Shown here: positions 1 through 47,396 of the stretch, piece after piece
How the letters are laid out: each line of letters opens with the position of its first letter
How positions within the stretch are numbered: the stretch's first letter is position 1
DNA from: a virus
IMG/VR virus record: IMGVR_UViG_3300029893_000507
Span: 1-47,396 of that record
Length of the DNA: 47,396 nucleotides
Strand: one strand, 5' to 3'
Made by a program: the position numbers and the translations under genes
Notes under the pieces: model-generated
The model's database searches: none
Told to the model about the DNA's origin: nothing
What the model saw: only the letters and a program-made list of their open reading frames with translations

Positions 1-24
1 CGCGTCCGTTCCGGAATTGCCGCG

Positions 25-59
25 AAATGCCGGCGGGGCGACCCGCCGGCATTTTCTTT
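25..59 (+). terminator. Strong intrinsic terminator
   Basis: A perfect 13-bp stem (bases 25-37 pairing with 42-54) with a GCGA loop is followed by a T-rich run (52-59) on the plus strand. This is the standard shape of a Rho-independent terminator for rightward transcription. No gene inside the window ends before it, so it serves either a host gene to the left or, if the window is a circular phage opened after integrase, the integrase gene whose stop is the last base of the window. In that second case it would lie about 24 bases behind the stop. Confidence 0.8.
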
Positions 60-382
60 GGTTCATCGCGGATTGGAGCGGAAGGCGCTCCAGCGCTCGC
101 CCATCATGCCCGCGCAGGCGGGCATCTGTTTTCCAGAGGCGGTTCGGAGCCCGGCCGGGCGCCTCCAATGGGCCCCAGCCTCCGCGGAGGCGACGGTCCG
201 GGGTCCCCGCCGACGCTCCTGAAGCGCGACGTTTGAACTTGGAGCGTCGGACACTTGATCCTGGAGCACACTCGCTCATCCTCGTAGCGCCTTTTCGGGA
301 GCCTCTCAGAAGCACCTGAGAGGCCCCTCATGATGGCTGCCGGTCTTCGCGATGGCAATGCCCGCGAAGACGGTCTAGCGGC
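60..382. other. Noncoding left end with hairpins
   Basis: No convincing gene lies here. Visible structures are: an 8-bp hairpin at 106-125 of the ATGCCCGC/GCGGGCAT type followed by CTGTTTT, resembling short palindromic repeats common in proteobacterial chromosomes; a 10-bp inverted repeat at 210-219 and 241-250; a 9-bp hairpin at 301-324 (GCCTCTCAG/CTGAGAGGC); and a longer hairpin at 343-371. The last two lie just beyond the end of the leftward late operon and could terminate it or protect its 3' end, although neither has a clear T run on the minus strand. The stretch may include an attachment-site junction with host DNA; no repeat of it was found at the other end. Confidence 0.5.
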
Positions 383-922
383 TCACGCGCTGATCCCCGC
401 CGCCGTTCGGAACAGATCGTCGACCTGGGCATCGGACAGCCCCAGCGCCGCCGCCATGGTGGCGATCGTCGGCGAGGTGCGGACGAACTCCTGGGCATCC
501 GACCAGGCCAGCCGCGCCAGGACGTCGGTTGCCGGATCGGCCATCAGCGTCTCGACCTGATCCAGCAGCCCCGCCAGGTGCAGAGCGGCGCGGGCCTGGA
601 AGCGCGACACGGCGGGCGGCACCGACGGGGTGTCGGCCGGAGCCGGGACCAGCCCGCCGGCCGGGATGGGCTCGATGTCGCCCGGGGCGTCGACGACGTA
701 AGCCGCGGCGGCCGCAGGCACCTCATTGGCGCGGATGATCGCGGTGAAGCCCGCCACCCGCTCGCCGGGATCGATCAGGTTGCCTTCGGCGTCGTAGGCC
801 GGCCGGCGAACCCACCGCGTGGCGTCGGCGATGCAGTTGGCCCAGCCCTCCTCGCCGCGGTAGGCCGGCAGCGCGTTGGCCAGTTCGGCCTCGGTCGGCG
901 CGGTCAGAACGATGTCATGCAT
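383..922 (-). CDS. Hypothetical protein at end of tail-fibre operon
   Basis: This 179-aa protein is the last gene of the leftward late operon, 13 bases after the fibre gene. Its ATG is preceded by AAGGAGA at good spacing. No domain is recognised. The middle (about residues 75-100) is rich in Pro and Ala, and the C-terminal half looks helical. In lambda-like phages the small gene behind the fibre gene often encodes a fibre-assembly chaperone or host-range accessory protein. That is a positional guess only; no assembly-protein motif is visible. Confidence 0.7.
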   Translation of the reverse strand: MHDIVLTAPTEAELANALPAYRGEEGWANCIADATRWVRRPAYDAEGNLIDPGERVAGFTAIIRANEVPAAAAAYVVDAPGDIEPIPAGGLVPAPADTPSVPPAVSRFQARAALHLAGLLDQVETLMADPATDVLARLAWSDAQEFVRTSPTIATMAAALGLSDAQVDDLFRTAAGISA

Positions 923-935
923 GATCCGGGTCTCC

Positions 936-2162
936 TTATGCGGTCAGTGCCTGCAGGGTGGCGTTGGACAGCCGTCGCGGGAAATAGAGCACGTCGGCGA
1001 TCCAGCCGTTGAAGTAGGCCGTTGTGCCGCGCCGGCCGATGTCGAGCAGGTTGACGGTCGGCACCGTTCCGGCATTGGCCGTCGACACGGCGCCCCCATT
1101 GGCGCAGGCCGCGAAATCGTTGGCCTTGTAGGCGAATGCGGCGCGGAACTCAGTGTCATCGGCCGCCACACCGATCGACAAACTGGCCTGCACGCCGCCG
1201 GAATCGTAAACCTGGGCGTAGATCGCGTCGGCGCTGCCGTCGAGCACCGAGATCGTGATCAGGTTCGCGGTCGTGCCGTCGGACAGGGCGAGAGCCGAGG
1301 CAACCGCCGAGCCACCCAGTGGCGCCCGCGCCCGCACCAGCAATGTGCCCTCGGCGGCGTTGAAGCCGAAGCCGCTGGTGGGGATGTTGGCGATCTCGCC
1401 GCCGCGGGTGACCGAGGCCGAGCCGGTCGGCGTGTAGCTGGCGGCGAAGCTGCTGATTGCAACCTGGGCGCCCCACAGATAAAGCCCCGAGGAGCCGTCG
1501 CCGCTGTACGACACCGACCCGGTCGAGGTCGCCAGATAGGCCTGCATCTGGCCGGTCGTCGAACTCGCGTTGAGCTTGCCGGTGAGCTTGCAACGGAACC
1601 AACCATTGCCGCAGCTCTCGATGGAGGCAGCCACGTCGCTGCCCGCACCAAAGGCGTTGACGTTGGTCACCGAGCCGGCCGCCAAATCGAAATAGGCCTG
1701 CACCCCGTCGCCCGCGTTTCGCCAAAACAGGGCGATGATGCTGCGTTCGGCTCCCTTGGCGAAGACCGAGACGGTGTAGACCGTGTTCGCCACGATCGAG
1801 ATCGACTGCTGGACGTAGTGGCTGGTCGAGGCGCTGGAGTCTTCGACGATCTTATCGGCGGTCGCAGCGCCGTCCGGCGCCGCTAAAGCATTGGCCGAGA
1901 CGCTGCATCGCGTCTTGGTGTGGGCGGCGTTGTCGAATGCCTCGGAGTACAGGCACAAATTGGTGCGCGTCTCCTCGATCAGCAGCCCCTTGCCGCCGCC
2001 GCTGGCGGGAATGCTGTCCAGCCGCGGCTGGTTGGCGGCGGCGGTCTTCATGACGCCGCGCTGGTCCCAGTAGGTCGCGGTGCTGCCGCGCAGGAACGAC
2101 AGCCGCGGGTCGATCAGGCCGCGCGCGAACGGCAGCCGCAGGGTGGGGTCGACGAAGCTCAT
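936..2162 (-). CDS. Tail fibre/spike protein with lectin-like fold
   Basis: 408-aa structural protein. The N-terminus carries the pattern found in many phage fibre and head-spike proteins: an R-x-S-x-A-T-Y-x-D motif (here about residues 25-35 with W for one position), a PR-D segment, then GLLIEETRTNL and a Seafdna-type motif around residues 60-80. The rest is Ser/Thr/Gly-rich beta-type sequence as in concanavalin A-like/LamG modules that bind surface sugars. It starts one base after the TGA of the preceding fibre gene. It probably forms the distal receptor-binding part of the tail; the receptor cannot be predicted. Confidence 0.75.
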   Translation of the reverse strand: MSFVDPTLRLPFARGLIDPRLSFLRGSTATYWDQRGVMKTAAANQPRLDSIPASGGGKGLLIEETRTNLCLYSEAFDNAAHTKTRCSVSANALAAPDGAATADKIVEDSSASTSHYVQQSISIVANTVYTVSVFAKGAERSIIALFWRNAGDGVQAYFDLAAGSVTNVNAFGAGSDVAASIESCGNGWFRCKLTGKLNASSTTGQMQAYLATSTGSVSYSGDGSSGLYLWGAQVAISSFAASYTPTGSASVTRGGEIANIPTSGFGFNAAEGTLLVRARAPLGGSAVASALALSDGTTANLITISVLDGSADAIYAQVYDSGGVQASLSIGVAADDTEFRAAFAYKANDFAACANGGAVSTANAGTVPTVNLLDIGRRGTTAYFNGWIADVLYFPRRLSNATLQALTA

Positions 2163-2163
2163 G

Positions 2164-2994
2164 TCAGTAGACCTCGAACGATGTTGGGGACGTGCGGACG
2201 ACCAGGCCGCGGCCGCCGTCGGCGATGGCGACCGAGGCGCCGCCGTCGACGGTGTCGGACCCGGACGCCGCCATGGTCAAAATGCCGCCGCGTGCCTTCA
2301 GATGCCGATGCCAGCCCGGCGGGCAGTCGGCCGCCGGCGGCAGGGTCAGGGTGATGCTTGCGGTGGCGCGCAGGCACTGGCGCAGCGGCCCGGGAGCCAG
2401 TGCGGCCGAGGCGCCGTGCGCCACCTCGTGCAGCCCGACCAGCGCCTCGGGATCGACGGAGGCCCCGCCGCCGAGGCGCCAGTGCTGCACCAGGTCGAGC
2501 GGGCCGGCGCCGGTGTCCTCGCCGGCGGCGGTGCCCAGGCTCGGCGTGCCGGTCAGGTCGCCATAGGCCCCCGAGGTCGCCACCGCTGCCAGGTCGCCGG
2601 GCTGCACCGCGCTGTCGGCCAACGCGCCCTGCGCCGCCGTCGCGTAGTCGCTCGCCGCCGTGGTCGCCGCCGTGCCCAGGCCCAGCGTCGACCGCTGCGC
2701 CGCCGCGTCGGCGGCGTCGAGCAGCGCCTTGCCGGCCGTGGTGATGTTGGCGGCCAGCCAGTCCAGATCGGCGTCCCAGGCCTGCACCGTCGCGCCGATG
2801 TCGCCGGCCAGCAGCACCCGCACCCAATCGGCCGCCCCGGGCGCCGGATCGCGGCAGACGTAGAGGTCGTCGGTCGACGTATCCCGCCACCAGTAGCCCC
2901 GCCGGGCGCCGATGGTCGGCCGGTCGTCGGCGGTCGTTGGGGCGGACGCCGCCTCGTACACGACCAGGCCGCCGGTCGGCAGGGTCTTCATCAT
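2164..2994 (-). CDS. Tail fibre protein (shaft type)
   Basis: 276-aa protein with the low-complexity motifs usual in phage side fibres: an A-x-D-x-L-D-x-L-A segment, a G-L-G-T-A-A repeat and a Y-G-D-L-T-G-T-P segment at about residues 90-165. The C-terminal part (about 170-276) is beta-rich and Gly/Ser-rich. The ORF opens with two adjacent Met codons; the first overlaps the stop of the upstream gene in an ATGA junction, which supports translational coupling. The likely role is a fibre shaft joining the tail tip to the 408-aa tip protein. Family assignment is from composition and repeats, not from a catalytic motif. Confidence 0.7.
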   Translation of the reverse strand: MMKTLPTGGLVVYEAASAPTTADDRPTIGARRGYWWRDTSTDDLYVCRDPAPGAADWVRVLLAGDIGATVQAWDADLDWLAANITTAGKALLDAADAAAQRSTLGLGTAATTAASDYATAAQGALADSAVQPGDLAAVATSGAYGDLTGTPSLGTAAGEDTGAGPLDLVQHWRLGGGASVDPEALVGLHEVAHGASAALAPGPLRQCLRATASITLTLPPAADCPPGWHRHLKARGGILTMAASGSDTVDGGASVAIADGGRGLVVRTSPTSFEVY

Positions 2995-3545
2995 CCGGCG
3001 GCAATCCAGCTGCCCGACGACGCCCAGACGATCTCCCTGGAGGTGCCGGCGGCAATGGAGATCGTGGCGGTGCCGTTGATGGTGTCGGCGCCGTCGCCGT
3101 CGAGCGTGATGGTGCCGCCGCCGTTATTGGCGACCGTGACCACCCAGCCCGCCCCGGCCTCGGCCGCCGCCGGCAGGCCGACCGTGTAGGTGCCGTTGGT
3201 GCAGTTGATCAGCTTGCCGAAGTCGGCGACCACCAGGGTCGCCGCCCCGGCAAGGGACTTGACGAACTTGCCGCGGGCGGCGCGCTCATCCAGGAACGCC
3301 ATCTCGCCGAGCTGGTAGTGCCGCGGCACCAGCAGGCCCGACCAGCCGATGCCGGCGGTCTCTCCGGCGACCGCCAGGATCGCGCTATGCTGAGTGCTGA
3401 TCGTCGCGGCCGCGTCGGCGATGCCGCTGGCCAGCGCGGCGACCGCATTGAGATCGCCGACATAGACGGCGCGGAAGCCGCCGCTGGCGTAATGGCCCGA
3501 CGTGCGCGCCGATAGCCGCGCGATGTCCGACGTGTTGATGGTCAT
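2991..3545 (-). CDS. Putative tail tip/fibre-associated protein
   Basis: 184-aa protein between the tail-tip proteins and the fibres. The N-terminal half (1-115) is helical with a hydrophobic stretch; the C-terminal half is Gly/Thr-rich beta sequence with a G-D-G-A-D-T-I-N-G segment, typical of phage structural decoration. It overlaps both neighbours in ATGA junctions (3542-3545 and 2991-2994). No specific family is recognised. A role as fibre adaptor or tail-tip component is inferred from position and composition. Confidence 0.65.
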   Translation of the reverse strand: MTINTSDIARLSARTSGHYASGGFRAVYVGDLNAVAALASGIADAAATISTQHSAILAVAGETAGIGWSGLLVPRHYQLGEMAFLDERAARGKFVKSLAGAATLVVADFGKLINCTNGTYTVGLPAAAEAGAGWVVTVANNGGGTITLDGDGADTINGTATISIAAGTSREIVWASSGSWIAAG

Positions 3546-4411
3546 GCGACGATCTCCTCGAGCTCGGCACCGAAGGCCTGGCGGTCGTAGTAGGTCTGTT
3601 TGATGCGGTCGAACCGGCGCAGCCGCGCCAACATGTCGCGGCGGTGGCGGCGGACGGCGTCATCGGCGTCCGGGATCACCACGACATAGCCGGTGTGGCC
3701 GGCCAGCCGCTCCATCTCCAGCACCTGTCCGAAGGCCTCGGCGTCGGTCAGGTCCTCGAGCACGAAATCCCAGGCCCGGTTGGCCGGCCGCGCCCGCTTC
3801 GGATAGATCACGCCGCCGAGGCTGAACTCGACCTCGCCGTCGTGATGCTCCCAGCCCAGCGACGGGTTCCAGGTGTAGTTGTGCAGGGGCGACCACAGCG
3901 GCCCGAGCCAGCCGAAGCTGGCATCGAAATGGCCGGCCGGGTTGCCGACATCGTCGACCTCGACCGCCCAGTAGCGCGCCTTGACGGCGGTGAAGGCATG
4001 CAGGAATTGGATCGGATAGCCCTCGCGGTCCTCTTCCGACAGGGTGCCGGTCCACCAGTTGTCGTCCTCCCATTCGAGGTCCTCGGGCAAATAGATCGCC
4101 GTCCATATGTCGATCCACCCCGAATCGTACATGTCCGACGCCCATGGGCTGCTGCCGGCCGTCAGGCGCAGCTTGCCCACCGTGGTGGCGTTGTGCCCGA
4201 ACAACCCGAACAGCTGCGTCGTCCGCGCCGTTTTGAGGTCGATGAGAACCTTGGTGCTGGCCGTGCTGGCGTCGGTGCTGCGGGCGAGGCGCGACAGGAT
4301 GCGATCGGCCAGGTTCGCCGCCGGCGCCGAGCCCAGCCACGACCCGCCGGAGATCGTCACGCCGTCGTAGGCGGTCAGCCAGTTGCGGTACGAGATCTGC
4401 AGCTTGGCCAT
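3542..4411 (-). CDS. Putative tail tip/baseplate protein
   Basis: 289-aa protein, unusually rich in Trp and aromatic residues across the middle (about residues 50-200), as in carbohydrate-binding or beta-sandwich tail proteins. The N-terminus begins MAKLQISYRN and the ATG sits two bases after the stop of the upstream gene. The open frame extends further upstream, but there it only shadows the 511-aa gene, so this start is chosen. The C-terminus (about 240-289) is charged and helical. Its place behind the tape measure suggests a distal tail/tail-tip component. No named lambda homologue is recognised. Confidence 0.75.
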   Translation of the reverse strand: MAKLQISYRNWLTAYDGVTISGGSWLGSAPAANLADRILSRLARSTDASTASTKVLIDLKTARTTQLFGLFGHNATTVGKLRLTAGSSPWASDMYDSGWIDIWTAIYLPEDLEWEDDNWWTGTLSEEDREGYPIQFLHAFTAVKARYWAVEVDDVGNPAGHFDASFGWLGPLWSPLHNYTWNPSLGWEHHDGEVEFSLGGVIYPKRARPANRAWDFVLEDLTDAEAFGQVLEMERLAGHTGYVVVIPDADDAVRRHRRDMLARLRRFDRIKQTYYDRQAFGAELEEIVA

Positions 4412-4413
4412 CG

Positions 4414-5949
4414 TCAGCCCCACAAGGTCAGCGTCATGGTGTCGCGGGCGCCGGTGGTCTCGATGCCGAGGCAGACGAAGTCGCGGCCGGCCGCGTAGCC
4501 CAGCTGCGCCGTGGCGATCCGCAGTTCGGTGCCCAGGTCGATCGCCGCGTTGGTCCGGTCGAGACGCACCTTGACCCGCACCATGTCGCGGCGTGTGCCG
4601 TACAGCGCCTGCAGCCGTGCCGCCTCCGCCTCGGCATCGGCCTTGGCGACCAGCAGCGTCTGGCGGCGCAGTTCCGGCGCCAGCGGGTGCTTGGCGGCGA
4701 CGGCGGCGTCCTCGGCGGTCTCCACCGTCCGCCAGGCGCTGCCCAACCAGGCGCGGTCCTCTTCGGCCACGGCGCCCAGCACCTCGGTCAGGACGGTGGG
4801 GTTGTGGTCGTAGTCGAGCAGAACCCGGCGCACCGGCAGGCCGTTGCCGGCGTCGTTGGTGGCCTGGCGCTCGATCGCCAGGATCTCCACCTCGGTCAGG
4901 GTCATGACCGGCGCGCCGGGGGCGACCAGGCGCCCGAGCCGGAACACGCCGGCCAGGTCGAACCAGTAGTAGGCGCCGATGCTCTCGCACAATTCGTCGA
5001 GCACCTCCAAAACCGTCCGCGCCTCGGCCACGTACAGGCCGACCGGCGCCGGCGCCGCGGCGGCCACGGCGGCGATCGCCGCGGCATCGACCTCGGCCGC
5101 CGTCAGGCCGCCGGCGCTGGTGGCGATGCGCTCGATGATCTCGGCGGCGGTGGTCACGTAGCCACCGGCGGAGTCGCCGCGCACGTCGGCGGTGACGCCG
5201 CCGGCCCGCGAGCCCAACCGGAACAGACCCAGCGCGATGCAAGTGGCGTAGGTGCCTTCCGCCACCGCCGCGCCCTGCAGCGCCGCCAGATCCGGGTAGT
5301 CACCGTCGAAGTCGTAGGGGACGCCGAGGTCGCGCACGGCGTCGATGCCGGCGACGGCGCCGTCATTGACCTGGAAGATCAGCAGCGCCGCGTTGACCAG
5401 CACCGGCGTGACGTTGCGCTTCGACCCCCAACAGCGCGGCTTGGGCTGGCCGGCGATCTCGGCGCCGCCCTCGATGCCGGCGGTCCCGACATTGGTGCCG
5501 GCATAGCGGTTGCTCTGCAGTGGCCGGTCCAGCTCGGCCAGGCGATCGCGCAGCCGGATCACGGCGCGACTGGCCGATATCTCCGGCAGGTCCATGGTGC
5601 CGCGGAAGACCCGCGTGAACTCGGACGGAAACGCCCCGCCCTGGGCGCCGACCCAGATGCTGATCGCGCGGCCGTCGAGGCCGTAGTCGAGCAGATGGTC
5701 GAGGCCGCCGTCATCGTTGATCAGCACCATCGCGCCGGCGCCGACTTGGCTGCGCCCTGCGGTGCGGCCGTCGGCGAAGACCATGCGCGACATGTTCGCC
5801 GGTTCCAGGATGCGCGGGTCGAAATGGGTGCTCGCCGGCGTGTCCGTGGTGCGGCTGGTAAAGCCGGTGCCGCTGGCCCAGCGCAGGGTGGCCAGGCCGG
5901 CGCCGGTATGCGCCTCGGCCTCGACGGCATAGACCTGCAAGGCCGTCAT
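4414..5949 (-). CDS. Large tail tip protein
   Basis: 511-aa protein immediately downstream of the tape measure gene and overlapping it in an ATGA junction. It opens with a beta-rich region (about 1-160) with a segment on reaction to tail geometry unknown, then an Ala-rich part with helices (about 280-330) and a second beta domain. In lambda this place is held by the M-L-K-I-J tail-tip genes; none of those signatures (for example an NlpC/P60 peptidase or the J fold) is visible. It is best called a putative baseplate hub or tail-tip protein, from position and length only. Confidence 0.7.
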   Translation of the reverse strand: MTALQVYAVEAEAHTGAGLATLRWASGTGFTSRTTDTPASTHFDPRILEPANMSRMVFADGRTAGRSQVGAGAMVLINDDGGLDHLLDYGLDGRAISIWVGAQGGAFPSEFTRVFRGTMDLPEISASRAVIRLRDRLAELDRPLQSNRYAGTNVGTAGIEGGAEIAGQPKPRCWGSKRNVTPVLVNAALLIFQVNDGAVAGIDAVRDLGVPYDFDGDYPDLAALQGAAVAEGTYATCIALGLFRLGSRAGGVTADVRGDSAGGYVTTAAEIIERIATSAGGLTAAEVDAAAIAAVAAAAPAPVGLYVAEARTVLEVLDELCESIGAYYWFDLAGVFRLGRLVAPGAPVMTLTEVEILAIERQATNDAGNGLPVRRVLLDYDHNPTVLTEVLGAVAEEDRAWLGSAWRTVETAEDAAVAAKHPLAPELRRQTLLVAKADAEAEAARLQALYGTRRDMVRVKVRLDRTNAAIDLGTELRIATAQLGYAAGRDFVCLGIETTGARDTMTLTLWG

Positions 5950-8900
5950 CGCGCCACCGCCCGGCGCAGCGGCGCCTCCAGTTCCTCGAGACGCGTCTCC
6001 AGTCGGGCGATCGCGGCCCGTAGCGCCCGGTTCTCGGCCGCCGCCTGGCCCGCTGCCCGCTGGGCGGTCGCCTCGAGCGTGGCGGTGACCCGGCGCAGCT
6101 CGGCGACGGTTTCGCCGCTGTCGTTGGCGTTGGCGGCCAAGCGTTCGAGCAGACGGCTGTGCGGCACCGAGAACACCCGCTCGCCGGGCATCAGCAGCGC
6201 CGGCACGCTGTCGCGGCCGGGAGTGCCGCCGGTGACCAGGCCGCCGGCCGCGAAACCCGGCAGGTCGAGCGAGCGGCCGAGGCCGGCGATCGCCGCGCGC
6301 ACGCGCTCCTCGATCTCGACGAAGCCGCGCGTCGATCCGAACACCGCCTGCGCCGCCTCGAGCAGCGCGCTGGCCTGGCCGGTGACGCGCTCGAACGCCG
6401 CCTCGTCACCGCCCCGCGCCGACGCGACGATGGTGTCGAACTGCCGCTGCGCCTCGGCCAGCTTGTCGGTCGGGCTTAGGCTCGACAGGTCGCCCAGCAC
6501 CTGCGCGTCGAGCCACTCCCGCAGCGACCGCGCCGCCGCGAGCTGCTGCGCGGCGGTCCGGCGCTGCTCGTCGACCATCCGCTCGCCGTACTGTTCCAGG
6601 ACCTGCAGCCGCTTTTCCGCGATCAGCCGCTCGGCCGTCACCAGGTCACCGCCGATCGTCTTGACGTCGCGGCGCAACGCGATCGCCCACTCGGCCCATT
6701 GCTCGAGGGCCAGCGCCTTGGGGTCGGTCAGGCCGAGCAGCTCGCGGCGCAGGGTCTCGTTGACATTGTCCCTGATGATGCCGAGTTGGTTGCGCTCGGC
6801 CGCCGTGACCTGGGCCGGATCGAGGCCGAAATCGGCCACGCCTTCCTTGAGCGCCTTCATCTGCGCCTTGAAATTGTCGATCATCGCCGTGAAGGGCGAC
6901 TGCGCCTTCTCGGCCGCCTTGCTCATCTCCTCGAGCGCCGCCACCAGCCCTTCCTTGGTGCGCAGGAAGTCGTCGAGCACCCGCGTCACGCTCGCTTCGG
7001 TCGGGGCGTCCTCCATGTCCATGAGCGCGCGCCTCAGGGCCTTCGGCACGTCCTCATAGAGGCCGTTGAGCAGCCCCCTGCGGAGCTGCAGGAACATCTT
7101 GTCCCTGATCTCGGACTCGCTCTTTCCCTGGACGTAGACCCCGTATTGGCCGCCGCTGTACGTATCGATCTCCAGGTCGAGCGTCTCTCCGACCTTACGG
7201 AACAGGCCGACCAACGCCTTGCCGATTTCGCCGGTGGCTTTCGACGGGTAACCACCCTCGGTGATCGACGTGTAGCCGAACCCCTTCTCGCCCCGGGGCT
7301 CGACCACGACCCTGCCGTAGGGGTCCTTTTTCTTGCTGCCGAACAGGCCGCCGATCGCGTTTCCGAGGAACGCGCCGATGGCGGTCCCGACGGACGGAAT
7401 CGGAATGAACGAGCCGGCGATCGCGCCGAGAGTGCCGCCGATATTGGCGGCCATGCCGCGGTCGCCGAGCAGCAGGTTGGCACCCAGGTTGCCGACGAAG
7501 CCGCCGGCCATCCCCGACAGGCTGCTCAAGTTGAGGCCGGCATTGCCGAATGTCGCCGCCGTCTCGGCGCCGCCGAGCCAATTGCCGACACTGGCGAAAG
7601 TGTTGCCCATGGCCGCGCTGCCGGTGGTCCAGGTCGCGCCGGAGAACAGCGACGAGCCCATGCTGAGCGCGTCGCCGCCGTAGCCGAACCCGCCACCCCC
7701 GCCGCCGCCGGCGATCTGCCCGGCGATGTTGGCGACCTGCCCGCCGGTGCCGCCGCCCGACCCGCCGAACAGCGCCGGCGCCGATCCGACGACGCGGGTG
7801 GCGATCGGCAGCACGATCTGCGCCTTGATCGCCTCGATGGCGATGCGCCGGAACAGGTCCTTGAACGACTGGACGATGTCGAACTTCCTGTCCTCGAGCA
7901 CGATCGAGTCGTACAGGGTCTCCGACCAGTCGTCGGCGATGTTGTCGGCGACGCGGTTGAGCTCGCGCGCCGTCTGCTCGGCCGCCCGCTGCTGCTCGCG
8001 CGCCGCGTCCTCGGCGGCGCGTTCGGCGTCCTTCTGCGCGTCGGTGGTCGCCTTGATGGCGCGCTCGAGGTCGCGGTTGTGGAGCACGAGTTCGGCGATT
8101 TGGCGGCCCTCCTTCGACTTGAGGTCGATGCCCTGTTCGCGCAGCGCGTTTTCGACGGCAATTAGGTCCTGAACGGTCTGCAGGGCCGAGGCGCCTTCAC
8201 GGTGCGCTTCCTCGAGGCGCACAAGTTGCTCGTTTTCCAGCTCCAGCGTCTCGACGTAGGTCTCGATCTTCTCGCGGGCTTCGTCGCTCTCGAAACTTTC
8301 CTTGGACTTGATCGCGTCATCGATGCTCTGGCGAATCTTGTCGAACTCGGCCTTGACCTTCGCCAGCGCCTCTGCCTGCTGGTTGATGGCCGTGTAGTCC
8401 ACGAAGGACTCAAACATCGGGTCGGCGCTCGGGTCCTGCGTGATCGCGTTGACCGCGGCGGCCTGCGCCAGCAACAGGTCGAGCTGCGCCTGCGCCGCCG
8501 TGACCTTGGCGCTGACGTTCGCCAGTATCTCGGCGCGCTCCTCACGGAGCAGCTGGGCCGACGTCTTGGTGGCGTCGTTCAGCCGCTTGGCGAAGGCCTC
8601 GGCCTGTTCGATCGCGTCTTCGTACTGCTCGATGGCATCTGCGGCGCCCTTGGCGGCGTCGTCGGTGTCCCAGAACGCCACCGCCAGCGCGCCCACCACG
8701 GCACCGGCAGCGCCAATGACGGCGCCCCACGGCCCGAAGGCGCCGAGCATCTGCGAGCCCTGCTGGGTGAAGGCGACGACCGCATTCTGGCCGCTGGCGA
8801 TTTGGACAGCGAAGTCGCCGACCTGGTAACCGGTCTGTTGCAGAACGCCGCCCAGGCGCTGAGCGCTTTTCGATCCGGCGGCAATGGCTTGGCTGGAGAG

Positions 8901-9311
8901 GTTGTGGGCGGCGGTGACTTGTTTCATGCCCGTGACCTGCGCCGCGAAGCCCGCCTTCGTGCGCGCGAGAGCGGCGGCGTACTCGTGCTGATTGATAGCG
9001 CCGACCTTCAGGGCCCGGTTCACCTCGGCTAGCTCAGCCCGGTACTTTTGCTGGGCGGCGAACAGCGGGTTGTACTTGGCGCGCAGGCCGTCCAGCTCGC
9101 GGCCATAGGCCTCGATGTCCGCGGCACGTTTGGCGAAGTCGCCGGCGCCAGCCTTGCCGATGCCTTCGATGCCGGCCTTGGCCTGCTCGGCGGCCTTCTT
9201 AATCCGCTCGAAAGCCGCATCGCCGCGTTCGCCGATCTGCTCCAGGGCACGCCTGACCGTGTCGGCGTCCTGCGTAGACAGCCGGATGACGTAGTCTTGA
9301 GCATTCGCCAT
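5946..9311 (-). CDS. Tail tape measure protein
   Basis: 1121-aa protein, the longest in the window. It has the features of a lambda-type tape measure: a helical N-terminus with many Ala/Glu/Lys heptads, a hydrophobic Gly/Ala segment at about residues 190-215 that may insert in the host membrane, long coiled-coil stretches (about 225-450), a Gly-rich hydrophobic middle (about 500-680), and a final coiled coil (about 1060-1121) preceded by a G-G-x-P-G-x-D-S-V-P-A-L-L-M-P-G-E motif typical of tape measures. It sets tail length and takes part in DNA entry. The start lies four bases after the stop of the -1 frameshift product of the preceding gene, exactly as expected of a G/GT-H arrangement. Confidence 0.93.
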   Translation of the reverse strand: MANAQDYVIRLSTQDADTVRRALEQIGERGDAAFERIKKAAEQAKAGIEGIGKAGAGDFAKRAADIEAYGRELDGLRAKYNPLFAAQQKYRAELAEVNRALKVGAINQHEYAAALARTKAGFAAQVTGMKQVTAAHNLSSQAIAAGSKSAQRLGGVLQQTGYQVGDFAVQIASGQNAVVAFTQQGSQMLGAFGPWGAVIGAAGAVVGALAVAFWDTDDAAKGAADAIEQYEDAIEQAEAFAKRLNDATKTSAQLLREERAEILANVSAKVTAAQAQLDLLLAQAAAVNAITQDPSADPMFESFVDYTAINQQAEALAKVKAEFDKIRQSIDDAIKSKESFESDEAREKIETYVETLELENEQLVRLEEAHREGASALQTVQDLIAVENALREQGIDLKSKEGRQIAELVLHNRDLERAIKATTDAQKDAERAAEDAAREQQRAAEQTARELNRVADNIADDWSETLYDSIVLEDRKFDIVQSFKDLFRRIAIEAIKAQIVLPIATRVVGSAPALFGGSGGGTGGQVANIAGQIAGGGGGGGFGYGGDALSMGSSLFSGATWTTGSAAMGNTFASVGNWLGGAETAATFGNAGLNLSSLSGMAGGFVGNLGANLLLGDRGMAANIGGTLGAIAGSFIPIPSVGTAIGAFLGNAIGGLFGSKKKDPYGRVVVEPRGEKGFGYTSITEGGYPSKATGEIGKALVGLFRKVGETLDLEIDTYSGGQYGVYVQGKSESEIRDKMFLQLRRGLLNGLYEDVPKALRRALMDMEDAPTEASVTRVLDDFLRTKEGLVAALEEMSKAAEKAQSPFTAMIDNFKAQMKALKEGVADFGLDPAQVTAAERNQLGIIRDNVNETLRRELLGLTDPKALALEQWAEWAIALRRDVKTIGGDLVTAERLIAEKRLQVLEQYGERMVDEQRRTAAQQLAAARSLREWLDAQVLGDLSSLSPTDKLAEAQRQFDTIVASARGGDEAAFERVTGQASALLEAAQAVFGSTRGFVEIEERVRAAIAGLGRSLDLPGFAAGGLVTGGTPGRDSVPALLMPGERVFSVPHSRLLERLAANANDSGETVAELRRVTATLEATAQRAAGQAAAENRALRAAIARLETRLEELEAPLRRAVAR

Positions 9312-9314
9312 CGT

Positions 9315-9605
9315 TCAGTCGTTCCCTGGGTGCAGTTCCGAATGAGCCGTCGAAAGGACGGCGAAGGCATCGAGCATCGTCGCCGCCTGGTCGCCGGCGC
9401 CGCCGGCTTCCGGGAGATGGCCGACGCTCATGCCGCCCGCGTACATCCGCCACAGCCTGACCGTCTCGTGATCGCCGTCGGTCAGGCTGTTGGCGGGGTT
9501 TTCGGTGTAGGTCTCGCCGTAGAGAGACCAGCCGGCGCCACCGTCTAGCGGTTGGTCGCCTTGGAACGCCCCCGGCTGCTCCGCGACAGCGAGGGCGATT
9601 CGGAG
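9315..9605 (-). CDS. Tail assembly chaperone extension (GT product, -1 frame)
   Basis: This reading frame has no start of its own but follows on from the chaperone gene by a -1 ribosomal frameshift at the A-AAA-AAC heptamer (bases 9611-9605, read leftward). From 9605 it encodes 96 residues with no stop until TGA at 9317-9315, four bases before the tape measure ATG. The sequence is protein-like: it has a W-S-L-Y-G-E-T-Y segment, LWRMYAGG and a G-D-Q-A-A-T-M-L-D-A-F motif resembling C-terminal parts of GT-type chaperones. The fused product would be about 283 aa. In lambda, gpGT bridges the tape measure and the tail tube subunit during assembly. Confidence 0.85.
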   Translation of the reverse strand, partial: LRIALAVAEQPGAFQGDQPLDGGAGWSLYGETYTENPANSLTDGDHETVRLWRMYAGGMSVGHLPEAGGAGDQAATMLDAFAVLSTAHSELHPGND

Positions 9606-10165
9606 TTTTTTTCCTGAGCCTTGCTGACATGCATCAGCCCGATGGCGTGCCAGCCGATGGTGCGCAGATCATCGTCCTCGAGCTGCGCCAGCGTCTCGTC
9701 GGTGGTGACGCCGTTCTTGCGCACGAACTCGCCGTCGACGTTCTCCCAGCCCAGCAGGAACAGGCGGGCCGCGATCAGCGGCGCCACCTCCATCCAATAC
9801 TGGTGGTCGCCTTCCAGCGCCGCGAACGGGCCATGGAAGGTGCGGACGTGGCGAGAGACCTCGGCGATGCGCGCCGCCAGTTCGCGATCCTCGCTGCGCT
9901 GCTCGCGCGGCATCGCCTCGAACGCGTCGATATCCTCGATCAGCGCATCCTTGTTGGCCGGATCGAGCAGCCGCACGCCTTCGCGCAGGGCCTCAAAAAA
10001 AGCGGACTCGCCGGGGAAAGTCGCGCCGGCGGCGGTGACCTGGCGTCGCCAGTTGGCGCGCTCCAGGTAGGAGGCGGTGCGAATCAGGAAGACCGGCGCG
10101 GGGTCGCGCTCGGCCAGGTGCGGCGGCGTGTAGCGCTCCACCGTCTTGGTCGAAGTCGGAAGCAT
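9545..10165 (-). CDS. Tail assembly chaperone (gpG-like)
   Basis: 206-aa protein made by normal (zero-frame) translation. It lies between the tail tube gene and the tape measure gene, the position of gpG/gpGT in lambda-like phages. The sequence is acidic and helical, with no enzymatic motif. Near the end it reads through codons GAA-AAA-AAC, the zero-frame phase of a perfect slippery heptamer, after which the zero-frame tail (about 20 Ser/Arg-rich residues) looks unselected while the -1 frame looks protein-like. The product probably binds the tape measure before tail tube polymerisation. Confidence 0.85.
   Translation of the reverse strand: MLPTSTKTVERYTPPHLAERDPAPVFLIRTASYLERANWRRQVTAAGATFPGESAFFEALREGVRLLDPANKDALIEDIDAFEAMPREQRSEDRELAARIAEVSRHVRTFHGPFAALEGDHQYWMEVAPLIAARLFLLGWENVDGEFVRKNGVTTDETLAQLEDDDLRTIGWHAIGLMHVSKAQEKNSESPSLSRSSRGRSKATNR
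9605..9611 (-). promoter_or_regulatory. Programmed -1 frameshift site A-AAA-AAC
   Basis: On the minus strand the bases 9613-9605 read GAA AAA AAC in the frame of the chaperone gene, so the heptamer A-AAA-AAC is in exact X-XXY-YYZ phase. This is one of the most efficient -1 slippery sequences in bacteria. The shift gives a 96-residue extension that exactly fills the space up to the tape measure gene. Confidence 0.88.
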
Positions 10166-10186
10166 GGTTCACCTGTCGAGGAAGGG

Positions 10187-10222
10187 TGCGGCGGCCGGGC
10201 CTCGACTCCCAGCCGCCGCCAT
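10187..10222 (-). other. Hairpin behind tail tube gene
   Basis: In the 91-base gap between the tail tube stop and the chaperone start there is a GC-rich inverted repeat (GGCGGC near 10190 with GCCGCC near 10213). It has no T run. It may act as a partial terminator or an RNA end that lowers expression of the chaperone relative to the tube protein. This is inferred from position. Confidence 0.35.
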
Positions 10223-10256
10223 CCGCGCGGATATGCCGTCGAGGAAGCGTTCTGCC

Positions 10257-11408
10257 TCAGTAGAAGCAGAGGTAGGCGCCGCCATCCTGGCCAACGCAGT
10301 CGAACGGCACCGTCACGGCCGACAGACCGTTACGGTCGGCCGGCGTCTGGTTCGTGAACAGGCCGGCCGGGACCGTCAGGCCGACGCGGTTGCCGGCCGT
10401 CGAGCCGTAGCGGGCGTGGATGATCCGCTGCGCGCCGGCCCGGAAATCGGCCATCACGTCGCGCGTGGCGATCAGCGTCTCGAGCGGGTCCATCTGGCCC
10501 TGCATGTTGCGGCTGACGATCTCGGCCGGGTCATAGCCTTCGGTGGCGTTCGGATTGTCGGGGTTTATCACCTGGGCGTTGGCATCGACGGACAGCGCCG
10601 CCATCGCCGAAGCGACGCGGTTGACCAGCGCCTTGCCGCCCTTCCAGATCGGCGGCCGTGTGGTGTCGTACGTCGCCGTCGGCACCGCGGCGTCGGTCTT
10701 GGCCTCGAAGATGCCGTTGAACTGGAATCGGATGCGCCCGGGGCCGCCCGACTGCAGCGCGAACCCGGTGGTGCCGCGGCAGCCGACGAACTCGTAGAGA
10801 ACGCCGTCCATGTAGACGTACATCGTGCCGGCCGAGATCGAGCTCGACGCCGGCGCGTACAGGACGTTCGCGGGGATCTGATAGCTCGTCGAAGCGTCAA
10901 TCGCGCCCGACATGGTATCCGTCAGGGTCGCCAGCTTGGCCGCGGTGTAGTCGGCGATGAAGGACGAGCCCTCGACGTTGCCGGTGAAGTCGATCGGCAT
11001 GCCGTTGTAGGCGTCGGCCGTCGACGAGGCCGAAGTGCCGAGGGTGGCCGTGGTGGTCGAGCCGGTGGCGCCGCAGGCCTCGGCCGAGGCCGGGACGGCG
11101 GTTCCGGTCAGCGTCTCGGCCCAGCCGCAGGCCTTGAGCAGCGGCCCGAACTCCGGCGCCGTGCCGGCGGTGCCGGAGCCCTTCAGGTAGACGTCGCAGC
11201 TGATCTGCGCGGTCATGCCGCCGACGATCGCGCCGCGGCTGTCCAGCGAGCCCGTCACCTCGTTGGTGCGGACGATGTTGGGGTTGAACTGGATCTGCGG
11301 GTTTTCGACGAGCACCGCGTCGTCGGCGGCGACGGGCGAGGCATCGGTGCCAGCCGTGGTCTCCGTCTTGAACAGCACGACGGCATTGCGGGAGCGAAGC
11401 GCGGCCAT
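10257..11408 (-). CDS. Major tail tube protein
   Basis: 383-aa protein upstream of the tail chaperone. The N-terminus (MAALRSRNAVVLFKTET, then ENPQIQFNP and a T-G-S-L-D-S-R-G motif at about residues 35-60) matches the pattern of phage tail tube proteins of this family. The body is beta-rich with Ser/Thr/Gly repeats in the middle (about 100-200), compatible with an inserted Ig-like domain. It forms the hollow tube through which DNA passes. A small 42-aa gene precedes it by three bases. Confidence 0.85.
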   Translation of the reverse strand: MAALRSRNAVVLFKTETTAGTDASPVAADDAVLVENPQIQFNPNIVRTNEVTGSLDSRGAIVGGMTAQISCDVYLKGSGTAGTAPEFGPLLKACGWAETLTGTAVPASAEACGATGSTTTATLGTSASSTADAYNGMPIDFTGNVEGSSFIADYTAAKLATLTDTMSGAIDASTSYQIPANVLYAPASSSISAGTMYVYMDGVLYEFVGCRGTTGFALQSGGPGRIRFQFNGIFEAKTDAAVPTATYDTTRPPIWKGGKALVNRVASAMAALSVDANAQVINPDNPNATEGYDPAEIVSRNMQGQMDPLETLIATRDVMADFRAGAQRIIHARYGSTAGNRVGLTVPAGLFTNQTPADRNGLSAVTVPFDCVGQDGGAYLCFY

Positions 11409-11411
11409 GGA

Positions 11412-11540
11412 TTAGCCCTCCTTCTTCGGCTGATCGGCCGGCTTCTTCGCGGGCGCCGGCGGGGTGGCGGGAATTTCGGTCTTGGTCGTGACGGCAGGCC
11501 TGGGCGCCGCCACCGGGGCACGGTGCGGTTTGTTGGTCAT
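11412..11540 (-). CDS. Small Pro/Lys-rich protein
   Basis: 42-aa basic protein (MTNKPHRAPVAAPRP start, ending in a Lys-Pro-rich tail). The ATG is preceded by GGAGAGACTG, a usable ribosome-binding site, and the stop lies three bases before the tail tube start. The open frame continues further upstream but only as a shadow of the neighbouring gene. The function is unknown. Short Pro/Lys-rich genes between tail terminator and tube genes are not a named family known to me, so it could be a spurious ORF. Confidence 0.5.
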   Translation of the reverse strand: MTNKPHRAPVAAPRPAVTTKTEIPATPPAPAKKPADQPKKEG

Positions 11541-11559
11541 CAGTCTCTCCGGGGTGGCT

Positions 11560-12006
11560 TTAAGGCGCGACCGTGTAGGGGTCGCCGGGCACCGTCCAGT
11601 AGTCGACGGTGAAGGTGCAATTGAACGCCATGGCCGGGGCCGAACCCTCCGAGCGGTCGAGGTCGGCAACCATGGGGCCTTCGCGAACGTCGATGGCGAG
11701 CCCGCCGAGGGTGCGATCCGCCAGCACAGCAGAAACCAGCTTGCCGTGATGATCGGACAGCGCCGGGCCAAGCAAGGCGTCGGTATCCGCGGTCACAAAA
11801 CCCTCGACCGAAACCTGAAGCTGGTAGGTCGTGCGGCCCGAATTGTCGTCGGAGGGCTCGTCGTGGCCGCCGTCGACCTGGACAAAAGCCGGCATCGCGG
11901 CGTGCGGGACTTCGCGGCGGCGATTGCGGTAGGTCGTGACCCCTGCAATGCCGGAAAGGACCGTATAGAAGGCAGCAAGGCATTGCTCTCGAACGGTGGT
12001 CGGCAT
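11560..12006 (-). CDS. Tail terminator / minor tail protein (gpU-like)
   Basis: 148-aa protein between the head-tail joining gene and the tail tube gene, the lambda gpU position. The sequence begins with a short helix (REQCLAAFYTVL), then beta strands with an Arg-rich P-A-F-V-Q-V-x-G-G segment, as in many tail completion proteins of the gpU/Gp17 type. Such proteins cap the tail tube and set its final length. Assignment rests on position, length and fold pattern. Confidence 0.7.
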   Translation of the reverse strand: MPTTVREQCLAAFYTVLSGIAGVTTYRNRRREVPHAAMPAFVQVDGGHDEPSDDNSGRTTYQLQVSVEGFVTADTDALLGPALSDHHGKLVSAVLADRTLGGLAIDVREGPMVADLDRSEGSAPAMAFNCTFTVDYWTVPGDPYTVAP

Positions 12007-12007
12007 T

Positions 12008-12313
12008 TCAGTGCACCTCCAGGCGCCAAGTCAGTCCGAGCGGGTCAGGCTCGCGGACGGCGGCGACAGTGTATGTCGAGCCAGCAACGGTCAGGGTGTC
12101 GCCCTCGGCCGGCGAGGCGACCTCGGACTTGCGCACCTCGGCCAGCTTCACCGGGTTGACCATCCCTGTGGCGTAGGGGTCGAAATTCGCGTCGTTCGCG
12201 CGCCAGATCACCCGGCACGACACCGCCGAACCGCCGTCCGGCGTGTAGGTCGCCGCGGCTCCGATGTTCGGATCGGCGAACAGGGTGTTGATGGCGACGG
12301 CGAAAGCAGTCAT
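12008..12313 (-). CDS. Head-tail joining protein (FII-like)
   Basis: 101-aa beta-rich protein just behind the major capsid gene and just before the tail terminator, the FII position of lambda. It starts MTAFAVAINTLFADPNIG, the usual start of this family (a short helix, then A-A-x-Y-T-P). The expected role is at the head-tail interface after DNA packaging. The stop is one base from the start of the next gene. Confidence 0.72.
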   Translation of the reverse strand: MTAFAVAINTLFADPNIGAAATYTPDGGSAVSCRVIWRANDANFDPYATGMVNPVKLAEVRKSEVASPAEGDTLTVAGSTYTVAAVREPDPLGLTWRLEVH

Positions 12314-12335
12314 CGGGAACTCCGGAGCGAGGGCG

Positions 12336-12400
12336 GAGCCGTCAGCAACGGCTCGGCGCTTGACCCGAAACGCGAACGGGCGGCACTCAGGCCGCCCGTT
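12336..12400 (-). other. Paired hairpins behind the major capsid gene
   Basis: Two hairpins lie in the 110-base gap after the capsid gene. One has a 9-bp stem (12375-12383 with 12392-12400, CCGCCCGTT type) and the other a 7-bp stem (12336-12342 with 12348-12354). Neither has a long T run on the minus strand. Structures in this place often reduce downstream transcription or protect capsid mRNA, which would fit the high need for capsid protein; this is inference. Confidence 0.5.
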
Positions 12401-12423
12401 TCGCTTAGGCTATGGCGGCTCGG

Positions 12424-13440
12424 TTACGACTTGGAACCGACCATCAGAGTCTTCGGCCGCAGGCACAGCGGCAGCGGGTTCTGCTGCGTATGCACCATGA
12501 CGTACCGATTGAGGCCGCTCGGATCGTTGACGATCTTCGCGTAGCGCGGCAGGCCCACCGTGTTGACGGTCTCGATGAAGTCGGCCGGCGCGTAGTACTC
12601 GGCATACATGCCGGGAACGCCGGTCCAAAAGAACCGCACGGCATTCGTGCCGATGGCGACGGTGGAGCCGTCATCCGAGCCGCGGTAGTTCTCGAAGAAA
12701 ATACCGCCGAACTCGAAGATGCCGTGGACATAGCTCTCACCGAGACGACGCTCCGCGGCAGCATAGCCGTCGTACACGCCCTTGACGTTGGCGTGCTCGA
12801 TCAGCGCGTCGAAGAAGTCGTCGCCGCAGAAGGCGTGGATGCGCGCCGTGCTCGGCACCGCCATCTTGGCGTTCTTTTTCATCGCGCGGACCACGCTCGC
12901 GCACTTGGAGCGAACGTCGGTGGTCGAGGTGCCGAGGGCGAAATTGACGCTCGATTCCTGCGAGACGCCGAACTCGGTGAACAGGTTGTAGATGGTCGAG
13001 CCGTCGGCGTCGGTGATCAGGCCCTTGAGCGCGCCGAGGCGCAGGTTCTCCAGGGTCAGATCATGCCGACCGACCATCTTCGCCATGCGCTGGTTGACGA
13101 CGTTCTGGACGCCCTCCAGGGCATTCTCCGAGCCGAACGCACGAACGTTCTGCACTTCGTCGGCGCGGATCGGGTTCTCGAGCGGGATGTGCGGCACCGC
13201 CAGTGTGCGCGCGGTGCGCTTGGTCGACTGTTCCTGCGCGGCCGGGGCGCCACGGGGCGCGGTCGCGATCAGCGACAGCGTCTCGGCTTTCTCCTCGACG
13301 GCGATCGAGGTGGTGTTGACGCCCTCGCCGGCGCCGACGAACGCGAGCTCGCCGGCACGGCCGGGCACGTAGTCCATCTTGTTGATCGCCGCCGTCAGGG
13401 AGACGGCGCCGAACGCATCGGTGTTGAAAATGTCGAGCAT
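12424..13440 (-). CDS. Major capsid protein E-like
   Basis: 338-aa protein, almost the size of lambda gpE (341). It begins MLDIFNTDAFGAVSLT and shows the E-family pattern: an R-x-A-x-x-L-A-V-P-H-I-P motif at about residues 75-90, E-N-x-R-L-G-A-L-K-G in the first half, C-G-D-D-F-F-D-A-L-I-E-H in the second half and a Y-Y-A-P-A-D segment near the end. AAGGAGA precedes the chosen ATG. It directly follows the decoration protein gene. It forms the icosahedral shell. Confidence 0.93.
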   Translation of the reverse strand: MLDIFNTDAFGAVSLTAAINKMDYVPGRAGELAFVGAGEGVNTTSIAVEEKAETLSLIATAPRGAPAAQEQSTKRTARTLAVPHIPLENPIRADEVQNVRAFGSENALEGVQNVVNQRMAKMVGRHDLTLENLRLGALKGLITDADGSTIYNLFTEFGVSQESSVNFALGTSTTDVRSKCASVVRAMKKNAKMAVPSTARIHAFCGDDFFDALIEHANVKGVYDGYAAAERRLGESYVHGIFEFGGIFFENYRGSDDGSTVAIGTNAVRFFWTGVPGMYAEYYAPADFIETVNTVGLPRYAKIVNDPSGLNRYVMVHTQQNPLPLCLRPKTLMVGSKS

Positions 13441-13453
13441 CGGGTAGGTCTCC

Positions 13454-14101
13454 TTAGCGGGCGATGATGCCGAGATCGGCAAGCTGGCTCTTGCCGGTCG
13501 TCTTGTTGTCGCTGGTGGCGCCAGTGAACCACGCCAGCTCGCTGGCATTGACCTCGGCGTCGCGGGCAACGATCACGCCGTCGGCATCCGCCGAGCTGGC
13601 GTCGACGGCGTCGTAGAGAACGCCGGCAGCGGTCTGCGAGCCATCGGTGCTCGCGGGGTTCCATTCCTTGTACTTGCCGGAACCGGCGGCGACGGTGATG
13701 GTGAACTTGTCGCCGACCACGAAGTCGGTGGCGCCGTCGGCCAGGGTGAAGGACAGGCCGCCGCCCTCGAACGCCACGGCCACGGTGCCGATGCCGACGA
13801 CGTCGCCGGCCGGATCCACCACCTGGAAGTCGCCGGCGTTGGTCGCCGCCTCGATGATCGAGAGCGTGTAAGCGCCAACCTGGGCATCGGCGCCCACGGT
13901 GACCGCGCCCATGGTCCCGTCGCCGGTATTGCCGGCATCGGCCGCGGACGTCGCCGCGCCGAGCGCGACCTTGCCGACGACAGCGCCGGCGTTGAGGTTC
14001 TGGCCCGACAGGACGGTGATGCTCTCGCGCGAGCGGGAGCCGCTGGCCTCGCTGACGATGAACTCGCCGGCGTGGTTGCTTTCGGTGTAGGAAGTCGCCA
14101 T
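13454..14101 (-). CDS. Head decoration protein (gpD-like)
   Basis: 215-aa protein in the gpD place between the protease-scaffold gene and the capsid gene. It is longer than lambda gpD (110 aa). The N-terminal part carries the D-family pattern (S-R-E-S-I-T-V-L-S-G-Q-N-L-x-A-G-x-V-x-G, about residues 22-45). The extra middle portion (about 65-140) is a beta-rich insertion of the kind seen in long decoration proteins. It would trim and stabilise the expanded capsid. Confidence 0.85.
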   Translation of the reverse strand: MATSYTESNHAGEFIVSEASGSRSRESITVLSGQNLNAGAVVGKVALGAATSAADAGNTGDGTMGAVTVGADAQVGAYTLSIIEAATNAGDFQVVDPAGDVVGIGTVAVAFEGGGLSFTLADGATDFVVGDKFTITVAAGSGKYKEWNPASTDGSQTAAGVLYDAVDASSADADGVIVARDAEVNASELAWFTGATSDNKTTGKSQLADLGIIAR

Positions 14102-14114
14102 TGCTCAGGTCTCC

Positions 14115-14564
14115 TCAGCGAGCGCGCTTGTTGCGGGCGGCGTAAATCTCCGCGGTGTTGATCACGGGCTTCTGGCCGCCGGGCTGGGCGACCGCATCCG
14201 GCGACAGGGCGTTGGTGATGTCGGGCGACTGCGCCGCCACCAGCTTCTCCCACAGAGCCGCCCGGGCGCCCTCGACGGTGACTTCGGACTTCAGGAACTC
14301 CGCCTCGAGCGCCTTCGCGTCGAAGCTCTTGTTCACCTGCGCCGCGGTGGCACACAGGGCCTTGATCTGTCCGGCGGCATCGATCTTGGCTTTCGCCTCC
14401 TCGATGCTGGCGCCGGTCGAGATCAGTTTGCCGGCCATCGCCGGCACGCCGGCTCCGTTGCACAGGGCGACGATGCCCTCGCACCGGGCGCGCTCGGCAT
14501 TGTCCTGGCCAGTTTCCTTGCCGGCGTCAGTCGTGCCCGCCGGCTTTTTGTCCTTGTCCGCCAT
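14115..14564 (-). CDS. Nested capsid scaffold protein (Nu3-like)
   Basis: 149-aa product read in the same frame as the protease, beginning at an internal ATG (MADKDKKPAG). AGGAGG sits five bases before the ATG, better than the ribosome-binding site of many full genes here. The product is charged, Ala-rich and helical, as scaffold proteins are. In lambda, Nu3 is made in the same way from the 3' part of gene C. The independent start is inferred from the site and the precedent. Confidence 0.75.
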   Translation of the reverse strand: MADKDKKPAGTTDAGKETGQDNAERARCEGIVALCNGAGVPAMAGKLISTGASIEEAKAKIDAAGQIKALCATAAQVNKSFDAKALEAEFLKSEVTVEGARAALWEKLVAAQSPDITNALSPDAVAQPGGQKPVINTAEIYAARNKRAR

Positions 14565-15215
14565 GGATTCCTCCTGGTTGACGGTGGATGCGGCGGGTTG
14601 CCGCGCGAACGCCGACAGCACGGCCGCCGGCGCATTGAGATTGCTCAGGGTGTCGAGATCGGCACAGGCCGCCAGCTTCACCGCCTGGGTCACTTTGTCG
14701 GCCAAGCCCTTTTCCTTGGCTTCAGCGGCGGAAAGCCACGTTTCGGCGGCCATGAGTGCCGCGATTTCCTCGTCCGCCAGGCCCGACTTATTGCGGTATG
14801 CGCTCACGAGGCCGGCCTTGATCTTGTCCAGCACGTCGGCCAGCTCGCGCATATCCTCTGCCGTGCCCCAGGCGAGCCCCGACGGGTCGTGAATCATCAT
14901 CATGGCGTTCTCGGGCATCTCGACCCGATCGCCCGCCATCGCGACAACGGACGCGATCGAGGCGGCGATGCCATCCACCTTCACCGTCACCTTCGCTGCG
15001 TGATCCTTCAGGATGTTGTGGATCGCCAGCCCGTCGAAGACGCTGCCGCCCGGGCTGTTGATGCGAACGGTGATCTGCTTGACGTCGTCGCCGGCCGCTT
15101 TCAGATCGCGGGCGAAATCGGCGGCGCGGATACCCCACAGGCCGATTTCGTCATAGATGCTCACCTCCACCGCGCCCCTATTGGCGTTGCGGATGCTGTA
15201 CCAGCTCTTGCCCAT
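14115..15215 (-). CDS. ClpP-type prohead protease fused to scaffold
   Basis: 366-aa protein. Residues 15-190 are a ClpP/SppA-type serine protease: an N-S-P-G-G oxyanion motif (53-57), the nucleophile in G-I-A-A-S (Ser86), and a M-M-I-H-D-P motif with the presumed catalytic His109. The C-terminal 150 residues are charged and helical, like a scaffold. An internal ATG at 14564 (Met218) with a perfect AGGAGG five bases upstream probably starts a separate scaffold protein, as in lambda C/Nu3. The protease cuts scaffold and portal during head maturation. It overlaps no neighbour and lies between portal and decoration genes. Confidence 0.93.
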   Translation of the reverse strand: MGKSWYSIRNANRGAVEVSIYDEIGLWGIRAADFARDLKAAGDDVKQITVRINSPGGSVFDGLAIHNILKDHAAKVTVKVDGIAASIASVVAMAGDRVEMPENAMMMIHDPSGLAWGTAEDMRELADVLDKIKAGLVSAYRNKSGLADEEIAALMAAETWLSAAEAKEKGLADKVTQAVKLAACADLDTLSNLNAPAAVLSAFARQPAASTVNQEESMADKDKKPAGTTDAGKETGQDNAERARCEGIVALCNGAGVPAMAGKLISTGASIEEAKAKIDAAGQIKALCATAAQVNKSFDAKALEAEFLKSEVTVEGARAALWEKLVAAQSPDITNALSPDAVAQPGGQKPVINTAEIYAARNKRAR

Positions 15216-15218
15216 GGC

Positions 15219-16676
15219 TCAGGCCTCGTTCGGTTCAATCGCGGATTTGGTGGGATCGCTCACTGCCCGGCGGCCGTCGCTGTCGTAGGACACGCCGAGC
15301 TCATCCGCTCGCGCATTGTCGGCCTGCTGCTCGGCGTCGATCCTCTCGGCGTCCTCGCCTCGTTCGGACACCTTGGCCGACCGGCTGGTGAGCCCGGAGC
15401 GGATCTCCTTCACGCTCGCATCAACGTCCTGCACCGGATGGATGTACGGCCACGCCTGCGGCACCCATTTCACCCGCAGAGCCTCTGCCGTCGTCATGCC
15501 GGCCGGCAGACGGATCGCGCCCGAAAGCACCGCGGCCTCCATCCACCAACGGTGCACGCGACGGCAGAGCTGGAAGGCGACGATGTGGTGTTGCCACATG
15601 GCGGCACGACGACGGAACTCGTTCACGGAGGCGCGATAGGTGCGATCGTTGATCTGCGAATAGTCCCCGGTCAGCTGCTCGTACAGGATGCCGGCCGCAG
15701 CGGCGAGACCGCGAAACTGCGAGCGGATGAACGGGTCGTAGGAGTTGCCGACGTCGGCCGGGTTGTTGAAGGTGACGTCCTCGCCAACGTCGAGGTCCTG
15801 GATGGTGCCGGCCTCCAGCGTCACGACACCGACACCGTCGGCCACCTCGGCGTCCTCGCCCCACAGTTCCTGCAGTTCATCGGCTGTCATGCCGGCCGGC
15901 AGTGGTTTGCGGCGGAAGCCCACCAGCATGGCGGCCAGCTTCTTCCGGACGAGCTCGGCGTCGTCGTACTGGTCGAGTTCGTGAAGCTTGATCAGCGCCC
16001 GGGTCAGCCACGGCTCTCCGCGGAGCTGGCCGGGTCGGCGCAGCTGCAGCAGGTGGGCGATCTCCGATGCCGGGATGCGGCGCGCTTGATTGTCGAGCAC
16101 GAACCCCGACGCGTCCGAGGGGTGAAACGGCGTCAGCCAGTAGGCAGTCTTGCCGCCGATCGGCGATATCTCAACGCCGCTCCGAATCACCGCGTTTCCA
16201 TACGCCTCCGTCTTGGTGGCGGGGCAGTGCTCGCTCTCCAGGACCTGAAGCTGAAGCGGCACCGTCAGCGCATCGGCAGCACGTCGCAGCCGGCGCCGGG
16301 TGAAGCTTTCCCCGCCCTCCACCATCGACCGCACGGCCAGCGCCTGCAGGCCGTAGAAGTCAAGCGCTTGGTCGGCGTCGGCCTCGTCGGTCCATGCCAG
16401 CCACAGCTCAGCCAGTTCCTTGTTCAGGCCGCTGTCCGGTGTCGCGAACTGCGGCTTGATACCGGTGCCGATCACGTTAGTGGTGATGACGTCGACCGCA
16501 GCATCGGCCCACGCTTGGTTGCGCACGGCATCCCGGGACCGGGCGCGCAGTGTTTCGAGGTTGCTGGCGACCGTCGAGGTTGGGCCGCCGCCGACAGCAC
16601 CCCAGGCGCCCAGGCGCCGGCCCGTACCAGCAGCATCGTAGGAGGCGCGGATAATTGTCTTGCGTCTGCGCGTCAT
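15219..16676 (-). CDS. Portal protein (lambda gpB family)
   Basis: 485-aa portal of the lambda family. Visible family features: R-A-R-S-R-D-A-x-R-N near the N-terminus (about 43-53), V-I-G-T-G-I-K-P, G-E-S-F-x-R-R-R (about 121-128), L-Q-V-L-E-S-E-H-C and A-G-I-L-Y-E-Q-L-T-G-D-Y-S, Y-R-A-S in the second half. The C-terminus (about 445-485) is acidic. Twelve copies form the DNA entry ring and bind terminase. Its start lies one base after the gpW-like gene stop. Confidence 0.94.
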   Translation of the reverse strand: MTRRRKTIIRASYDAAGTGRRLGAWGAVGGGPTSTVASNLETLRARSRDAVRNQAWADAAVDVITTNVIGTGIKPQFATPDSGLNKELAELWLAWTDEADADQALDFYGLQALAVRSMVEGGESFTRRRLRRAADALTVPLQLQVLESEHCPATKTEAYGNAVIRSGVEISPIGGKTAYWLTPFHPSDASGFVLDNQARRIPASEIAHLLQLRRPGQLRGEPWLTRALIKLHELDQYDDAELVRKKLAAMLVGFRRKPLPAGMTADELQELWGEDAEVADGVGVVTLEAGTIQDLDVGEDVTFNNPADVGNSYDPFIRSQFRGLAAAAGILYEQLTGDYSQINDRTYRASVNEFRRRAAMWQHHIVAFQLCRRVHRWWMEAAVLSGAIRLPAGMTTAEALRVKWVPQAWPYIHPVQDVDASVKEIRSGLTSRSAKVSERGEDAERIDAEQQADNARADELGVSYDSDGRRAVSDPTKSAIEPNEA

Positions 16677-16677
16677 C

Positions 16678-16902
16678 CTACAGCCCCTTGCCGGTTACGA
16701 ACCGCATGGTGCGGACGCGCGTCACGGCCGTTGATGCCTTGAGCGGATTGGCGACGCCGAGCGCAGCGGCGGTAGCCGCGATCTGCGCAGCCAGCTCCTC
16801 GCGACTGCGATACGTGACCGAGTTGTCGCCGGTCCGCACGGTCAGCACGCCGGTCGCCCAGGCTTCCATCAGGGCCTCGAGATGTGCTTGCGTCAGCGCC
16901 AT
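16678..16902 (-). CDS. Head completion protein (gpW family)
   Basis: 74-aa protein between terminase large subunit and portal, as gpW (68 aa) is in lambda. It starts with a helix carrying LEALMEAWATG, then V-x-x-G-D-x-S-V-x-Y-R-S-R-E-E-L, the typical gpW pattern of helix, beta hairpin and helix. It joins the portal after packaging so that DNA stays in the head and FII can attach. Confidence 0.88.
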   Translation of the reverse strand: MALTQAHLEALMEAWATGVLTVRTGDNSVTYRSREELAAQIAATAAALGVANPLKASTAVTRVRTMRFVTGKGL

Positions 16903-16906
16903 CGGC

Positions 16907-19054
16907 CTACCTCATCAGCATCGAAAATTTGGCAACCCGCCGAGATCGGCGCTTCGATTTCTCCGGAACCGGCTCGATCGCCGGCCGCTCTTCTCTCTCA
17001 CGCTCGACCGCCTCGGCCTCCGGGGTGCCGGCGAGCACCGGCTCGACCTCGGCGGCGGCGCCCACCTCGTCAGCTTTCTTGTTCAACTTCAGCCCCCAGT
17101 GCGCGAGGCCGCGTAGGGCGCCGAACGCATAGACCCGGCAGTCCAGCGCCTCGTTGGCGCGCCCGGGCTTCGGCTCCCATTTCCGGTACTTGCGACCGCC
17201 CACGGTGACGGTCACCAGCCGCTCCGCTGTGAGCTGCTCGAAATAGGCCGTGTCGCGGTCGGCCGGAAAATGCATGTAGCCCGGCCCGGGCGCCGCGATC
17301 TGCAGCCTGTTGGCGATGCTCTCCTTGGCAGCGTTGGTGCCGATGATGACCGGCCGGTACGCTCGCTTGCTCCGCTTCACCTTGGCCGAGGTCGGCCACA
17401 CCGGCGACCAGGCGCCGTTCTTGTCGGACGCGCCCTTGATCGCCCACACCTTCTCACCGGCACGGTCGCGGCAGAACGCGTACACCGCCTCCGTGTGGTG
17501 GCCGCCCGAATCGACGCATGTCGCTGCGATCTTGAACGGCCGGCCATCCGCTCTCAGCCAGGCGCGCCGGCGGAACGCATCGACCTGCGCCTGAACGGCC
17601 GGATCATCGAACCGCCCAGGAATCACCTCGTAGGCGATCGACCAGCTTTCCTCGTCGCGCCCCCAGCCGACCACCTCGAGCTCAATGCGGTCGTCCTGGG
17701 TGTCCTGGCCCATCGTCAGCACGGCCACCGGATCCGGCACCTCTGCCGCCCAGACCTCGCGGCGCCGCAGCAGCACCGTCGTCGGCGTCTCCTTGCCGGC
17801 GTTCGACTTGTGCGGCAGACCGAGTTGCGTGTTCCAGAAGGTCTGCTTCAGGTCCTCGTCGACCTGGGCGTCCAGCCACTTCTTCGCCAGTTGCGGCGGC
17901 GCATCCTTCGTGGTCCAGGGCGAATAAAGCTTGGACGCCTGGAACCCGGCATGCTCGTTATCGACCGCCCACGCGCCGCAGCACCGGCACCTGGCACGGT
18001 AGACCCCCCAGCGCTCCGATTCCCACCAGTCCCACACGACGGCGAGCGCATCGTCGTGCGCAGCATCGCCGTCGAGCGCCCGCCAAGCCCGGTCGTATTC
18101 CTCAAGAGGCTGCTGGTCCTGTCCGCAGCAGCGAAAGCTGCGCGTCTGGTGCCAGCGGATCGAGGTCAGTGACCGCAGCCGCTCGCCCTCCGACCAGGCG
18201 GCGCCGCAAGCCTCGCAGTAGATCGCCGCCGTCTTCGGCAGGTGCTTGCCGTCCTCGTCCTTTTGCCACTGGACATGGCGGAAGAAGTCCAGGAACTGAC
18301 GATGTCCGCAGTGCGGGCAGGCCACCGAAGCCCGGCGCTGGTCGGACTGCAGCCAGCTCGCCTCGATCCGGCTCTCACCCTCGACGGTCGGCGAGCACAC
18401 CCGGATCGACAGCGCATTGGCGAATCGCGCCAGGCGCTCATCGCCCAAGGCGATGGCATCGCCCTCGCGCGTCGGAACGTACTTGTCGATCTCGTCATAC
18501 AGCACCACCCGGATCGGTCGGCTGGCCAAGTTCGTCGGCGAGCCGGCACTCACGATGGCGATGAAGCCTCCCGGAAACGGCTTGTACCCGATCTTTTCTT
18601 CACCGCTGCGCATCCGGCGCGTGCCAACTAGATCGCGGAGCGCCGGGGTTGCCTCGATCATCCCGCCCAGGCGTTCCTTGGCGAAATCCGCGGCGGCCGT
18701 GTCCTTCGGCTGCACCAGCAGCATCGGACACGGGTCGATGTGCGCAAAGTACCCGGCTGTCGACAGCAGCAGCGACGACTTCAGGATCTGTGTGCAGGCC
18801 ATCGCTGTGATGACCCGCACGCCCGGTTCCGTGACAGCCAACATCGGGCCGCGGGCGATCTCGGCCGTCGCAGTGCGCCACCTGCCTCCACCCTCCATCC
18901 GGGACAGGTGCCTGAAACGATCCGACCACTCGGCGACGCTGATCCGCGGCGGCGGCGCCAGACCGCGGCGCCATGCCTGCCGGAGTTGCTCAGCGGGATC
19001 CGGGGCCGAAGTCGGCGCTGGGGCCGGCGAGTTCGGCGAGGTGCTGATGAACAT
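16907..19054 (-). CDS. Terminase large subunit (GpA family)
   Basis: 715-aa packaging motor of the lambda GpA family. The N-terminal ATPase shows a variant Walker A (C-T-Q-I-L-K-S-S, 87-94) after M-E-G-G-G-R-W-R, and Walker B V-V-L-Y-D-E-I-D (183-190). Zinc-ribbon cysteines follow (C-P-H-C-G, C-E-A-C-G, then C-R-C-C-G), as is usual in the family. The C-terminal nuclease carries the M-G-Q-D-T-Q motif and a D-S-G-G-H-H-T segment. It cuts concatemers at cos and drives DNA into the head. It overlaps the small subunit gene by 65 bases. Confidence 0.95.
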   Translation of the reverse strand: MFISTSPNSPAPAPTSAPDPAEQLRQAWRRGLAPPPRISVAEWSDRFRHLSRMEGGGRWRTATAEIARGPMLAVTEPGVRVITAMACTQILKSSLLLSTAGYFAHIDPCPMLLVQPKDTAAADFAKERLGGMIEATPALRDLVGTRRMRSGEEKIGYKPFPGGFIAIVSAGSPTNLASRPIRVVLYDEIDKYVPTREGDAIALGDERLARFANALSIRVCSPTVEGESRIEASWLQSDQRRASVACPHCGHRQFLDFFRHVQWQKDEDGKHLPKTAAIYCEACGAAWSEGERLRSLTSIRWHQTRSFRCCGQDQQPLEEYDRAWRALDGDAAHDDALAVVWDWWESERWGVYRARCRCCGAWAVDNEHAGFQASKLYSPWTTKDAPPQLAKKWLDAQVDEDLKQTFWNTQLGLPHKSNAGKETPTTVLLRRREVWAAEVPDPVAVLTMGQDTQDDRIELEVVGWGRDEESWSIAYEVIPGRFDDPAVQAQVDAFRRRAWLRADGRPFKIAATCVDSGGHHTEAVYAFCRDRAGEKVWAIKGASDKNGAWSPVWPTSAKVKRSKRAYRPVIIGTNAAKESIANRLQIAAPGPGYMHFPADRDTAYFEQLTAERLVTVTVGGRKYRKWEPKPGRANEALDCRVYAFGALRGLAHWGLKLNKKADEVGAAAEVEPVLAGTPEAEAVEREREERPAIEPVPEKSKRRSRRVAKFSMLMR

Positions 19055-19574
19055 GCTGCGTCAGGACCTCGGCGATTCGATCCGCCGGCACGCCAAGGTC
19101 GGCTGCGAGTAGCGGGGCGATGCGCGCTGGCCAAGCTGTCCAGGCGTCGCGGATGGCTCGCGCCTGCTCGAACAGAACCGACTGCGCGGTTTCGATCTCG
19201 ACGAACAGGCCCGCCTTCTGCCTAAGCTCGAGGGCCCGCAGGCCGGCCAATGCATTTGCCTTCACCCGGTCGGCCTCGGCCTCGGTGGCGATCTGGCCGG
19301 CCAGCAGACGGGACAGAAATTCCGAGGCGTCCTCGGCGAAGTCCGGTGAGCCAGGGTTAACCGTCGCGGCTGGAGCCTCCTCGACCGCCGAGTTAACCAA
19401 CTGGCGGCCGGAAGCAAACCTCCCGAGCTTGGCTTCGCGCAGTCGCGCGTCCGACGCTTCGACATCGATCTTGCCGGCGTCGAGAATGAGAAAGCCTCTG
19501 CGTTCCCACTTGAGGACGGCAGGCTTGCTGACCCCGTGCTGCCGTGCGAACTCGGCTTTCGAGACACAGGACAT
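18990..19574 (-). CDS. Terminase small subunit (Nu1-like)
   Basis: 194-aa protein with a winged-helix DNA-binding N-terminus (S-K-A-E-F-A-R-Q-H-G-V-S-K-P-A-V-L-K-W, about residues 5-23), as in Nu1 of lambda. A helical middle and C-terminus follow, which bind the large subunit. It would recognise the cos region and bring GpA there. The motif GTTAACC occurs twice inside the gene and twice just upstream of its ATG, and could be its binding site. Confidence 0.88.
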   Translation of the reverse strand: MSCVSKAEFARQHGVSKPAVLKWERRGFLILDAGKIDVEASDARLREAKLGRFASGRQLVNSAVEEAPAATVNPGSPDFAEDASEFLSRLLAGQIATEAEADRVKANALAGLRALELRQKAGLFVEIETAQSVLFEQARAIRDAWTAWPARIAPLLAADLGVPADRIAEVLTQHVHQHLAELAGPSADFGPGSR

Positions 19575-19599
19575 CGCCGCCCCTGGTTAACCGTTAACC
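19355..19599. repeat. GTTAACC boxes around start of small terminase
   Basis: Four copies of GTTAACC are seen: 19356-19362, 19392-19398, and a perfect 15-base dyad GGTTAAC-C-GTTAACC at 19585-19599, which lies eleven bases before the small terminase ATG. In lambda, cosB R sites for Nu1 lie in this region next to Nu1. These boxes are therefore candidate terminase-binding sites. The nicking site itself cannot be placed. Confidence 0.45.
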
Positions 19600-19683
19600 G
19601 GATTTCGACCCTATTCGCTACGCTGAAAACAGGGTCCGAACTCCCCGCATCGCGCCTCGGCCGCAGGGGCCCCGCCGCCCGCC

Positions 19684-20400
19684 TCACCGCACCGCCTGGG
19701 CCAGCGCCGCCGCCATCCGCGGCCCGAACTCCCGCTCGAACACCCGGCCGGCGACGCCGAAGTAGTCGAACCGCTGGCCGTAGCGACCGCGGCGGACGAA
19801 CCACAGCACAGGCTCGGTGAAAATGTCCTGGGAGCGCTTGAAGATGCCCATGGGCGTCCCGTCGCGACGGCGCATCACAAAGTACACGCCCTTCGCCCGG
19901 CGCCCGGCGCTGCGCTTGCTCCGGGCCGTCTGGTTTTGTGTCGGGTCGAGGGCGTTGGCCCTGAGCGCCGACAGTATCTGCGTGATCTGCCCGCCGGTGA
20001 TGTTGCCGTAGCGGTCGAGCTTGGCCGCCGGACCCGGCGTGACCTGCTTGTCCCGGGGCAGGATGCCGTAGGCCTGCAGCGCCCGCTCGAAGCGCTTGGT
20101 GTTGCGCTCGCCTCCCTTGATCTGCGGCTGCAGGTACTTCCAAGGCGGCGTGCCCTTGACCGCGATGTCGCGCAGGTAGACCACCGCGAACGGGTCTTGC
20201 ATCGTCGCCTTGCGGTACAGCACGGCGTTGGTCGTGAACGGCTTGGGGCGGTCGAACACCTGCTCCATCTCCGTCCGCATCTCCTGACGGATCGCGTAGG
20301 CCGTCTGCGTCAGCGCCTTGACCTGGGCGAACCGGACGTTGCGCTCCAGCCGGGACATGGCCTTGACGAGAGCCTTGTCATCGGTGGTGACGCGGATCAT
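19684..20400 (-). CDS. Putative minor tail/head protein (Z-like)
   Basis: 238-aa basic protein read before the terminase genes, as first gene of the late operon. The start MIRVTTDDKALVKAMSRLERN is typical of minor tail proteins of the lambda gpZ type (a helix with A-x-x-x-A-L-x-x-T-A-Y-A-I-R-Q-x-M close behind). Its place in front of terminase is unusual for gpZ, which sits after FII in lambda. The frame is open further upstream but without a good ribosome-binding site, so the ATG at 20400 is chosen. Role: a tail or tail-to-head joining component, by pattern. Confidence 0.6.
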   Translation of the reverse strand: MIRVTTDDKALVKAMSRLERNVRFAQVKALTQTAYAIRQEMRTEMEQVFDRPKPFTTNAVLYRKATMQDPFAVVYLRDIAVKGTPPWKYLQPQIKGGERNTKRFERALQAYGILPRDKQVTPGPAAKLDRYGNITGGQITQILSALRANALDPTQNQTARSKRSAGRRAKGVYFVMRRRDGTPMGIFKRSQDIFTEPVLWFVRRGRYGQRFDYFGVAGRVFEREFGPRMAAALAQAVR

Positions 20401-20410
20401 GTCCGACCCC

Positions 20411-20446
20411 CAGACAGCAGAACGCCCGGCAGCCTGTCTGGCTCCG
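20411..20446 (-). terminator. Hairpin between early and late leftward operons
   Basis: A stem with CGCCCGG on one side and CCGGGCG on the other (near 20422-20449, 14-base loop) lies between the last early gene and the first late gene. No long T run is visible on the minus strand. It may attenuate read-through from the early operon, or be part of the late leader on which an antiterminator acts; both are inference. Confidence 0.35.
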
Positions 20447-20462
20447 GGCGCTCGTGTGTTGC

Positions 20463-20498
20463 TGACGTCATTGCAATAGCTAGCGCGAAATTTGTCAA
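20463..20498 (-). promoter_or_regulatory. Candidate late promoter
   Basis: Read on the minus strand there is a perfect TTGACA (20498-20493), a 17-base spacer, then TGCAAT (20475-20470), a fair -10 box. It points at the 238-aa gene and the terminase genes. The stretch contains three short palindromes in a row, GCTAGC, ATTGCAAT and TGACGTCA, which may be an operator. The promoter overlaps the stop of the preceding early gene. Confidence 0.55.
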
Positions 20499-21097
20499 GC
20501 GCTTTTCTCCCACGGCTCACGTTCGACCCCGATCCCGACGACGCGCCAGAGCCGCAGACCCGCCATTTCCGCCCTCAGGAGCTCGAGCCCGCCGAACCAC
20601 ATCCGCCACTCCTCCCGGCAGTACTCCGGGTCGGGGAAGATCGAGCACGGGCAGTACTTGACCAGCACGCGCGTCGGACGGCCGCGCCGGCTCGTGACCG
20701 TCACCTCGTACTCGATCACGGTCGGCTTGCCGTTGGCCGGCTGCAGGCGCGGCCAGTAGCGGCACACCTCGCCCCAGTCGGGCATGGTCCCGGCGGCGGC
20801 GTGCATGCTGACCAGGTGCCGGCAGAAGTCCGGCAGTCGCCCGACCGCATCGACGATCGCCGCGGCGTCGGGGTGCACGCGGTGCCCGATCTCCTTCCAC
20901 TGGCCGCCGTCGATTTTGCAGCCGAGCAGGCCCTTCATCGCCTCCAGCTTGTCGAGGCTGTCGCGGGGCGAGCCGATGCGCAGGCCGAATCCCTCGCTCT
21001 CATCCGTGACGTGGGCCTTCTGCCGGCGATAGGCCCAGTCCAGGGCTCCGATCACGGTGGTGGTCTCCTGGGCGGCCGTGGCCATCTGCACCGTCAT
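20495..21097 (-). CDS. Hypothetical protein, last gene of early operon
   Basis: 200-aa protein with no recognised family. It has a helical N-terminal half and a C-terminal half with a Cys pair (K-Y-C-P-C-S) and many Trp and Arg residues. It is the last gene before the late promoter, the position that lambda-like phages give to a late antiterminator (Q) or its partner. That place suggests late gene control, but nothing in the sequence proves it. It overlaps the previous gene in an ATGA junction. Confidence 0.72.
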   Translation of the reverse strand: MTVQMATAAQETTTVIGALDWAYRRQKAHVTDESEGFGLRIGSPRDSLDKLEAMKGLLGCKIDGGQWKEIGHRVHPDAAAIVDAVGRLPDFCRHLVSMHAAAGTMPDWGEVCRYWPRLQPANGKPTVIEYEVTVTSRRGRPTRVLVKYCPCSIFPDPEYCREEWRMWFGGLELLRAEMAGLRLWRVVGIGVEREPWEKSA

Positions 21098-21297
21098 CCC
21101 TCACCCCCGTTCAGCTTCTCGCCCAGCTGCCGGACGAGCTCGCGCTCGGGCCAGGTCAGCCGGTCGTCGTCGTAGGCCACCACCAGCAGGCCATCGCGGT
21201 GGGCCCGAGCCTGCATCGCCCGGGCCCTGGCGCGCAGCTGGTCGTCGGTGAAGCTCGACGGCGCCCGATGCGCGAGGCTGGTGCGGACGTGGCTCAT
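21094..21297 (-). CDS. Small hypothetical protein
   Basis: 67-aa protein, charged and helical, with the segment TDDQLRARARAMQARAHRDG and a T-W-P-E-R-E-L-V-R-Q motif. ATGA overlaps join it to genes on both sides, which supports it as a real, coupled gene. Function unknown. Confidence 0.65.
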   Translation of the reverse strand: MSHVRTSLAHRAPSSFTDDQLRARARAMQARAHRDGLLVVAYDDDRLTWPERELVRQLGEKLNGGEG

Positions 21298-21956
21298 CGC
21301 CCCATCGCCTCGGCGAAGTCCGGATCGGCGGCCATCTCGTCGAGCAAGCGCTGCCGCTCGCGCTGAAAGGCGGCTTCCTGCTCGGCCTCGGACAGTTCTG
21401 GCGCCGGCGGCCGCGGGATGCTCCCCATCACGACCTCACGCGCCGCGCTGGCCTGCGGGCTCGGCACCCGGCGCGCCTGCGGCTTGGGCTCGTCCATCTT
21501 GAACCGCTTCAGCACCTCGAGCCGCCGCAGCGGTGCCGAACGCGCCTGCAGCTCGTCGGCGACGGCGTTGCGGAGGTCGGCCGGCAACGGCAGTTTCGCC
21601 CCCCAGCGCCAGTCGCGCACAATGGCGTCGACAGCCTCCGAAAGCAGGTCCGCCGGCAGGTCAGCAAGGCCTTGGCGGTAGAACCGCGTCGCCGTGACCA
21701 CATCGGGATTTCCGATGCCGAAGGTCCTAACGAACTGGAACAGCCGGTCGATTATCACGCCGAACGCCTTGGCGTCCGCCGGCACCAGCGAAGCCTGGTA
21801 GGCCGACATGAGGCCGTCGACGACCTCCGGCGTCGCCTCGTCGGGGCGGCCATCAACCAGACGCCAGTTCGTCAGCCAGTGCGGACAGGATGGCGTCCCG
21901 GTCGGCCTGGAGCTGGAGGTCGGGATCGAGCTTGGTGTGGCGGTGAGGTCGCCCAT
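21294..21956 (-). CDS. Putative replication loader (P-like) protein
   Basis: 220-aa protein directly behind the O-like initiator. The middle (about residues 50-130) shows a pattern seen in phage replisome helper proteins of alphaproteobacteria: L-P-A-D-L-L-S-E-A-V-D-A-I-V-R-D-W-R-W-G, then L-P-L-P-A-D-L-R-N-A-V-A-D-E-L. The last 40 residues are acidic and helical. AGGAGG precedes the ATG at 21956, although this start makes a 104-base overlap with the upstream gene; ATG at 21809 is the alternative. By analogy with lambda P it may bring the host helicase to the origin; low certainty. Confidence 0.65.
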   Translation of the reverse strand: MGDLTATPSSIPTSSSRPTGTPSCPHWLTNWRLVDGRPDEATPEVVDGLMSAYQASLVPADAKAFGVIIDRLFQFVRTFGIGNPDVVTATRFYRQGLADLPADLLSEAVDAIVRDWRWGAKLPLPADLRNAVADELQARSAPLRRLEVLKRFKMDEPKPQARRVPSPQASAAREVVMGSIPRPPAPELSEAEQEAAFQRERQRLLDEMAADPDFAEAMGR

Positions 21957-22770
21957 TGGGGCCTCCTGGCGGCATGGTGGTGTTGAGGATTCGCGTCTCG
22001 GCAACGGCGCGGCTGAAAAACCGCAGCCCGTTCGGCAGCCAGGCACTGTCCTGGCGCGCCTGCCGGGCCTTGGCGATGACGGCGGTGATGGTGGGGTAGA
22101 TGTCCCGCTCCGGGTCGGCGCCATCGGCCAGCCACTGCTGAACGACGCCGGTGGTTCCGTACCAGGTCGGGTCCTTGCTCGAGGTGCCGAGAATGCTCAG
22201 CACTCGCTCGGCGACGTCGGGCCACGCAGCGGCGATCTGGGCGGCACCATGATCGGTCGCGGCAGGGACGGCACCACGCACAGGGACGGCACCCTTGCGC
22301 GTGCCCGCGTCCTCATCCTCTACGGTTCCCTTTCGGTTATATGACGGTTTGGGTGTCGCAGGCGACAGGGGATCCCCTGTCGCAGACGACAGGGGTGGGG
22401 TGTCGCGGGCGACAGGGGTGTCGATTCCGACAGGTGTCGCAGGCGACAGGGGTTGATGGTCTTCGTCCCCTGTCGCAGACGACAGGGGTTCGGCCTCTTG
22501 ACCCCGGTCGCGGGCGACAGGGGTGAGGTCATAGATCACGACCCCGCGGCGACCGGTTCCAGCCTTTCGGATTTCACCAGCCTCGACCAGCTTGTCGATG
22601 GCGTTGCGGACGTTGCGCTCCGTGATTCGAGCCATGCGCGCCAGCGTCGGCACGCTCGGCCAGGCCAGCATTTCCTTGCTGGCAAGTTCAGCCATGGCGA
22701 GCAGCACGACCAGCGGCGAGCCTGACTGCGTCGAGTGGGCCCACACGGCGTCTCTGGCCTCTTTGCTCAT
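21853..22770 (-). CDS. Replication initiator (O-like, winged helix)
   Basis: 305-aa protein. Residues 1-85 are a winged-helix/GntR-like domain with W-P-S-V-P-T-L-A-R-M-A-R-I-T-E-R-N-V and the K-L-V-E-A-G-E-I wing, typical of phage replication initiators. The middle (about 85-145) is a repeat region encoded by DNA iterons. The C-terminal part (about 180-300) is a second helical domain that may bind the loader. The ATG at 22770 overlaps the previous stop in an ATGA junction; an earlier in-frame start is less likely. It probably binds the iterons inside its own gene, as lambda O does. Confidence 0.82.
   Translation of the reverse strand: MSKEARDAVWAHSTQSGSPLVVLLAMAELASKEMLAWPSVPTLARMARITERNVRNAIDKLVEAGEIRKAGTGRRGVVIYDLTPVARDRGQEAEPLSSATGDEDHQPLSPATPVGIDTPVARDTPPLSSATGDPLSPATPKPSYNRKGTVEDEDAGTRKGAVPVRGAVPAATDHGAAQIAAAWPDVAERVLSILGTSSKDPTWYGTTGVVQQWLADGADPERDIYPTITAVIAKARQARQDSAWLPNGLRFFSRAVAETRILNTTMPPGGPNGRPHRHTKLDPDLQLQADRDAILSALADELASG
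22354..22523. repeat. Palindromic iterons, putative replication origin
   Basis: Seven palindromic elements lie inside the initiator gene: 22354-22367, 22374-22395, 22401-22414, 22419-22432 (diverged), 22435-22448, 22467-22488 and 22507-22519 (first arm altered). The core is TGTCGC-N2-GCGACA, usually followed by GGGG. Two have perfect 9-bp arms (CCCCTGTCG with CGACAGGGG). Between the first two, bases 22362-22383 form a perfect 22-base palindrome with central GGGGATCCCC. The same DNA core is read as P-L-S-P-A-T in some copies and P-V-A-R-D-T in others, so the DNA, not the protein, is conserved. This matches an iteron origin such as lambda ori. Confidence 0.8.
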
Positions 22771-22985
22771 GCCGCAGCCCTCCGCAGGCGTTGGCGGCCA
22801 TCGTCCGTGCCCAGCATCCACGTCGCCTGGAACGCCGCGACGAGCGCGCCCTTGCTGATGCAGTCGCTCGGCGGCAGCCCGACGGCGGCGCGACAGGCGT
22901 CGACCTCAGCGATGATCTGCCCCCAGGTCCAGCCGCAGCGGCGGCGATAGGCGACGTGCTCGCGGGCGATGTTCTCGGCCGTCAT
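22767..22985 (-). CDS. Small hypothetical protein
   Basis: 72-aa protein with an aromatic/basic core (Y-R-R-R-C-G-W-T-W-G-Q-I). It is joined to both neighbours by ATGA overlaps; the longer open frame upstream shadows the neighbour gene. The pattern suggests a small DNA-associated protein of the early operon, but no family is recognised. Confidence 0.65.
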   Translation of the reverse strand: MTAENIAREHVAYRRRCGWTWGQIIAEVDACRAAVGLPPSDCISKGALVAAFQATWMLGTDDGRQRLRRAAA

Positions 22986-23230
22986 GCCGCCTCCTCTCCC
23001 GCGCTCTCGGCCAGCCGCGCCCGGTTCGTCGCCGCCCGCTCGGCGATGGCCCGCAGATCGCCCGGCGTCGCGATGCGGCGCTCGGCCACCTCCCAGCCCA
23101 GCAGGGCCTCGATGACCCGCTGCACCTCGCCGCCCTCGCGCCAGGCGGCGCATACGGGTGCCGTGGCCTGGCCGGAGGCGCGGCCCGGGTTGATGCGCTG
23201 CAGGAGCTGGGCGAACTCGACGGGGGTCAT
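22982..23230 (-). CDS. Small hypothetical protein
   Basis: 82-aa protein beginning MTPVEFAQLLQRINPGRASG. The segment V-I-E-A-L-L-G-W-E-V-A-E-R-R-I-A-T-P is helix-rich and could be a small DNA-binding unit. It overlaps both neighbours in ATGA junctions and belongs to the coupled early operon. No named function. Confidence 0.65.
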   Translation of the reverse strand: MTPVEFAQLLQRINPGRASGQATAPVCAAWREGGEVQRVIEALLGWEVAERRIATPGDLRAIAERAATNRARLAESAGEEAA

Positions 23231-23688
23231 GTGCGCCCCCGCTCGGCCTCTACGGTCGGAAGCGATGCTCCGAACCCGCGCCCGGTCGTGAGGTATTCCC
23301 ATGCCGCGGCAACTGCGTGCCCAAAGGCCATCGGCCATGGCCAGAGGTTGAGGCGCACCAGGAAGGCGCCGCGCAGCACCGCCCCGGTCTGTGGAACCCG
23401 ACGCCACCACGGCCAGCGCTGCTCGACCATCCATGACGTCGGCAACCAATCGCGGTGACCGAGCCAGGGATCGAGTGCGCAGGCGACGCGGGTCAGGCGC
23501 GCACCGAACCACCGGGCCAGACCACCGAGCGGCGACATCCGGCAAGGCCGCTCGAGCAGCACCTCGACCCGGCCGCGCACCTCGCGCAGCTCCAGCCGTC
23601 CGCGGGCGTCGCGCACCGGGCGCCAGCCGTGGTCCACGATCATTCGCGGCGCGAGGTCGCGGCGGACGAAGCGGCTCTGCATCGTCAT
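23227..23688 (-). CDS. Hypothetical protein with Trp-rich C-terminus
   Basis: 153-aa protein. The N-terminal third is Arg-rich; the middle and end have many Trp residues and two moderately hydrophobic stretches (about residues 75-90 and 110-135), which may be membrane-associated. The chosen ATG overlaps the helicase stop as ATGA. The frame is open far upstream, but there it is only a shadow of the helicase. Function unknown. Confidence 0.65.
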   Translation of the reverse strand: MTMQSRFVRRDLAPRMIVDHGWRPVRDARGRLELREVRGRVEVLLERPCRMSPLGGLARWFGARLTRVACALDPWLGHRDWLPTSWMVEQRWPWWRRVPQTGAVLRGAFLVRLNLWPWPMAFGHAVAAAWEYLTTGRGFGASLPTVEAERGRT

Positions 23689-25097
23689 TCGGCGGCCCTC
23701 CGGTAGCGGTTCTGGTAAACGGCGCGCCGCTCCATCACGTTGCGGACCCAGGCCGGCTTGTAGCCCCTGATCTGCGCCACCGTGCGCAGGTCCGCCTCGG
23801 TCTTGGCGATGTCCATCAGCGCCTTGAAGTTCATCAGCATGATCTCGTCGGCCGTGAAGCCGGCGAGTCCCGGCGCCCCAGCGATTCCCTTGGCGGCGTC
23901 GGCGCGGCCGGCGATCTTCGGATAGGCGGCGCCGCAGCCCTCGCAGGCCTCGGCCCAGCGGTGGACGCGGTAGCAGCGCCGACAGCGCCGGGTGCCCTCG
24001 ACCGCGCGCTCCAGCCCCTTCAGGCCGCCGCGCAAGTCCCATTTGCGCTTGGCGTCGGGCAGGCCGTGAGCGTGGACGTTGCCGACCATGTCGAGCAGCA
24101 GCGCGTGGCTCTTGCGCTCGTGCGGGCGCAGCGCCCGGCCGACCATCTGCAGATACAGGCTGGTCGACTGGGTCGGGCGCAGCATGATCGCCGTTTCGAC
24201 CAGCGGCACGTCGACGCCTTCGGTGAGCAGCTGCACCGAGGTCAGCACCTGCAGGCGGCCGGCAGCGAGGTCCTCGATGGCCTCGCGGCGGTCGTCGCTG
24301 TCCATGCCGCCGTCGATCGACCGCGCCACCCAGCCGTCGGCGGTGAAGGCCGCGGCGACGTGCTCGGCGTGCTCGACGCCGGTGCAGAAGACGATGCACG
24401 CCGCGCCGGGGCTCAGGCGGGTGTACCAGCCGACGGTCTTCCTGGTGATCTCGTCGGCGTCCATCAGCCGCTGCAGCTCGCCGACGGCATAGTCGCCGCC
24501 GCGCTTCTTCACGCCGCGCAAGTCGACGGCGACCGGCGGCGCGTGGATCCGGGCCGGCGCGAGATAGCCCATCGCGGTGAGCTCGGAAATCGACGGCGCC
24601 TCCACAACGGCCTGGAAGCCGCCGACCTCGCCGATGCCCTGGCCATCGAGCCGGAACGGCGTCGCCGTCGCCCCAAGCACGACCGCCTTTTTGAGCAGCT
24701 CGATCACCGTGCGCCACATGCCGGCGACCATGTGATGGGCCTCGTCGAACACGACTAGGTCGACCTTGGCGAGGTAGTCCGCGAGCTGGTCCTTCCGCGC
24801 CACCAGCGTGTTGATGCTGGCGATCTGCACCAGGTGCGACGTCCTCGGGTAGCCGGGCGCGATCAGCCCGTGCGGGATGCCCAGCGCGTCGAGCCGGCGG
24901 CTGATCTGGTCCATCAGCTCCTGACGGTGCACGACCAGCAGCACCCACCAGCCCTGGGCCGCGAGGAACCGGACGGCCTCGCAGAACATCACCGTCTTGC
25001 CGGATCCGGTGGCGGCGACCAGCAGGGCGTTCATGCCCTGGCGCAGGAAGCGCAGCATCTGGTTGACGCACCGGATCTGGTAGCCGCGGAGGTTCAT
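23685..25097 (-). CDS. DEAD/DEAH-box SF2 helicase
   Basis: 470-aa superfamily 2 helicase. Motifs: Walker A G-S-G-K-T at 31-35, Walker B D-E-A-H at 118-121, motif III T-A-T (144-146), Ib-like N-T-L-V, and motif VI Q-M-V-G-R-A-L-R-P (317-325). Four cysteines near the end (C372, C375, C385, C388) form a likely zinc ribbon. The pattern Y-Q-x-x-C-V-N-Q-M-L near the start is the Q-motif region. Phage relatives act in replication fork start or recombination. It overlaps RusA by ATGA, so the two may work on branched DNA together. Confidence 0.93.
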   Translation of the reverse strand: MNLRGYQIRCVNQMLRFLRQGMNALLVAATGSGKTVMFCEAVRFLAAQGWWVLLVVHRQELMDQISRRLDALGIPHGLIAPGYPRTSHLVQIASINTLVARKDQLADYLAKVDLVVFDEAHHMVAGMWRTVIELLKKAVVLGATATPFRLDGQGIGEVGGFQAVVEAPSISELTAMGYLAPARIHAPPVAVDLRGVKKRGGDYAVGELQRLMDADEITRKTVGWYTRLSPGAACIVFCTGVEHAEHVAAAFTADGWVARSIDGGMDSDDRREAIEDLAAGRLQVLTSVQLLTEGVDVPLVETAIMLRPTQSTSLYLQMVGRALRPHERKSHALLLDMVGNVHAHGLPDAKRKWDLRGGLKGLERAVEGTRRCRRCYRVHRWAEACEGCGAAYPKIAGRADAAKGIAGAPGLAGFTADEIMLMNFKALMDIAKTEADLRTVAQIRGYKPAWVRNVMERRAVYQNRYRRAAE

Positions 25098-25534
25098 GCC
25101 GCGCCTCCGTCGAGCGGGCGGACGGTGACGATGGTCTCGGCCACCTCGCCGTAGACCTTGCGGGCCGACACGGCGACCACCTGGGCGTCGTCGGCGTAGA
25201 CCACGCCGTTGAGGGCGTCCCAGATCAGCTTCAGCGCGTTGTCGAGGTCGGGCTTCTTGGTCGGGCGGACCTCGCCGGCCAGTGCGGCGGTGCGGCGCTT
25301 CTTCGGCCAGCTCGCCGCCGGCACCAGGGTGGCGCACACCTCCATCGCCACCGGCCCGGTCAGCGGCGGCCGGCCGCCCATGACCTCCATGGCCAGCACA
25401 GCGACAACGCCCTCCTTCGAGCGCGTCTTGGCGGGCGTGAAGGCCCGGGCGTGGCCGGCAATCACCGCCAGCCGCGGCCGGCCCTTCGCCTGCGCCGCGC
25501 CCGGGATCACGATGCGGATGCTCCCCCCCGACAT
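25094..25534 (-). CDS. rusA: RusA-family Holliday junction resolvase
   Basis: 146-aa nuclease of the RusA family. Key features are: an N-terminal I-P-G-x-x-x-x-K-G-R-P-R motif (about residues 10-21), K-K-P-D-L-D-N-A-L-K-L-I-W-D-A-L-N-G in the second half with the two catalytic aspartates, and a following D-D-A-Q-V-V motif with a third. It resolves Holliday junctions made during phage replication and recombination. Length and motif spacing fit the family. It stands between the Rmf-like gene and the helicase gene and overlaps the latter. Confidence 0.93.
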   Translation of the reverse strand: MSGGSIRIVIPGAAQAKGRPRLAVIAGHARAFTPAKTRSKEGVVAVLAMEVMGGRPPLTGPVAMEVCATLVPAASWPKKRRTAALAGEVRPTKKPDLDNALKLIWDALNGVVYADDAQVVAVSARKVYGEVAETIVTVRPLDGGAA

Positions 25535-25544
25535 GCCGCCGGCC

Positions 25545-26513
25545 TCAGTTCACGTAGGCCGGTTCGGCTTCGGCGGCGGCGCCGCGGCGGCCGCGCTTCG
25601 GACGGCGGTCGAGCTGCTCGGGGATGTCGAGCGGGTCGGCGTCGGCCTTCGCCGCGTTCGCCCGGGCGATCTGGCCGCCTTCCCAGCCGCGGTCCCAGGC
25701 GGCGTGCACATCGGTGCCGGCGTCGTGCGGATTGGCCTCGCGCGCCTCGTCGGCCTCGCCCGCCTTGTTGCCGGCGCAGGTCGCCTCGTAGACGGCGTCG
25801 TCGTGTGCAGCCTGCTCGGTCTCGCGATCGGCGGCACCCTTGGCGCGGCCGCGCTCCCACAGCATCGCCTTCGGGGTGCCGTCGGCGTGCGGGTTGGTCT
25901 CGGGGCCGAAGCCGTCGCGGCCGGCCTCCAGGCCCTTATTGAACACGGCGCCGCCGTGTTCGACCTCGCCGTCGTCGGCGGCGGCCAGGCCCTGGCCCCA
26001 GTCGGAGTCGGCCGGCCCGATTTCCTCCGCGCCGTCGCCCTCGCCGCGGGCGGCGCCGGTGCCCTCGCCGTCGGCGTCGTCGAGCGGCTGCGGCGCGGCG
26101 CCGTCGTCACCGTCGGTGGCCGCCTCGACCGGCGGCTCGTCCTCGTCCTGCTCGACCAGGTCGGCCTTGAGCTGATCGAGCGCGTCGAGGAAGTTCAGCA
26201 CCTCGCCCTGCTTCAGCGCGGTGAAGGCCCGGCGCAGATTGCTCTGGATCCGCTCGCCGTCGGCCTCGTCCTCGAGGTCCTGGGCGGTACGGTGGCGCTT
26301 GTAGAGCTTGTAGAACAGCTCGAGGTCGGCGCGTTCGATGCCGCTGTCCTTCTTCAGCCCGCGCCACAGCGCGGTGCGCTCGTCGGTCTTCGGCACGATG
26401 TGGGTGGCCTTCAGATCCGCGATCTCGCAGTCGAGCGCGTAGAGCTGCGCGAAAGCCGTCTTGATCGCGTTGGGAAGCTGGTCGGCGGAAAGCCGCGGGG
26501 CGTCGTTGCTCAT
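25545..26513 (-). CDS. Helical protein with two Rmf/CrpP-like repeats
   Basis: 322-aa acidic protein in three parts. Residues 1-118 are helical, and by pattern only resemble GapR/DUF2312-type coiled coils. Residues 119-185 are an acidic, probably disordered linker. Residues 186-233 and 238-285 each follow the Rmf/CrpP pattern: a G-x-x-A-G-x-x-G segment, then N-P-H, a W and a second G-x-x-x-G. E. coli Rmf binds the ribosome and makes it dormant; Rmf-like domains are common in alphaproteobacterial phages, but their role is not known. A possible hibernation-like effect on host ribosomes is inference. Confidence 0.75.
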   Translation of the reverse strand: MSNDAPRLSADQLPNAIKTAFAQLYALDCEIADLKATHIVPKTDERTALWRGLKKDSGIERADLELFYKLYKRHRTAQDLEDEADGERIQSNLRRAFTALKQGEVLNFLDALDQLKADLVEQDEDEPPVEAATDGDDGAAPQPLDDADGEGTGAARGEGDGAEEIGPADSDWGQGLAAADDGEVEHGGAVFNKGLEAGRDGFGPETNPHADGTPKAMLWERGRAKGAADRETEQAAHDDAVYEATCAGNKAGEADEAREANPHDAGTDVHAAWDRGWEGGQIARANAAKADADPLDIPEQLDRRPKRGRRGAAAEAEPAYVN

Positions 26514-26534
26514 GGGGTGCTGGTCTCCTGGTGG

Positions 26535-28073
26535 TCAGCCGCCGGCGACGACGCGCTGCAGAGCAGCGGGCGACAGCCGGTCGGGAGCGGTGGGGGAACG
26601 GGGTTCGGTGGCCGCGCGCGGCTTCAGGGTCACGCGGTAGTGCGTGCGCGAATGGCAGTCGGGACAGTAGCTCGACCCCGGCTGCGTCGGCTTGCCGCAG
26701 AACTCCCGCGTCGGCCGGACGTCGTCGCCCCAGAGCGGGAACTGGCAGGTGCGCCAGTCCGGGAACACCTTCGGCGCCGGCGCGTGTTGGACAGGCCGCG
26801 GGCCGGCTGGGCCCGCCTTTTCGCCGGATGCACTGGTCGGGAGGTTGCTCCCGGTTCGGGTTGTCCCCGTGCCCGCGGCCTGGGGCGGCGTCGCAGGTGC
26901 GGTGCCGGCCGAGACCTCGGGGCGAGCACTTTGCATTTTCTGCAAAGAAGGCCCGGGAGCGGGCGTCACCCCGCTCCCGGCAGTTGTCAGGGAGGCACGG
27001 TTCAAGATGCGATTGCCGGCGTCCTCAGCGGCGGGTGCCGCATCTTCCCGGCCGGCGGCGGGAAGCTCATTGGTCTGGGCGAGGCGCCAGTTCGGAGTCG
27101 TGTTCCCCGGCTCGGCCGTCTGGCTGCCGTCGGCGATTGTGACGCGCCGGCTGCGCTGGAAGCGCTCGACCTTGATCAGGCTCGCCGCCTCCAGGCGCTT
27201 CAACGAGTTGCTGGCCGTCGCCGGCGACTTGTCGCCGAGGCGCTGGCCGATCTCCTCGTTGCTCGGGCAGACGACGCCGGCCGTCGCGGCCTCAGTGACC
27301 ACGGCCAGCACCCGGAGGTCGGTCGCGGACAGGCGCGCCCTCGGCGCCGGCGCCGGCGGCTGTGCGCCTGGCAGCGTGATCGCGCGGTGCGGCCCGCCAG
27401 AGACGGTGATTAGGCCCAGCTTCTTCAGGTGGAACAGCGCCTTGGCGACCGGGCCGTGCGTCGTCTGGCAGCGCGAGCCGATTTCCTTGTTGGTCAGGCG
27501 GCAGACGCCGTCGACGGCGGCGGCGCGGATGACGTCGAGAACGCGATGGACGTAGGGCGGAAGGATGTGCTGCGGGGCTTCCACCCGCTCCCCAGGCGTC
27601 TCCTGGTTTGCCCGATCGCCATTGGCCACCTGGTCGGGTCCGCGGCTGCCCGCTGCCGCCGGCGGGCATTCGGCCCCGGTTTCGGCTCCAGCCACGCATT
27701 CCGACCGCGGCGTTTCAATGCGGTCGACGCTCTTGGCCTTCATCGCCTCCCCGGGCTCAGGGATCTCGTACCGCTCACACAGCACCGCCGCGGCGCGCTC
27801 ATCGTCGCCGATATGGGTGCCGATTTCCGGAGGGGCCGAAGAGCACTCCCCTTGGACAGCCTCCCCGGCCCCTGCAGCCTCTCCGGATCTCGGCGCGGCG
27901 ACGGCTTCACCGCACTCCCCGGCTGCTGCATCTCGTTCATCGTTCGCCGCGGCCAGCTTCCGCAGCTCGGCCTGCACCTTGATCGCATCGACCTGGATCG
28001 CGCAGGCGATCGCGATCGGGTCGTGGCCGTGCTTCTTGGCGGCGCGCGCCACGCGGGCGGCGAGGTTGCTCAT
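26535..28073 (-). CDS. Two winged helices plus GcrA-type zinc motif
   Basis: 512-aa protein. Residues 1-40 are a helix-turn-helix-like segment, 41-165 a disordered region. Two winged-helix domains follow (about 168-232 with T-N-K-E-I-G-S-R-C-Q-T and about 245-312 with S-N-E-E-I-G-Q-R-L-G-D-K-S). The C-terminus has C443-x-F-P-L-W-G-D, C459-G, Y-C470-x-x-C473-H474, the layout of the C-terminal part of GcrA, the alphaproteobacterial sigma-70 cofactor that acts at methylated promoters. The protein may therefore touch RNA polymerase or the host cell cycle. The zinc motif is read directly; the function is inference. It follows a CII-like regulator. Confidence 0.78.
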   Translation of the reverse strand: MSNLAARVARAAKKHGHDPIAIACAIQVDAIKVQAELRKLAAANDERDAAAGECGEAVAAPRSGEAAGAGEAVQGECSSAPPEIGTHIGDDERAAAVLCERYEIPEPGEAMKAKSVDRIETPRSECVAGAETGAECPPAAAGSRGPDQVANGDRANQETPGERVEAPQHILPPYVHRVLDVIRAAAVDGVCRLTNKEIGSRCQTTHGPVAKALFHLKKLGLITVSGGPHRAITLPGAQPPAPAPRARLSATDLRVLAVVTEAATAGVVCPSNEEIGQRLGDKSPATASNSLKRLEAASLIKVERFQRSRRVTIADGSQTAEPGNTTPNWRLAQTNELPAAGREDAAPAAEDAGNRILNRASLTTAGSGVTPAPGPSLQKMQSARPEVSAGTAPATPPQAAGTGTTRTGSNLPTSASGEKAGPAGPRPVQHAPAPKVFPDWRTCQFPLWGDDVRPTREFCGKPTQPGSSYCPDCHSRTHYRVTLKPRAATEPRSPTAPDRLSPAALQRVVAGG

Positions 28074-28561
28074 CAGCCCACCGCCTTCAGCGGCTCGGCG
28101 CGCATCGCGTCGATGTCGGCCAGCAGCTTGTCGAGCTGCTCGCGCAGATCGGCGGCCTCGCCGGCGATGCGAACGTATTCGGTCATGGTGACCTTGCGTC
28201 CGCCGGGCCCCTGCGGCGCAATCGCGGCGCGGACCTCACCGGTGAGCTCGCCGACCTCGCGCATCACCTCCATCAGCCGGTCGCGCGGATCGGCGGCGAC
28301 GTGCGGCGGCGCCTGGACCTGGCCAAGCATGCGGGCGTAGACGTCGAAAATCGGCGGCTGCTGGCCGGCGGAGATGCAGGCGGCGTCCAGCCGCACGGCC
28401 TGGAACAGCGGGCACTGGTGCGCGTCGTCATCCTCGTCGGCCCACAGCTGCACCAGGCGCCGCGACTTGCCGGTGACCTCGGCGACGCCGCCGCCGGTCA
28501 GGATCCCGATGGCGCGCTGAATGCCGTCTTCCAGGCTCTGCGGTGTGCGCGGCTTGGTCAT
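28073..28561 (-). CDS. CII-like phage regulatory protein
   Basis: 162-aa protein. The N-terminus (E-V-T-G-K-S-R-R-L-V-Q-L-W-A-D-E-D-D-D-A-H, about 28-48, followed by L-D-A-A-C-I-S-A-G) matches the helix-turn-helix of CII-type regulators found in alphaproteobacterial phages. A helical C-terminus follows. It may control the choice between lysis and lysogeny or early promoters. The ATG overlaps the previous stop in an ATGA junction; a TTG further upstream would be a weaker start. Confidence 0.78.
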   Translation of the reverse strand: MTKPRTPQSLEDGIQRAIGILTGGGVAEVTGKSRRLVQLWADEDDDAHQCPLFQAVRLDAACISAGQQPPIFDVYARMLGQVQAPPHVAADPRDRLMEVMREVGELTGEVRAAIAPQGPGGRKVTMTEYVRIAGEAADLREQLDKLLADIDAMRAEPLKAVG

Positions 28562-28800
28562 TGTTCGCTTCCCGGTTGGCAATGGAACAGGACGGTTGAA
28601 CGGCGCTCGGCCATCCTCGCCTCATGGACATCCGAGCCCGCATCATCTCGGCCCAGCCGAAACCCCCACCCCAGCCCGGCCAGCAGCCCGCCGGCGAAGA
28701 TCGCGGCGGCCAGGATCAGCAGCACGGCGAGTTCTGCTGGGTCGGAGCCTGCGACGGCTGCGAGGTCGGGTGCGCACGCCGGAAGCTGGTCGGGCGTCAT
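28558..28800 (-). CDS. Small single-pass membrane protein
   Basis: 80-aa protein with one clear membrane segment, A-V-L-L-I-L-A-A-A-I-F-A-G-G-L-L-A-G (about residues 24-41), and a charged C-terminal tail. ATGA overlaps join it to the genes on both sides. It could be a holin-like protein, but its place in the early operon makes that doubtful. Function unknown. Confidence 0.7.
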   Translation of the reverse strand: MTPDQLPACAPDLAAVAGSDPAELAVLLILAAAIFAGGLLAGLGWGFRLGRDDAGSDVHEARMAERRSTVLFHCQPGSEQ

Positions 28801-29563
28801 GGCGTCCAGCCCTCTCCGATGTTGGACGCCGCGAATTCACCGCGGAGTCGAACGGCGGCATCGCTGTACGCGCGAGCGGCGGCCTCCGCGGTCTGGTGCC
28901 TGCCGAGATGGATTGTTTTGCCTGCAACAGTGATGGACGCCTCGAAACGCCCGTCCCTTTCGCGGACACCGACAAAGCCGGCCGCCCTGTAGGCGCCACT
29001 CTGTTCCCGGCGTTCTGCCAGGGCTCGGCTATCCGCAGATTTCCCCTGACGTTGTTCAGGCCGTTGCGATCAATGTGGTCCACCTGCTTGTCGGCGGGCG
29101 CGTTTAAAATCAGCCGATGCATGTACTCAGCGAAAAAGTCCAAGCTACGGTACGCATACCGACAAACCCCGCCGACGATCAGCGGCTGCCACTTCCATTG
29201 GTTCACCAGCGCAAAGTCGCTCTCGCTCACAAGCGATGAGAACTTGCCGCCCGAAAGCGGAACCACACGCACTCCGGGGCTGACCGCCGGCAGCGATGCC
29301 ACCCAGTCCAACCAATCCCGGACAGACTTCGGAGGCGCCTTCTGCCTCTCCATCGCCGGAGCGACTCGATGCTGATCCGGAAAGTTCAACCTGGCGAAGC
29401 TTCCGAACCGATCGGCGGCGGCCCGGTCGTAGGCGGCTCCCGCCTCCTCTGCAGTCTTGAACGTGCCCAAGAACGAGCGGCCGTTCTGCCCGCCAATCCA
29501 GGCCTCGAAGGTACCGCTCTTAGTGAGGCGAACGCCGCGCAGCCCCTTTGTCGGCCGGGTCAT
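28797..29563 (-). pseudogene. Frameshifted HNH endonuclease with two AP2 domains
   Basis: The start (29563, AGGAGG upstream) leads into a first AP2 domain (G-L-R-G-V-R-L-T-K, W-I-G-G, A-A-x-A-Y-D-R-A-A; residues 8-60) and an HNH core (H-R-L-I-L, V-D-H-I-D-R-N-G-L-N-N, R-G-N-L-R; about 140-180). After N-A-G-N-R at about base 29003 the frame is lost. In the -1 frame a second AP2 domain (F-V-G-V-R-E-R-D-G, L-G-R-H-Q-T-A-E-A-A, Y-S-D-A-A) continues for 67 codons to a TGA that overlaps the next ATG. One base is missing or the sequence has an error. Such genes are homing-type endonucleases. No slippery site is seen, so this is called broken. Confidence 0.75.
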
Positions 29564-29594
29564 AGGCCGGTCCTCCTGGCGCTGGGCGGAAGCG

Positions 29595-29837
29595 ATGGCG
29601 CGCATCAACTTCATGGCCACCCTGTTCAGCATGTACGGAAGCACGTATCCGCAGCGCCTGCCGTTCCTGATGGCGGAAATCGAGGCCGAGATCGCCGCGG
29701 GAACGTTGCCGTCGCCGGATGGGAAGGCGCGGGACGCCATGATGGAGGCGCTGCGGCGCATCGTCAGCGAGCCCCACGCCGATGCGCTGCGGCAGGCGTT
29801 CCTTCGCGCCGAAGCGGCGAAAGCCGCTCAGCAGTAA
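29595..29837 (+). CDS. Small hypothetical protein, opposite strand
   Basis: 80-aa protein on the plus strand inside the leftward early operon. The sequence is protein-like and helical: a hydrophobic start (M-A-R-I-N-F-M-A-T-L-F-S-M-Y-G), then E-I-E-A-E-I-A-A-G and M-M-E-A-L-R-R-I-V. A second Met at 29613 could also start it. Its ribosome-binding site is weak and its 3' end overlaps the 72-aa gene on the other strand by 74 bases. A real gene is likely but not certain. Function unknown. Confidence 0.45.
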   Translation: MARINFMATLFSMYGSTYPQRLPFLMAEIEAEIAAGTLPSPDGKARDAMMEALRRIVSEPHADALRQAFLRAEAAKAAQQ

Positions 29838-29982
29838 TCGCCTTCAGAACGCGGTCGGCATCGACGGCGGCGCGCCGGCCGCGTTCGCTGTCGCTCGGCG
29901 TATGCATATGCGCCAGGCGTCCGGGCTCGATGAGCGTGCGGTACAGCCAAGCGCCAATCGCGATACGAAGCCTGATGAGCAT
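29764..29982 (-). CDS. Small basic early protein
   Basis: 72-aa protein directly behind cro with AGGAGG five bases before its ATG. The N-terminal 45 residues look like a genuine protein with a short hydrophobic/basic helix (I-R-L-R-I-A-I-G-A-W-L-Y-R-T-L-I-E-P-G-R). The C-terminal 27 residues are Arg/Ala-rich and overlap the plus-strand gene, so the tail may be unselected. Function unknown. Confidence 0.5.
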   Translation of the reverse strand: MLIRLRIAIGAWLYRTLIEPGRLAHMHTPSDSERGRRAAVDADRVLKAITAERLSPLRREGTPAAAHRRGAR

Positions 29983-29991
29983 CGGTTCCTC

Positions 29992-30216
29992 CTACTCGGC
30001 GGCTTGGTCGGGGTGGGTGGGCCGGTTCTCGGGCAGGAAATCCCGCCACGTCACCGCGCCGCCGGTCTCCCGATGGATGGCGTCGATCAACTCCAGATCA
30101 GGAGTCCGATCGCCGTTGACGTACTTGTGCATCGTCTGCCGGTTCTCGACGCCGACCCTCCGGCCGAACTCGGCCACGCTGATGCCCGTCCGTGTGATGT
30201 AGTCGCGGAGCTTCAT
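29992..30216 (-). CDS. Cro-like repressor
   Basis: 74-aa DNA-binding protein, divergent from cI and first gene of the leftward early operon. Its helix-turn-helix is I-S-V-A-E-F-G-R-R-V-G-V-E-N-R-Q-T-M-H-K-Y (about residues 12-32), followed by N-G-D-R-T-P and a short helix. Cro proteins stop cI transcription and early genes as the lytic cycle runs. The ATG has no ribosome-binding site and the -10 box is close, so the message may be nearly leaderless. Confidence 0.85.
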   Translation of the reverse strand: MKLRDYITRTGISVAEFGRRVGVENRQTMHKYVNGDRTPDLELIDAIHRETGGAVTWRDFLPENRPTHPDQAAE

Positions 30217-30228
30217 GGTGGCGACGAC

Positions 30229-30300
30229 TGTAACCGCAATGGGGACAAGCGTCAACAGCTTGGTTATCGCGCCACGTCCCCATTCGGGTGACAAATGGGG
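30229..30300. promoter_or_regulatory. Operator and divergent promoters between cI and cro
   Basis: Read leftward, TTGACG, CTTGTCCCC and CGGTTACA at 30229-30255 form the cro promoter with an operator inside its spacer. A second element, CCCCATT (30278-30284) with inverted AATGGGG (30294-30300), lies just before cI. The three GGGGAC/CCCC boxes are candidate CI and Cro binding sites. The first box recurs almost unchanged at 35667-35693. Confidence 0.72.
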
Positions 30301-30301
30301 G

Positions 30302-30982
30302 ATGAGCAACCGCATTCGCGAACTACGGGATGAGCGCCGCTGGTCCCTGGAGCAACTGGCAGATGCCGCCGGGACCACCAGGCAGCAGATACACAAGCTT
30401 GAACGCGGGGAGCGGAAGCTCACCCAGGACTGGATGGAGCGGCTATCCTCTGCGTTCGGCGTGACGCCGGCCGAGCTGATCGCCACGAAGGGCATGCTGG
30501 CGCAGCCGCCCGCCGACCGCCGCACCAAGCCAGCAGCCAATGACCTGATCGAGATCGCCGGCGACGAGCTGGCGATGATCCCGGTCTACGATCTCGGCCT
30601 TTCGGCGGGGCACGGCGCCTGGTCCGAGCACGACGGCGATCCGATGTATCTACAGCCATATCGGCACCAGTGGCTTCGAGCCCTGACCAATGCGCCGCTG
30701 GGCTCGCTGTTCGTCGCCCGTGTCTCCGGCGACAGCATGGAGGCGACGCTGCACAACGGCGACCAGGTGCTGGTCGATCGCTCACGGGCCCGCGCCACGA
30801 AGGACGGCATTTACGCCCTGCGCTGGCAGGACGACATCATGGTCAAGCGCATCTCGGTCGACCCGCGCAACGGCATGCTGACGGTCGCCAGCGACAACCC
30901 GCGGTACCAGACCTACAAGAACGTCAAGCCGGAGAGCATCGTGATCTTGGGGCGGGTAATCTGGTTGGGGAGGGGCGTTTGA
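30302..30982 (+). CDS. cI: CI-type repressor (LexA-like peptidase)
   Basis: 226-aa repressor. Residues 1-60 are an XRE helix-turn-helix (W-S-L-E-Q-L-A-D-A-A-G-T-T-R-Q-Q-I-H-K-L-E-R-G). The C-terminal S24 peptidase has V-S-G-D-S145-M-E with the catalytic serine and K182 (I-M-V-K-R) as the general base; the likely self-cleavage site is Ala102-Gly103 in L-S-A-G-H-G. It holds the lysogenic state and should be cut when RecA is active, so the phage is probably inducible by DNA damage. The ATG is chosen because it starts the HTH exactly; the frame is open upstream into the operator. Confidence 0.93.
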   Translation: MSNRIRELRDERRWSLEQLADAAGTTRQQIHKLERGERKLTQDWMERLSSAFGVTPAELIATKGMLAQPPADRRTKPAANDLIEIAGDELAMIPVYDLGLSAGHGAWSEHDGDPMYLQPYRHQWLRALTNAPLGSLFVARVSGDSMEATLHNGDQVLVDRSRARATKDGIYALRWQDDIMVKRISVDPRNGMLTVASDNPRYQTYKNVKPESIVILGRVIWLGRGV

Positions 30983-31260
30983 CCCGGCCTTCGTCAGATG
31001 GAGGAGTCTGGATCAGCGCAATATTTCTTTGCGTAGTGACCGCCATCGCATCATGGGGCTGGCAAATCCTTCAGTGGCTAAAAACTGCGTCGTGGCACCC
31101 ACTCCCCATATCGGCCGCCCTAGCACCGGCGCTCACTTACATTGATGCGATGGATTGGCTTGGGCTCCGCGCCGTTCTCCTTTGGCTTCTCGACGTCAAT
31201 ATAGGTGTCGCACTGATACTTGCATCCGTGACGATCATTCACTTCGGTTCGGCAAAATAG
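30979..31260 (+). CDS. Small membrane protein downstream of cI
   Basis: 93-aa protein from a TTG start that overlaps the cI stop (TTGA), with GGGGAGGGG upstream. It has two hydrophobic helices (about residues 11-28 and 65-90) and a short amphipathic stretch between them. It is co-transcribed with cI in the lysogen and so resembles rexB of lambda by position and topology, although no sequence family is recognised. It is a candidate superinfection-exclusion gene (inference). Confidence 0.65.
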   Translation: MTRPSSDGGVWISAIFLCVVTAIASWGWQILQWLKTASWHPLPISAALAPALTYIDAMDWLGLRAVLLWLLDVNIGVALILASVTIIHFGSAK

Positions 31261-31266
31261 GTTCTC

Positions 31267-31581
31267 ATGAGCCGCAGCCCCGACGACCAGCGTTTCCGAG
31301 GCTTCCTCTTTGGGGCAGCTTTCGTGGCGGTCGCGTGGCTGGGATACGAGCGCATAGGCGCGGTGTCTTTTGGCATTAAGTCTGAGCTGGGACTTGGGAG
31401 CTGGGTTGTCCCCGCAAGTCTAATTCTATGGTTTGCGCTCATGACCCACCTATTGCAGCGGGGAGTGACCGGGGAATCGTACGTAGATGCGGCCCTCCCG
31501 AAGCGTCGGTCTGGGATCACCGACATGACCGGGTGGGCCCTGGTCGCCTTCACTCTCCTCTGTGCCGCGAACTGGTCGTGA
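31267..31581 (+). CDS. Membrane protein downstream of cI
   Basis: 104-aa protein with three likely membrane segments (about residues 12-28, 45-62 and 88-103). It follows the 93-aa membrane protein after six bases and its TGA is one base before the next ATG. AT content is higher than in phage core genes. It is likely expressed with cI. No family recognised; a membrane-acting exclusion pair is possible but unproved. Confidence 0.68.
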   Translation: MSRSPDDQRFRGFLFGAAFVAVAWLGYERIGAVSFGIKSELGLGSWVVPASLILWFALMTHLLQRGVTGESYVDAALPKRRSGITDMTGWALVAFTLLCAANWS

Positions 31582-31582
31582 G

Positions 31583-32149
31583 ATGATGCCTCGCCCCCTC
31601 CTCGTCGCCCTCGCCCTCCCCGCCACCGCCCTCGCCCACCCCGGAGGCTTGGACGCGAACGGCTGCCACCTCGAGCGCGCCACCGGCGAACGCCACTGCC
31701 ACCGCTCGGCCGACTCGGTGCCGACGCCGGCGGCCGCGACGGAGATCGCCGGCACCGCCAGCGTCATCGACGGCGACACGATCGAGGTCCACGGCCGCCG
31801 CATTCGCCTGCATGGGATCGACGCGCCGGAGAGCCGGCAGACGTGCACGGCCGAGGGCAAGCCCTACCGCTGCGGCCAAGAGGCGGCGCTGGCGCTGGCC
31901 GACAAGATCGGCCGGCGGCCGGTCACCTGCGAGCAGCGCGACGTCGACCGCTACGGCCGAGTCGTCGGCGTCTGCCGGGCCGGCGGCGAGGATCTGAACC
32001 GCTGGATGGTGGCCGAGGGCCTGGCGCTGGCGTACCGGCGCTACAGCCACGACTACGTCGCCGCCGAGCTGGCGGCGCAGAAGGCAGGTCGTGGCATCTG
32101 GCGCGGCGAGTTCGAGGCGCCATGGGACTGGCGGAGGGCGAAGCGGTGA
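31583..32149 (+). CDS. Secreted staphylococcal-type nuclease
   Basis: 188-aa thermonuclease. Residues 1-18 are a signal peptide (P-L-L-V-A-L-A-L-P-A-T-A-L-A). A zinc-type motif follows, H-P-G-G-L-D-x-x-G-C-H (19-29) with G-E-R-H-C-H, common before SNase domains of secreted nucleases. The SNase domain shows V-I-D-G-D-T (61-66), R-I-R-L-H-G-I-D-A-P-E (73-83) and D-R-Y-G-R (122-126), so the catalytic Asp, Arg and Glu are present. It would degrade DNA or RNA outside the cytoplasm. A role in lysogenic conversion, for example against competing DNA, is inference. Confidence 0.9.
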   Translation: MMPRPLLVALALPATALAHPGGLDANGCHLERATGERHCHRSADSVPTPAAATEIAGTASVIDGDTIEVHGRRIRLHGIDAPESRQTCTAEGKPYRCGQEAALALADKIGRRPVTCEQRDVDRYGRVVGVCRAGGEDLNRWMVAEGLALAYRRYSHDYVAAELAAQKAGRGIWRGEFEAPWDWRRAKR

Positions 32150-32367
32150 GCGCCGAGCGCATCATCGACATCCGGATCACCGGGCCGCTGCCGCCCGATG
32201 AGCTTCGCGCGCTGGCGCTGCTGCTGGTGAGGGCCTACGGCGGCCGCGCACTGGCCTACGCTGTCGAGCGCGCGACGGAAGCGCTGGAGGTCGGGGACGA
32301 ACTCGGGCGCGACCAGTGGGCGTCAGTGCAGGAGGCCGTGCGGGATGAGCTGAGAGGTCCGCGTTGA
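32146..32367 (+). CDS. Small hypothetical protein
   Basis: 73-aa protein from a GTG start overlapping the nuclease stop (GTGA), with GGAGGG upstream; an ATG at 32122 is the alternative. It has a hydrophobic helix (D-E-L-R-A-L-A-L-L-L-V-R-A-Y-G-G) and an acidic C-terminus. Next to it is a similar small gene, and the two may act as a pair. Unknown function. Confidence 0.6.
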   Translation: MSAERIIDIRITGPLPPDELRALALLLVRAYGGRALAYAVERATEALEVGDELGRDQWASVQEAVRDELRGPR

Positions 32368-32555
32368 CCCCCGCCGCCATCGCCGAAGCCGCCCGCCGCC
32401 TGGTCCGCGAGTACGGTTGGGATGCCCCGATCCAGGTGGCGATGAAGGTGGATGAGGCGCTAGCCGCCGGCGACGACGATGCGCGGCTGGCCTGGAAGGC
32501 GGTGCTGGCGGAGGTCGACCGGCTGCTCGAGGCGCGGTCGGAGATGGTGCAGTGA
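32364..32555 (+). CDS. Small hypothetical protein
   Basis: 63-aa acidic helical protein from a TTG start that overlaps the previous stop (TTGA). It starts L-T-P-A-A-I-A-E-A-A-R-R-L-V and ends with an amphipathic helix L-A-E-V-D-R-L-L-E-A-R. Unknown function; the tight linkage is the main support. Confidence 0.55.
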   Translation: MTPAAIAEAARRLVREYGWDAPIQVAMKVDEALAAGDDDARLAWKAVLAEVDRLLEARSEMVQ

Positions 32556-32622
32556 GGGACTCGTTGAATCCGGCACGTTTCGGCGCGCAATCGCATTCCC
32601 TCGTTGGGAGGTGTTGACATTT

Positions 32623-33111
32623 ATGGCAACACTAGCAACCCTAGAAGGCGATGGCATTCTGGTTAGGGTCGATGTCCCGCTACCCCCACGCACGCAGCCA
32701 TGGCGCCGCATCTATGGAAGTCAGGGTTTCATTGTGTGGCTGGAAACGGCTCTCCCGCTCATTCCGCGTGAATGGGATGCACTCGTTGAGCCAGACCAGC
32801 AGGTTTACGACTTGCTGCAGCGGTTCATCGCCGGCGAGCCGCTGACTTGGAAGAAAGAGTTCCACCCGATGAGCCCGGTAGGTCACGGAGTGTGGGAATT
32901 AAAGACGCCCGACACCAGGATCTTTGGCTGGTTTGCAGTGGGCGATTGTTTCGTGGCGGTCGAAGGCCACGACGCATCGCGCGTGAAGAAGCACGACCTC
33001 TACCCCGGTTTTCGAGACAGCGTGGTGCGGTTTAGAGAAAACCTGGATTTGGACCACCCTAAGTATGTTGCTGGAGACGATCGCAATGCCGTCCTTTCAG
33101 TTTCGGATTAG
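32623..33111 (+). CDS. RelE/HigB-like toxin candidate
   Basis: 162-aa protein followed at once by an HTH gene. The C-terminal half shows the RelE/HigB pattern: V-W-E-L-K-x-P-D-T-R-I-F-G-W-F, then F-V-A-V-E-G-H-D, K-K-H-D-L-Y-P and V-V-R-F-R. A longer N-terminal half carries a short beta region. Toxin-first with an HTH antitoxin second is the HigBA order. Start choice: ATG at 32623, or GTG at 32611 with a better GGGAGG. The expected action is cutting of mRNA on ribosomes. It is AT-richer than the phage core and therefore moron-like. Confidence 0.65.
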   Translation: MATLATLEGDGILVRVDVPLPPRTQPWRRIYGSQGFIVWLETALPLIPREWDALVEPDQQVYDLLQRFIAGEPLTWKKEFHPMSPVGHGVWELKTPDTRIFGWFAVGDCFVAVEGHDASRVKKHDLYPGFRDSVVRFRENLDLDHPKYVAGDDRNAVLSVSD

Positions 33112-33472
33112 TCCGCGCCGCGCCGCCGTGGCGCGGTTCATTGGCGACGTCCGAGTCGCCTTACAGCGGGCCCTGGCCGAGGAGGAGGCGAAGCGCGGCA
33201 CCACGAAGTCGGAAGTGGCCCGGAGACTCGGGGTTCACCGCTCTGCCATCAGCCGCCGCATCAAGGGCACCGACAACATCACGCTGGCGACGCTGGCCGA
33301 GATGGCTTGGGCGATGGACCGTGATATCTCACTGCGGCTGGTTTCTCATGAGACCTCGGTCGGGGCAAATGAGTTTCAGACGACCACCACGCAACCGCCG
33401 GGATTGGAGAAGGGATCGAGAACGGTAACCTTTACAAATCAGGCGACCAAGTTCCAGCCGGTGCCCCGCTGA
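33086..33472 (+). CDS. HTH antitoxin candidate
   Basis: 128-aa XRE-like protein. The helix-turn-helix lies at about residues 40-65 (K-S-E-V-A-R-R-L-G-V-H-R-S-A-I-S-R-R-I-K-G), followed by T-L-A-T-L-A-E-M-A-W-A-M-D-R-D. The C-terminal tail (about 85-128) is polar and probably disordered until bound to a toxin. It overlaps the toxin candidate by 26 bases and has GGAG before its ATG. It is likely to neutralise the toxin and to repress the operon. Confidence 0.78.
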   Translation: MPSFQFRISPRRAAVARFIGDVRVALQRALAEEEAKRGTTKSEVARRLGVHRSAISRRIKGTDNITLATLAEMAWAMDRDISLRLVSHETSVGANEFQTTTTQPPGLEKGSRTVTFTNQATKFQPVPR

Positions 33473-33918
33473 TGTCGCAGGAACCATATATGCATGTGCT
33501 GTACTGCGATGACATTAGGCACGAGATCACAGGAAAAACAACGCTTGTTGGCGTATACGGGTCGGTGATGTTCGTTCGGGAGTTTCCAGCGATGCTCCCG
33601 CAACTGTGTGTCGCAGTCTGGGTGATGCTGCCATTTGGGGCGCCGCCCAAAAGTTTGCGGATCAAAGTCCTGTTCGATGACAATCAGCTCGCTGAGATGG
33701 ACATCGGTACCGAGGACCCCGAGCAAGTCAAGCTGCCAGCCGGCGAGGATTTCGCCTGGATTTCTGCGCAACCTCAGCTTGTCTTCTCGCCGCTAGAAAT
33801 ACCTGGGCCCGGCAAAATATCTGTCCAGGCGGTAGCGGATGGAAAAGAGCTGAGCAGTGCCTCCTTGCGAATCATGAAGGCGCCACCAGGAGAGGGGCAG
33901 CAAACAGGAGGGGCTTGA
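33472..33918 (+). CDS. DUF6941-like protein
   Basis: 148-aa protein whose ATG overlaps the antitoxin stop by one base. The N-terminal pattern V-L-Y-C-D-D-I-R-H-E-I-T-G-K-T-T-L-V-G-V-Y fits the DUF6941 family; the remaining part is a beta sandwich (about 40-130). The family has no known function. Its place as third gene of a toxin/antitoxin operon suggests an auxiliary role, such as a sensor or a third component. Base composition is AT-rich compared with the phage core. Confidence 0.65.
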   Translation: MSQEPYMHVLYCDDIRHEITGKTTLVGVYGSVMFVREFPAMLPQLCVAVWVMLPFGAPPKSLRIKVLFDDNQLAEMDIGTEDPEQVKLPAGEDFAWISAQPQLVFSPLEIPGPGKISVQAVADGKELSSASLRIMKAPPGEGQQTGGA

Positions 33919-34123
33919 CTTCCCGCTCCGCCGGCGGGGTTTCCTGTGCCCGGCGCCTCGGCTACGGCCGGACGCCGAGGCCGAGGCCCTGCGCCTCGCC
34001 GAGCGGCTATGGCAGTCGGGCCGCTACGCCGGCGTCGCTGTGGCGCGGACCTGGTGGGATCCCGAGGCCGGGGAGTATGATCGGACGCCGGAGGTGATTA
34101 GGCGGTGGGGGCTGGTGGGGTGA
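33919..34123 (+). pseudogene. 5'-truncated ORF remnant
   Basis: In one frame (codons ending in TGA at 34121-34123) a protein-like sequence is read with no start codon of its own: about 60 residues including A-L-R-L-A-E-R-L-W-Q-S-G-R-Y-A-G-V-A-V-A-R-T and W-W-D-P-E-A-G-E-Y. No ATG, GTG or TTG with a ribosome-binding site occurs in the proper place. It looks like the 3' part of a phage gene cut at its 5' end by insertion of the AT-richer cassette before it. Confidence 0.5.
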
Positions 34124-34137
34124 CCGGCAGCAATCCG

Positions 34138-35583
34138 CTAATGCAACGGCAATGCGATGAAGCGATCTCGCCCATTCTGGCTGACCAGCAGGAGAATAGC
34201 CTTCTTTCCCTCCGCCTTGGCACGTTCGGAAAGGCGCTGCACCGCTTCCACCGAGCTCACTGGTTGCTGCGCGACCTCACGGATGATCGTTCCGACCGCA
34301 ATACCCTTGCTCCGCGCAGCCGAATCAGCCGTCCTCACGACAACAGCCCCGCCCATCACCTCAAGTTCGAGCCCGATCACCTTGCGAGCGGGCATCGCGG
34401 TTTCTGTTGGCGCGGGTGCGGGAGCAAGCGGAGCCATTCCGGCGATTTGAAGGACAGCATCCGCCACGGCTCGCATTGCTTCCCGCCGCATACTATCTGG
34501 ATCCACAGGGCTCCCGCCGCCGCTGCAAGTGGTCCGCATATGGTCATTCGCGACGAACTCGGCAGGACTGACTCCGCCAAAGACGTTTACGATTCGAGCG
34601 TTTTGGCATCGGGAATGACTGCGATTAATGCTGTTCCGAACCAGCTTGTCGCCCCCAACGCCTTTGACCTCGAAGGCATAGCTCAAGGACGCGCCGCCCT
34701 TGATCAGGTCATATGAGTAGGTCGCATTGTCAGGCATCAACAGAACGGCGCCGAGCAGGTTCACCTGATGTTGGGCGTAGGAAATGGTCTGCGATGATTC
34801 GGCCTGCGTACTAAAATCCCACTGCAGCTTTTGGACCGAGACCTGGATTGGAGCAGGCTCTCTGGTAGCTCGAAGCCATGTGCTCCGATCATTGATGGCT
34901 GCGATGATGTCTTCTTGTGCCAGCCTGTCGTCGGAAAGAACTTGAATCGTCTTCCGGTGAACGGCGATGTACCGCGAAGAGATATCACTAGCCAGCCCAA
35001 GCCGATCGAAGTCAGCCTTGGGTATTTTAGTTTTTAGCAGCGCCTCCACAAACCGCTGGCGAGCCGATGATTCCGCGGGAGCGTCGTTCAAAAGTGCCAC
35101 CATGCCGTCGAGTTTCGCCGTTTTCCCGACTTCGAGCTCCGCGAGGGCGGCTTCGAGAAACTGTTGCTTGGCTTTCTGGCCCACCAAATCTCTGAGCGCC
35201 GGAAGGCCGGCCGCAGTTGAAATGAAGTCGGTGTTCGCCCGAGCTTTGATTGCCATTTCGATTTCAACGTGGCGCGCTTTCGGAAGCAGGCCACGGGTAG
35301 CAGCCAAAGACGCCGAACGCCGCAAGTTGGCCAAATAGTGGGCGCTGACGCTTCCACTGATTTCCGCCTTTAACTCGTTTGCGAGCTTTTCCGGGTGATC
35401 CGGATATTTTTCCAGCGCGGCCTTTGTGGCTTCCATGCTTGCATTGTCCACCCCAAGGATCGTTGCGCGCAGCCAGTTGCCCGCAAGCAGCTCTTGCTCG
35501 GCTGCCGGCACGATCCTGCTTGACCCGCAGTTCGCAAGGCTAAGCACGAGCGCAGCGGCTATCACCAGCTTCAGTGCGCGCAT
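34138..35583 (-). CDS. Predicted lipoprotein, PDZ-like C-terminus
   Basis: 481-aa protein on the opposite strand to its neighbours. It begins with a signal peptide (M-R-A-L-K-L-V-I-A-A-A-L-V-L-S-L) and a Cys19 in a lipobox-like L-A-N-C; Asn at -1 is atypical. The start has GGGGGAGAGG upstream; the open frame extends further but not sensibly. The body is helical (about 30-230), then a beta region, and residues about 385-481 with L-E-L-E-V-M-G-G-A-V-V-V and G-I-A-V-G-T-I-I are PDZ-like. It is AT-rich against the phage core and convergent to the gene remnant. It could coat the outer membrane and block superinfection (inference). Confidence 0.72.
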   Translation of the reverse strand: MRALKLVIAAALVLSLANCGSSRIVPAAEQELLAGNWLRATILGVDNASMEATKAALEKYPDHPEKLANELKAEISGSVSAHYLANLRRSASLAATRGLLPKARHVEIEMAIKARANTDFISTAAGLPALRDLVGQKAKQQFLEAALAELEVGKTAKLDGMVALLNDAPAESSARQRFVEALLKTKIPKADFDRLGLASDISSRYIAVHRKTIQVLSDDRLAQEDIIAAINDRSTWLRATREPAPIQVSVQKLQWDFSTQAESSQTISYAQHQVNLLGAVLLMPDNATYSYDLIKGGASLSYAFEVKGVGGDKLVRNSINRSHSRCQNARIVNVFGGVSPAEFVANDHMRTTCSGGGSPVDPDSMRREAMRAVADAVLQIAGMAPLAPAPAPTETAMPARKVIGLELEVMGGAVVVRTADSAARSKGIAVGTIIREVAQQPVSSVEAVQRLSERAKAEGKKAILLLVSQNGRDRFIALPLH

Positions 35584-35666
35584 CCTCTCCCCCTTTGCTC
35601 TCTTCTGTTGTCCAAGATGCCAGAAGCGGCGCACGTGGTCTGTAACCATTCCGTTGACATTTCCGG

Positions 35667-35704
35667 TTGACGCTTGTCCCCGCTTCGGTTACATCTTGTC
35701 CCCC
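35667..35704 (+). promoter_or_regulatory. Second CI-controlled promoter (PL-like)
   Basis: TTGACG (35667-35672), CTTGTCCCC (35673-35681), four bases, CGGTTACA (35686-35693), then a second CTTGTCCCCC (35695-35704). The first 15 and the last 8 bases of the box equal those of the cro promoter. The box points rightward at the second early operon. The two CTTGTCCCC elements are candidate operators. Confidence 0.68.
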
Positions 35705-35705
35705 A

Positions 35706-35796
35706 GAGACCCGCGGCGACGAGGTAGGCCGCACTCCCCCGGCAAAGGCTTCGGCCAAGCCGGCGGCCGGCAGGAGCCAGCGGCTCCGCGGGTCTC
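35706..35796 (+). other. Structured leader RNA in front of rightward operon
   Basis: An 11-bp perfect helix (35706-35716, GAGACCCGCGG, with 35786-35796) closes a region with two inner hairpins. One is 35739-35763 (CCGGC/GCCGG with an inner GGC-TTCG-GCC tetraloop), the other 35766-35784 (GCCG/CGGC). It lies between the promoter and the first ribosome-binding site. A stable, multi-stem leader directly downstream of an early phage promoter could be an antitermination element (put-like, as in HK022), a regulated leader or an RNA end. Confidence 0.6.
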
Positions 35797-35816
35797 CAGC
35801 AACCAGGGAGGTCCGC

Positions 35817-36113
35817 ATGTCCATCAGCCTTCGCATCAATTCCCAGGCCGCCGCCGCTGTCGGGCTCGACGCCGACCAGCTCGACGCGCTCACCCGCGAT
35901 CTGATCTGCAGGACGAGCTTCGCCGACCTGATGGCGACCGACGAGCACTACCACCCGACCATGCGCGTCGACATCGACCCCCGCTATGCGCAGCTCGCCC
36001 GGGCCTTCAATGAGGCCGCCGAACTCATGGGGCAGAGCCGTCGCGCCTGGACGCCGGCCTACTCCGACAAGCAGCGCAAGGCCCTGGAGCAATTCGGGCT
36101 GCGGGCGGCGTGA
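35817..36113 (+). CDS. Hypothetical protein, first gene of rightward operon
   Basis: 98-aa protein with GGGAGG before its ATG. It starts MSISLRINSQAAAAVGLDADQLDALTRD and has helices with an A-R-A-F-N-E-A-A segment near the end. No family is recognised. As the first gene behind the strong early promoter it is a candidate for early host takeover or counter-defence, which cannot be shown from sequence. Confidence 0.75.
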   Translation: MSISLRINSQAAAAVGLDADQLDALTRDLICRTSFADLMATDEHYHPTMRVDIDPRYAQLARAFNEAAELMGQSRRAWTPAYSDKQRKALEQFGLRAA

Positions 36114-36123
36114 GCCGTCCCCG

Positions 36124-36212
36124 CTGACTGCGGCAGGCGCTCCGTCGGGACCGGCTCGCTCCCCTTGAGCCATCCCTCCCCAGCCGCCCGGCGGAGCGCC
36201 TTCCCCAGTCAG
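36124..36212 (+). other. Second structured leader
   Basis: Between the first two genes of the operon the RNA can form CTGACTG (36124-36130) with CAGTCAG (36206-36212), GGCGCTCCG (36136-36144) with CGGAGCGCC (36192-36200), and inside a hairpin GGCTC (36153-36157) with GAGCC (36167-36171). It resembles the first leader in size and layout and again comes just before a ribosome-binding site. Confidence 0.55.
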
Positions 36213-36235
36213 CCTCTACGAGAGGGAGCAGTCCC

Positions 36236-36589
36236 ATGCTGATGATGATCACCAACCACGGCCACCAGCGCCCGACCCCGGACGAGCTCGCCGAGCTGGA
36301 GCGCCGGTTCGATGGGCCGATCCCGGCGATCGCCCTGGACGACCTGCGCCGCGAGACGCGCCTGCCGGTCGAGGCCGAACGCAGCCGCGCCCGCACCGTC
36401 CTCGATGTGGTCGAGCTGAACCTGCGCGACGCCACCAAGCGCCTGCGCATGGCGATCGACCATCGCGCCGCTGAGGCCACGATCCGCAACGCGCGGCTGG
36501 AGGTCGCCGAGTGGATGGATCGCGTCCAGGACGCCCGCGCCGTGCTCGACGAGATCGAGGCCCTGGCGCTGATCGGAGCCGCGTCATGA
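36236..36589 (+). CDS. Hypothetical coiled-coil protein
   Basis: 117-aa protein, mainly long helices with E-R-R-F-D, V-V-E-L-N-L-R-D-A-T-K-R-L and a C-terminal I-R-N-A-R-L-E-V-A-E. GAGAGGGAGC precedes its ATG. Its stop overlaps the next ATG as ATGA. Unknown function; small coiled-coil protein of the early operon. Confidence 0.72.
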   Translation: MLMMITNHGHQRPTPDELAELERRFDGPIPAIALDDLRRETRLPVEAERSRARTVLDVVELNLRDATKRLRMAIDHRAAEATIRNARLEVAEWMDRVQDARAVLDEIEALALIGAAS

Positions 36590-36780
36590 GCACCCACAAC
36601 TTCCTCCCCGCCTCCAGGGCCGTGATGTCCTGCCTCGACCAGATCGCCGACGGCACCGCGCCCGAGTCGCTGATCCCGCTGTGGGCCGACGCCGCTCGCC
36701 GCGAGATGGAGAACCTGAACCGCCAGCTCGAGGTCGCGCATGCCGAGCTGCGCGCCATCCGACAGGGGACCGCGTCATGA
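36586..36780 (+). CDS. Small hypothetical protein
   Basis: 64-aa protein linked to both neighbours by ATGA overlaps. It has a helix R-A-V-M-S-C-L-D-Q-I-A-D-G and a second helix R-R-E-M-E-N-L-N-R-Q-L-E-V-A-H-A-E-L. No known family. It probably folds as a two-helix unit that may bind a partner. Confidence 0.68.
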   Translation: MSTHNFLPASRAVMSCLDQIADGTAPESLIPLWADAARREMENLNRQLEVAHAELRAIRQGTAS

Positions 36781-37115
36781 CGAAGCAGATCATGTCCTTC
36801 AGCTGCGCCGACTACGCCATCCCCGCCCCGACCTGGGCCGAGTCCGCCGCCGAAGACGGCGTGATCGAGGAGCGCACGGGCGAGGAGACCGAGGTCGTCT
36901 GCGTCGTCGGGCATCCCGATCTGCCGCTGAGCGAGCGCGACCGGCGCAACAAGGCGCTGCTCCTGTCGGCGCCGGCGATGCTGGCGGCGCTGAAGAAGGC
37001 CGAGGCCTTCGCCGAGCAGATGCGCAGCGGCGTTCGGTTCTCGGATCGCGCCGCGGCGGCCGATCGGCTGCTGACCACGATCCGCGCCGCGCTACCGGAC
37101 GAGGGAGGCGCCTGA
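36777..37115 (+). CDS. Hypothetical protein
   Basis: 112-aa protein with a Cys in an early F-S-C-A-D-Y segment, an acidic middle and a helical C-terminus (A-P-A-M-L-A-A-L-K-K-A-E-A-F-A-E-Q-M). Its stop overlaps the next ATG. The pattern S-A-P-x-M-L-x-A-L, followed by a helix, occurs in small phage proteins of unknown role next to early genes. Confidence 0.7.
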   Translation: MTKQIMSFSCADYAIPAPTWAESAAEDGVIEERTGEETEVVCVVGHPDLPLSERDRRNKALLLSAPAMLAALKKAEAFAEQMRSGVRFSDRAAAADRLLTTIRAALPDEGGA

Positions 37116-37246
37116 TGTGCCCGCTCGCCCTCACCATCACCGCATGGCGCCGGCTGGCGCTGGACATCGTCACCGGCCGGCGGCCGAGCACGACCAGCCA
37201 GCGGCATGTGGCCTGGCTGTTCCTGCGCCAGCACGGGGTGGCGTGA
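37115..37246 (+). CDS. Very small hypothetical protein
   Basis: 43-aa basic protein (starts MCPLALTITAWRRLALDIV) coupled by one-base overlaps to both neighbours: the ATG shares the A of the previous TGA, and its own TGA shares the A of the helicase-methyltransferase ATG. It is short but the exact fit in the operon supports it. Confidence 0.55.
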   Translation: MCPLALTITAWRRLALDIVTGRRPSTTSQRHVAWLFLRQHGVA

Positions 37247-39786
37247 TGCATCAGGCCCCCGACGCCTACGATCAGTTCATCCGCGCGAAGATCAGGATGG
37301 CACCGGCCTCCGGCTTCAGCGTGGACCCGGCCGAGGTCAACCCGGCGCTCAAGCCCCACTGCAAGGACATCGTCCGCTGGGCCTGCGACGGCGGCCGTCG
37401 CGCCATCTTCGCCCGCTTCGGTCTGCACAAGACGGCGATGCAGTTGGAAATCATGAGGCTGGTGCTGCGCAAGATCGGCGGCCCGGTGCTCATCGTGCTG
37501 CCGCTGGGCGTGCGTCAGGAGTTTGTTCGCGAAGCGGCCGAACGCTTCACCGGCGACTTCGCCCTGCGCTGCCGGTTCATCCGCACGGCCGCAGAGGTCG
37601 ATGCCGACGCTCCCGATCTGGTGCACCTGACCAACTACGAGACGATCCGCGAGGGCAAGCTCGATCCGGCGCTGTTCATGGCCACCAGCCTGGACGAGGC
37701 CGACGCGCTGCGCAGCTACGGCTCGAAGACGTTCCAGCAGTTCCTGCCGCTGTTCTCGGAGGTCCGCTACCGCTTCGTCGCCACGGCGACGCCGGACCCG
37801 AACCGCCACAAGGAACTGATCCACTACGCCGGCTTCCTCGGCATCATGGATACCGGCCAGGCGCTGACGCGATTCTTCCAGCGCGACAGCAGCAAGGCCA
37901 ACAACCTCACCCTCTATCCGCACAAGGAGCGCGAGTTCTGGCTATGGGTGCATAGCTGGGCCTGCTTCCTGCAGCGGCCCAGCGACCTCGGCTATTCGGA
38001 CGAAGGCTACGATCTGCCGCCGCTGGTCGTGCGCTGGCACGAGGTCCAGAGCGACCTCGCCGCCGGCGGCGCCGAGAACAACGGCCAATACCGGCTTATG
38101 CGCGACATGGCCATGGGCGTCATCCAGGCCGCAGCGGAGAAGCGCGACAGTCTGGCAGCGCGCGTCGCCAAGCTGGCCGAGATTAGGACGGCGGCGCCGG
38201 ACGAGCACTTCCTTCTCTGGCACGACCTTGAGGACGAGCGCCGCGCGATCGAGGCGGCGCTGCCCCAGGCGCTCAGCGTCTACGGCAGCCAGGATCTGGA
38301 GCTTCGCGAGAGCCGCGTGATCGACTTCGCCGAGGGCCGGATCACCGACCTCGCCGCCAAGCCGGTGCTGGCCGGCGCCGGCTGCAATTTCCAGCGCCAC
38401 TGCCACCGCGCGATCTTCGCCGGCGTGGGCTTCAAGTTCCGCGACTTCATCCAGGCCGTCCACCGCATCCAGCGCTACGGCCAGGAGCACACCGTCGAGA
38501 TCGACATCATCCATTCAGAGGCCGAGCGCGAGGTCGTGCGCGACCTCAAGGCGAAGTGGGCCCAGCACGAGGAGAAGACCGAGAAGATGACCGAGATCAT
38601 CCGCGAGTTCGGCCTCGCCCACCTGCCGATGCGCGAGGTGCTCGAGCGCACCATCGGCGTCGAGCGGATCGAGGTGTTGGGCGAGCGCTTCAAGGTCGCG
38701 AACAACGACGCCGTCGACGAGGCGCGCCGCTGGCCGACCAACAGCGTCGACCTGGTTGTGACCTCGATCCCGTTCTCGAACCACTACGAATACACGCCGA
38801 GCTACAACGACTTCGGCCACACCGACGACAACCAGCACTTCTGGGCGCAGATGGACTTCCTGACGCCCGAGCTGCTGCGGATCCTGCGCCCTGGCCGACT
38901 GGCCTGCATCCACGTCAAGGACCGGATCCTGTTCGGCAACGTCACCGGCGCCGGCTTCCCGACCGTGAGCCCGCTGCATGCCGAGGCGATCTTCCACTTC
39001 CGGCACCACGGCTTCGAGTTCGCCGGCATGATCCACGTCAACACCGACGTAGTTCGCGAGAACAACCAAACCTACCGGCTGGGGTGGTCGGAATGCTGCA
39101 AGGACGGCACCAAGATGGGCGTCGGCAGCTCCGAGTACGTGCTGTTGATGCGCAGGCCGCAGAGCGATCGCTCGAAGGGCTACGCCGACGTGCCGGTGCG
39201 GAAGGAGAAGGCGCAGTACTCGCGCGCCCGCTGGCAGGTCGACGCCCACGCCTTCTGGAGATCGAGCGGCAACAGGCTGCTGAGCGCCGAGGAGATGGCC
39301 GGCTTCGGCCCCGACCGTCTGGCGAAGATGTTCACCGAGTTCAGCCTGTCGGGCGTCTACGACTACGAGTTCCACGTCCGCATCGGCGAGGAACTGGACG
39401 CCCGCGGCGCTCTGCCCAGCACCTTCATGGCGCTGGCGCCCGGCAGTCATGACCCGAACATCTGGCACGACGTCAACCGTATGCGCACGCTCAACGGCGA
39501 ACAGGCCCGGCGCAACGTCGAGCAGCACATCTGCCCGCTGCAGTTCGACATCGTCGACCGGCTGATCGACCGGTTTTCGAACCCCGACGAGCTGGTCTAC
39601 GACCCGTTCGGCGGGCTCATGACCGTGCCCTACCGGGCGATCCTGAAGGGCCGCCGCGGCGCCGCTTCCGAGCTCAACACCGCCTACTTCTTCGACGGCG
39701 TGCACTACCTGCAGGCTGCCGAGCGCGAGAAGTCGATGCCGTCGCTGTTCGACCTCGCTGGTGGCGACGACCGGAGCGCCGCGTGA
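37246..39786 (+). CDS. SNF2-type helicase fused to DNA methyltransferase
   Basis: 846-aa fusion. N-terminal helicase: degenerate Walker A G-L-H-K-T (59-63; the usual Gly before Lys is His), D-E-A-D at 150-153, and motif VI Q-A-V-H-R-I-Q-R-Y-G-Q at about 403-413. C-terminal methyltransferase: catalytic motif IV variant S-I-P-F-S-N-H-Y (about 507-514) and the AdoMet motif D-P-F-G-G at about 785-789, followed by T-V-P-Y-R-A-I-x-x-G-R. Such phage fusions modify adenine or cytosine amino groups and probably protect phage DNA from restriction. The helicase may move along DNA to feed the methylase. Next to it lies a 36-aa basic peptide gene. Confidence 0.88.
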   Translation: MHQAPDAYDQFIRAKIRMAPASGFSVDPAEVNPALKPHCKDIVRWACDGGRRAIFARFGLHKTAMQLEIMRLVLRKIGGPVLIVLPLGVRQEFVREAAERFTGDFALRCRFIRTAAEVDADAPDLVHLTNYETIREGKLDPALFMATSLDEADALRSYGSKTFQQFLPLFSEVRYRFVATATPDPNRHKELIHYAGFLGIMDTGQALTRFFQRDSSKANNLTLYPHKEREFWLWVHSWACFLQRPSDLGYSDEGYDLPPLVVRWHEVQSDLAAGGAENNGQYRLMRDMAMGVIQAAAEKRDSLAARVAKLAEIRTAAPDEHFLLWHDLEDERRAIEAALPQALSVYGSQDLELRESRVIDFAEGRITDLAAKPVLAGAGCNFQRHCHRAIFAGVGFKFRDFIQAVHRIQRYGQEHTVEIDIIHSEAEREVVRDLKAKWAQHEEKTEKMTEIIREFGLAHLPMREVLERTIGVERIEVLGERFKVANNDAVDEARRWPTNSVDLVVTSIPFSNHYEYTPSYNDFGHTDDNQHFWAQMDFLTPELLRILRPGRLACIHVKDRILFGNVTGAGFPTVSPLHAEAIFHFRHHGFEFAGMIHVNTDVVRENNQTYRLGWSECCKDGTKMGVGSSEYVLLMRRPQSDRSKGYADVPVRKEKAQYSRARWQVDAHAFWRSSGNRLLSAEEMAGFGPDRLAKMFTEFSLSGVYDYEFHVRIGEELDARGALPSTFMALAPGSHDPNIWHDVNRMRTLNGEQARRNVEQHICPLQFDIVDRLIDRFSNPDELVYDPFGGLMTVPYRAILKGRRGAASELNTAYFFDGVHYLQAAEREKSMPSLFDLAGGDDRSAA

Positions 39787-39896
39787 TGCCCGCCCTCCGC
39801 CTCCTCGCCGCCTTCATTCGCAACGCCACCACCGCCTTCCGCCAGGCGCGCATCAAACGCCGCCAGCGCCGGGCCCACCAGAGGAGCTGGTCGTGA
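39786..39896 (+). CDS. Very small basic protein
   Basis: 36-aa peptide with ten Arg or Lys residues (start MPALRLLAAFIRN). Its ATG shares the last base of the methyltransferase stop and its TGA overlaps the next GTG. It may only be a translational coupler, or a nucleic-acid-binding peptide. Low certainty beyond the tight linkage. Confidence 0.45.
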   Translation: MPALRLLAAFIRNATTAFRQARIKRRQRRAHQRSWS

Positions 39897-40738
39897 GCGA
39901 CAAGACCCCTGCCCCGCCGCCGGGGATCCATGAGGACCGGCCGGCCGAGGACTACCACGCTGACTCGGCCGTGAGCCGCTCGGTGCTGTGGAGGGTCTAC
40001 AGCAAGAGCCCGGCCCACGCTCGTTTCGGCGAGCGGAAGGAGACCAACGCGCTCGACCTCGGCCACGCGATCCACACGGCGATTCTGGAACCCCACGAGT
40101 TCGAGCGCCGCAACATCCGTGGTCCCGAGGATCGCCGCGGCAACAAGTGGAAGGACGCCGTCGCCGAGGCTGAGGCCTCCGGCAAGCTGCTGCTGACCGC
40201 CGGCGACTACGACCAGGTGAAGCGCGTCCGCGACGCCGTGCACGACTACGGCTTCATCAACCGCATCATCTGCGGCAACGACGCGCTGGTCGAGCACTCG
40301 GCCTACTGGCGCGACGAGGCGACCGGGCTGCTGTGCAAGTGCCGGCCCGACCTGGTGCGGCCGAACCTCGGCGTCATGGTCGACGTCAAGTCGTGCGCCA
40401 GCGCCAACGCCCGCGAGTTCGCCGCCAGCGTCGCCCGCTACGGCTACCACTTCCAGGACGCCTGGTACCGCGACGGCTGGGAGTCCGCCGGCGGCACCGC
40501 CTGCATCGGCTTTGTCTTCATCGCCATCGAGAAGGAGCCGCCGTTCGAGGTGGCCGTGTTCGAGCTCGAGGCCGCGGCGACCGAAGAGGGCCGGCTGATC
40601 GGCCGCAAGGCGCTCGACACCTACGCCCGTTGCCAGGCCGCCGACGAGTGGCCCGGCTACCCGCGCGAGGTCCAGATCATCAACCTGCCCCGCTGGGGCT
40701 ACCAGGAAATTACCGAAGCCCAGGAGGCCGCAGAATGA
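39893..40738 (+). CDS. Exonuclease VIII-like PD-(D/E)XK nuclease (RecE-like)
   Basis: 281-aa nuclease of the RecE C-terminal type. Family features are Y-H-A-D-S-A-V-S-R-S-V-L near the start (about 22-33), L-D-L-G-H-A-I-H-T-A-I-L (about 53-64), and the catalytic core C-R-P-D-L-V with D-V-K (about 150-168). A GTG start with AGAGGAG upstream overlaps the previous stop; no better start exists. It makes 3' single-stranded tails for recombination and works with the RecT-like protein that follows it, in an ATGA junction. Confidence 0.93.
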   Translation: MSDKTPAPPPGIHEDRPAEDYHADSAVSRSVLWRVYSKSPAHARFGERKETNALDLGHAIHTAILEPHEFERRNIRGPEDRRGNKWKDAVAEAEASGKLLLTAGDYDQVKRVRDAVHDYGFINRIICGNDALVEHSAYWRDEATGLLCKCRPDLVRPNLGVMVDVKSCASANAREFAASVARYGYHFQDAWYRDGWESAGGTACIGFVFIAIEKEPPFEVAVFELEAAATEEGRLIGRKALDTYARCQAADEWPGYPREVQIINLPRWGYQEITEAQEAAE

Positions 40739-41931
40739 ACCAGGTTGCTACCAACACCGCCCAGCAGGGCAAGCCGCCGTCCCTGATCCAGCAGGTTCGC
40801 GGCGACATCCAGCGCATGGAGGGCGAGTTCGCCTCCGCCCTGCCCGGTCATGTCAAGCCCGAGAAGTTCGTGCGCACGGTTCTCACGGCCGTGCAGTCGA
40901 ACCCCGACGTGCTGCGCGCCTGCACGACCGCGGAGGGACGGCGCTCCCTGTACTCGTCGGCGATGAAGGCCGCGGCCGATGGCCTGCTGCCCGACGGCCG
41001 GGAATCGGCGTTCGTCACCTTCGGCGGCAAGGACGGCGCCCGCGTCCAGTACATGCCGATGGCGCAGGGCCTGATGAAGACCATGCGCAACAGCGGCGAG
41101 ATCGAGAGCATCGCGGCGCGCGTCGTCTACACCAACGACCGGTTCGAGTTCGTGATGGGCGACGAGGAGAAGATCATCCACGAGCCGGCGCCCCTCGATC
41201 AGGAGCCGGGCGCGGCGATCGGCGCCTACTGCGTCATTCGGCTGAAAGGCGGCGACTGCATCCGCGAGGTGATGCGCAAGGCCGAGATCGAGAAGGTGCG
41301 CAACGTCTCCCGCGCCAAGAACGCCGGCACCTGGTCCCAGTGGTGGGAGGAGATGGCCCGCAAGACGGTGCTGCGCCGCGCCTACAAGTACGCGCCGAAG
41401 TCGGCCGACGTCGACCAGATGCTCGAGCACGACAACGCCGGCTACGACCTGGACCGTCACGAGGCGCACAACAAGCGCAGCGCCGCGGCGATCCTGAATG
41501 GCCTCGGCAGCGCCGCCGAGCCGGCGCACGATCCGGATACCGGCGAGATCATCGACGGCGAGTACAGCGAGACCGGCGACCAGCCCGACGAGTCCCTCGA
41601 AGCCGACCGACGCCACCTCGAGCAGATGTCCGAGCAGCCGATCCCGGCCCAGCAGACGCAGCCGCAGCGCCAGGCCGAGAAGGTCGAGCAGCCGAAGGCC
41701 TCGGGCGACCCGATGGACATCCCGCCGCACCTCGACCGCCGCGGCAAGACCGCCGAGCAGCCCAAGGCCGCGGCGCATCCGTTCGCCGCCGACATCGCCA
41801 ACCTGCGCGGCGCCACCAGCCTCGCCGACCTGACCAAGCGCTGGAACCAGCTCGACCCCGACGCCGCCGGGGACGCCGACGTGAAGGCCGCGGCCGACGA
41901 GGCCCGCGAGAAGCTGCAGGGCGAGGAGTGA
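40735..41931 (+). CDS. recT: RecT-family single-strand annealing protein
   Basis: 398-aa protein. Residues 15-230 are a RecT domain: P-E-K-F-V-R-T-V-L-T-A-V-Q-S-N-P at about 42-57, then A-A-A-D-G-L-L-P-D-G-R-E-S-A-F, and M-A-R-K-T-V-L-R-R near the domain end. The C-terminal 150 residues are Gln/Glu/Pro-rich and disordered, with a short final helix, as in other RecT proteins that carry a binding tail. It anneals single strands made by the RecE-like nuclease and can recircularise phage DNA. Overlap with the previous gene is ATGA. Confidence 0.93.
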   Translation: MNQVATNTAQQGKPPSLIQQVRGDIQRMEGEFASALPGHVKPEKFVRTVLTAVQSNPDVLRACTTAEGRRSLYSSAMKAAADGLLPDGRESAFVTFGGKDGARVQYMPMAQGLMKTMRNSGEIESIAARVVYTNDRFEFVMGDEEKIIHEPAPLDQEPGAAIGAYCVIRLKGGDCIREVMRKAEIEKVRNVSRAKNAGTWSQWWEEMARKTVLRRAYKYAPKSADVDQMLEHDNAGYDLDRHEAHNKRSAAAILNGLGSAAEPAHDPDTGEIIDGEYSETGDQPDESLEADRRHLEQMSEQPIPAQQTQPQRQAEKVEQPKASGDPMDIPPHLDRRGKTAEQPKAAAHPFAADIANLRGATSLADLTKRWNQLDPDAAGDADVKAAADEAREKLQGEE

Positions 41932-41936
41932 CGGGG

Positions 41937-42317
41937 ATGGACGAAACGACCTTCCGCACCGGACGAAACCCCGACGGCACCCCGCTGCAGCATGACGCGA
42001 TCGCTGGCGACCAGCCGCGCGGCGAGTGGGTGATGCTGGAAATTTTTGGGCATCGCCGCCACTGGGGCCTGCTGACCGAGATCGAGCGCTTCGGCACCAA
42101 GCTCGCGCGCATCGACGAGTTCGTGCCCGACACCGCCGACCCGGTCGCCACGCATTTCTATGGAGGCGGCTCGATCTTCAGCGTCACCCCGGTGACCGAG
42201 GAGACGGCGCGCAAACAGGTGGCATGGCAGCACCCGCGACCGGCGGTGCAGAGCCTGCCGCCGCAGGCCTTCGATCCGGACTTTGACGAGATCGAGGAGC
42301 TCGACGCCGATGCCTGA
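41937..42317 (+). CDS. Hypothetical protein
   Basis: 126-aa protein behind recT. It has a beta-rich middle with H-R-R-H-W-G-L-L-T-E-I-E-R-F-G-T-K-L-A-R and F-Y-G-G-G-S-I-F, then an acidic tail (D-P-D-F-D-E-I-E-E-L-D-A). Starts MDETTFRTGRNPDG. Similar small acidic proteins are often next to phage recombination genes, but no function is known. Its end overlaps the next gene. Confidence 0.7.
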   Translation: MDETTFRTGRNPDGTPLQHDAIAGDQPRGEWVMLEIFGHRRHWGLLTEIERFGTKLARIDEFVPDTADPVATHFYGGGSIFSVTPVTEETARKQVAWQHPRPAVQSLPPQAFDPDFDEIEELDADA

Positions 42318-42576
42318 CCGCACCGCCCACCCCCAGCGCTTCCGCGTCATCGGCTATAAGACCGGCCCCGACGCGCCGATCAAGAAACTGCCGGCCGCCT
42401 ACCTCGTCGACCACCTGCCGACGGCCGAGCAGCTGCGCGCGATCACCGGCAGCGCCTCGGCCTATCTGCGGCCGGTCTACAACATCCTCGGCGACGGCCA
42501 CGAGCACCTGCGCTGCCCGATCTGCTTCCCGCGCGCCGGGGAGATGATTGACCAGCGCGTGGCGCCGGGTGCCTGA
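42310..42576 (+). CDS. Small hypothetical protein with CxxC
   Basis: 88-aa protein with one C-P-I-C motif near the end and a Pro-rich start. The ATG at 42310 overlaps the previous gene by eight bases. It could bind zinc together with a partner. Unknown function. Confidence 0.62.
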   Translation: MPDRTAHPQRFRVIGYKTGPDAPIKKLPAAYLVDHLPTAEQLRAITGSASAYLRPVYNILGDGHEHLRCPICFPRAGEMIDQRVAPGA

Positions 42577-42603
42577 CAAAGCCAAGGTTTGGGAGACGAC
42601 GAG

Positions 42604-42651
42604 ATGAGCATCGGCCAGACCTTTTCAGCCGCGCGCAAACCCTCTGAATAA
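42604..42651 (+). CDS. Very small ORF behind first box
   Basis: 15-aa peptide (MSIGQTFSAARKPSE) right after the first box and its GGGAGA. Its stop lies inside the second box. It may be a leader peptide, a remnant of a lost cassette gene, or noise. Confidence 0.3.
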   Translation: MSIGQTFSAARKPSE

Positions 42652-42667
42652 CCAGGTTAATTAGACA

Positions 42668-43144
42668 ATGCTTGAGCTACGCCCGATCACGCGCGACGAA
42701 GCATTCCCGTTCATCCGCGAGTACCATCGGCACCACAACGTGCCGGTCGGCTGGTTGTGGGCGCATGGGGTGCAGGATCAGGATGGACGGTTGGTCGGCG
42801 TCGCAATCGTCGGCCGCCCGGTGGCGCGAGAGTATGACGACGGCTTGACCTGCGAGGTGACGCGCCTCGCCACCAACGGTTTCCCGAACGCTTGCTCGAT
42901 GCTCTACGGCGCCGCGTGGCGTGTGGCGCAGTCGAAGGGCTATCGCCGCATCCTGACCTACATCCTTGGTAGCGAAGACGGCGCCACCCTCCGAGCTGCC
43001 GGCTGGCAACTGCTCGGGCATGTGAAGGGGCGCAGCTGGGATTGCCCGTCGCGCCCGCGAACCGACAAGCATCCGACCGAAGATAAGCAGCGGTGGGGCA
43101 AGGGGGCGTGGCGCGAACTGGCCGCCGCCCTGGCCTCCGCTTAA
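42668..43144 (+). CDS. XF1762-family GNAT-like protein
   Basis: 158-aa protein of the XF1762 phage family. Conserved pattern: Y-H-R-H-H-x-V-P-V-G (about 19-28), G-V-A-I-V-G-R-P-V-A-R (about 45-55), E-V-T-R-L-x-x-N-G (about 63-71) with N-A-C-S-M-L-Y-G-A, then T-Y-I-L-G-S-E-D-G-A-T-L-R-A-A-G-W. These resemble the GNAT fold and the E-x-x-R-L/N-x-x-S core of Mom of phage Mu, which acylates adenine in DNA. Function in this phage is not proven; anti-restriction DNA modification is an inference. The gene lies between two boxes. Confidence 0.8.
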   Translation: MLELRPITRDEAFPFIREYHRHHNVPVGWLWAHGVQDQDGRLVGVAIVGRPVAREYDDGLTCEVTRLATNGFPNACSMLYGAAWRVAQSKGYRRILTYILGSEDGATLRAAGWQLLGHVKGRSWDCPSRPRTDKHPTEDKQRWGKGAWRELAAALASA

Positions 43145-43183
43145 CCAAGGTTATTTGTACCCACTCTAAATTGTGAGGGTGCC

Positions 43184-43354
43184 ATGCGCATCGAACAGCT
43201 TCCGACCACCGCCGCAGCCTTGCCGATCGCGCTTTTCGCGACCGCGCTGGACGCCGCCGGCTACCACTACCACGCGACTTTGTTGATGGTCGCGCTGTCG
43301 GTCTGGCTTGCCGAGCAAGCGGGCGCGATGGCGCCGACCCAGGGGAGGTGCTGA
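43184..43354 (+). CDS. Small membrane protein
   Basis: 56-aa protein with one to two hydrophobic helices (A-A-A-L-P-I-A-L-F-A-T-A-L, then T-L-L-M-V-A-L-S-V-W-L). GTGAGGGTGCC lies before the ATG. It could be a small membrane-active factor; a holin role is not excluded, but place and length are not diagnostic. Confidence 0.5.
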   Translation: MRIEQLPTTAAALPIALFATALDAAGYHYHATLLMVALSVWLAEQAGAMAPTQGRC

Positions 43355-43356
43355 CC

Positions 43357-43785
43357 ATGGGCCTGTCATGCTCCTGCGACTACGAATGGGACGGCGACGG
43401 CTGGTGCTACACCGGCGACACCCACTACGCCCCGCTCGCCCGCAAGCGCTCCGTCAAGTGCTGCTCCTGTGGCGCCAAGATCGCGCCCGGCGAAATGGCA
43501 ATGGCGCATCACCGCATGCGCGCCGCGAGCAACGACACTGAGGAGCGCATCCACGGCGACGAAGTACCGATGGCGCCCTGGTGGCATTGCGAGCGCTGCG
43601 CCGACCTGTACCTGTCGTTGACCGAGTTGGGCTACTGCGTCGGCCCGCACGACGACCAGCGCGAGTTGGTCCGCGAATATGCCGAGATGAAGCAGAGCGA
43701 GCGATGGGCCGCCGCCGACCGGCGCCTCGCGCTCACGGAAGCGCCGATGCTCGGGTGCTTGGATGCCCGTCGTGCCGATCCGTGA
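43357..43785 (+). CDS. Cysteine-rich zinc-binding protein
   Basis: 142-aa protein. Metal ligands are C-S-C at residues 5-7, C-C-S-C (about 36-39) and C-E-R-C (about 78-81) with nearby His residues, giving one or two zinc sites. The rest is helical and acidic-basic mixed. Unknown function; zinc proteins of this size occur in phage operons with DNA-processing genes. Two bases separate it from the previous stop. Confidence 0.68.
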   Translation: MGLSCSCDYEWDGDGWCYTGDTHYAPLARKRSVKCCSCGAKIAPGEMAMAHHRMRAASNDTEERIHGDEVPMAPWWHCERCADLYLSLTELGYCVGPHDDQRELVREYAEMKQSERWAAADRRLALTEAPMLGCLDARRADP

Positions 43786-43891
43786 CTTTCCGCGCGAGTG
43801 CGTGTGGCGCGCGAGTCCGACCTGGTGCAAGTACTGCTCCTCCTTTGGCGTCTGCAAACTGGCCGTATCTGAAAAACGGCTGGCTTCCTAG
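43763..43891 (+). CDS. Very small cysteine-rich protein
   Basis: 42-aa peptide (starts MPVVPIRDFPREC) with cysteines in E-C-V-W-R, then W-C-K-Y-C and V-C-K, similar to the cysteine cluster at the end of Cas4/AddB-type nucleases, but with no nuclease domain. It overlaps the previous gene by 23 bases. A one-zinc or iron-sulphur peptide is possible. Confidence 0.45.
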   Translation: MPVVPIRDFPRECVWRASPTWCKYCSSFGVCKLAVSEKRLAS

Positions 43892-43922
43892 AGCGCTGAA
43901 AAACCAAGGTTTAGGAGACGCC

Positions 43923-44249
43923 ATGAAACACGAACACGACATCAAGGCGCCGGATGGCGCCTTGCTCGGCGGCTTGCGCCTAGTTCGTCCGGATGGAACC
44001 ATCCTGTTCCAGCGAGGATGGTGGCAAGCCCCAATGGAATGGGCGGGTCTGGAGGTGTGGGTTCACTGCACCGATGGCGGAGCGGGCGACTTGGAAGTCG
44101 CGCCACCTGGACAGCACATCTATTCCGCTCAACTGGCTGGAACCACTGTCGCCTGCCCCCGCACCGCCCGACCCGACGCGAAACCGGGATACCGCCGCCC
44201 ATCGCACAAGGCTTGGTCGCAGCGCCATAGCTCGCCAGCAAGCCTCTGA
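43923..44249 (+). CDS. Hypothetical protein
   Basis: 108-aa protein directly behind the fourth box. Residues 1-65 look genuine (D-G-A-L-L-G-G-L-R-L-V, then T-I-L-F-Q-R-G-W-W, V-W-V-H-C-T-D-G-G); the last 40 are Arg/Pro-rich and may be out of frame. An alternative frame over 44100-44250 also reads as protein and ends in S-E-stop inside the fifth box, so a frameshift in this gene is possible. Confidence 0.5.
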   Translation: MKHEHDIKAPDGALLGGLRLVRPDGTILFQRGWWQAPMEWAGLEVWVHCTDGGAGDLEVAPPGQHIYSAQLAGTTVACPRTARPDAKPGYRRPSHKAWSQRHSSPASL

Positions 44250-44276
44250 ATAACCAAGGTTTAGGAGAGCGCCGTC

Positions 44277-45107
44277 ATGGGCGAGAACAGCAAGATCGAG
44301 TGGACCGACGCCACCTGGAACCCGACCGTCGGGTGTTCGGTGGTCTCGGCCGGGTGCAAGCGCTGCTATGCGATGCGCGAGGCGGCGCGGCTGGCGCGGA
44401 TGGGCGGCAAGGTCGGCGAGAAGTACGCCGGCCTGACGACCGAGACCAATGCCGGGCCGGTGTGGAACGGCACGGTGCGGCTGCATGAGGCCTCGCTCGA
44501 CCAGGCGCTCCGTTGGAAGCGGCCGCGGCGGGTCTTCGTCAATAGCATGTCGGACCTCTTCCACGAAGCACTGAGCCATCACGACCAGGACAAGGTGCTG
44601 GCGGCGATGATCGAGGCGCCGCAGCACGTCTACCAGATCCTCACCAAGAGGTCGGAACGGGCGCTCGCCTACTTCCTGGACCTGCCCCGGCGTCGGCGCG
44701 AGCTGGGATGCCATTCCGGCCTGGATTGGACCGACTTTCCGCTGGGCAACATCCTGCTCGGCTGCACGGTCGAGAACCAGGCGGCGGCCGACGAGCGCCG
44801 GGAAGCGATGCGCCGCCTGGCCGAGCTGGGTTGGCGCGTGTGGGTGTCCTACGAGCCGGCGCTGGGCCCGGTCGACTGGCGCGGCTGGGAGTTCCTATCG
44901 TGGCTGGTCTGCGGCGGCGAGAGCGGCCCGAACGCGCGGCCGATGCATCCGGCCTGGGCGCGGTCGGCGCGGGACTGGAGCCAGGCGGCGGGGGTGCCGT
45001 TCTTGTTCAAGCAATGGGGGGAGTGGGGCCCCGCTGGCCACCGCGTCGGCAAGGCCAAGGCCGGCCGACTGCTCGACGGCCGCGAACACCTCGCGATGCC
45101 GTCATGA
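44277..45107 (+). CDS. Gp37/Gp68 family, three-Cys DUF5131
   Basis: 276-aa protein of the phage Gp37/Gp68 (DUF5131) family. The N-terminus has I-E-W-T-D-A-T-W-N-P-T-V-G-C20-x6-C27-x-x-C30-Y-A, the three-cysteine motif typical of this family and similar in layout to radical-SAM iron-sulphur sites. Further conserved parts are V-F-V-N-S-M-S-D-L-F-H (about 86-96), I-L-T-K-R (about 120-124) and G-G-E-S-G-P-x-A-R-P-M-H. Its catalytic role is unknown; a modifying enzyme for DNA or nucleotides is a reasonable guess. It overlaps the ASCH gene in an ATGA junction. Confidence 0.9.
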   Translation: MGENSKIEWTDATWNPTVGCSVVSAGCKRCYAMREAARLARMGGKVGEKYAGLTTETNAGPVWNGTVRLHEASLDQALRWKRPRRVFVNSMSDLFHEALSHHDQDKVLAAMIEAPQHVYQILTKRSERALAYFLDLPRRRRELGCHSGLDWTDFPLGNILLGCTVENQAAADERREAMRRLAELGWRVWVSYEPALGPVDWRGWEFLSWLVCGGESGPNARPMHPAWARSARDWSQAAGVPFLFKQWGEWGPAGHRVGKAKAGRLLDGREHLAMPS

Positions 45108-45631
45108 AGGCCATCACCCTGCACCAGCCCTGGGCATCGCTGATCGCCTGCGGCGCCAAGCCGTTCGAGACGCGCTCGTTCCCGCCGCCGCGCAAGCTGA
45201 TCGGGCAGAGGATTGCTATCCACGGCGCGAAGCGGCCGATGCGAGCGGCCGAGATCCAGGCGCTGATGAAGGAGGTCATGAGCCCCGGTGGCCCGACCCG
45301 CGCCGCCGCCTTTGATGTGCTGGCGCGGCAGCTTCCCCTCGGCGCCGTCGTCTGCACCGTCACCCTGACCGGCGCCTATCGCCTCGGGGAGAACCGCCAG
45401 GCTCATTGGAAGGGCCTCCTGCAGGGCGTCGCCGAAGTCGTTGAGGTGATGCCGGGCTCGCGCAGCATCGACTCGATGGTGCCGATCGACCCTTTCGGCG
45501 ACTACAGCCCGGGCCGTTGGATCTGGCGCTGCGAGGACGTCCGCCGCTTGGCCCAGCCGCTGCCGTGGACCGGCAAGCAGGGGTGGTTCGAAGTGCCGGA
45601 TGAGATGGTGGGAGACGTGGTCCATGGCTGA
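45104..45631 (+). CDS. ASCH domain protein
   Basis: 175-aa protein that starts directly with the ASCH pattern: I-T-L-H-Q-P-W-A-S-L-I-A-C-G-A-K-P-F-E-T-R-S-F (residues 4-26), later G-R-W-I-W-R-C and P-W-T-G-K-Q-G-W-F near the end. The ASCH fold binds RNA or DNA bases, and phages often have it near base-modifying genes. Overlap with DUF5131 points to shared function (inference). Confidence 0.85.
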   Translation: MKAITLHQPWASLIACGAKPFETRSFPPPRKLIGQRIAIHGAKRPMRAAEIQALMKEVMSPGGPTRAAAFDVLARQLPLGAVVCTVTLTGAYRLGENRQAHWKGLLQGVAEVVEVMPGSRSIDSMVPIDPFGDYSPGRWIWRCEDVRRLAQPLPWTGKQGWFEVPDEMVGDVVHG

Positions 45632-46190
45632 CCTGCACCCACTGCTCACCCGCGACATCAGCCCGGCGTTCACACCAAGTCCGCGCGATGCCGAGCTCAT
45701 GGAAGACGTGATCCGATTTGAAGCTACTGACGGCGCGATCAAGCGCTTCGTCGAAGTCTGCGACCAGCTGACGGATTACGGCTACTGGTTCGGCCTTTCG
45801 ACGCTCTGGGTGAGCTACAGCGGCTGGTCCGACCTGGAGCTCTGGAAGCTTCTGTTCCAGGCGCCGCGACGCCTGCGCCGGCTCAGCATCATGAAGCCGT
45901 CCGAGCTGCGGGCGTTCGATGCCCTGCCGAAGGTCATCACCGCCTATCGCGCCCACCGCCCCAACGAGAAGGACTGGATCAGCTACACGCTCGACCCGGT
46001 GACCTGCGCGAAGTTCGCCGCCTGGCGCGACGTCGACAGTTTCTCTGAATACCGGCTGCGCAAGGTCGATTGCCTGGCACTGTTCCTGCGCCGCGGCGAG
46101 AAGGAGCTGCTGATGCTGGAGCCGACCAAGGCGCGATTCGTGAAGCAGTGGAGCGTGCAGATGCGGAAGGAGGGGGGCGCCGATGGCTGA
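45624..46190 (+). CDS. Hypothetical protein
   Basis: 188-aa protein with a GGGAGA ribosome-binding site and an eight-base overlap with the previous gene. It is helical with Trp-rich parts (D-Y-G-Y-W-F-G-L-S-T-L-W-V-S-Y-S-G-W-S) and a R-R-L-R-R-L-S-I-M-K motif. Unknown family. It lies between ASCH and excisionase. Confidence 0.68.
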   Translation: MADLHPLLTRDISPAFTPSPRDAELMEDVIRFEATDGAIKRFVEVCDQLTDYGYWFGLSTLWVSYSGWSDLELWKLLFQAPRRLRRLSIMKPSELRAFDALPKVITAYRAHRPNEKDWISYTLDPVTCAKFAAWRDVDSFSEYRLRKVDCLALFLRRGEKELLMLEPTKARFVKQWSVQMRKEGGADG

Positions 46191-46569
46191 ACCTGCCCAC
46201 GACCCCCTCAAGCTCTACACCGTCGCCGAGCTGGCCGAGCGCCTCGGCTGCTCCACCGACACCATCTATGCCGCACTCGACGATCTCGGCTATGATCAGG
46301 GCCGCGGGCGTGGGCGCGTCATCCGGCTCACGCTCGGCGACGCCGTGCGCATCAGGGACCACCTCGCATGCCGCTCAAGCTGTACCCACCGGGAACCCGC
46401 AACAACCCGACCTGCTACTACGCGGTCGGACGCATCCTTGGGAAGTACGTCGAGGTCAGCACAGGTGAGACGAACGCGCGCGCTGCTCGAAGGCGTGCGG
46501 ACGCCATCGCCAAGGTCATCCGGAACGACATCCTCCAGCAACGTCGTGAAGCTGCCGAAGCGCCGGTAG
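46183..46569 (+). CDS. Excisionase-like HTH protein
   Basis: 128-aa reading frame. Residues 1-62 are a DNA-binding helix-turn-helix of the excisionase/AlpA type (K-L-Y-T-V-A-E-L-A-E-R-L-G-C-S-T-D-T-I-Y-A-A-L). The C-terminal 66 residues overlap the integrase gene by 202 bases and are Ser/Thr/Arg-rich as expected of an unselected frame. It would bend DNA at attP or attR and favour excision over integration. The tight link with integrase supports the call. Confidence 0.72.
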   Translation: MAEPAHDPLKLYTVAELAERLGCSTDTIYAALDDLGYDQGRGRGRVIRLTLGDAVRIRDHLACRSSCTHREPATTRPATTRSDASLGSTSRSAQVRRTRALLEGVRTPSPRSSGTTSSSNVVKLPKRR

Positions 46570-47396
46570 CCGCGCCGCCGGCGCCGACGACCTTCGCCAC
46601 GGTGGCGGCTGACTACATGGCGGCCAAGGGCATCGCCGAGGGCAATGAGCGCTACTACATCGACAAGTTGGTCGCCGAGCTGGGCCACCTCGATGTGGCG
46701 GCCGTCACCGGCGCCGACATTGCGAAGGCCGCCCGCGCCCTGTACCCCACCCATGCAGCCACGACGCTGAACCGCCAGGCCTACACGCCGGCGGCGGCGA
46801 TCCTGCATTGGGCGGCCGAGGTGGGCTTGCGGGACTATGTCCGGATCCGGAAGCTGCGCGAGGACAAGCCGAAGGCCCGGCGCCCTGCGCCCGGCGCGAT
46901 CGAGCGGCTGGTGGCAGAGACCGAGGGCCGGCAACGCCTGCTGCTGATCATGCTGTGGGCGCAGGGCTGGCGCATCTCGGAGGCCTTGCGCATCACCTGG
47001 GAGGATCACGTCCGGCTGGCCGACATGGAGTTCGACCTGCAGGTGACGAAGGCGCGGACATGGAAGGTGGTGCAGATGCACCCGGACGTATTCGAGGCTC
47101 TGGCCGCGGTGCCGGCGCCGGAGCGCAAGGGGCGGCTGTTCCCGTGGCGCGACCGCTTCGCCGTCTATCGCTGGCTGAAGCCGCTGTGCAAGAGCTTGGG
47201 CGTGACCTTCACCCCGCACCAGGCGCGGCACGCCTTCGCGTCGGACCTCAACGCCGCCGGCGCCACCGACGCCGACCTGGTCAATGCCGGTTCCTGGACG
47301 TCGCCCAAGGCCATCGCCCGATACACCGAGGTCGACCGGCATCACGCTCGCGCGACGCTGGCCAAGCGGGGCAGCCTGAAGAAGGCTGAGGGCTGA
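46368..47396 (+). CDS. int: Tyrosine recombinase (integrase)
   Basis: 342-aa phage integrase. All catalytic residues are present: R202 (W-R-I-S-E-A-L-R), K228 or K233 (beta-hairpin), H284 and R287 (H-Q-A-R-H), W310 (G-S-W), and Y319 (A-R-Y-T-E-V). The N-terminus (M-P-L-K-L-Y-P-P-G-T-R) is typical of the arm-binding start, residues 72-160 the core-binding domain. The TGA ends at the last base of the window, so attP or att and a terminator lie outside or, if the genome is circular, at the window start. Confidence 0.95.
   Translation: MPLKLYPPGTRNNPTCYYAVGRILGKYVEVSTGETNARAARRRADAIAKVIRNDILQQRREAAEAPVAAPPAPTTFATVAADYMAAKGIAEGNERYYIDKLVAELGHLDVAAVTGADIAKAARALYPTHAATTLNRQAYTPAAAILHWAAEVGLRDYVRIRKLREDKPKARRPAPGAIERLVAETEGRQRLLLIMLWAQGWRISEALRITWEDHVRLADMEFDLQVTKARTWKVVQMHPDVFEALAAVPAPERKGRLFPWRDRFAVYRWLKPLCKSLGVTFTPHQARHAFASDLNAAGATDADLVNAGSWTSPKAIARYTEVDRHHARATLAKRGSLKKAEG

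Follow-up and report, generated by a model that had tools for sequence, protein, structure and literature searches.

Predicted −1 ribosomal frameshifting at an A_AAA_AAC heptamer in a putative two-frame tail assembly chaperone gene of a high-GC phage

How is a long open frame expressed that begins within the end of a 206-aa open reading frame and runs almost to the start of the tape measure gene? The question is raised by the tail gene region of an IMG/VR virus record of 47,396 bases and 68% GC, the whole of which was analysed and is called the window here. A programmed −1 frameshift had been proposed in the initial annotation to account for a gap of 230 bases between the 206-aa open reading frame and the tape measure gene; the gap is indeed present, but measures 233 bases. 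The late genes of the window are carried by the minus strand, with the two-frame gene, a putative tail assembly chaperone gene, located between those of the tail tube and the tape measure protein:

19054-16907, minus strand: terminase large subunit
16676-15219, minus strand: portal
15215-14115, minus strand: head protease
14101-13454, minus strand: head decoration
13395-12424, minus strand: major capsid protein
10257-11408, minus strand: tail tube (major tail) protein, adjoining the chaperone upstream; relatives are annotated as tail tube protein
9545-10165, minus strand: 0-frame open reading frame, 206 aa, predicted G-type tail assembly chaperone (AlphaFold2 model, fold match)
9605-9611, minus strand: slippery heptamer A_AAA_AAC, in phase
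9567-9597, minus strand: candidate stimulatory hairpin, starting 7 nt past the heptamer; not significant in the window itself
9318-9605, minus strand: −1-frame extension, 96 codons, predicted T-type domain beginning LRIALAV; stop TGA at 9317-9315
5946-9311, minus strand: tape measure protein, 1121 aa, directly downstream (phrog_1538, 1.9e-10, and other tape-measure profiles)

The tape measure open reading frame also matches TMP_2, under the cut-off of that family. As a CI-like S24 repressor is encoded in the window, the phage is probably temperate. Elsewhere on the minus strand, PF04957, the ribosome modulation factor domain, is matched above its cut-off (E 1.9e-8) by the predicted protein encoded at 25545-26513, and a 512-aa open reading frame at 26535-28073 combines a LexA-like/Crp-like helix-turn-helix with GcrA-like regions. 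GcrA is an alphaproteobacterial cell-cycle regulator.

The heptamer is read as GA / A AAA AAC / TCC and thus stands in X_XXY_YYZ phase, so that the exact slippery phase claimed at the outset is borne out (9611-9605, minus strand), as is the −1 frame of 96 codons running to TGA at 9317-9315. Residues 1-187 of the open reading frame are common to both predicted products, the unshifted one ending after a 19-residue 0-frame tail with 206 aa and the shifted one, as had been calculated, comprising 283 aa. The −1 frame does stop just before the tape measure ATG (9311), at a distance of three bases (ACG) and not four.

The window alone is no proof of a frameshift, because AAAAAAC, of which a single copy is present in 47 kb on both strands, is expected 0.64 times by chance and because a GC content of 68% makes long open frames frequent. 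The motif is also found in half of the shuffled windows. Relatives were consequential here, as conservation in 25 of 26 of them does, on the sequences compared, exceed chance.

A direct search with the 206-aa protein against phage records and IMG/VR recovered no relative. The tail tube protein led to seven IMG/VR loci, all seven with a two-part gene downstream, and alignments of both parts to further IMG/VR loci and to Azospirillum and Oceanibaculum genome contigs, while a search with the tape measure protein gave partial matches only and was left out of further use. After removal of duplicates, 26 distinct relatives (locus labels L) remained, IMG/VR contigs and several contigs of Azospirillum or Oceanibaculum genomes. 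Since the C-terminal domain is in place at every locus that was found via the N-terminal domain alone or via the tail tube protein, the search with the C-terminal part did not create the result. The initial annotation had named as evidence against its proposal that relatives lack the heptamer or have early stops in the −1 frame. The relatives were compared on both points: a homologous, open downstream frame is present in all 26, and in 25 the downstream domain lies at −1, joined at an in-phase A_AAA_AAC, despite divergence of the domains to about 30% protein identity. The sole exception, the metagenome contig L011, has one A fewer in its run; at 6915-6945 its six A's relate the domains by +1/−2 instead of −1, while its nearest relatives L042 and L043 have seven, and the short run may be a homopolymer or sequencing error or a real variant.

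Two layouts occur among these loci. Past the heptamer, the window and the Azospirillum group have another 19-41 codons in the 0 frame; in L010, L033, L034, L036 and L046 this frame stops at once (AAAAAACTGA). In L013 and L014 another gene stands between the −1 stop and the tape measure gene; a gene of roughly 220 aa in this place is seen in L013, L014 and L066 (78-755), is absent in the window, and is annotated DUF6441 in Synechococcus phage MinM1. L010 carries at 4957-6351 a 465-aa open reading frame inserted between tail tube and chaperone, with no Pfam match above the cut-off.

Such consistency bears on whether the true gene is a single frame broken by a sequencing or assembly indel. The length of the A run does vary in such contigs, as in L011, but the same −1 relation recurs in 25 relatives that were assembled independently, among them isolate genomes from several Azospirillum species and the isolate phage MinM1. 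Because independent assemblies share the −1 relation, the indel reading is already refuted and its probability, in our judgement, practically nil. Expression of the C-terminal domain as a gene of its own, with ribosomes that start on it separately through coupling or re-initiation once the 0 frame has ended, would agree with the deposited annotations of Synechococcus phage S-CBS1, Rhodobacter phage RcWaterboi and MinM1, where two separate genes are given. We nevertheless consider it extremely improbable: the window and many relatives have no ATG, GTG or TTG between the last −1 stop and the conserved start of the domain, and conservation begins with codon 1 of the extension while the first possible start in the window is codon 54. 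With no ATG, GTG or TTG upstream of that codon, the whole −1 frame of the window is untranslatable on its own.

Alternatively, the polymerase might add or drop A's on the run of seven, so that some mRNAs encode the fusion in one frame. Seven A's do precede the C in the window and most relatives, and ribosomal and transcriptional slippage can share sites (PMC5009743). Such transcriptional slippage is still very improbable, as the run has only six A's, short for the polymerase, in L010, L033, L034, L036, L046, L058 and L011, as the final C and the exact codon phase, neither of which polymerase slippage needs, are kept, and as RcWaterboi, a relative by its tail tube protein, has G_GGA_AAC, a heptamer of the ribosomal type without a long run.

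Substitution patterns point to the frame that is selected. Across the 39-41 codons of the overlap in 16 sequences, which like those of the codon counts are mutually related and do not give independent counts, reading the −1 frame gives a median dN/dS of 0.295 with 54% of the changes at third positions, and reading the 0 frame one of 2.26 with 53% at second positions. Over the whole −1 extension the median is 0.34 (all pairs), and 0.33 beyond the 0-frame stop. The contrast in the overlap identifies the −1 frame as the one under selection; by this measure the extension evolves under purifying selection as a protein, and the 0-frame tail that ends the short product can vary freely. Lysine codons outside the site are AAG in 87 and AAA in 18 cases in these related genes, and always AAA at the site, which indicates that the slippery site is constrained at the DNA level.

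Whether a downstream hairpin contributes is suggested, to a limited degree, by the sequences past the heptamer. A hairpin can form 5-8 nt past it in 12 of 14 representatives and none in the other two, with a mean z of −0.8 against codon-preserving shuffles over the 14 and a z of −0.75 for the window; in a further comparison with codon-preserving shuffles the window has a z of −1.1, and strong hairpins are present in L039, L042 and L043 (z about −3) and were not found in L019-L022, L030 or L057. RNAalifold found no consensus structure in 19 sequences. A stem named by hand, 7 nt past the heptamer, shows pair changes on both sides with a covariation score of 0.194, matched by none of 500 shuffles; because the register slid by 3 columns scores as high, the covariation count does not settle the stem. 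Stimulation of the shift by a hairpin is thus possible and suggestive only, and some tailed phages frameshift without stimulators (PMC5009743).

Neither the N-terminal nor the C-terminal domain had a match in PHROGs, and in Pfam both had unrelated sub-threshold matches only. The N-terminal domain was modelled by AlphaFold2 with a mean pLDDT of 92. Among 186 chains compared with this model, YqbN (3klu), which we take to be a phage-derived protein of the XkdN type, ranks first (Z 6.2, 94 residues, rmsd 4.3) and the HK97 tail assembly chaperone (2ob9) third (Z 4.4, 91 residues, rmsd 5.2), both Z values being modest, below 8, and such that a common helical arrangement could explain them. For the G domain, Foldseek by itself returned nothing significant, and the model of the T domain had no meaningful structural match. 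Gene order and the modest fold similarity of the model to two solved chaperones support the assignment of the 206-aa protein as a tail assembly chaperone.

The genomes themselves show the heptamer and its phase, a conserved −1 coding frame and the order of the genes. That these features reflect a programmed −1 ribosomal frameshift of the lambda G/GT type is, on this comparative sequence evidence, nearly certain to us. Most ribosomes would read through in the 0 frame and produce the 206-aa chaperone (G). The 283-aa fusion (GT) would come from a minority that, while tRNA-Lys and tRNA-Asn occupy AAA AAC, slip back by one base on A_AAA_AAC and continue in the −1 frame. While the slippage and its efficiency are what we infer, the protein interactions are borrowed from lambda: by analogy, attachment to the tape measure protein would fall to the G part and recruitment of the tail tube protein to the T part, neither of which would remain in the virion. 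It counts against the proposal that A_AAA_AAC shifts less than A_AAA_AAG in E. coli (PMC5009743). A rather doubtful further reading is that of an undescribed chaperone family of alphaproteobacterial/cyanobacterial phages in which A_AAA_AAC together with a hairpin would be tuned to hosts whose tRNAs allow efficient shifting at this heptamer, unlike those of E. coli.

A lambda-like chaperone role is most likely for the window gene, given its position, its two-part structure and its shift site. The heptamer of lambda is G_GGA_AAG, whereas the window has A_AAA_AAC, and the window gene is without detectable similarity to any Pfam or PHROG chaperone family. Both have a chaperone gene of two frames, placed between those of the major tail protein and the tape measure, with a −1 shift, a predicted one in the window, close to where the first frame ends and with a short and an extended product (PMC5009743); in the window, the −1 frame overlaps the 0-frame end and stops close to the tape measure start. 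In lambda, about 30 gpG are made for each gpGT; the tape measure is bound by the G part and the major tail protein by the T part, and neither remains once the tail is finished (PMC5009743). A_AAA_AAC has been reported for the g-t gene pair of HCTV-2 (PMC5009743), a haloarchaeal tailed virus, the likeness to the window lying in the heptamer.

Synechococcus phage MinM1 (ON981384) has an in-phase A_AAA_AAC followed by tail genes downstream, with a −1 frame 38% identical to the extension of the window, but its 0 frame stops directly after the heptamer (AAAAAACTGA) and extra genes stand between tail tube and chaperone. These (L015, 4516-6367) are an Arc-like repressor, a P22_AR_N-domain gene and two others, in an unusual place. 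That an annotation unaware of the shift loses the C-terminal part, as predicted initially, is exemplified here, the deposited C-terminal gene of MinM1 beginning part way in. In S-CBS1 (gp13/gp14, an isolate) and RcWaterboi (47/48), homologues of the tail tube protein are followed by a chaperone-like pair at −1, whose in-phase heptamer immediately precedes the stop of the 0 frame as it does in MinM1 (AAAAAACTGA in S-CBS1, GGGAAACTGA in RcWaterboi). These chaperones differ in having no detectable homology to those of the window, a profile comparison of the window-family T domain with the T parts of S-CBS1 and RcWaterboi finding nothing; RcWaterboi differs also by its G_GGA_AAC and S-CBS1 by its second part, DUF1799. 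As this DUF1799 part of S-CBS1 (PF08809; L017, 4242-4640) lies in the −1 frame behind an in-phase A_AAA_AAC, proteins with DUF1799 may turn out to be T-type extensions that have been annotated as genes of their own. The Azospirillum prophages L059-L064 encode direct homologues of the two domains, joined by an identical heptamer and shift, and differ by 0-frame tails of 39-41 codons versus 19 and by 37-58% protein identity.

While the mechanism is textbook and A_AAA_AAC at a g-t pair is already known from HCTV-2 (PMC5009743), what the sequences add is a chaperone family without Pfam or PHROGs match and a well-supported gene model. This corrects the chaperone gene of the window and its relatives, whose C-terminal part ordinary gene calling loses or shortens, and a family unseen by Pfam and PHROGs would join the G/GT kind, with A_AAA_AAC retained although AAA is otherwise avoided in these high-GC phage genomes.

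Follow-up and report, generated by a model that had tools for sequence, protein, structure and literature searches.

The window, the whole 47,396-base stretch of an IMG/VR virus record, carries on its minus strand a gene, P0001, that by profile and predicted fold is an O-like replication initiator gene, and an array of palindromes lies within its coding sequence (Table 1). The profile match of P0001 to PHROG 391 ('replication initiation O-like') covers residues 1–153 (E = 9.4e-13), eight more replication PHROGs match the protein, the matched families annotated as O-like include PHROGs 8540, 345 and 678 as well as 391, and a Pfam search returned HTH_36 (E = 5.5e-6). AlphaFold2 models a winged helix at residues 1–82 with pLDDT mostly above 90, composed of helices at residues 3–12, 18–29, 40–47 and 51–64 and strands at 67–72 and 78–82, and a profile of this domain finds LexA and an N-terminal domain of the DnaD type among PDB entries. 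The fourth helix, directly preceded by T50, is the predicted recognition helix. The linker that follows (residues ~87–173), which contains the palindromes, is modelled at low confidence and as disordered, and the helices beyond it are likewise of low confidence, the last one excepted. The open frame that overlaps the end of the initiator gene has a single, weak PHROG match (34007, function unknown, E = 6.6e-4) and no match in a Pfam search; its position is that expected of a P-like helicase-loader gene, for which we consider it a positional candidate. Elsewhere on the minus strand, the window encodes at 26535–28073 a protein of 512 residues that gives winged-helix matches and ends in a GcrA-like segment, and at 25545–26513 a protein whose C-terminal part matches the Pfam ribosome modulation factor (RMF) domain in two stretches (E = 2e-8).

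Table 1. Features of the initiator locus, in window coordinates.
Feature	Positions	Strand	Basis or remark
O-like replication initiator gene P0001, 305 aa	21853-22770	minus	open frame with ATG start, PHROG 391 match
Winged-helix DNA-binding domain, residues 1-82	22525-22770	minus	AlphaFold2 model and profile matches
Predicted recognition helix, residues 51-64 (ERNVRNAIDKLVEA), with R52, N53, N56	22579-22620	minus	AlphaFold2 model and mutual information
Iteron 7, one mismatch (GGTCGCGGGCGACA)	22506-22519		reads PVARDR, codon phase 2
Iteron 6, 9-bp arms CCCCTGTCG/CGACAGGGG	22471-22484		reads PLSSATG, codon phase 1
Iteron 5, TGTCGCAGGCGACA	22435-22448		reads PLSPAT, codon phase 1
Iteron 4, TGTCGATTCCGACA	22419-22432		reads PVGIDT, codon phase 2
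Iteron 3, TGTCGCGGGCGACA	22401-22414		reads PVARDT, codon phase 2
Iteron 2, 9-bp arms CCCCTGTCG/CGACAGGGG	22378-22391		reads PLSSATG, codon phase 1
Perfect 22-bp palindrome	22362-22383		right half of iteron 1 abutting left half of iteron 2
Iteron 1, TGTCGCAGGCGACA	22354-22367		nearest AT-rich tract; reads PLSPATP, codon phase 1
AT-rich tract, candidate DNA-unwinding region	22310-22353	minus	directly after array in coding direction
AACCRTC-type repeat 1, AACCGTC	22343-22349	minus	codon phase 1
AACCRTC-type repeat 2, AACCGAA	22332-22338	minus	11 nt on, codon phase 0
AACCRTC-type repeat 3, AACCGTA	22321-22327	minus	11 nt on, codon phase 2
Open frame overlapping end of initiator gene	21294-21866	minus	downstream of P0001

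Seven palindromes of the form TGTCG-N4-CGACA, six exact and one with a mismatch, lie inside the linker between 22354 and 22519, in agreement with the seven elements that the initial annotation had counted in the O-like gene. The longer core that it had proposed, TGTCGC-N2-GCGACA, is exact in just three of them and is here replaced by TGTCG-N4-CGACA, the core common to the array; its further description of some copies as perfect over 22 bases fails, as the longest (22374–22395 and 22467–22488, around iterons 2 and 6) have 9-bp arms flanking a non-palindromic 4-base centre and are complementary at 18 of 22 positions. One palindrome that is perfect over 22 bp does exist where it had been placed, although it arises where iterons 1 and 2 abut and is not a further element. 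Over the whole window, 14 matches to TGTCG-N4-CGACA occur at no more than one mismatch against 2.7 expected, a count reached in 0 of 100 dinucleotide shuffles, and outside the array there are just single weak matches.

These repeats are shared between copies as DNA and not as one peptide. Four are translated as PLS[SP]AT (PLSSAT or PLSPAT) in one codon phase and three as PV[AG][RI]D[TR] (PVARDT, PVGIDT or PVARDR) in another, so the two-phase reading reported previously stands. Across 20,000 synonymous recodings of the linker with phage codon usage, the number of exact copies never exceeded 2 (mean 0.06) against the 6 observed; with codons drawn according to usage in the gene itself, no recoding had more than 3. 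Because the copies occupy mixed codon phases and synonymous recoding does not reproduce them, the array is under selection at the level of DNA, a conclusion that the initial annotation had drawn from the codon phases and that the computation supports. The location of the array in a disordered linker leaves the DNA free to be selected for binding, since the encoded peptide need only stay flexible.

Base composition changes where the array ends. The first 30 nt of the tract that follows are 50% AT against 33% for the gene, and the gene's AT-richest 40-mer falls within this tract. The same holds in relatives: among 75 iteron-bearing genes, the 60 nt after the last palindrome exceed their gene in AT content by 11–12 points (Wilcoxon p = 1e-12 for one half of the 60 nt and 2e-9 for the other), and composition is at background at 60–90 nt. 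AACCAT is the commonest hexamer in the post-array tract of these 75 genes, enriched 19-fold, and AACCGT is enriched 64-fold; copies of the resulting AACCRTC repeat are mostly 11–13 nt apart in relatives and stand in differing codon phases in most genes with at least two copies. A strictly defined pair of repeats was found in 42 of 148 O-like genes versus 1 of 391 control frames. The three copies in the window are imperfect and fall outside this strict definition; they are spaced by exactly 11 nt and occupy all three codon phases. As the element stays constant while the iterons vary, whatever reads it is probably common to these phages.

We searched for relatives both by DNA pattern and by protein. 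A scan of 2.9 million viral contigs that used DNA alone and required two nearby palindromes returned 42 contigs, in about 28 of which the array lies within a winged-helix gene of the O-like kind, most often with copies in mixed codon phase; among the others, several arrays are in probable initiator genes (L044, L055, L060/L081, L061, L057/L069 and L079). Five of these cases (L044, L055, L060/L081, L061 and L079), together with L090, carry TGTCG-N4-CGACA arrays in initiator-like winged-helix genes that lack an O-like profile match, which suggests convergent or older use of the TGTCG half-site. One 116-kb viral contig (L074) has three near-identical CTGTCGCTACCGACAG palindromes at 385–484 with no O-like gene over them. 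In contigs of bacterial genomes, the matches listed for the two-palindrome pattern were mostly same-phase protein repeats or sites outside phages, and only L113, a Microbacterium prophage, and L126 among them were O-like; the bare pattern is therefore weak in bacterial genomes, where codon-phase mixing is needed as a criterion. Paired TGTCG palindromes also stand just upstream of one common gene in Furfurilactobacillus and Ligilactobacillus (L089, L124 and L140). By its sequence we take this gene to encode a phenolic acid decarboxylase, and the palindromes are perhaps the operator of a regulator.

To assemble the protein-based set, we searched 716 genomes of three classes with PHROG 391, at a threshold tightened to 1e-6 because a looser one also matched control genomes, and queried viral contigs and phages with proteins. 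It comprises 121 distinct homologs chosen regardless of palindromes, save for L113 and L126, which the DNA pattern had brought in. Judged against a codon-shuffle null, 72 of the 121 have a significant palindrome array after the winged helix and 49 have none. Their half-site cores are diverse (TGTCG, TGACG, TGGCG, TGTCC, GGAAC, CCGCA, CGGAA, GATGC, CGGTG and others), and the geometry is shared: the dyads are mostly even-centred, the usual distance between centres is 18/19 or 23/24 bp, and the first palindrome falls at about residue 115. Confinement of the repeats in relatives to the protein-conserved phase, the outcome named beforehand as contrary to an origin reading, is not what we found: of the 88 arrays with at least three sites, 74 are spread over two or three phases, and among homologs gathered without the palindrome criterion, 57 of 61 arrays beat all 20 of their synonymous recodings. 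One alphaproteobacterial O-like gene (L437:868-1977, minus strand) carries five palindromes of the CCCGT type, AACCCGTCAGAAATGACGGGG and variants close to it, with all three codon phases represented. A protein search of viral contigs with P0001 alone returned no relatives, alignment A3 proved too variable as a query for contig scans, and a search through the neighbouring helicase gene and Alphaproteobacteria genomes yielded just distant genes with different arrays of their own. Conservation is accordingly judged on distant relatives, as these searches found no close relative of the phage.

We compared each half-site with the helix predicted to read it, in a protein-selected set of 62 iteron-bearing genes. 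With base -5 denoting X in TG[X]CG, this base is T in 20 of 20 genes whose recognition helix is of the RN type without Asp, His or Ala two residues before the Arg, A (seven genes) or G (three) in RN helices that have one of these residues there, A in 14 of 17 R[S/T] helices, and C in 5 of 5 RR helices. These classes were chosen after the data had been seen; the Mantel and information tests are independent of them. Distance between helices correlates with distance between half-sites once the rest of the domain is removed (partial Mantel r = 0.40, reached by none of 5,000 permutations). With the helix accounted for, the remainder of the winged-helix domain has no predictive value (r = 0.02). The columns with the most mutual information on base -5 are N56, T50 and N53 in P0001 numbering. 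Some branches stand outside the simple helix rule, among them Arthrobacter Decurrovirus genes, with sites of the CCCCGGGG type; in two of these phages, Link and Arielagos (L084:1862-1902 and L086:1562-1605), TACCCCCGGGGGGGTA-type palindromes occur beside a GGTGTCG..CGACACC-like one, and the recognition helix of their O-like genes is RAVKACIK.

Sister genes on a tree built without the helix columns switch helix and half-site together, both for L067 (RN, TGTCG) and L321 (RS, TGACG) and for L288 (RN, TGTCG) and L292 (RT, TGACG). An independent-pairs test on well-supported branches is underpowered, with only four pairs, essentially all of which agree (p = 0.125). A joint change is also seen between L058-type and L368-type genes, which align without gaps over 420 nt, with 77–80% protein identity to L058: the recognition helix differs (NRRNTINAINQL to DRRNVIMAVNRL), all four palindromes are changed in both arms (TGTCG..CGACA versus TGATG or TGACG..CGTCA), and the AACCRTC tract is nearly identical. 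Such a change is consistent with sites recognised by the product of the same gene, and not with an unrelated binding protein or a role in RNA. Covariation between half-site and recognition helix thus gives strong in silico support to a binding specificity set by the phage's own protein, and supports the earlier proposal that the gene product binds these sites. A site sequence that changes with the DNA-reading helix suggests, in turn, a readable protein–DNA code.

Other explanations for the array have to be weighed against these data. The palindromes could be an operator for transcriptional control of the operon, whether by the initiator or by another regulator, with no part in an origin; winged-helix domains are common in repressors and palindromic sites suit a dimeric one, but this account is unlikely given that the sites lie some 250–415 bp inside the gene, that no sigma-70-like promoter was found near them, and that the arrays sit in a linker, ahead of an AT-rich tract bearing a second repeat. 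If the regulator is taken to be an unrelated protein, covariation with the initiator's own helix opposes it as well. Autoregulation may also operate alongside an origin role. It is very unlikely that the array acts in the mRNA, as hairpins that pause translation, affect the stability of the message or signal packaging. Its coding-strand RNA does fold much better than shuffled sequences (z = -8.8), as that of any palindrome array must, but hairpins call only for pairing inside each copy, yet in any one phage every copy has the same half-site sequence, this sequence tracks the recognition helix, and neither an Rfam match nor a terminator was found at the array.

Degenerate peptide repeats, which PLSPAT and PVARDT resemble, could make the DNA repetition a by-product of a flexible linker or a protein-binding motif, and same-phase protein repeats in bacterial genomes can indeed yield such DNA matches. 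The spread of 74 of 88 arrays over two or three codon phases, and the loss of the pattern on synonymous recoding, seen for the window as well as for 57 of the 61 homologs, refute a repetitive peptide as the main cause and leave this account highly improbable overall. Insertion of a palindromic mobile mini-element, spread within the gene and tolerated in its disordered linker, would explain copies in different phases of a tolerant region, but we give it hardly any credence, as elsewhere in the window only single weak matches occur, the spacing between centres is mostly confined to 18/19 and 23/24 bp, and the sequence follows the helix of the protein.

We therefore favor, with a probability of roughly 85%, the reading of the array as a lambda-type phage replication origin within its own initiator gene, consisting of iterons bound by the gene's product and an adjoining unwinding tract. 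Computation supports its components, namely the O-like identity of the protein, selection on the DNA, the matching of half-sites to helices, and the adjacent AT-rich tract with its second repeat; from these we infer origin function. A lambda-like origin had been proposed at the outset, and the protein family, the array and the AT-rich tract support it, although the GC skew of the window shows no break at the array. In the mechanism that we envision, each TGTCG-N4-CGACA palindrome would be bound by a dimer of the O-like protein, whose two winged helices would each take one half-site and read it through recognition-helix residues around R52, N53 and N56. A nucleoprotein complex of several such dimers would then form on the array, beside the 60-nt AT-rich tract. 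This tract, which contains AACCRTC repeats about one helical turn apart, is where the strands would probably open and the helicase load, leading to the start of replication.

More broadly, we hypothesize that a large, mostly uncharacterised group of Actinobacteria and Proteobacteria phages shares a two-part origin in the O-like gene, with a half-site predictable from a few helix residues, a near-constant AACCRTC repeat in the unwinding tract that is read by a conserved factor (another domain of the initiator or a host protein), and a specificity changed by altering the helix and all iterons together, a generalization for and against which we see even odds. From the constancy of the AACCRTC repeats, these phages may share an element for unwinding or loading. 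For most sequenced phages the origin is not known; a palindrome scan combined with the recognition helix offers a means to locate a candidate origin and predict its binding site. The array is also a clean example of dual selection on a single DNA segment, for the protein it encodes and for binding sites that fall in several reading phases. It raises a testable question as well, namely how an initiator comes to alter its specificity if a number of sites have to change along with it.

The literature searched, a collection with few subscription journals, yielded the lambda and Stx precedents but no description of this O-like family's iterons, of the helix rule or of the AACCRTC repeats; we accordingly regard the correspondence between helix and half-site and the AACCRTC element as new here, though an earlier description may exist. 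Other initiators of the O-like families PHROG 391, 8540 and 1032, such as Arthrobacter Decurrovirus gene 23 and Vibrio phage Va_PF430-3_p42, have the same winged helix and a linker with palindromic repeats, and differ from P0001 in their half-sites (CCCCGGGG-type and GGTC/GACC-type) and recognition helices; genes of these families are mostly annotated merely as helix-turn-helix or hypothetical proteins. RepA of iteron plasmids of the pSK41 type and the chromosomal primosome protein DnaD also have an initiator or primosome winged helix and appear as remote fold matches (4pql, 4pt7 and 2v79, the first two of which we take to be plasmid RepA), with a similarity to P0001 that is generic to winged helices (E about 0.02–0.04). 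Plasmid iterons are usually direct repeats. Those of lambda have dyad symmetry and serve O dimers, so strong palindromy is no departure from lambda and the contrast drawn in the initial annotation on this point was overstated. The locus does differ from the lambda and Stx-phage origins in iteron sequence and in having seven sites versus four or six, the likeness between the proteins being seen at the level of O-like PHROG families, and its AT-rich tract has AACCRTC repeats at 11–13 nt that we have not found described. In lambda and Stx phages the origin likewise lies in the middle of the O gene, where iterons adjoin an AT-rich tract and are bound by an O dimer, and additional iterons add residues to O (PMC7466680). 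The locus described here shares with these origins an initiator with a DNA-binding domain, several iterons in mid-gene and an AT-rich tract beside the array (PMC7466680).
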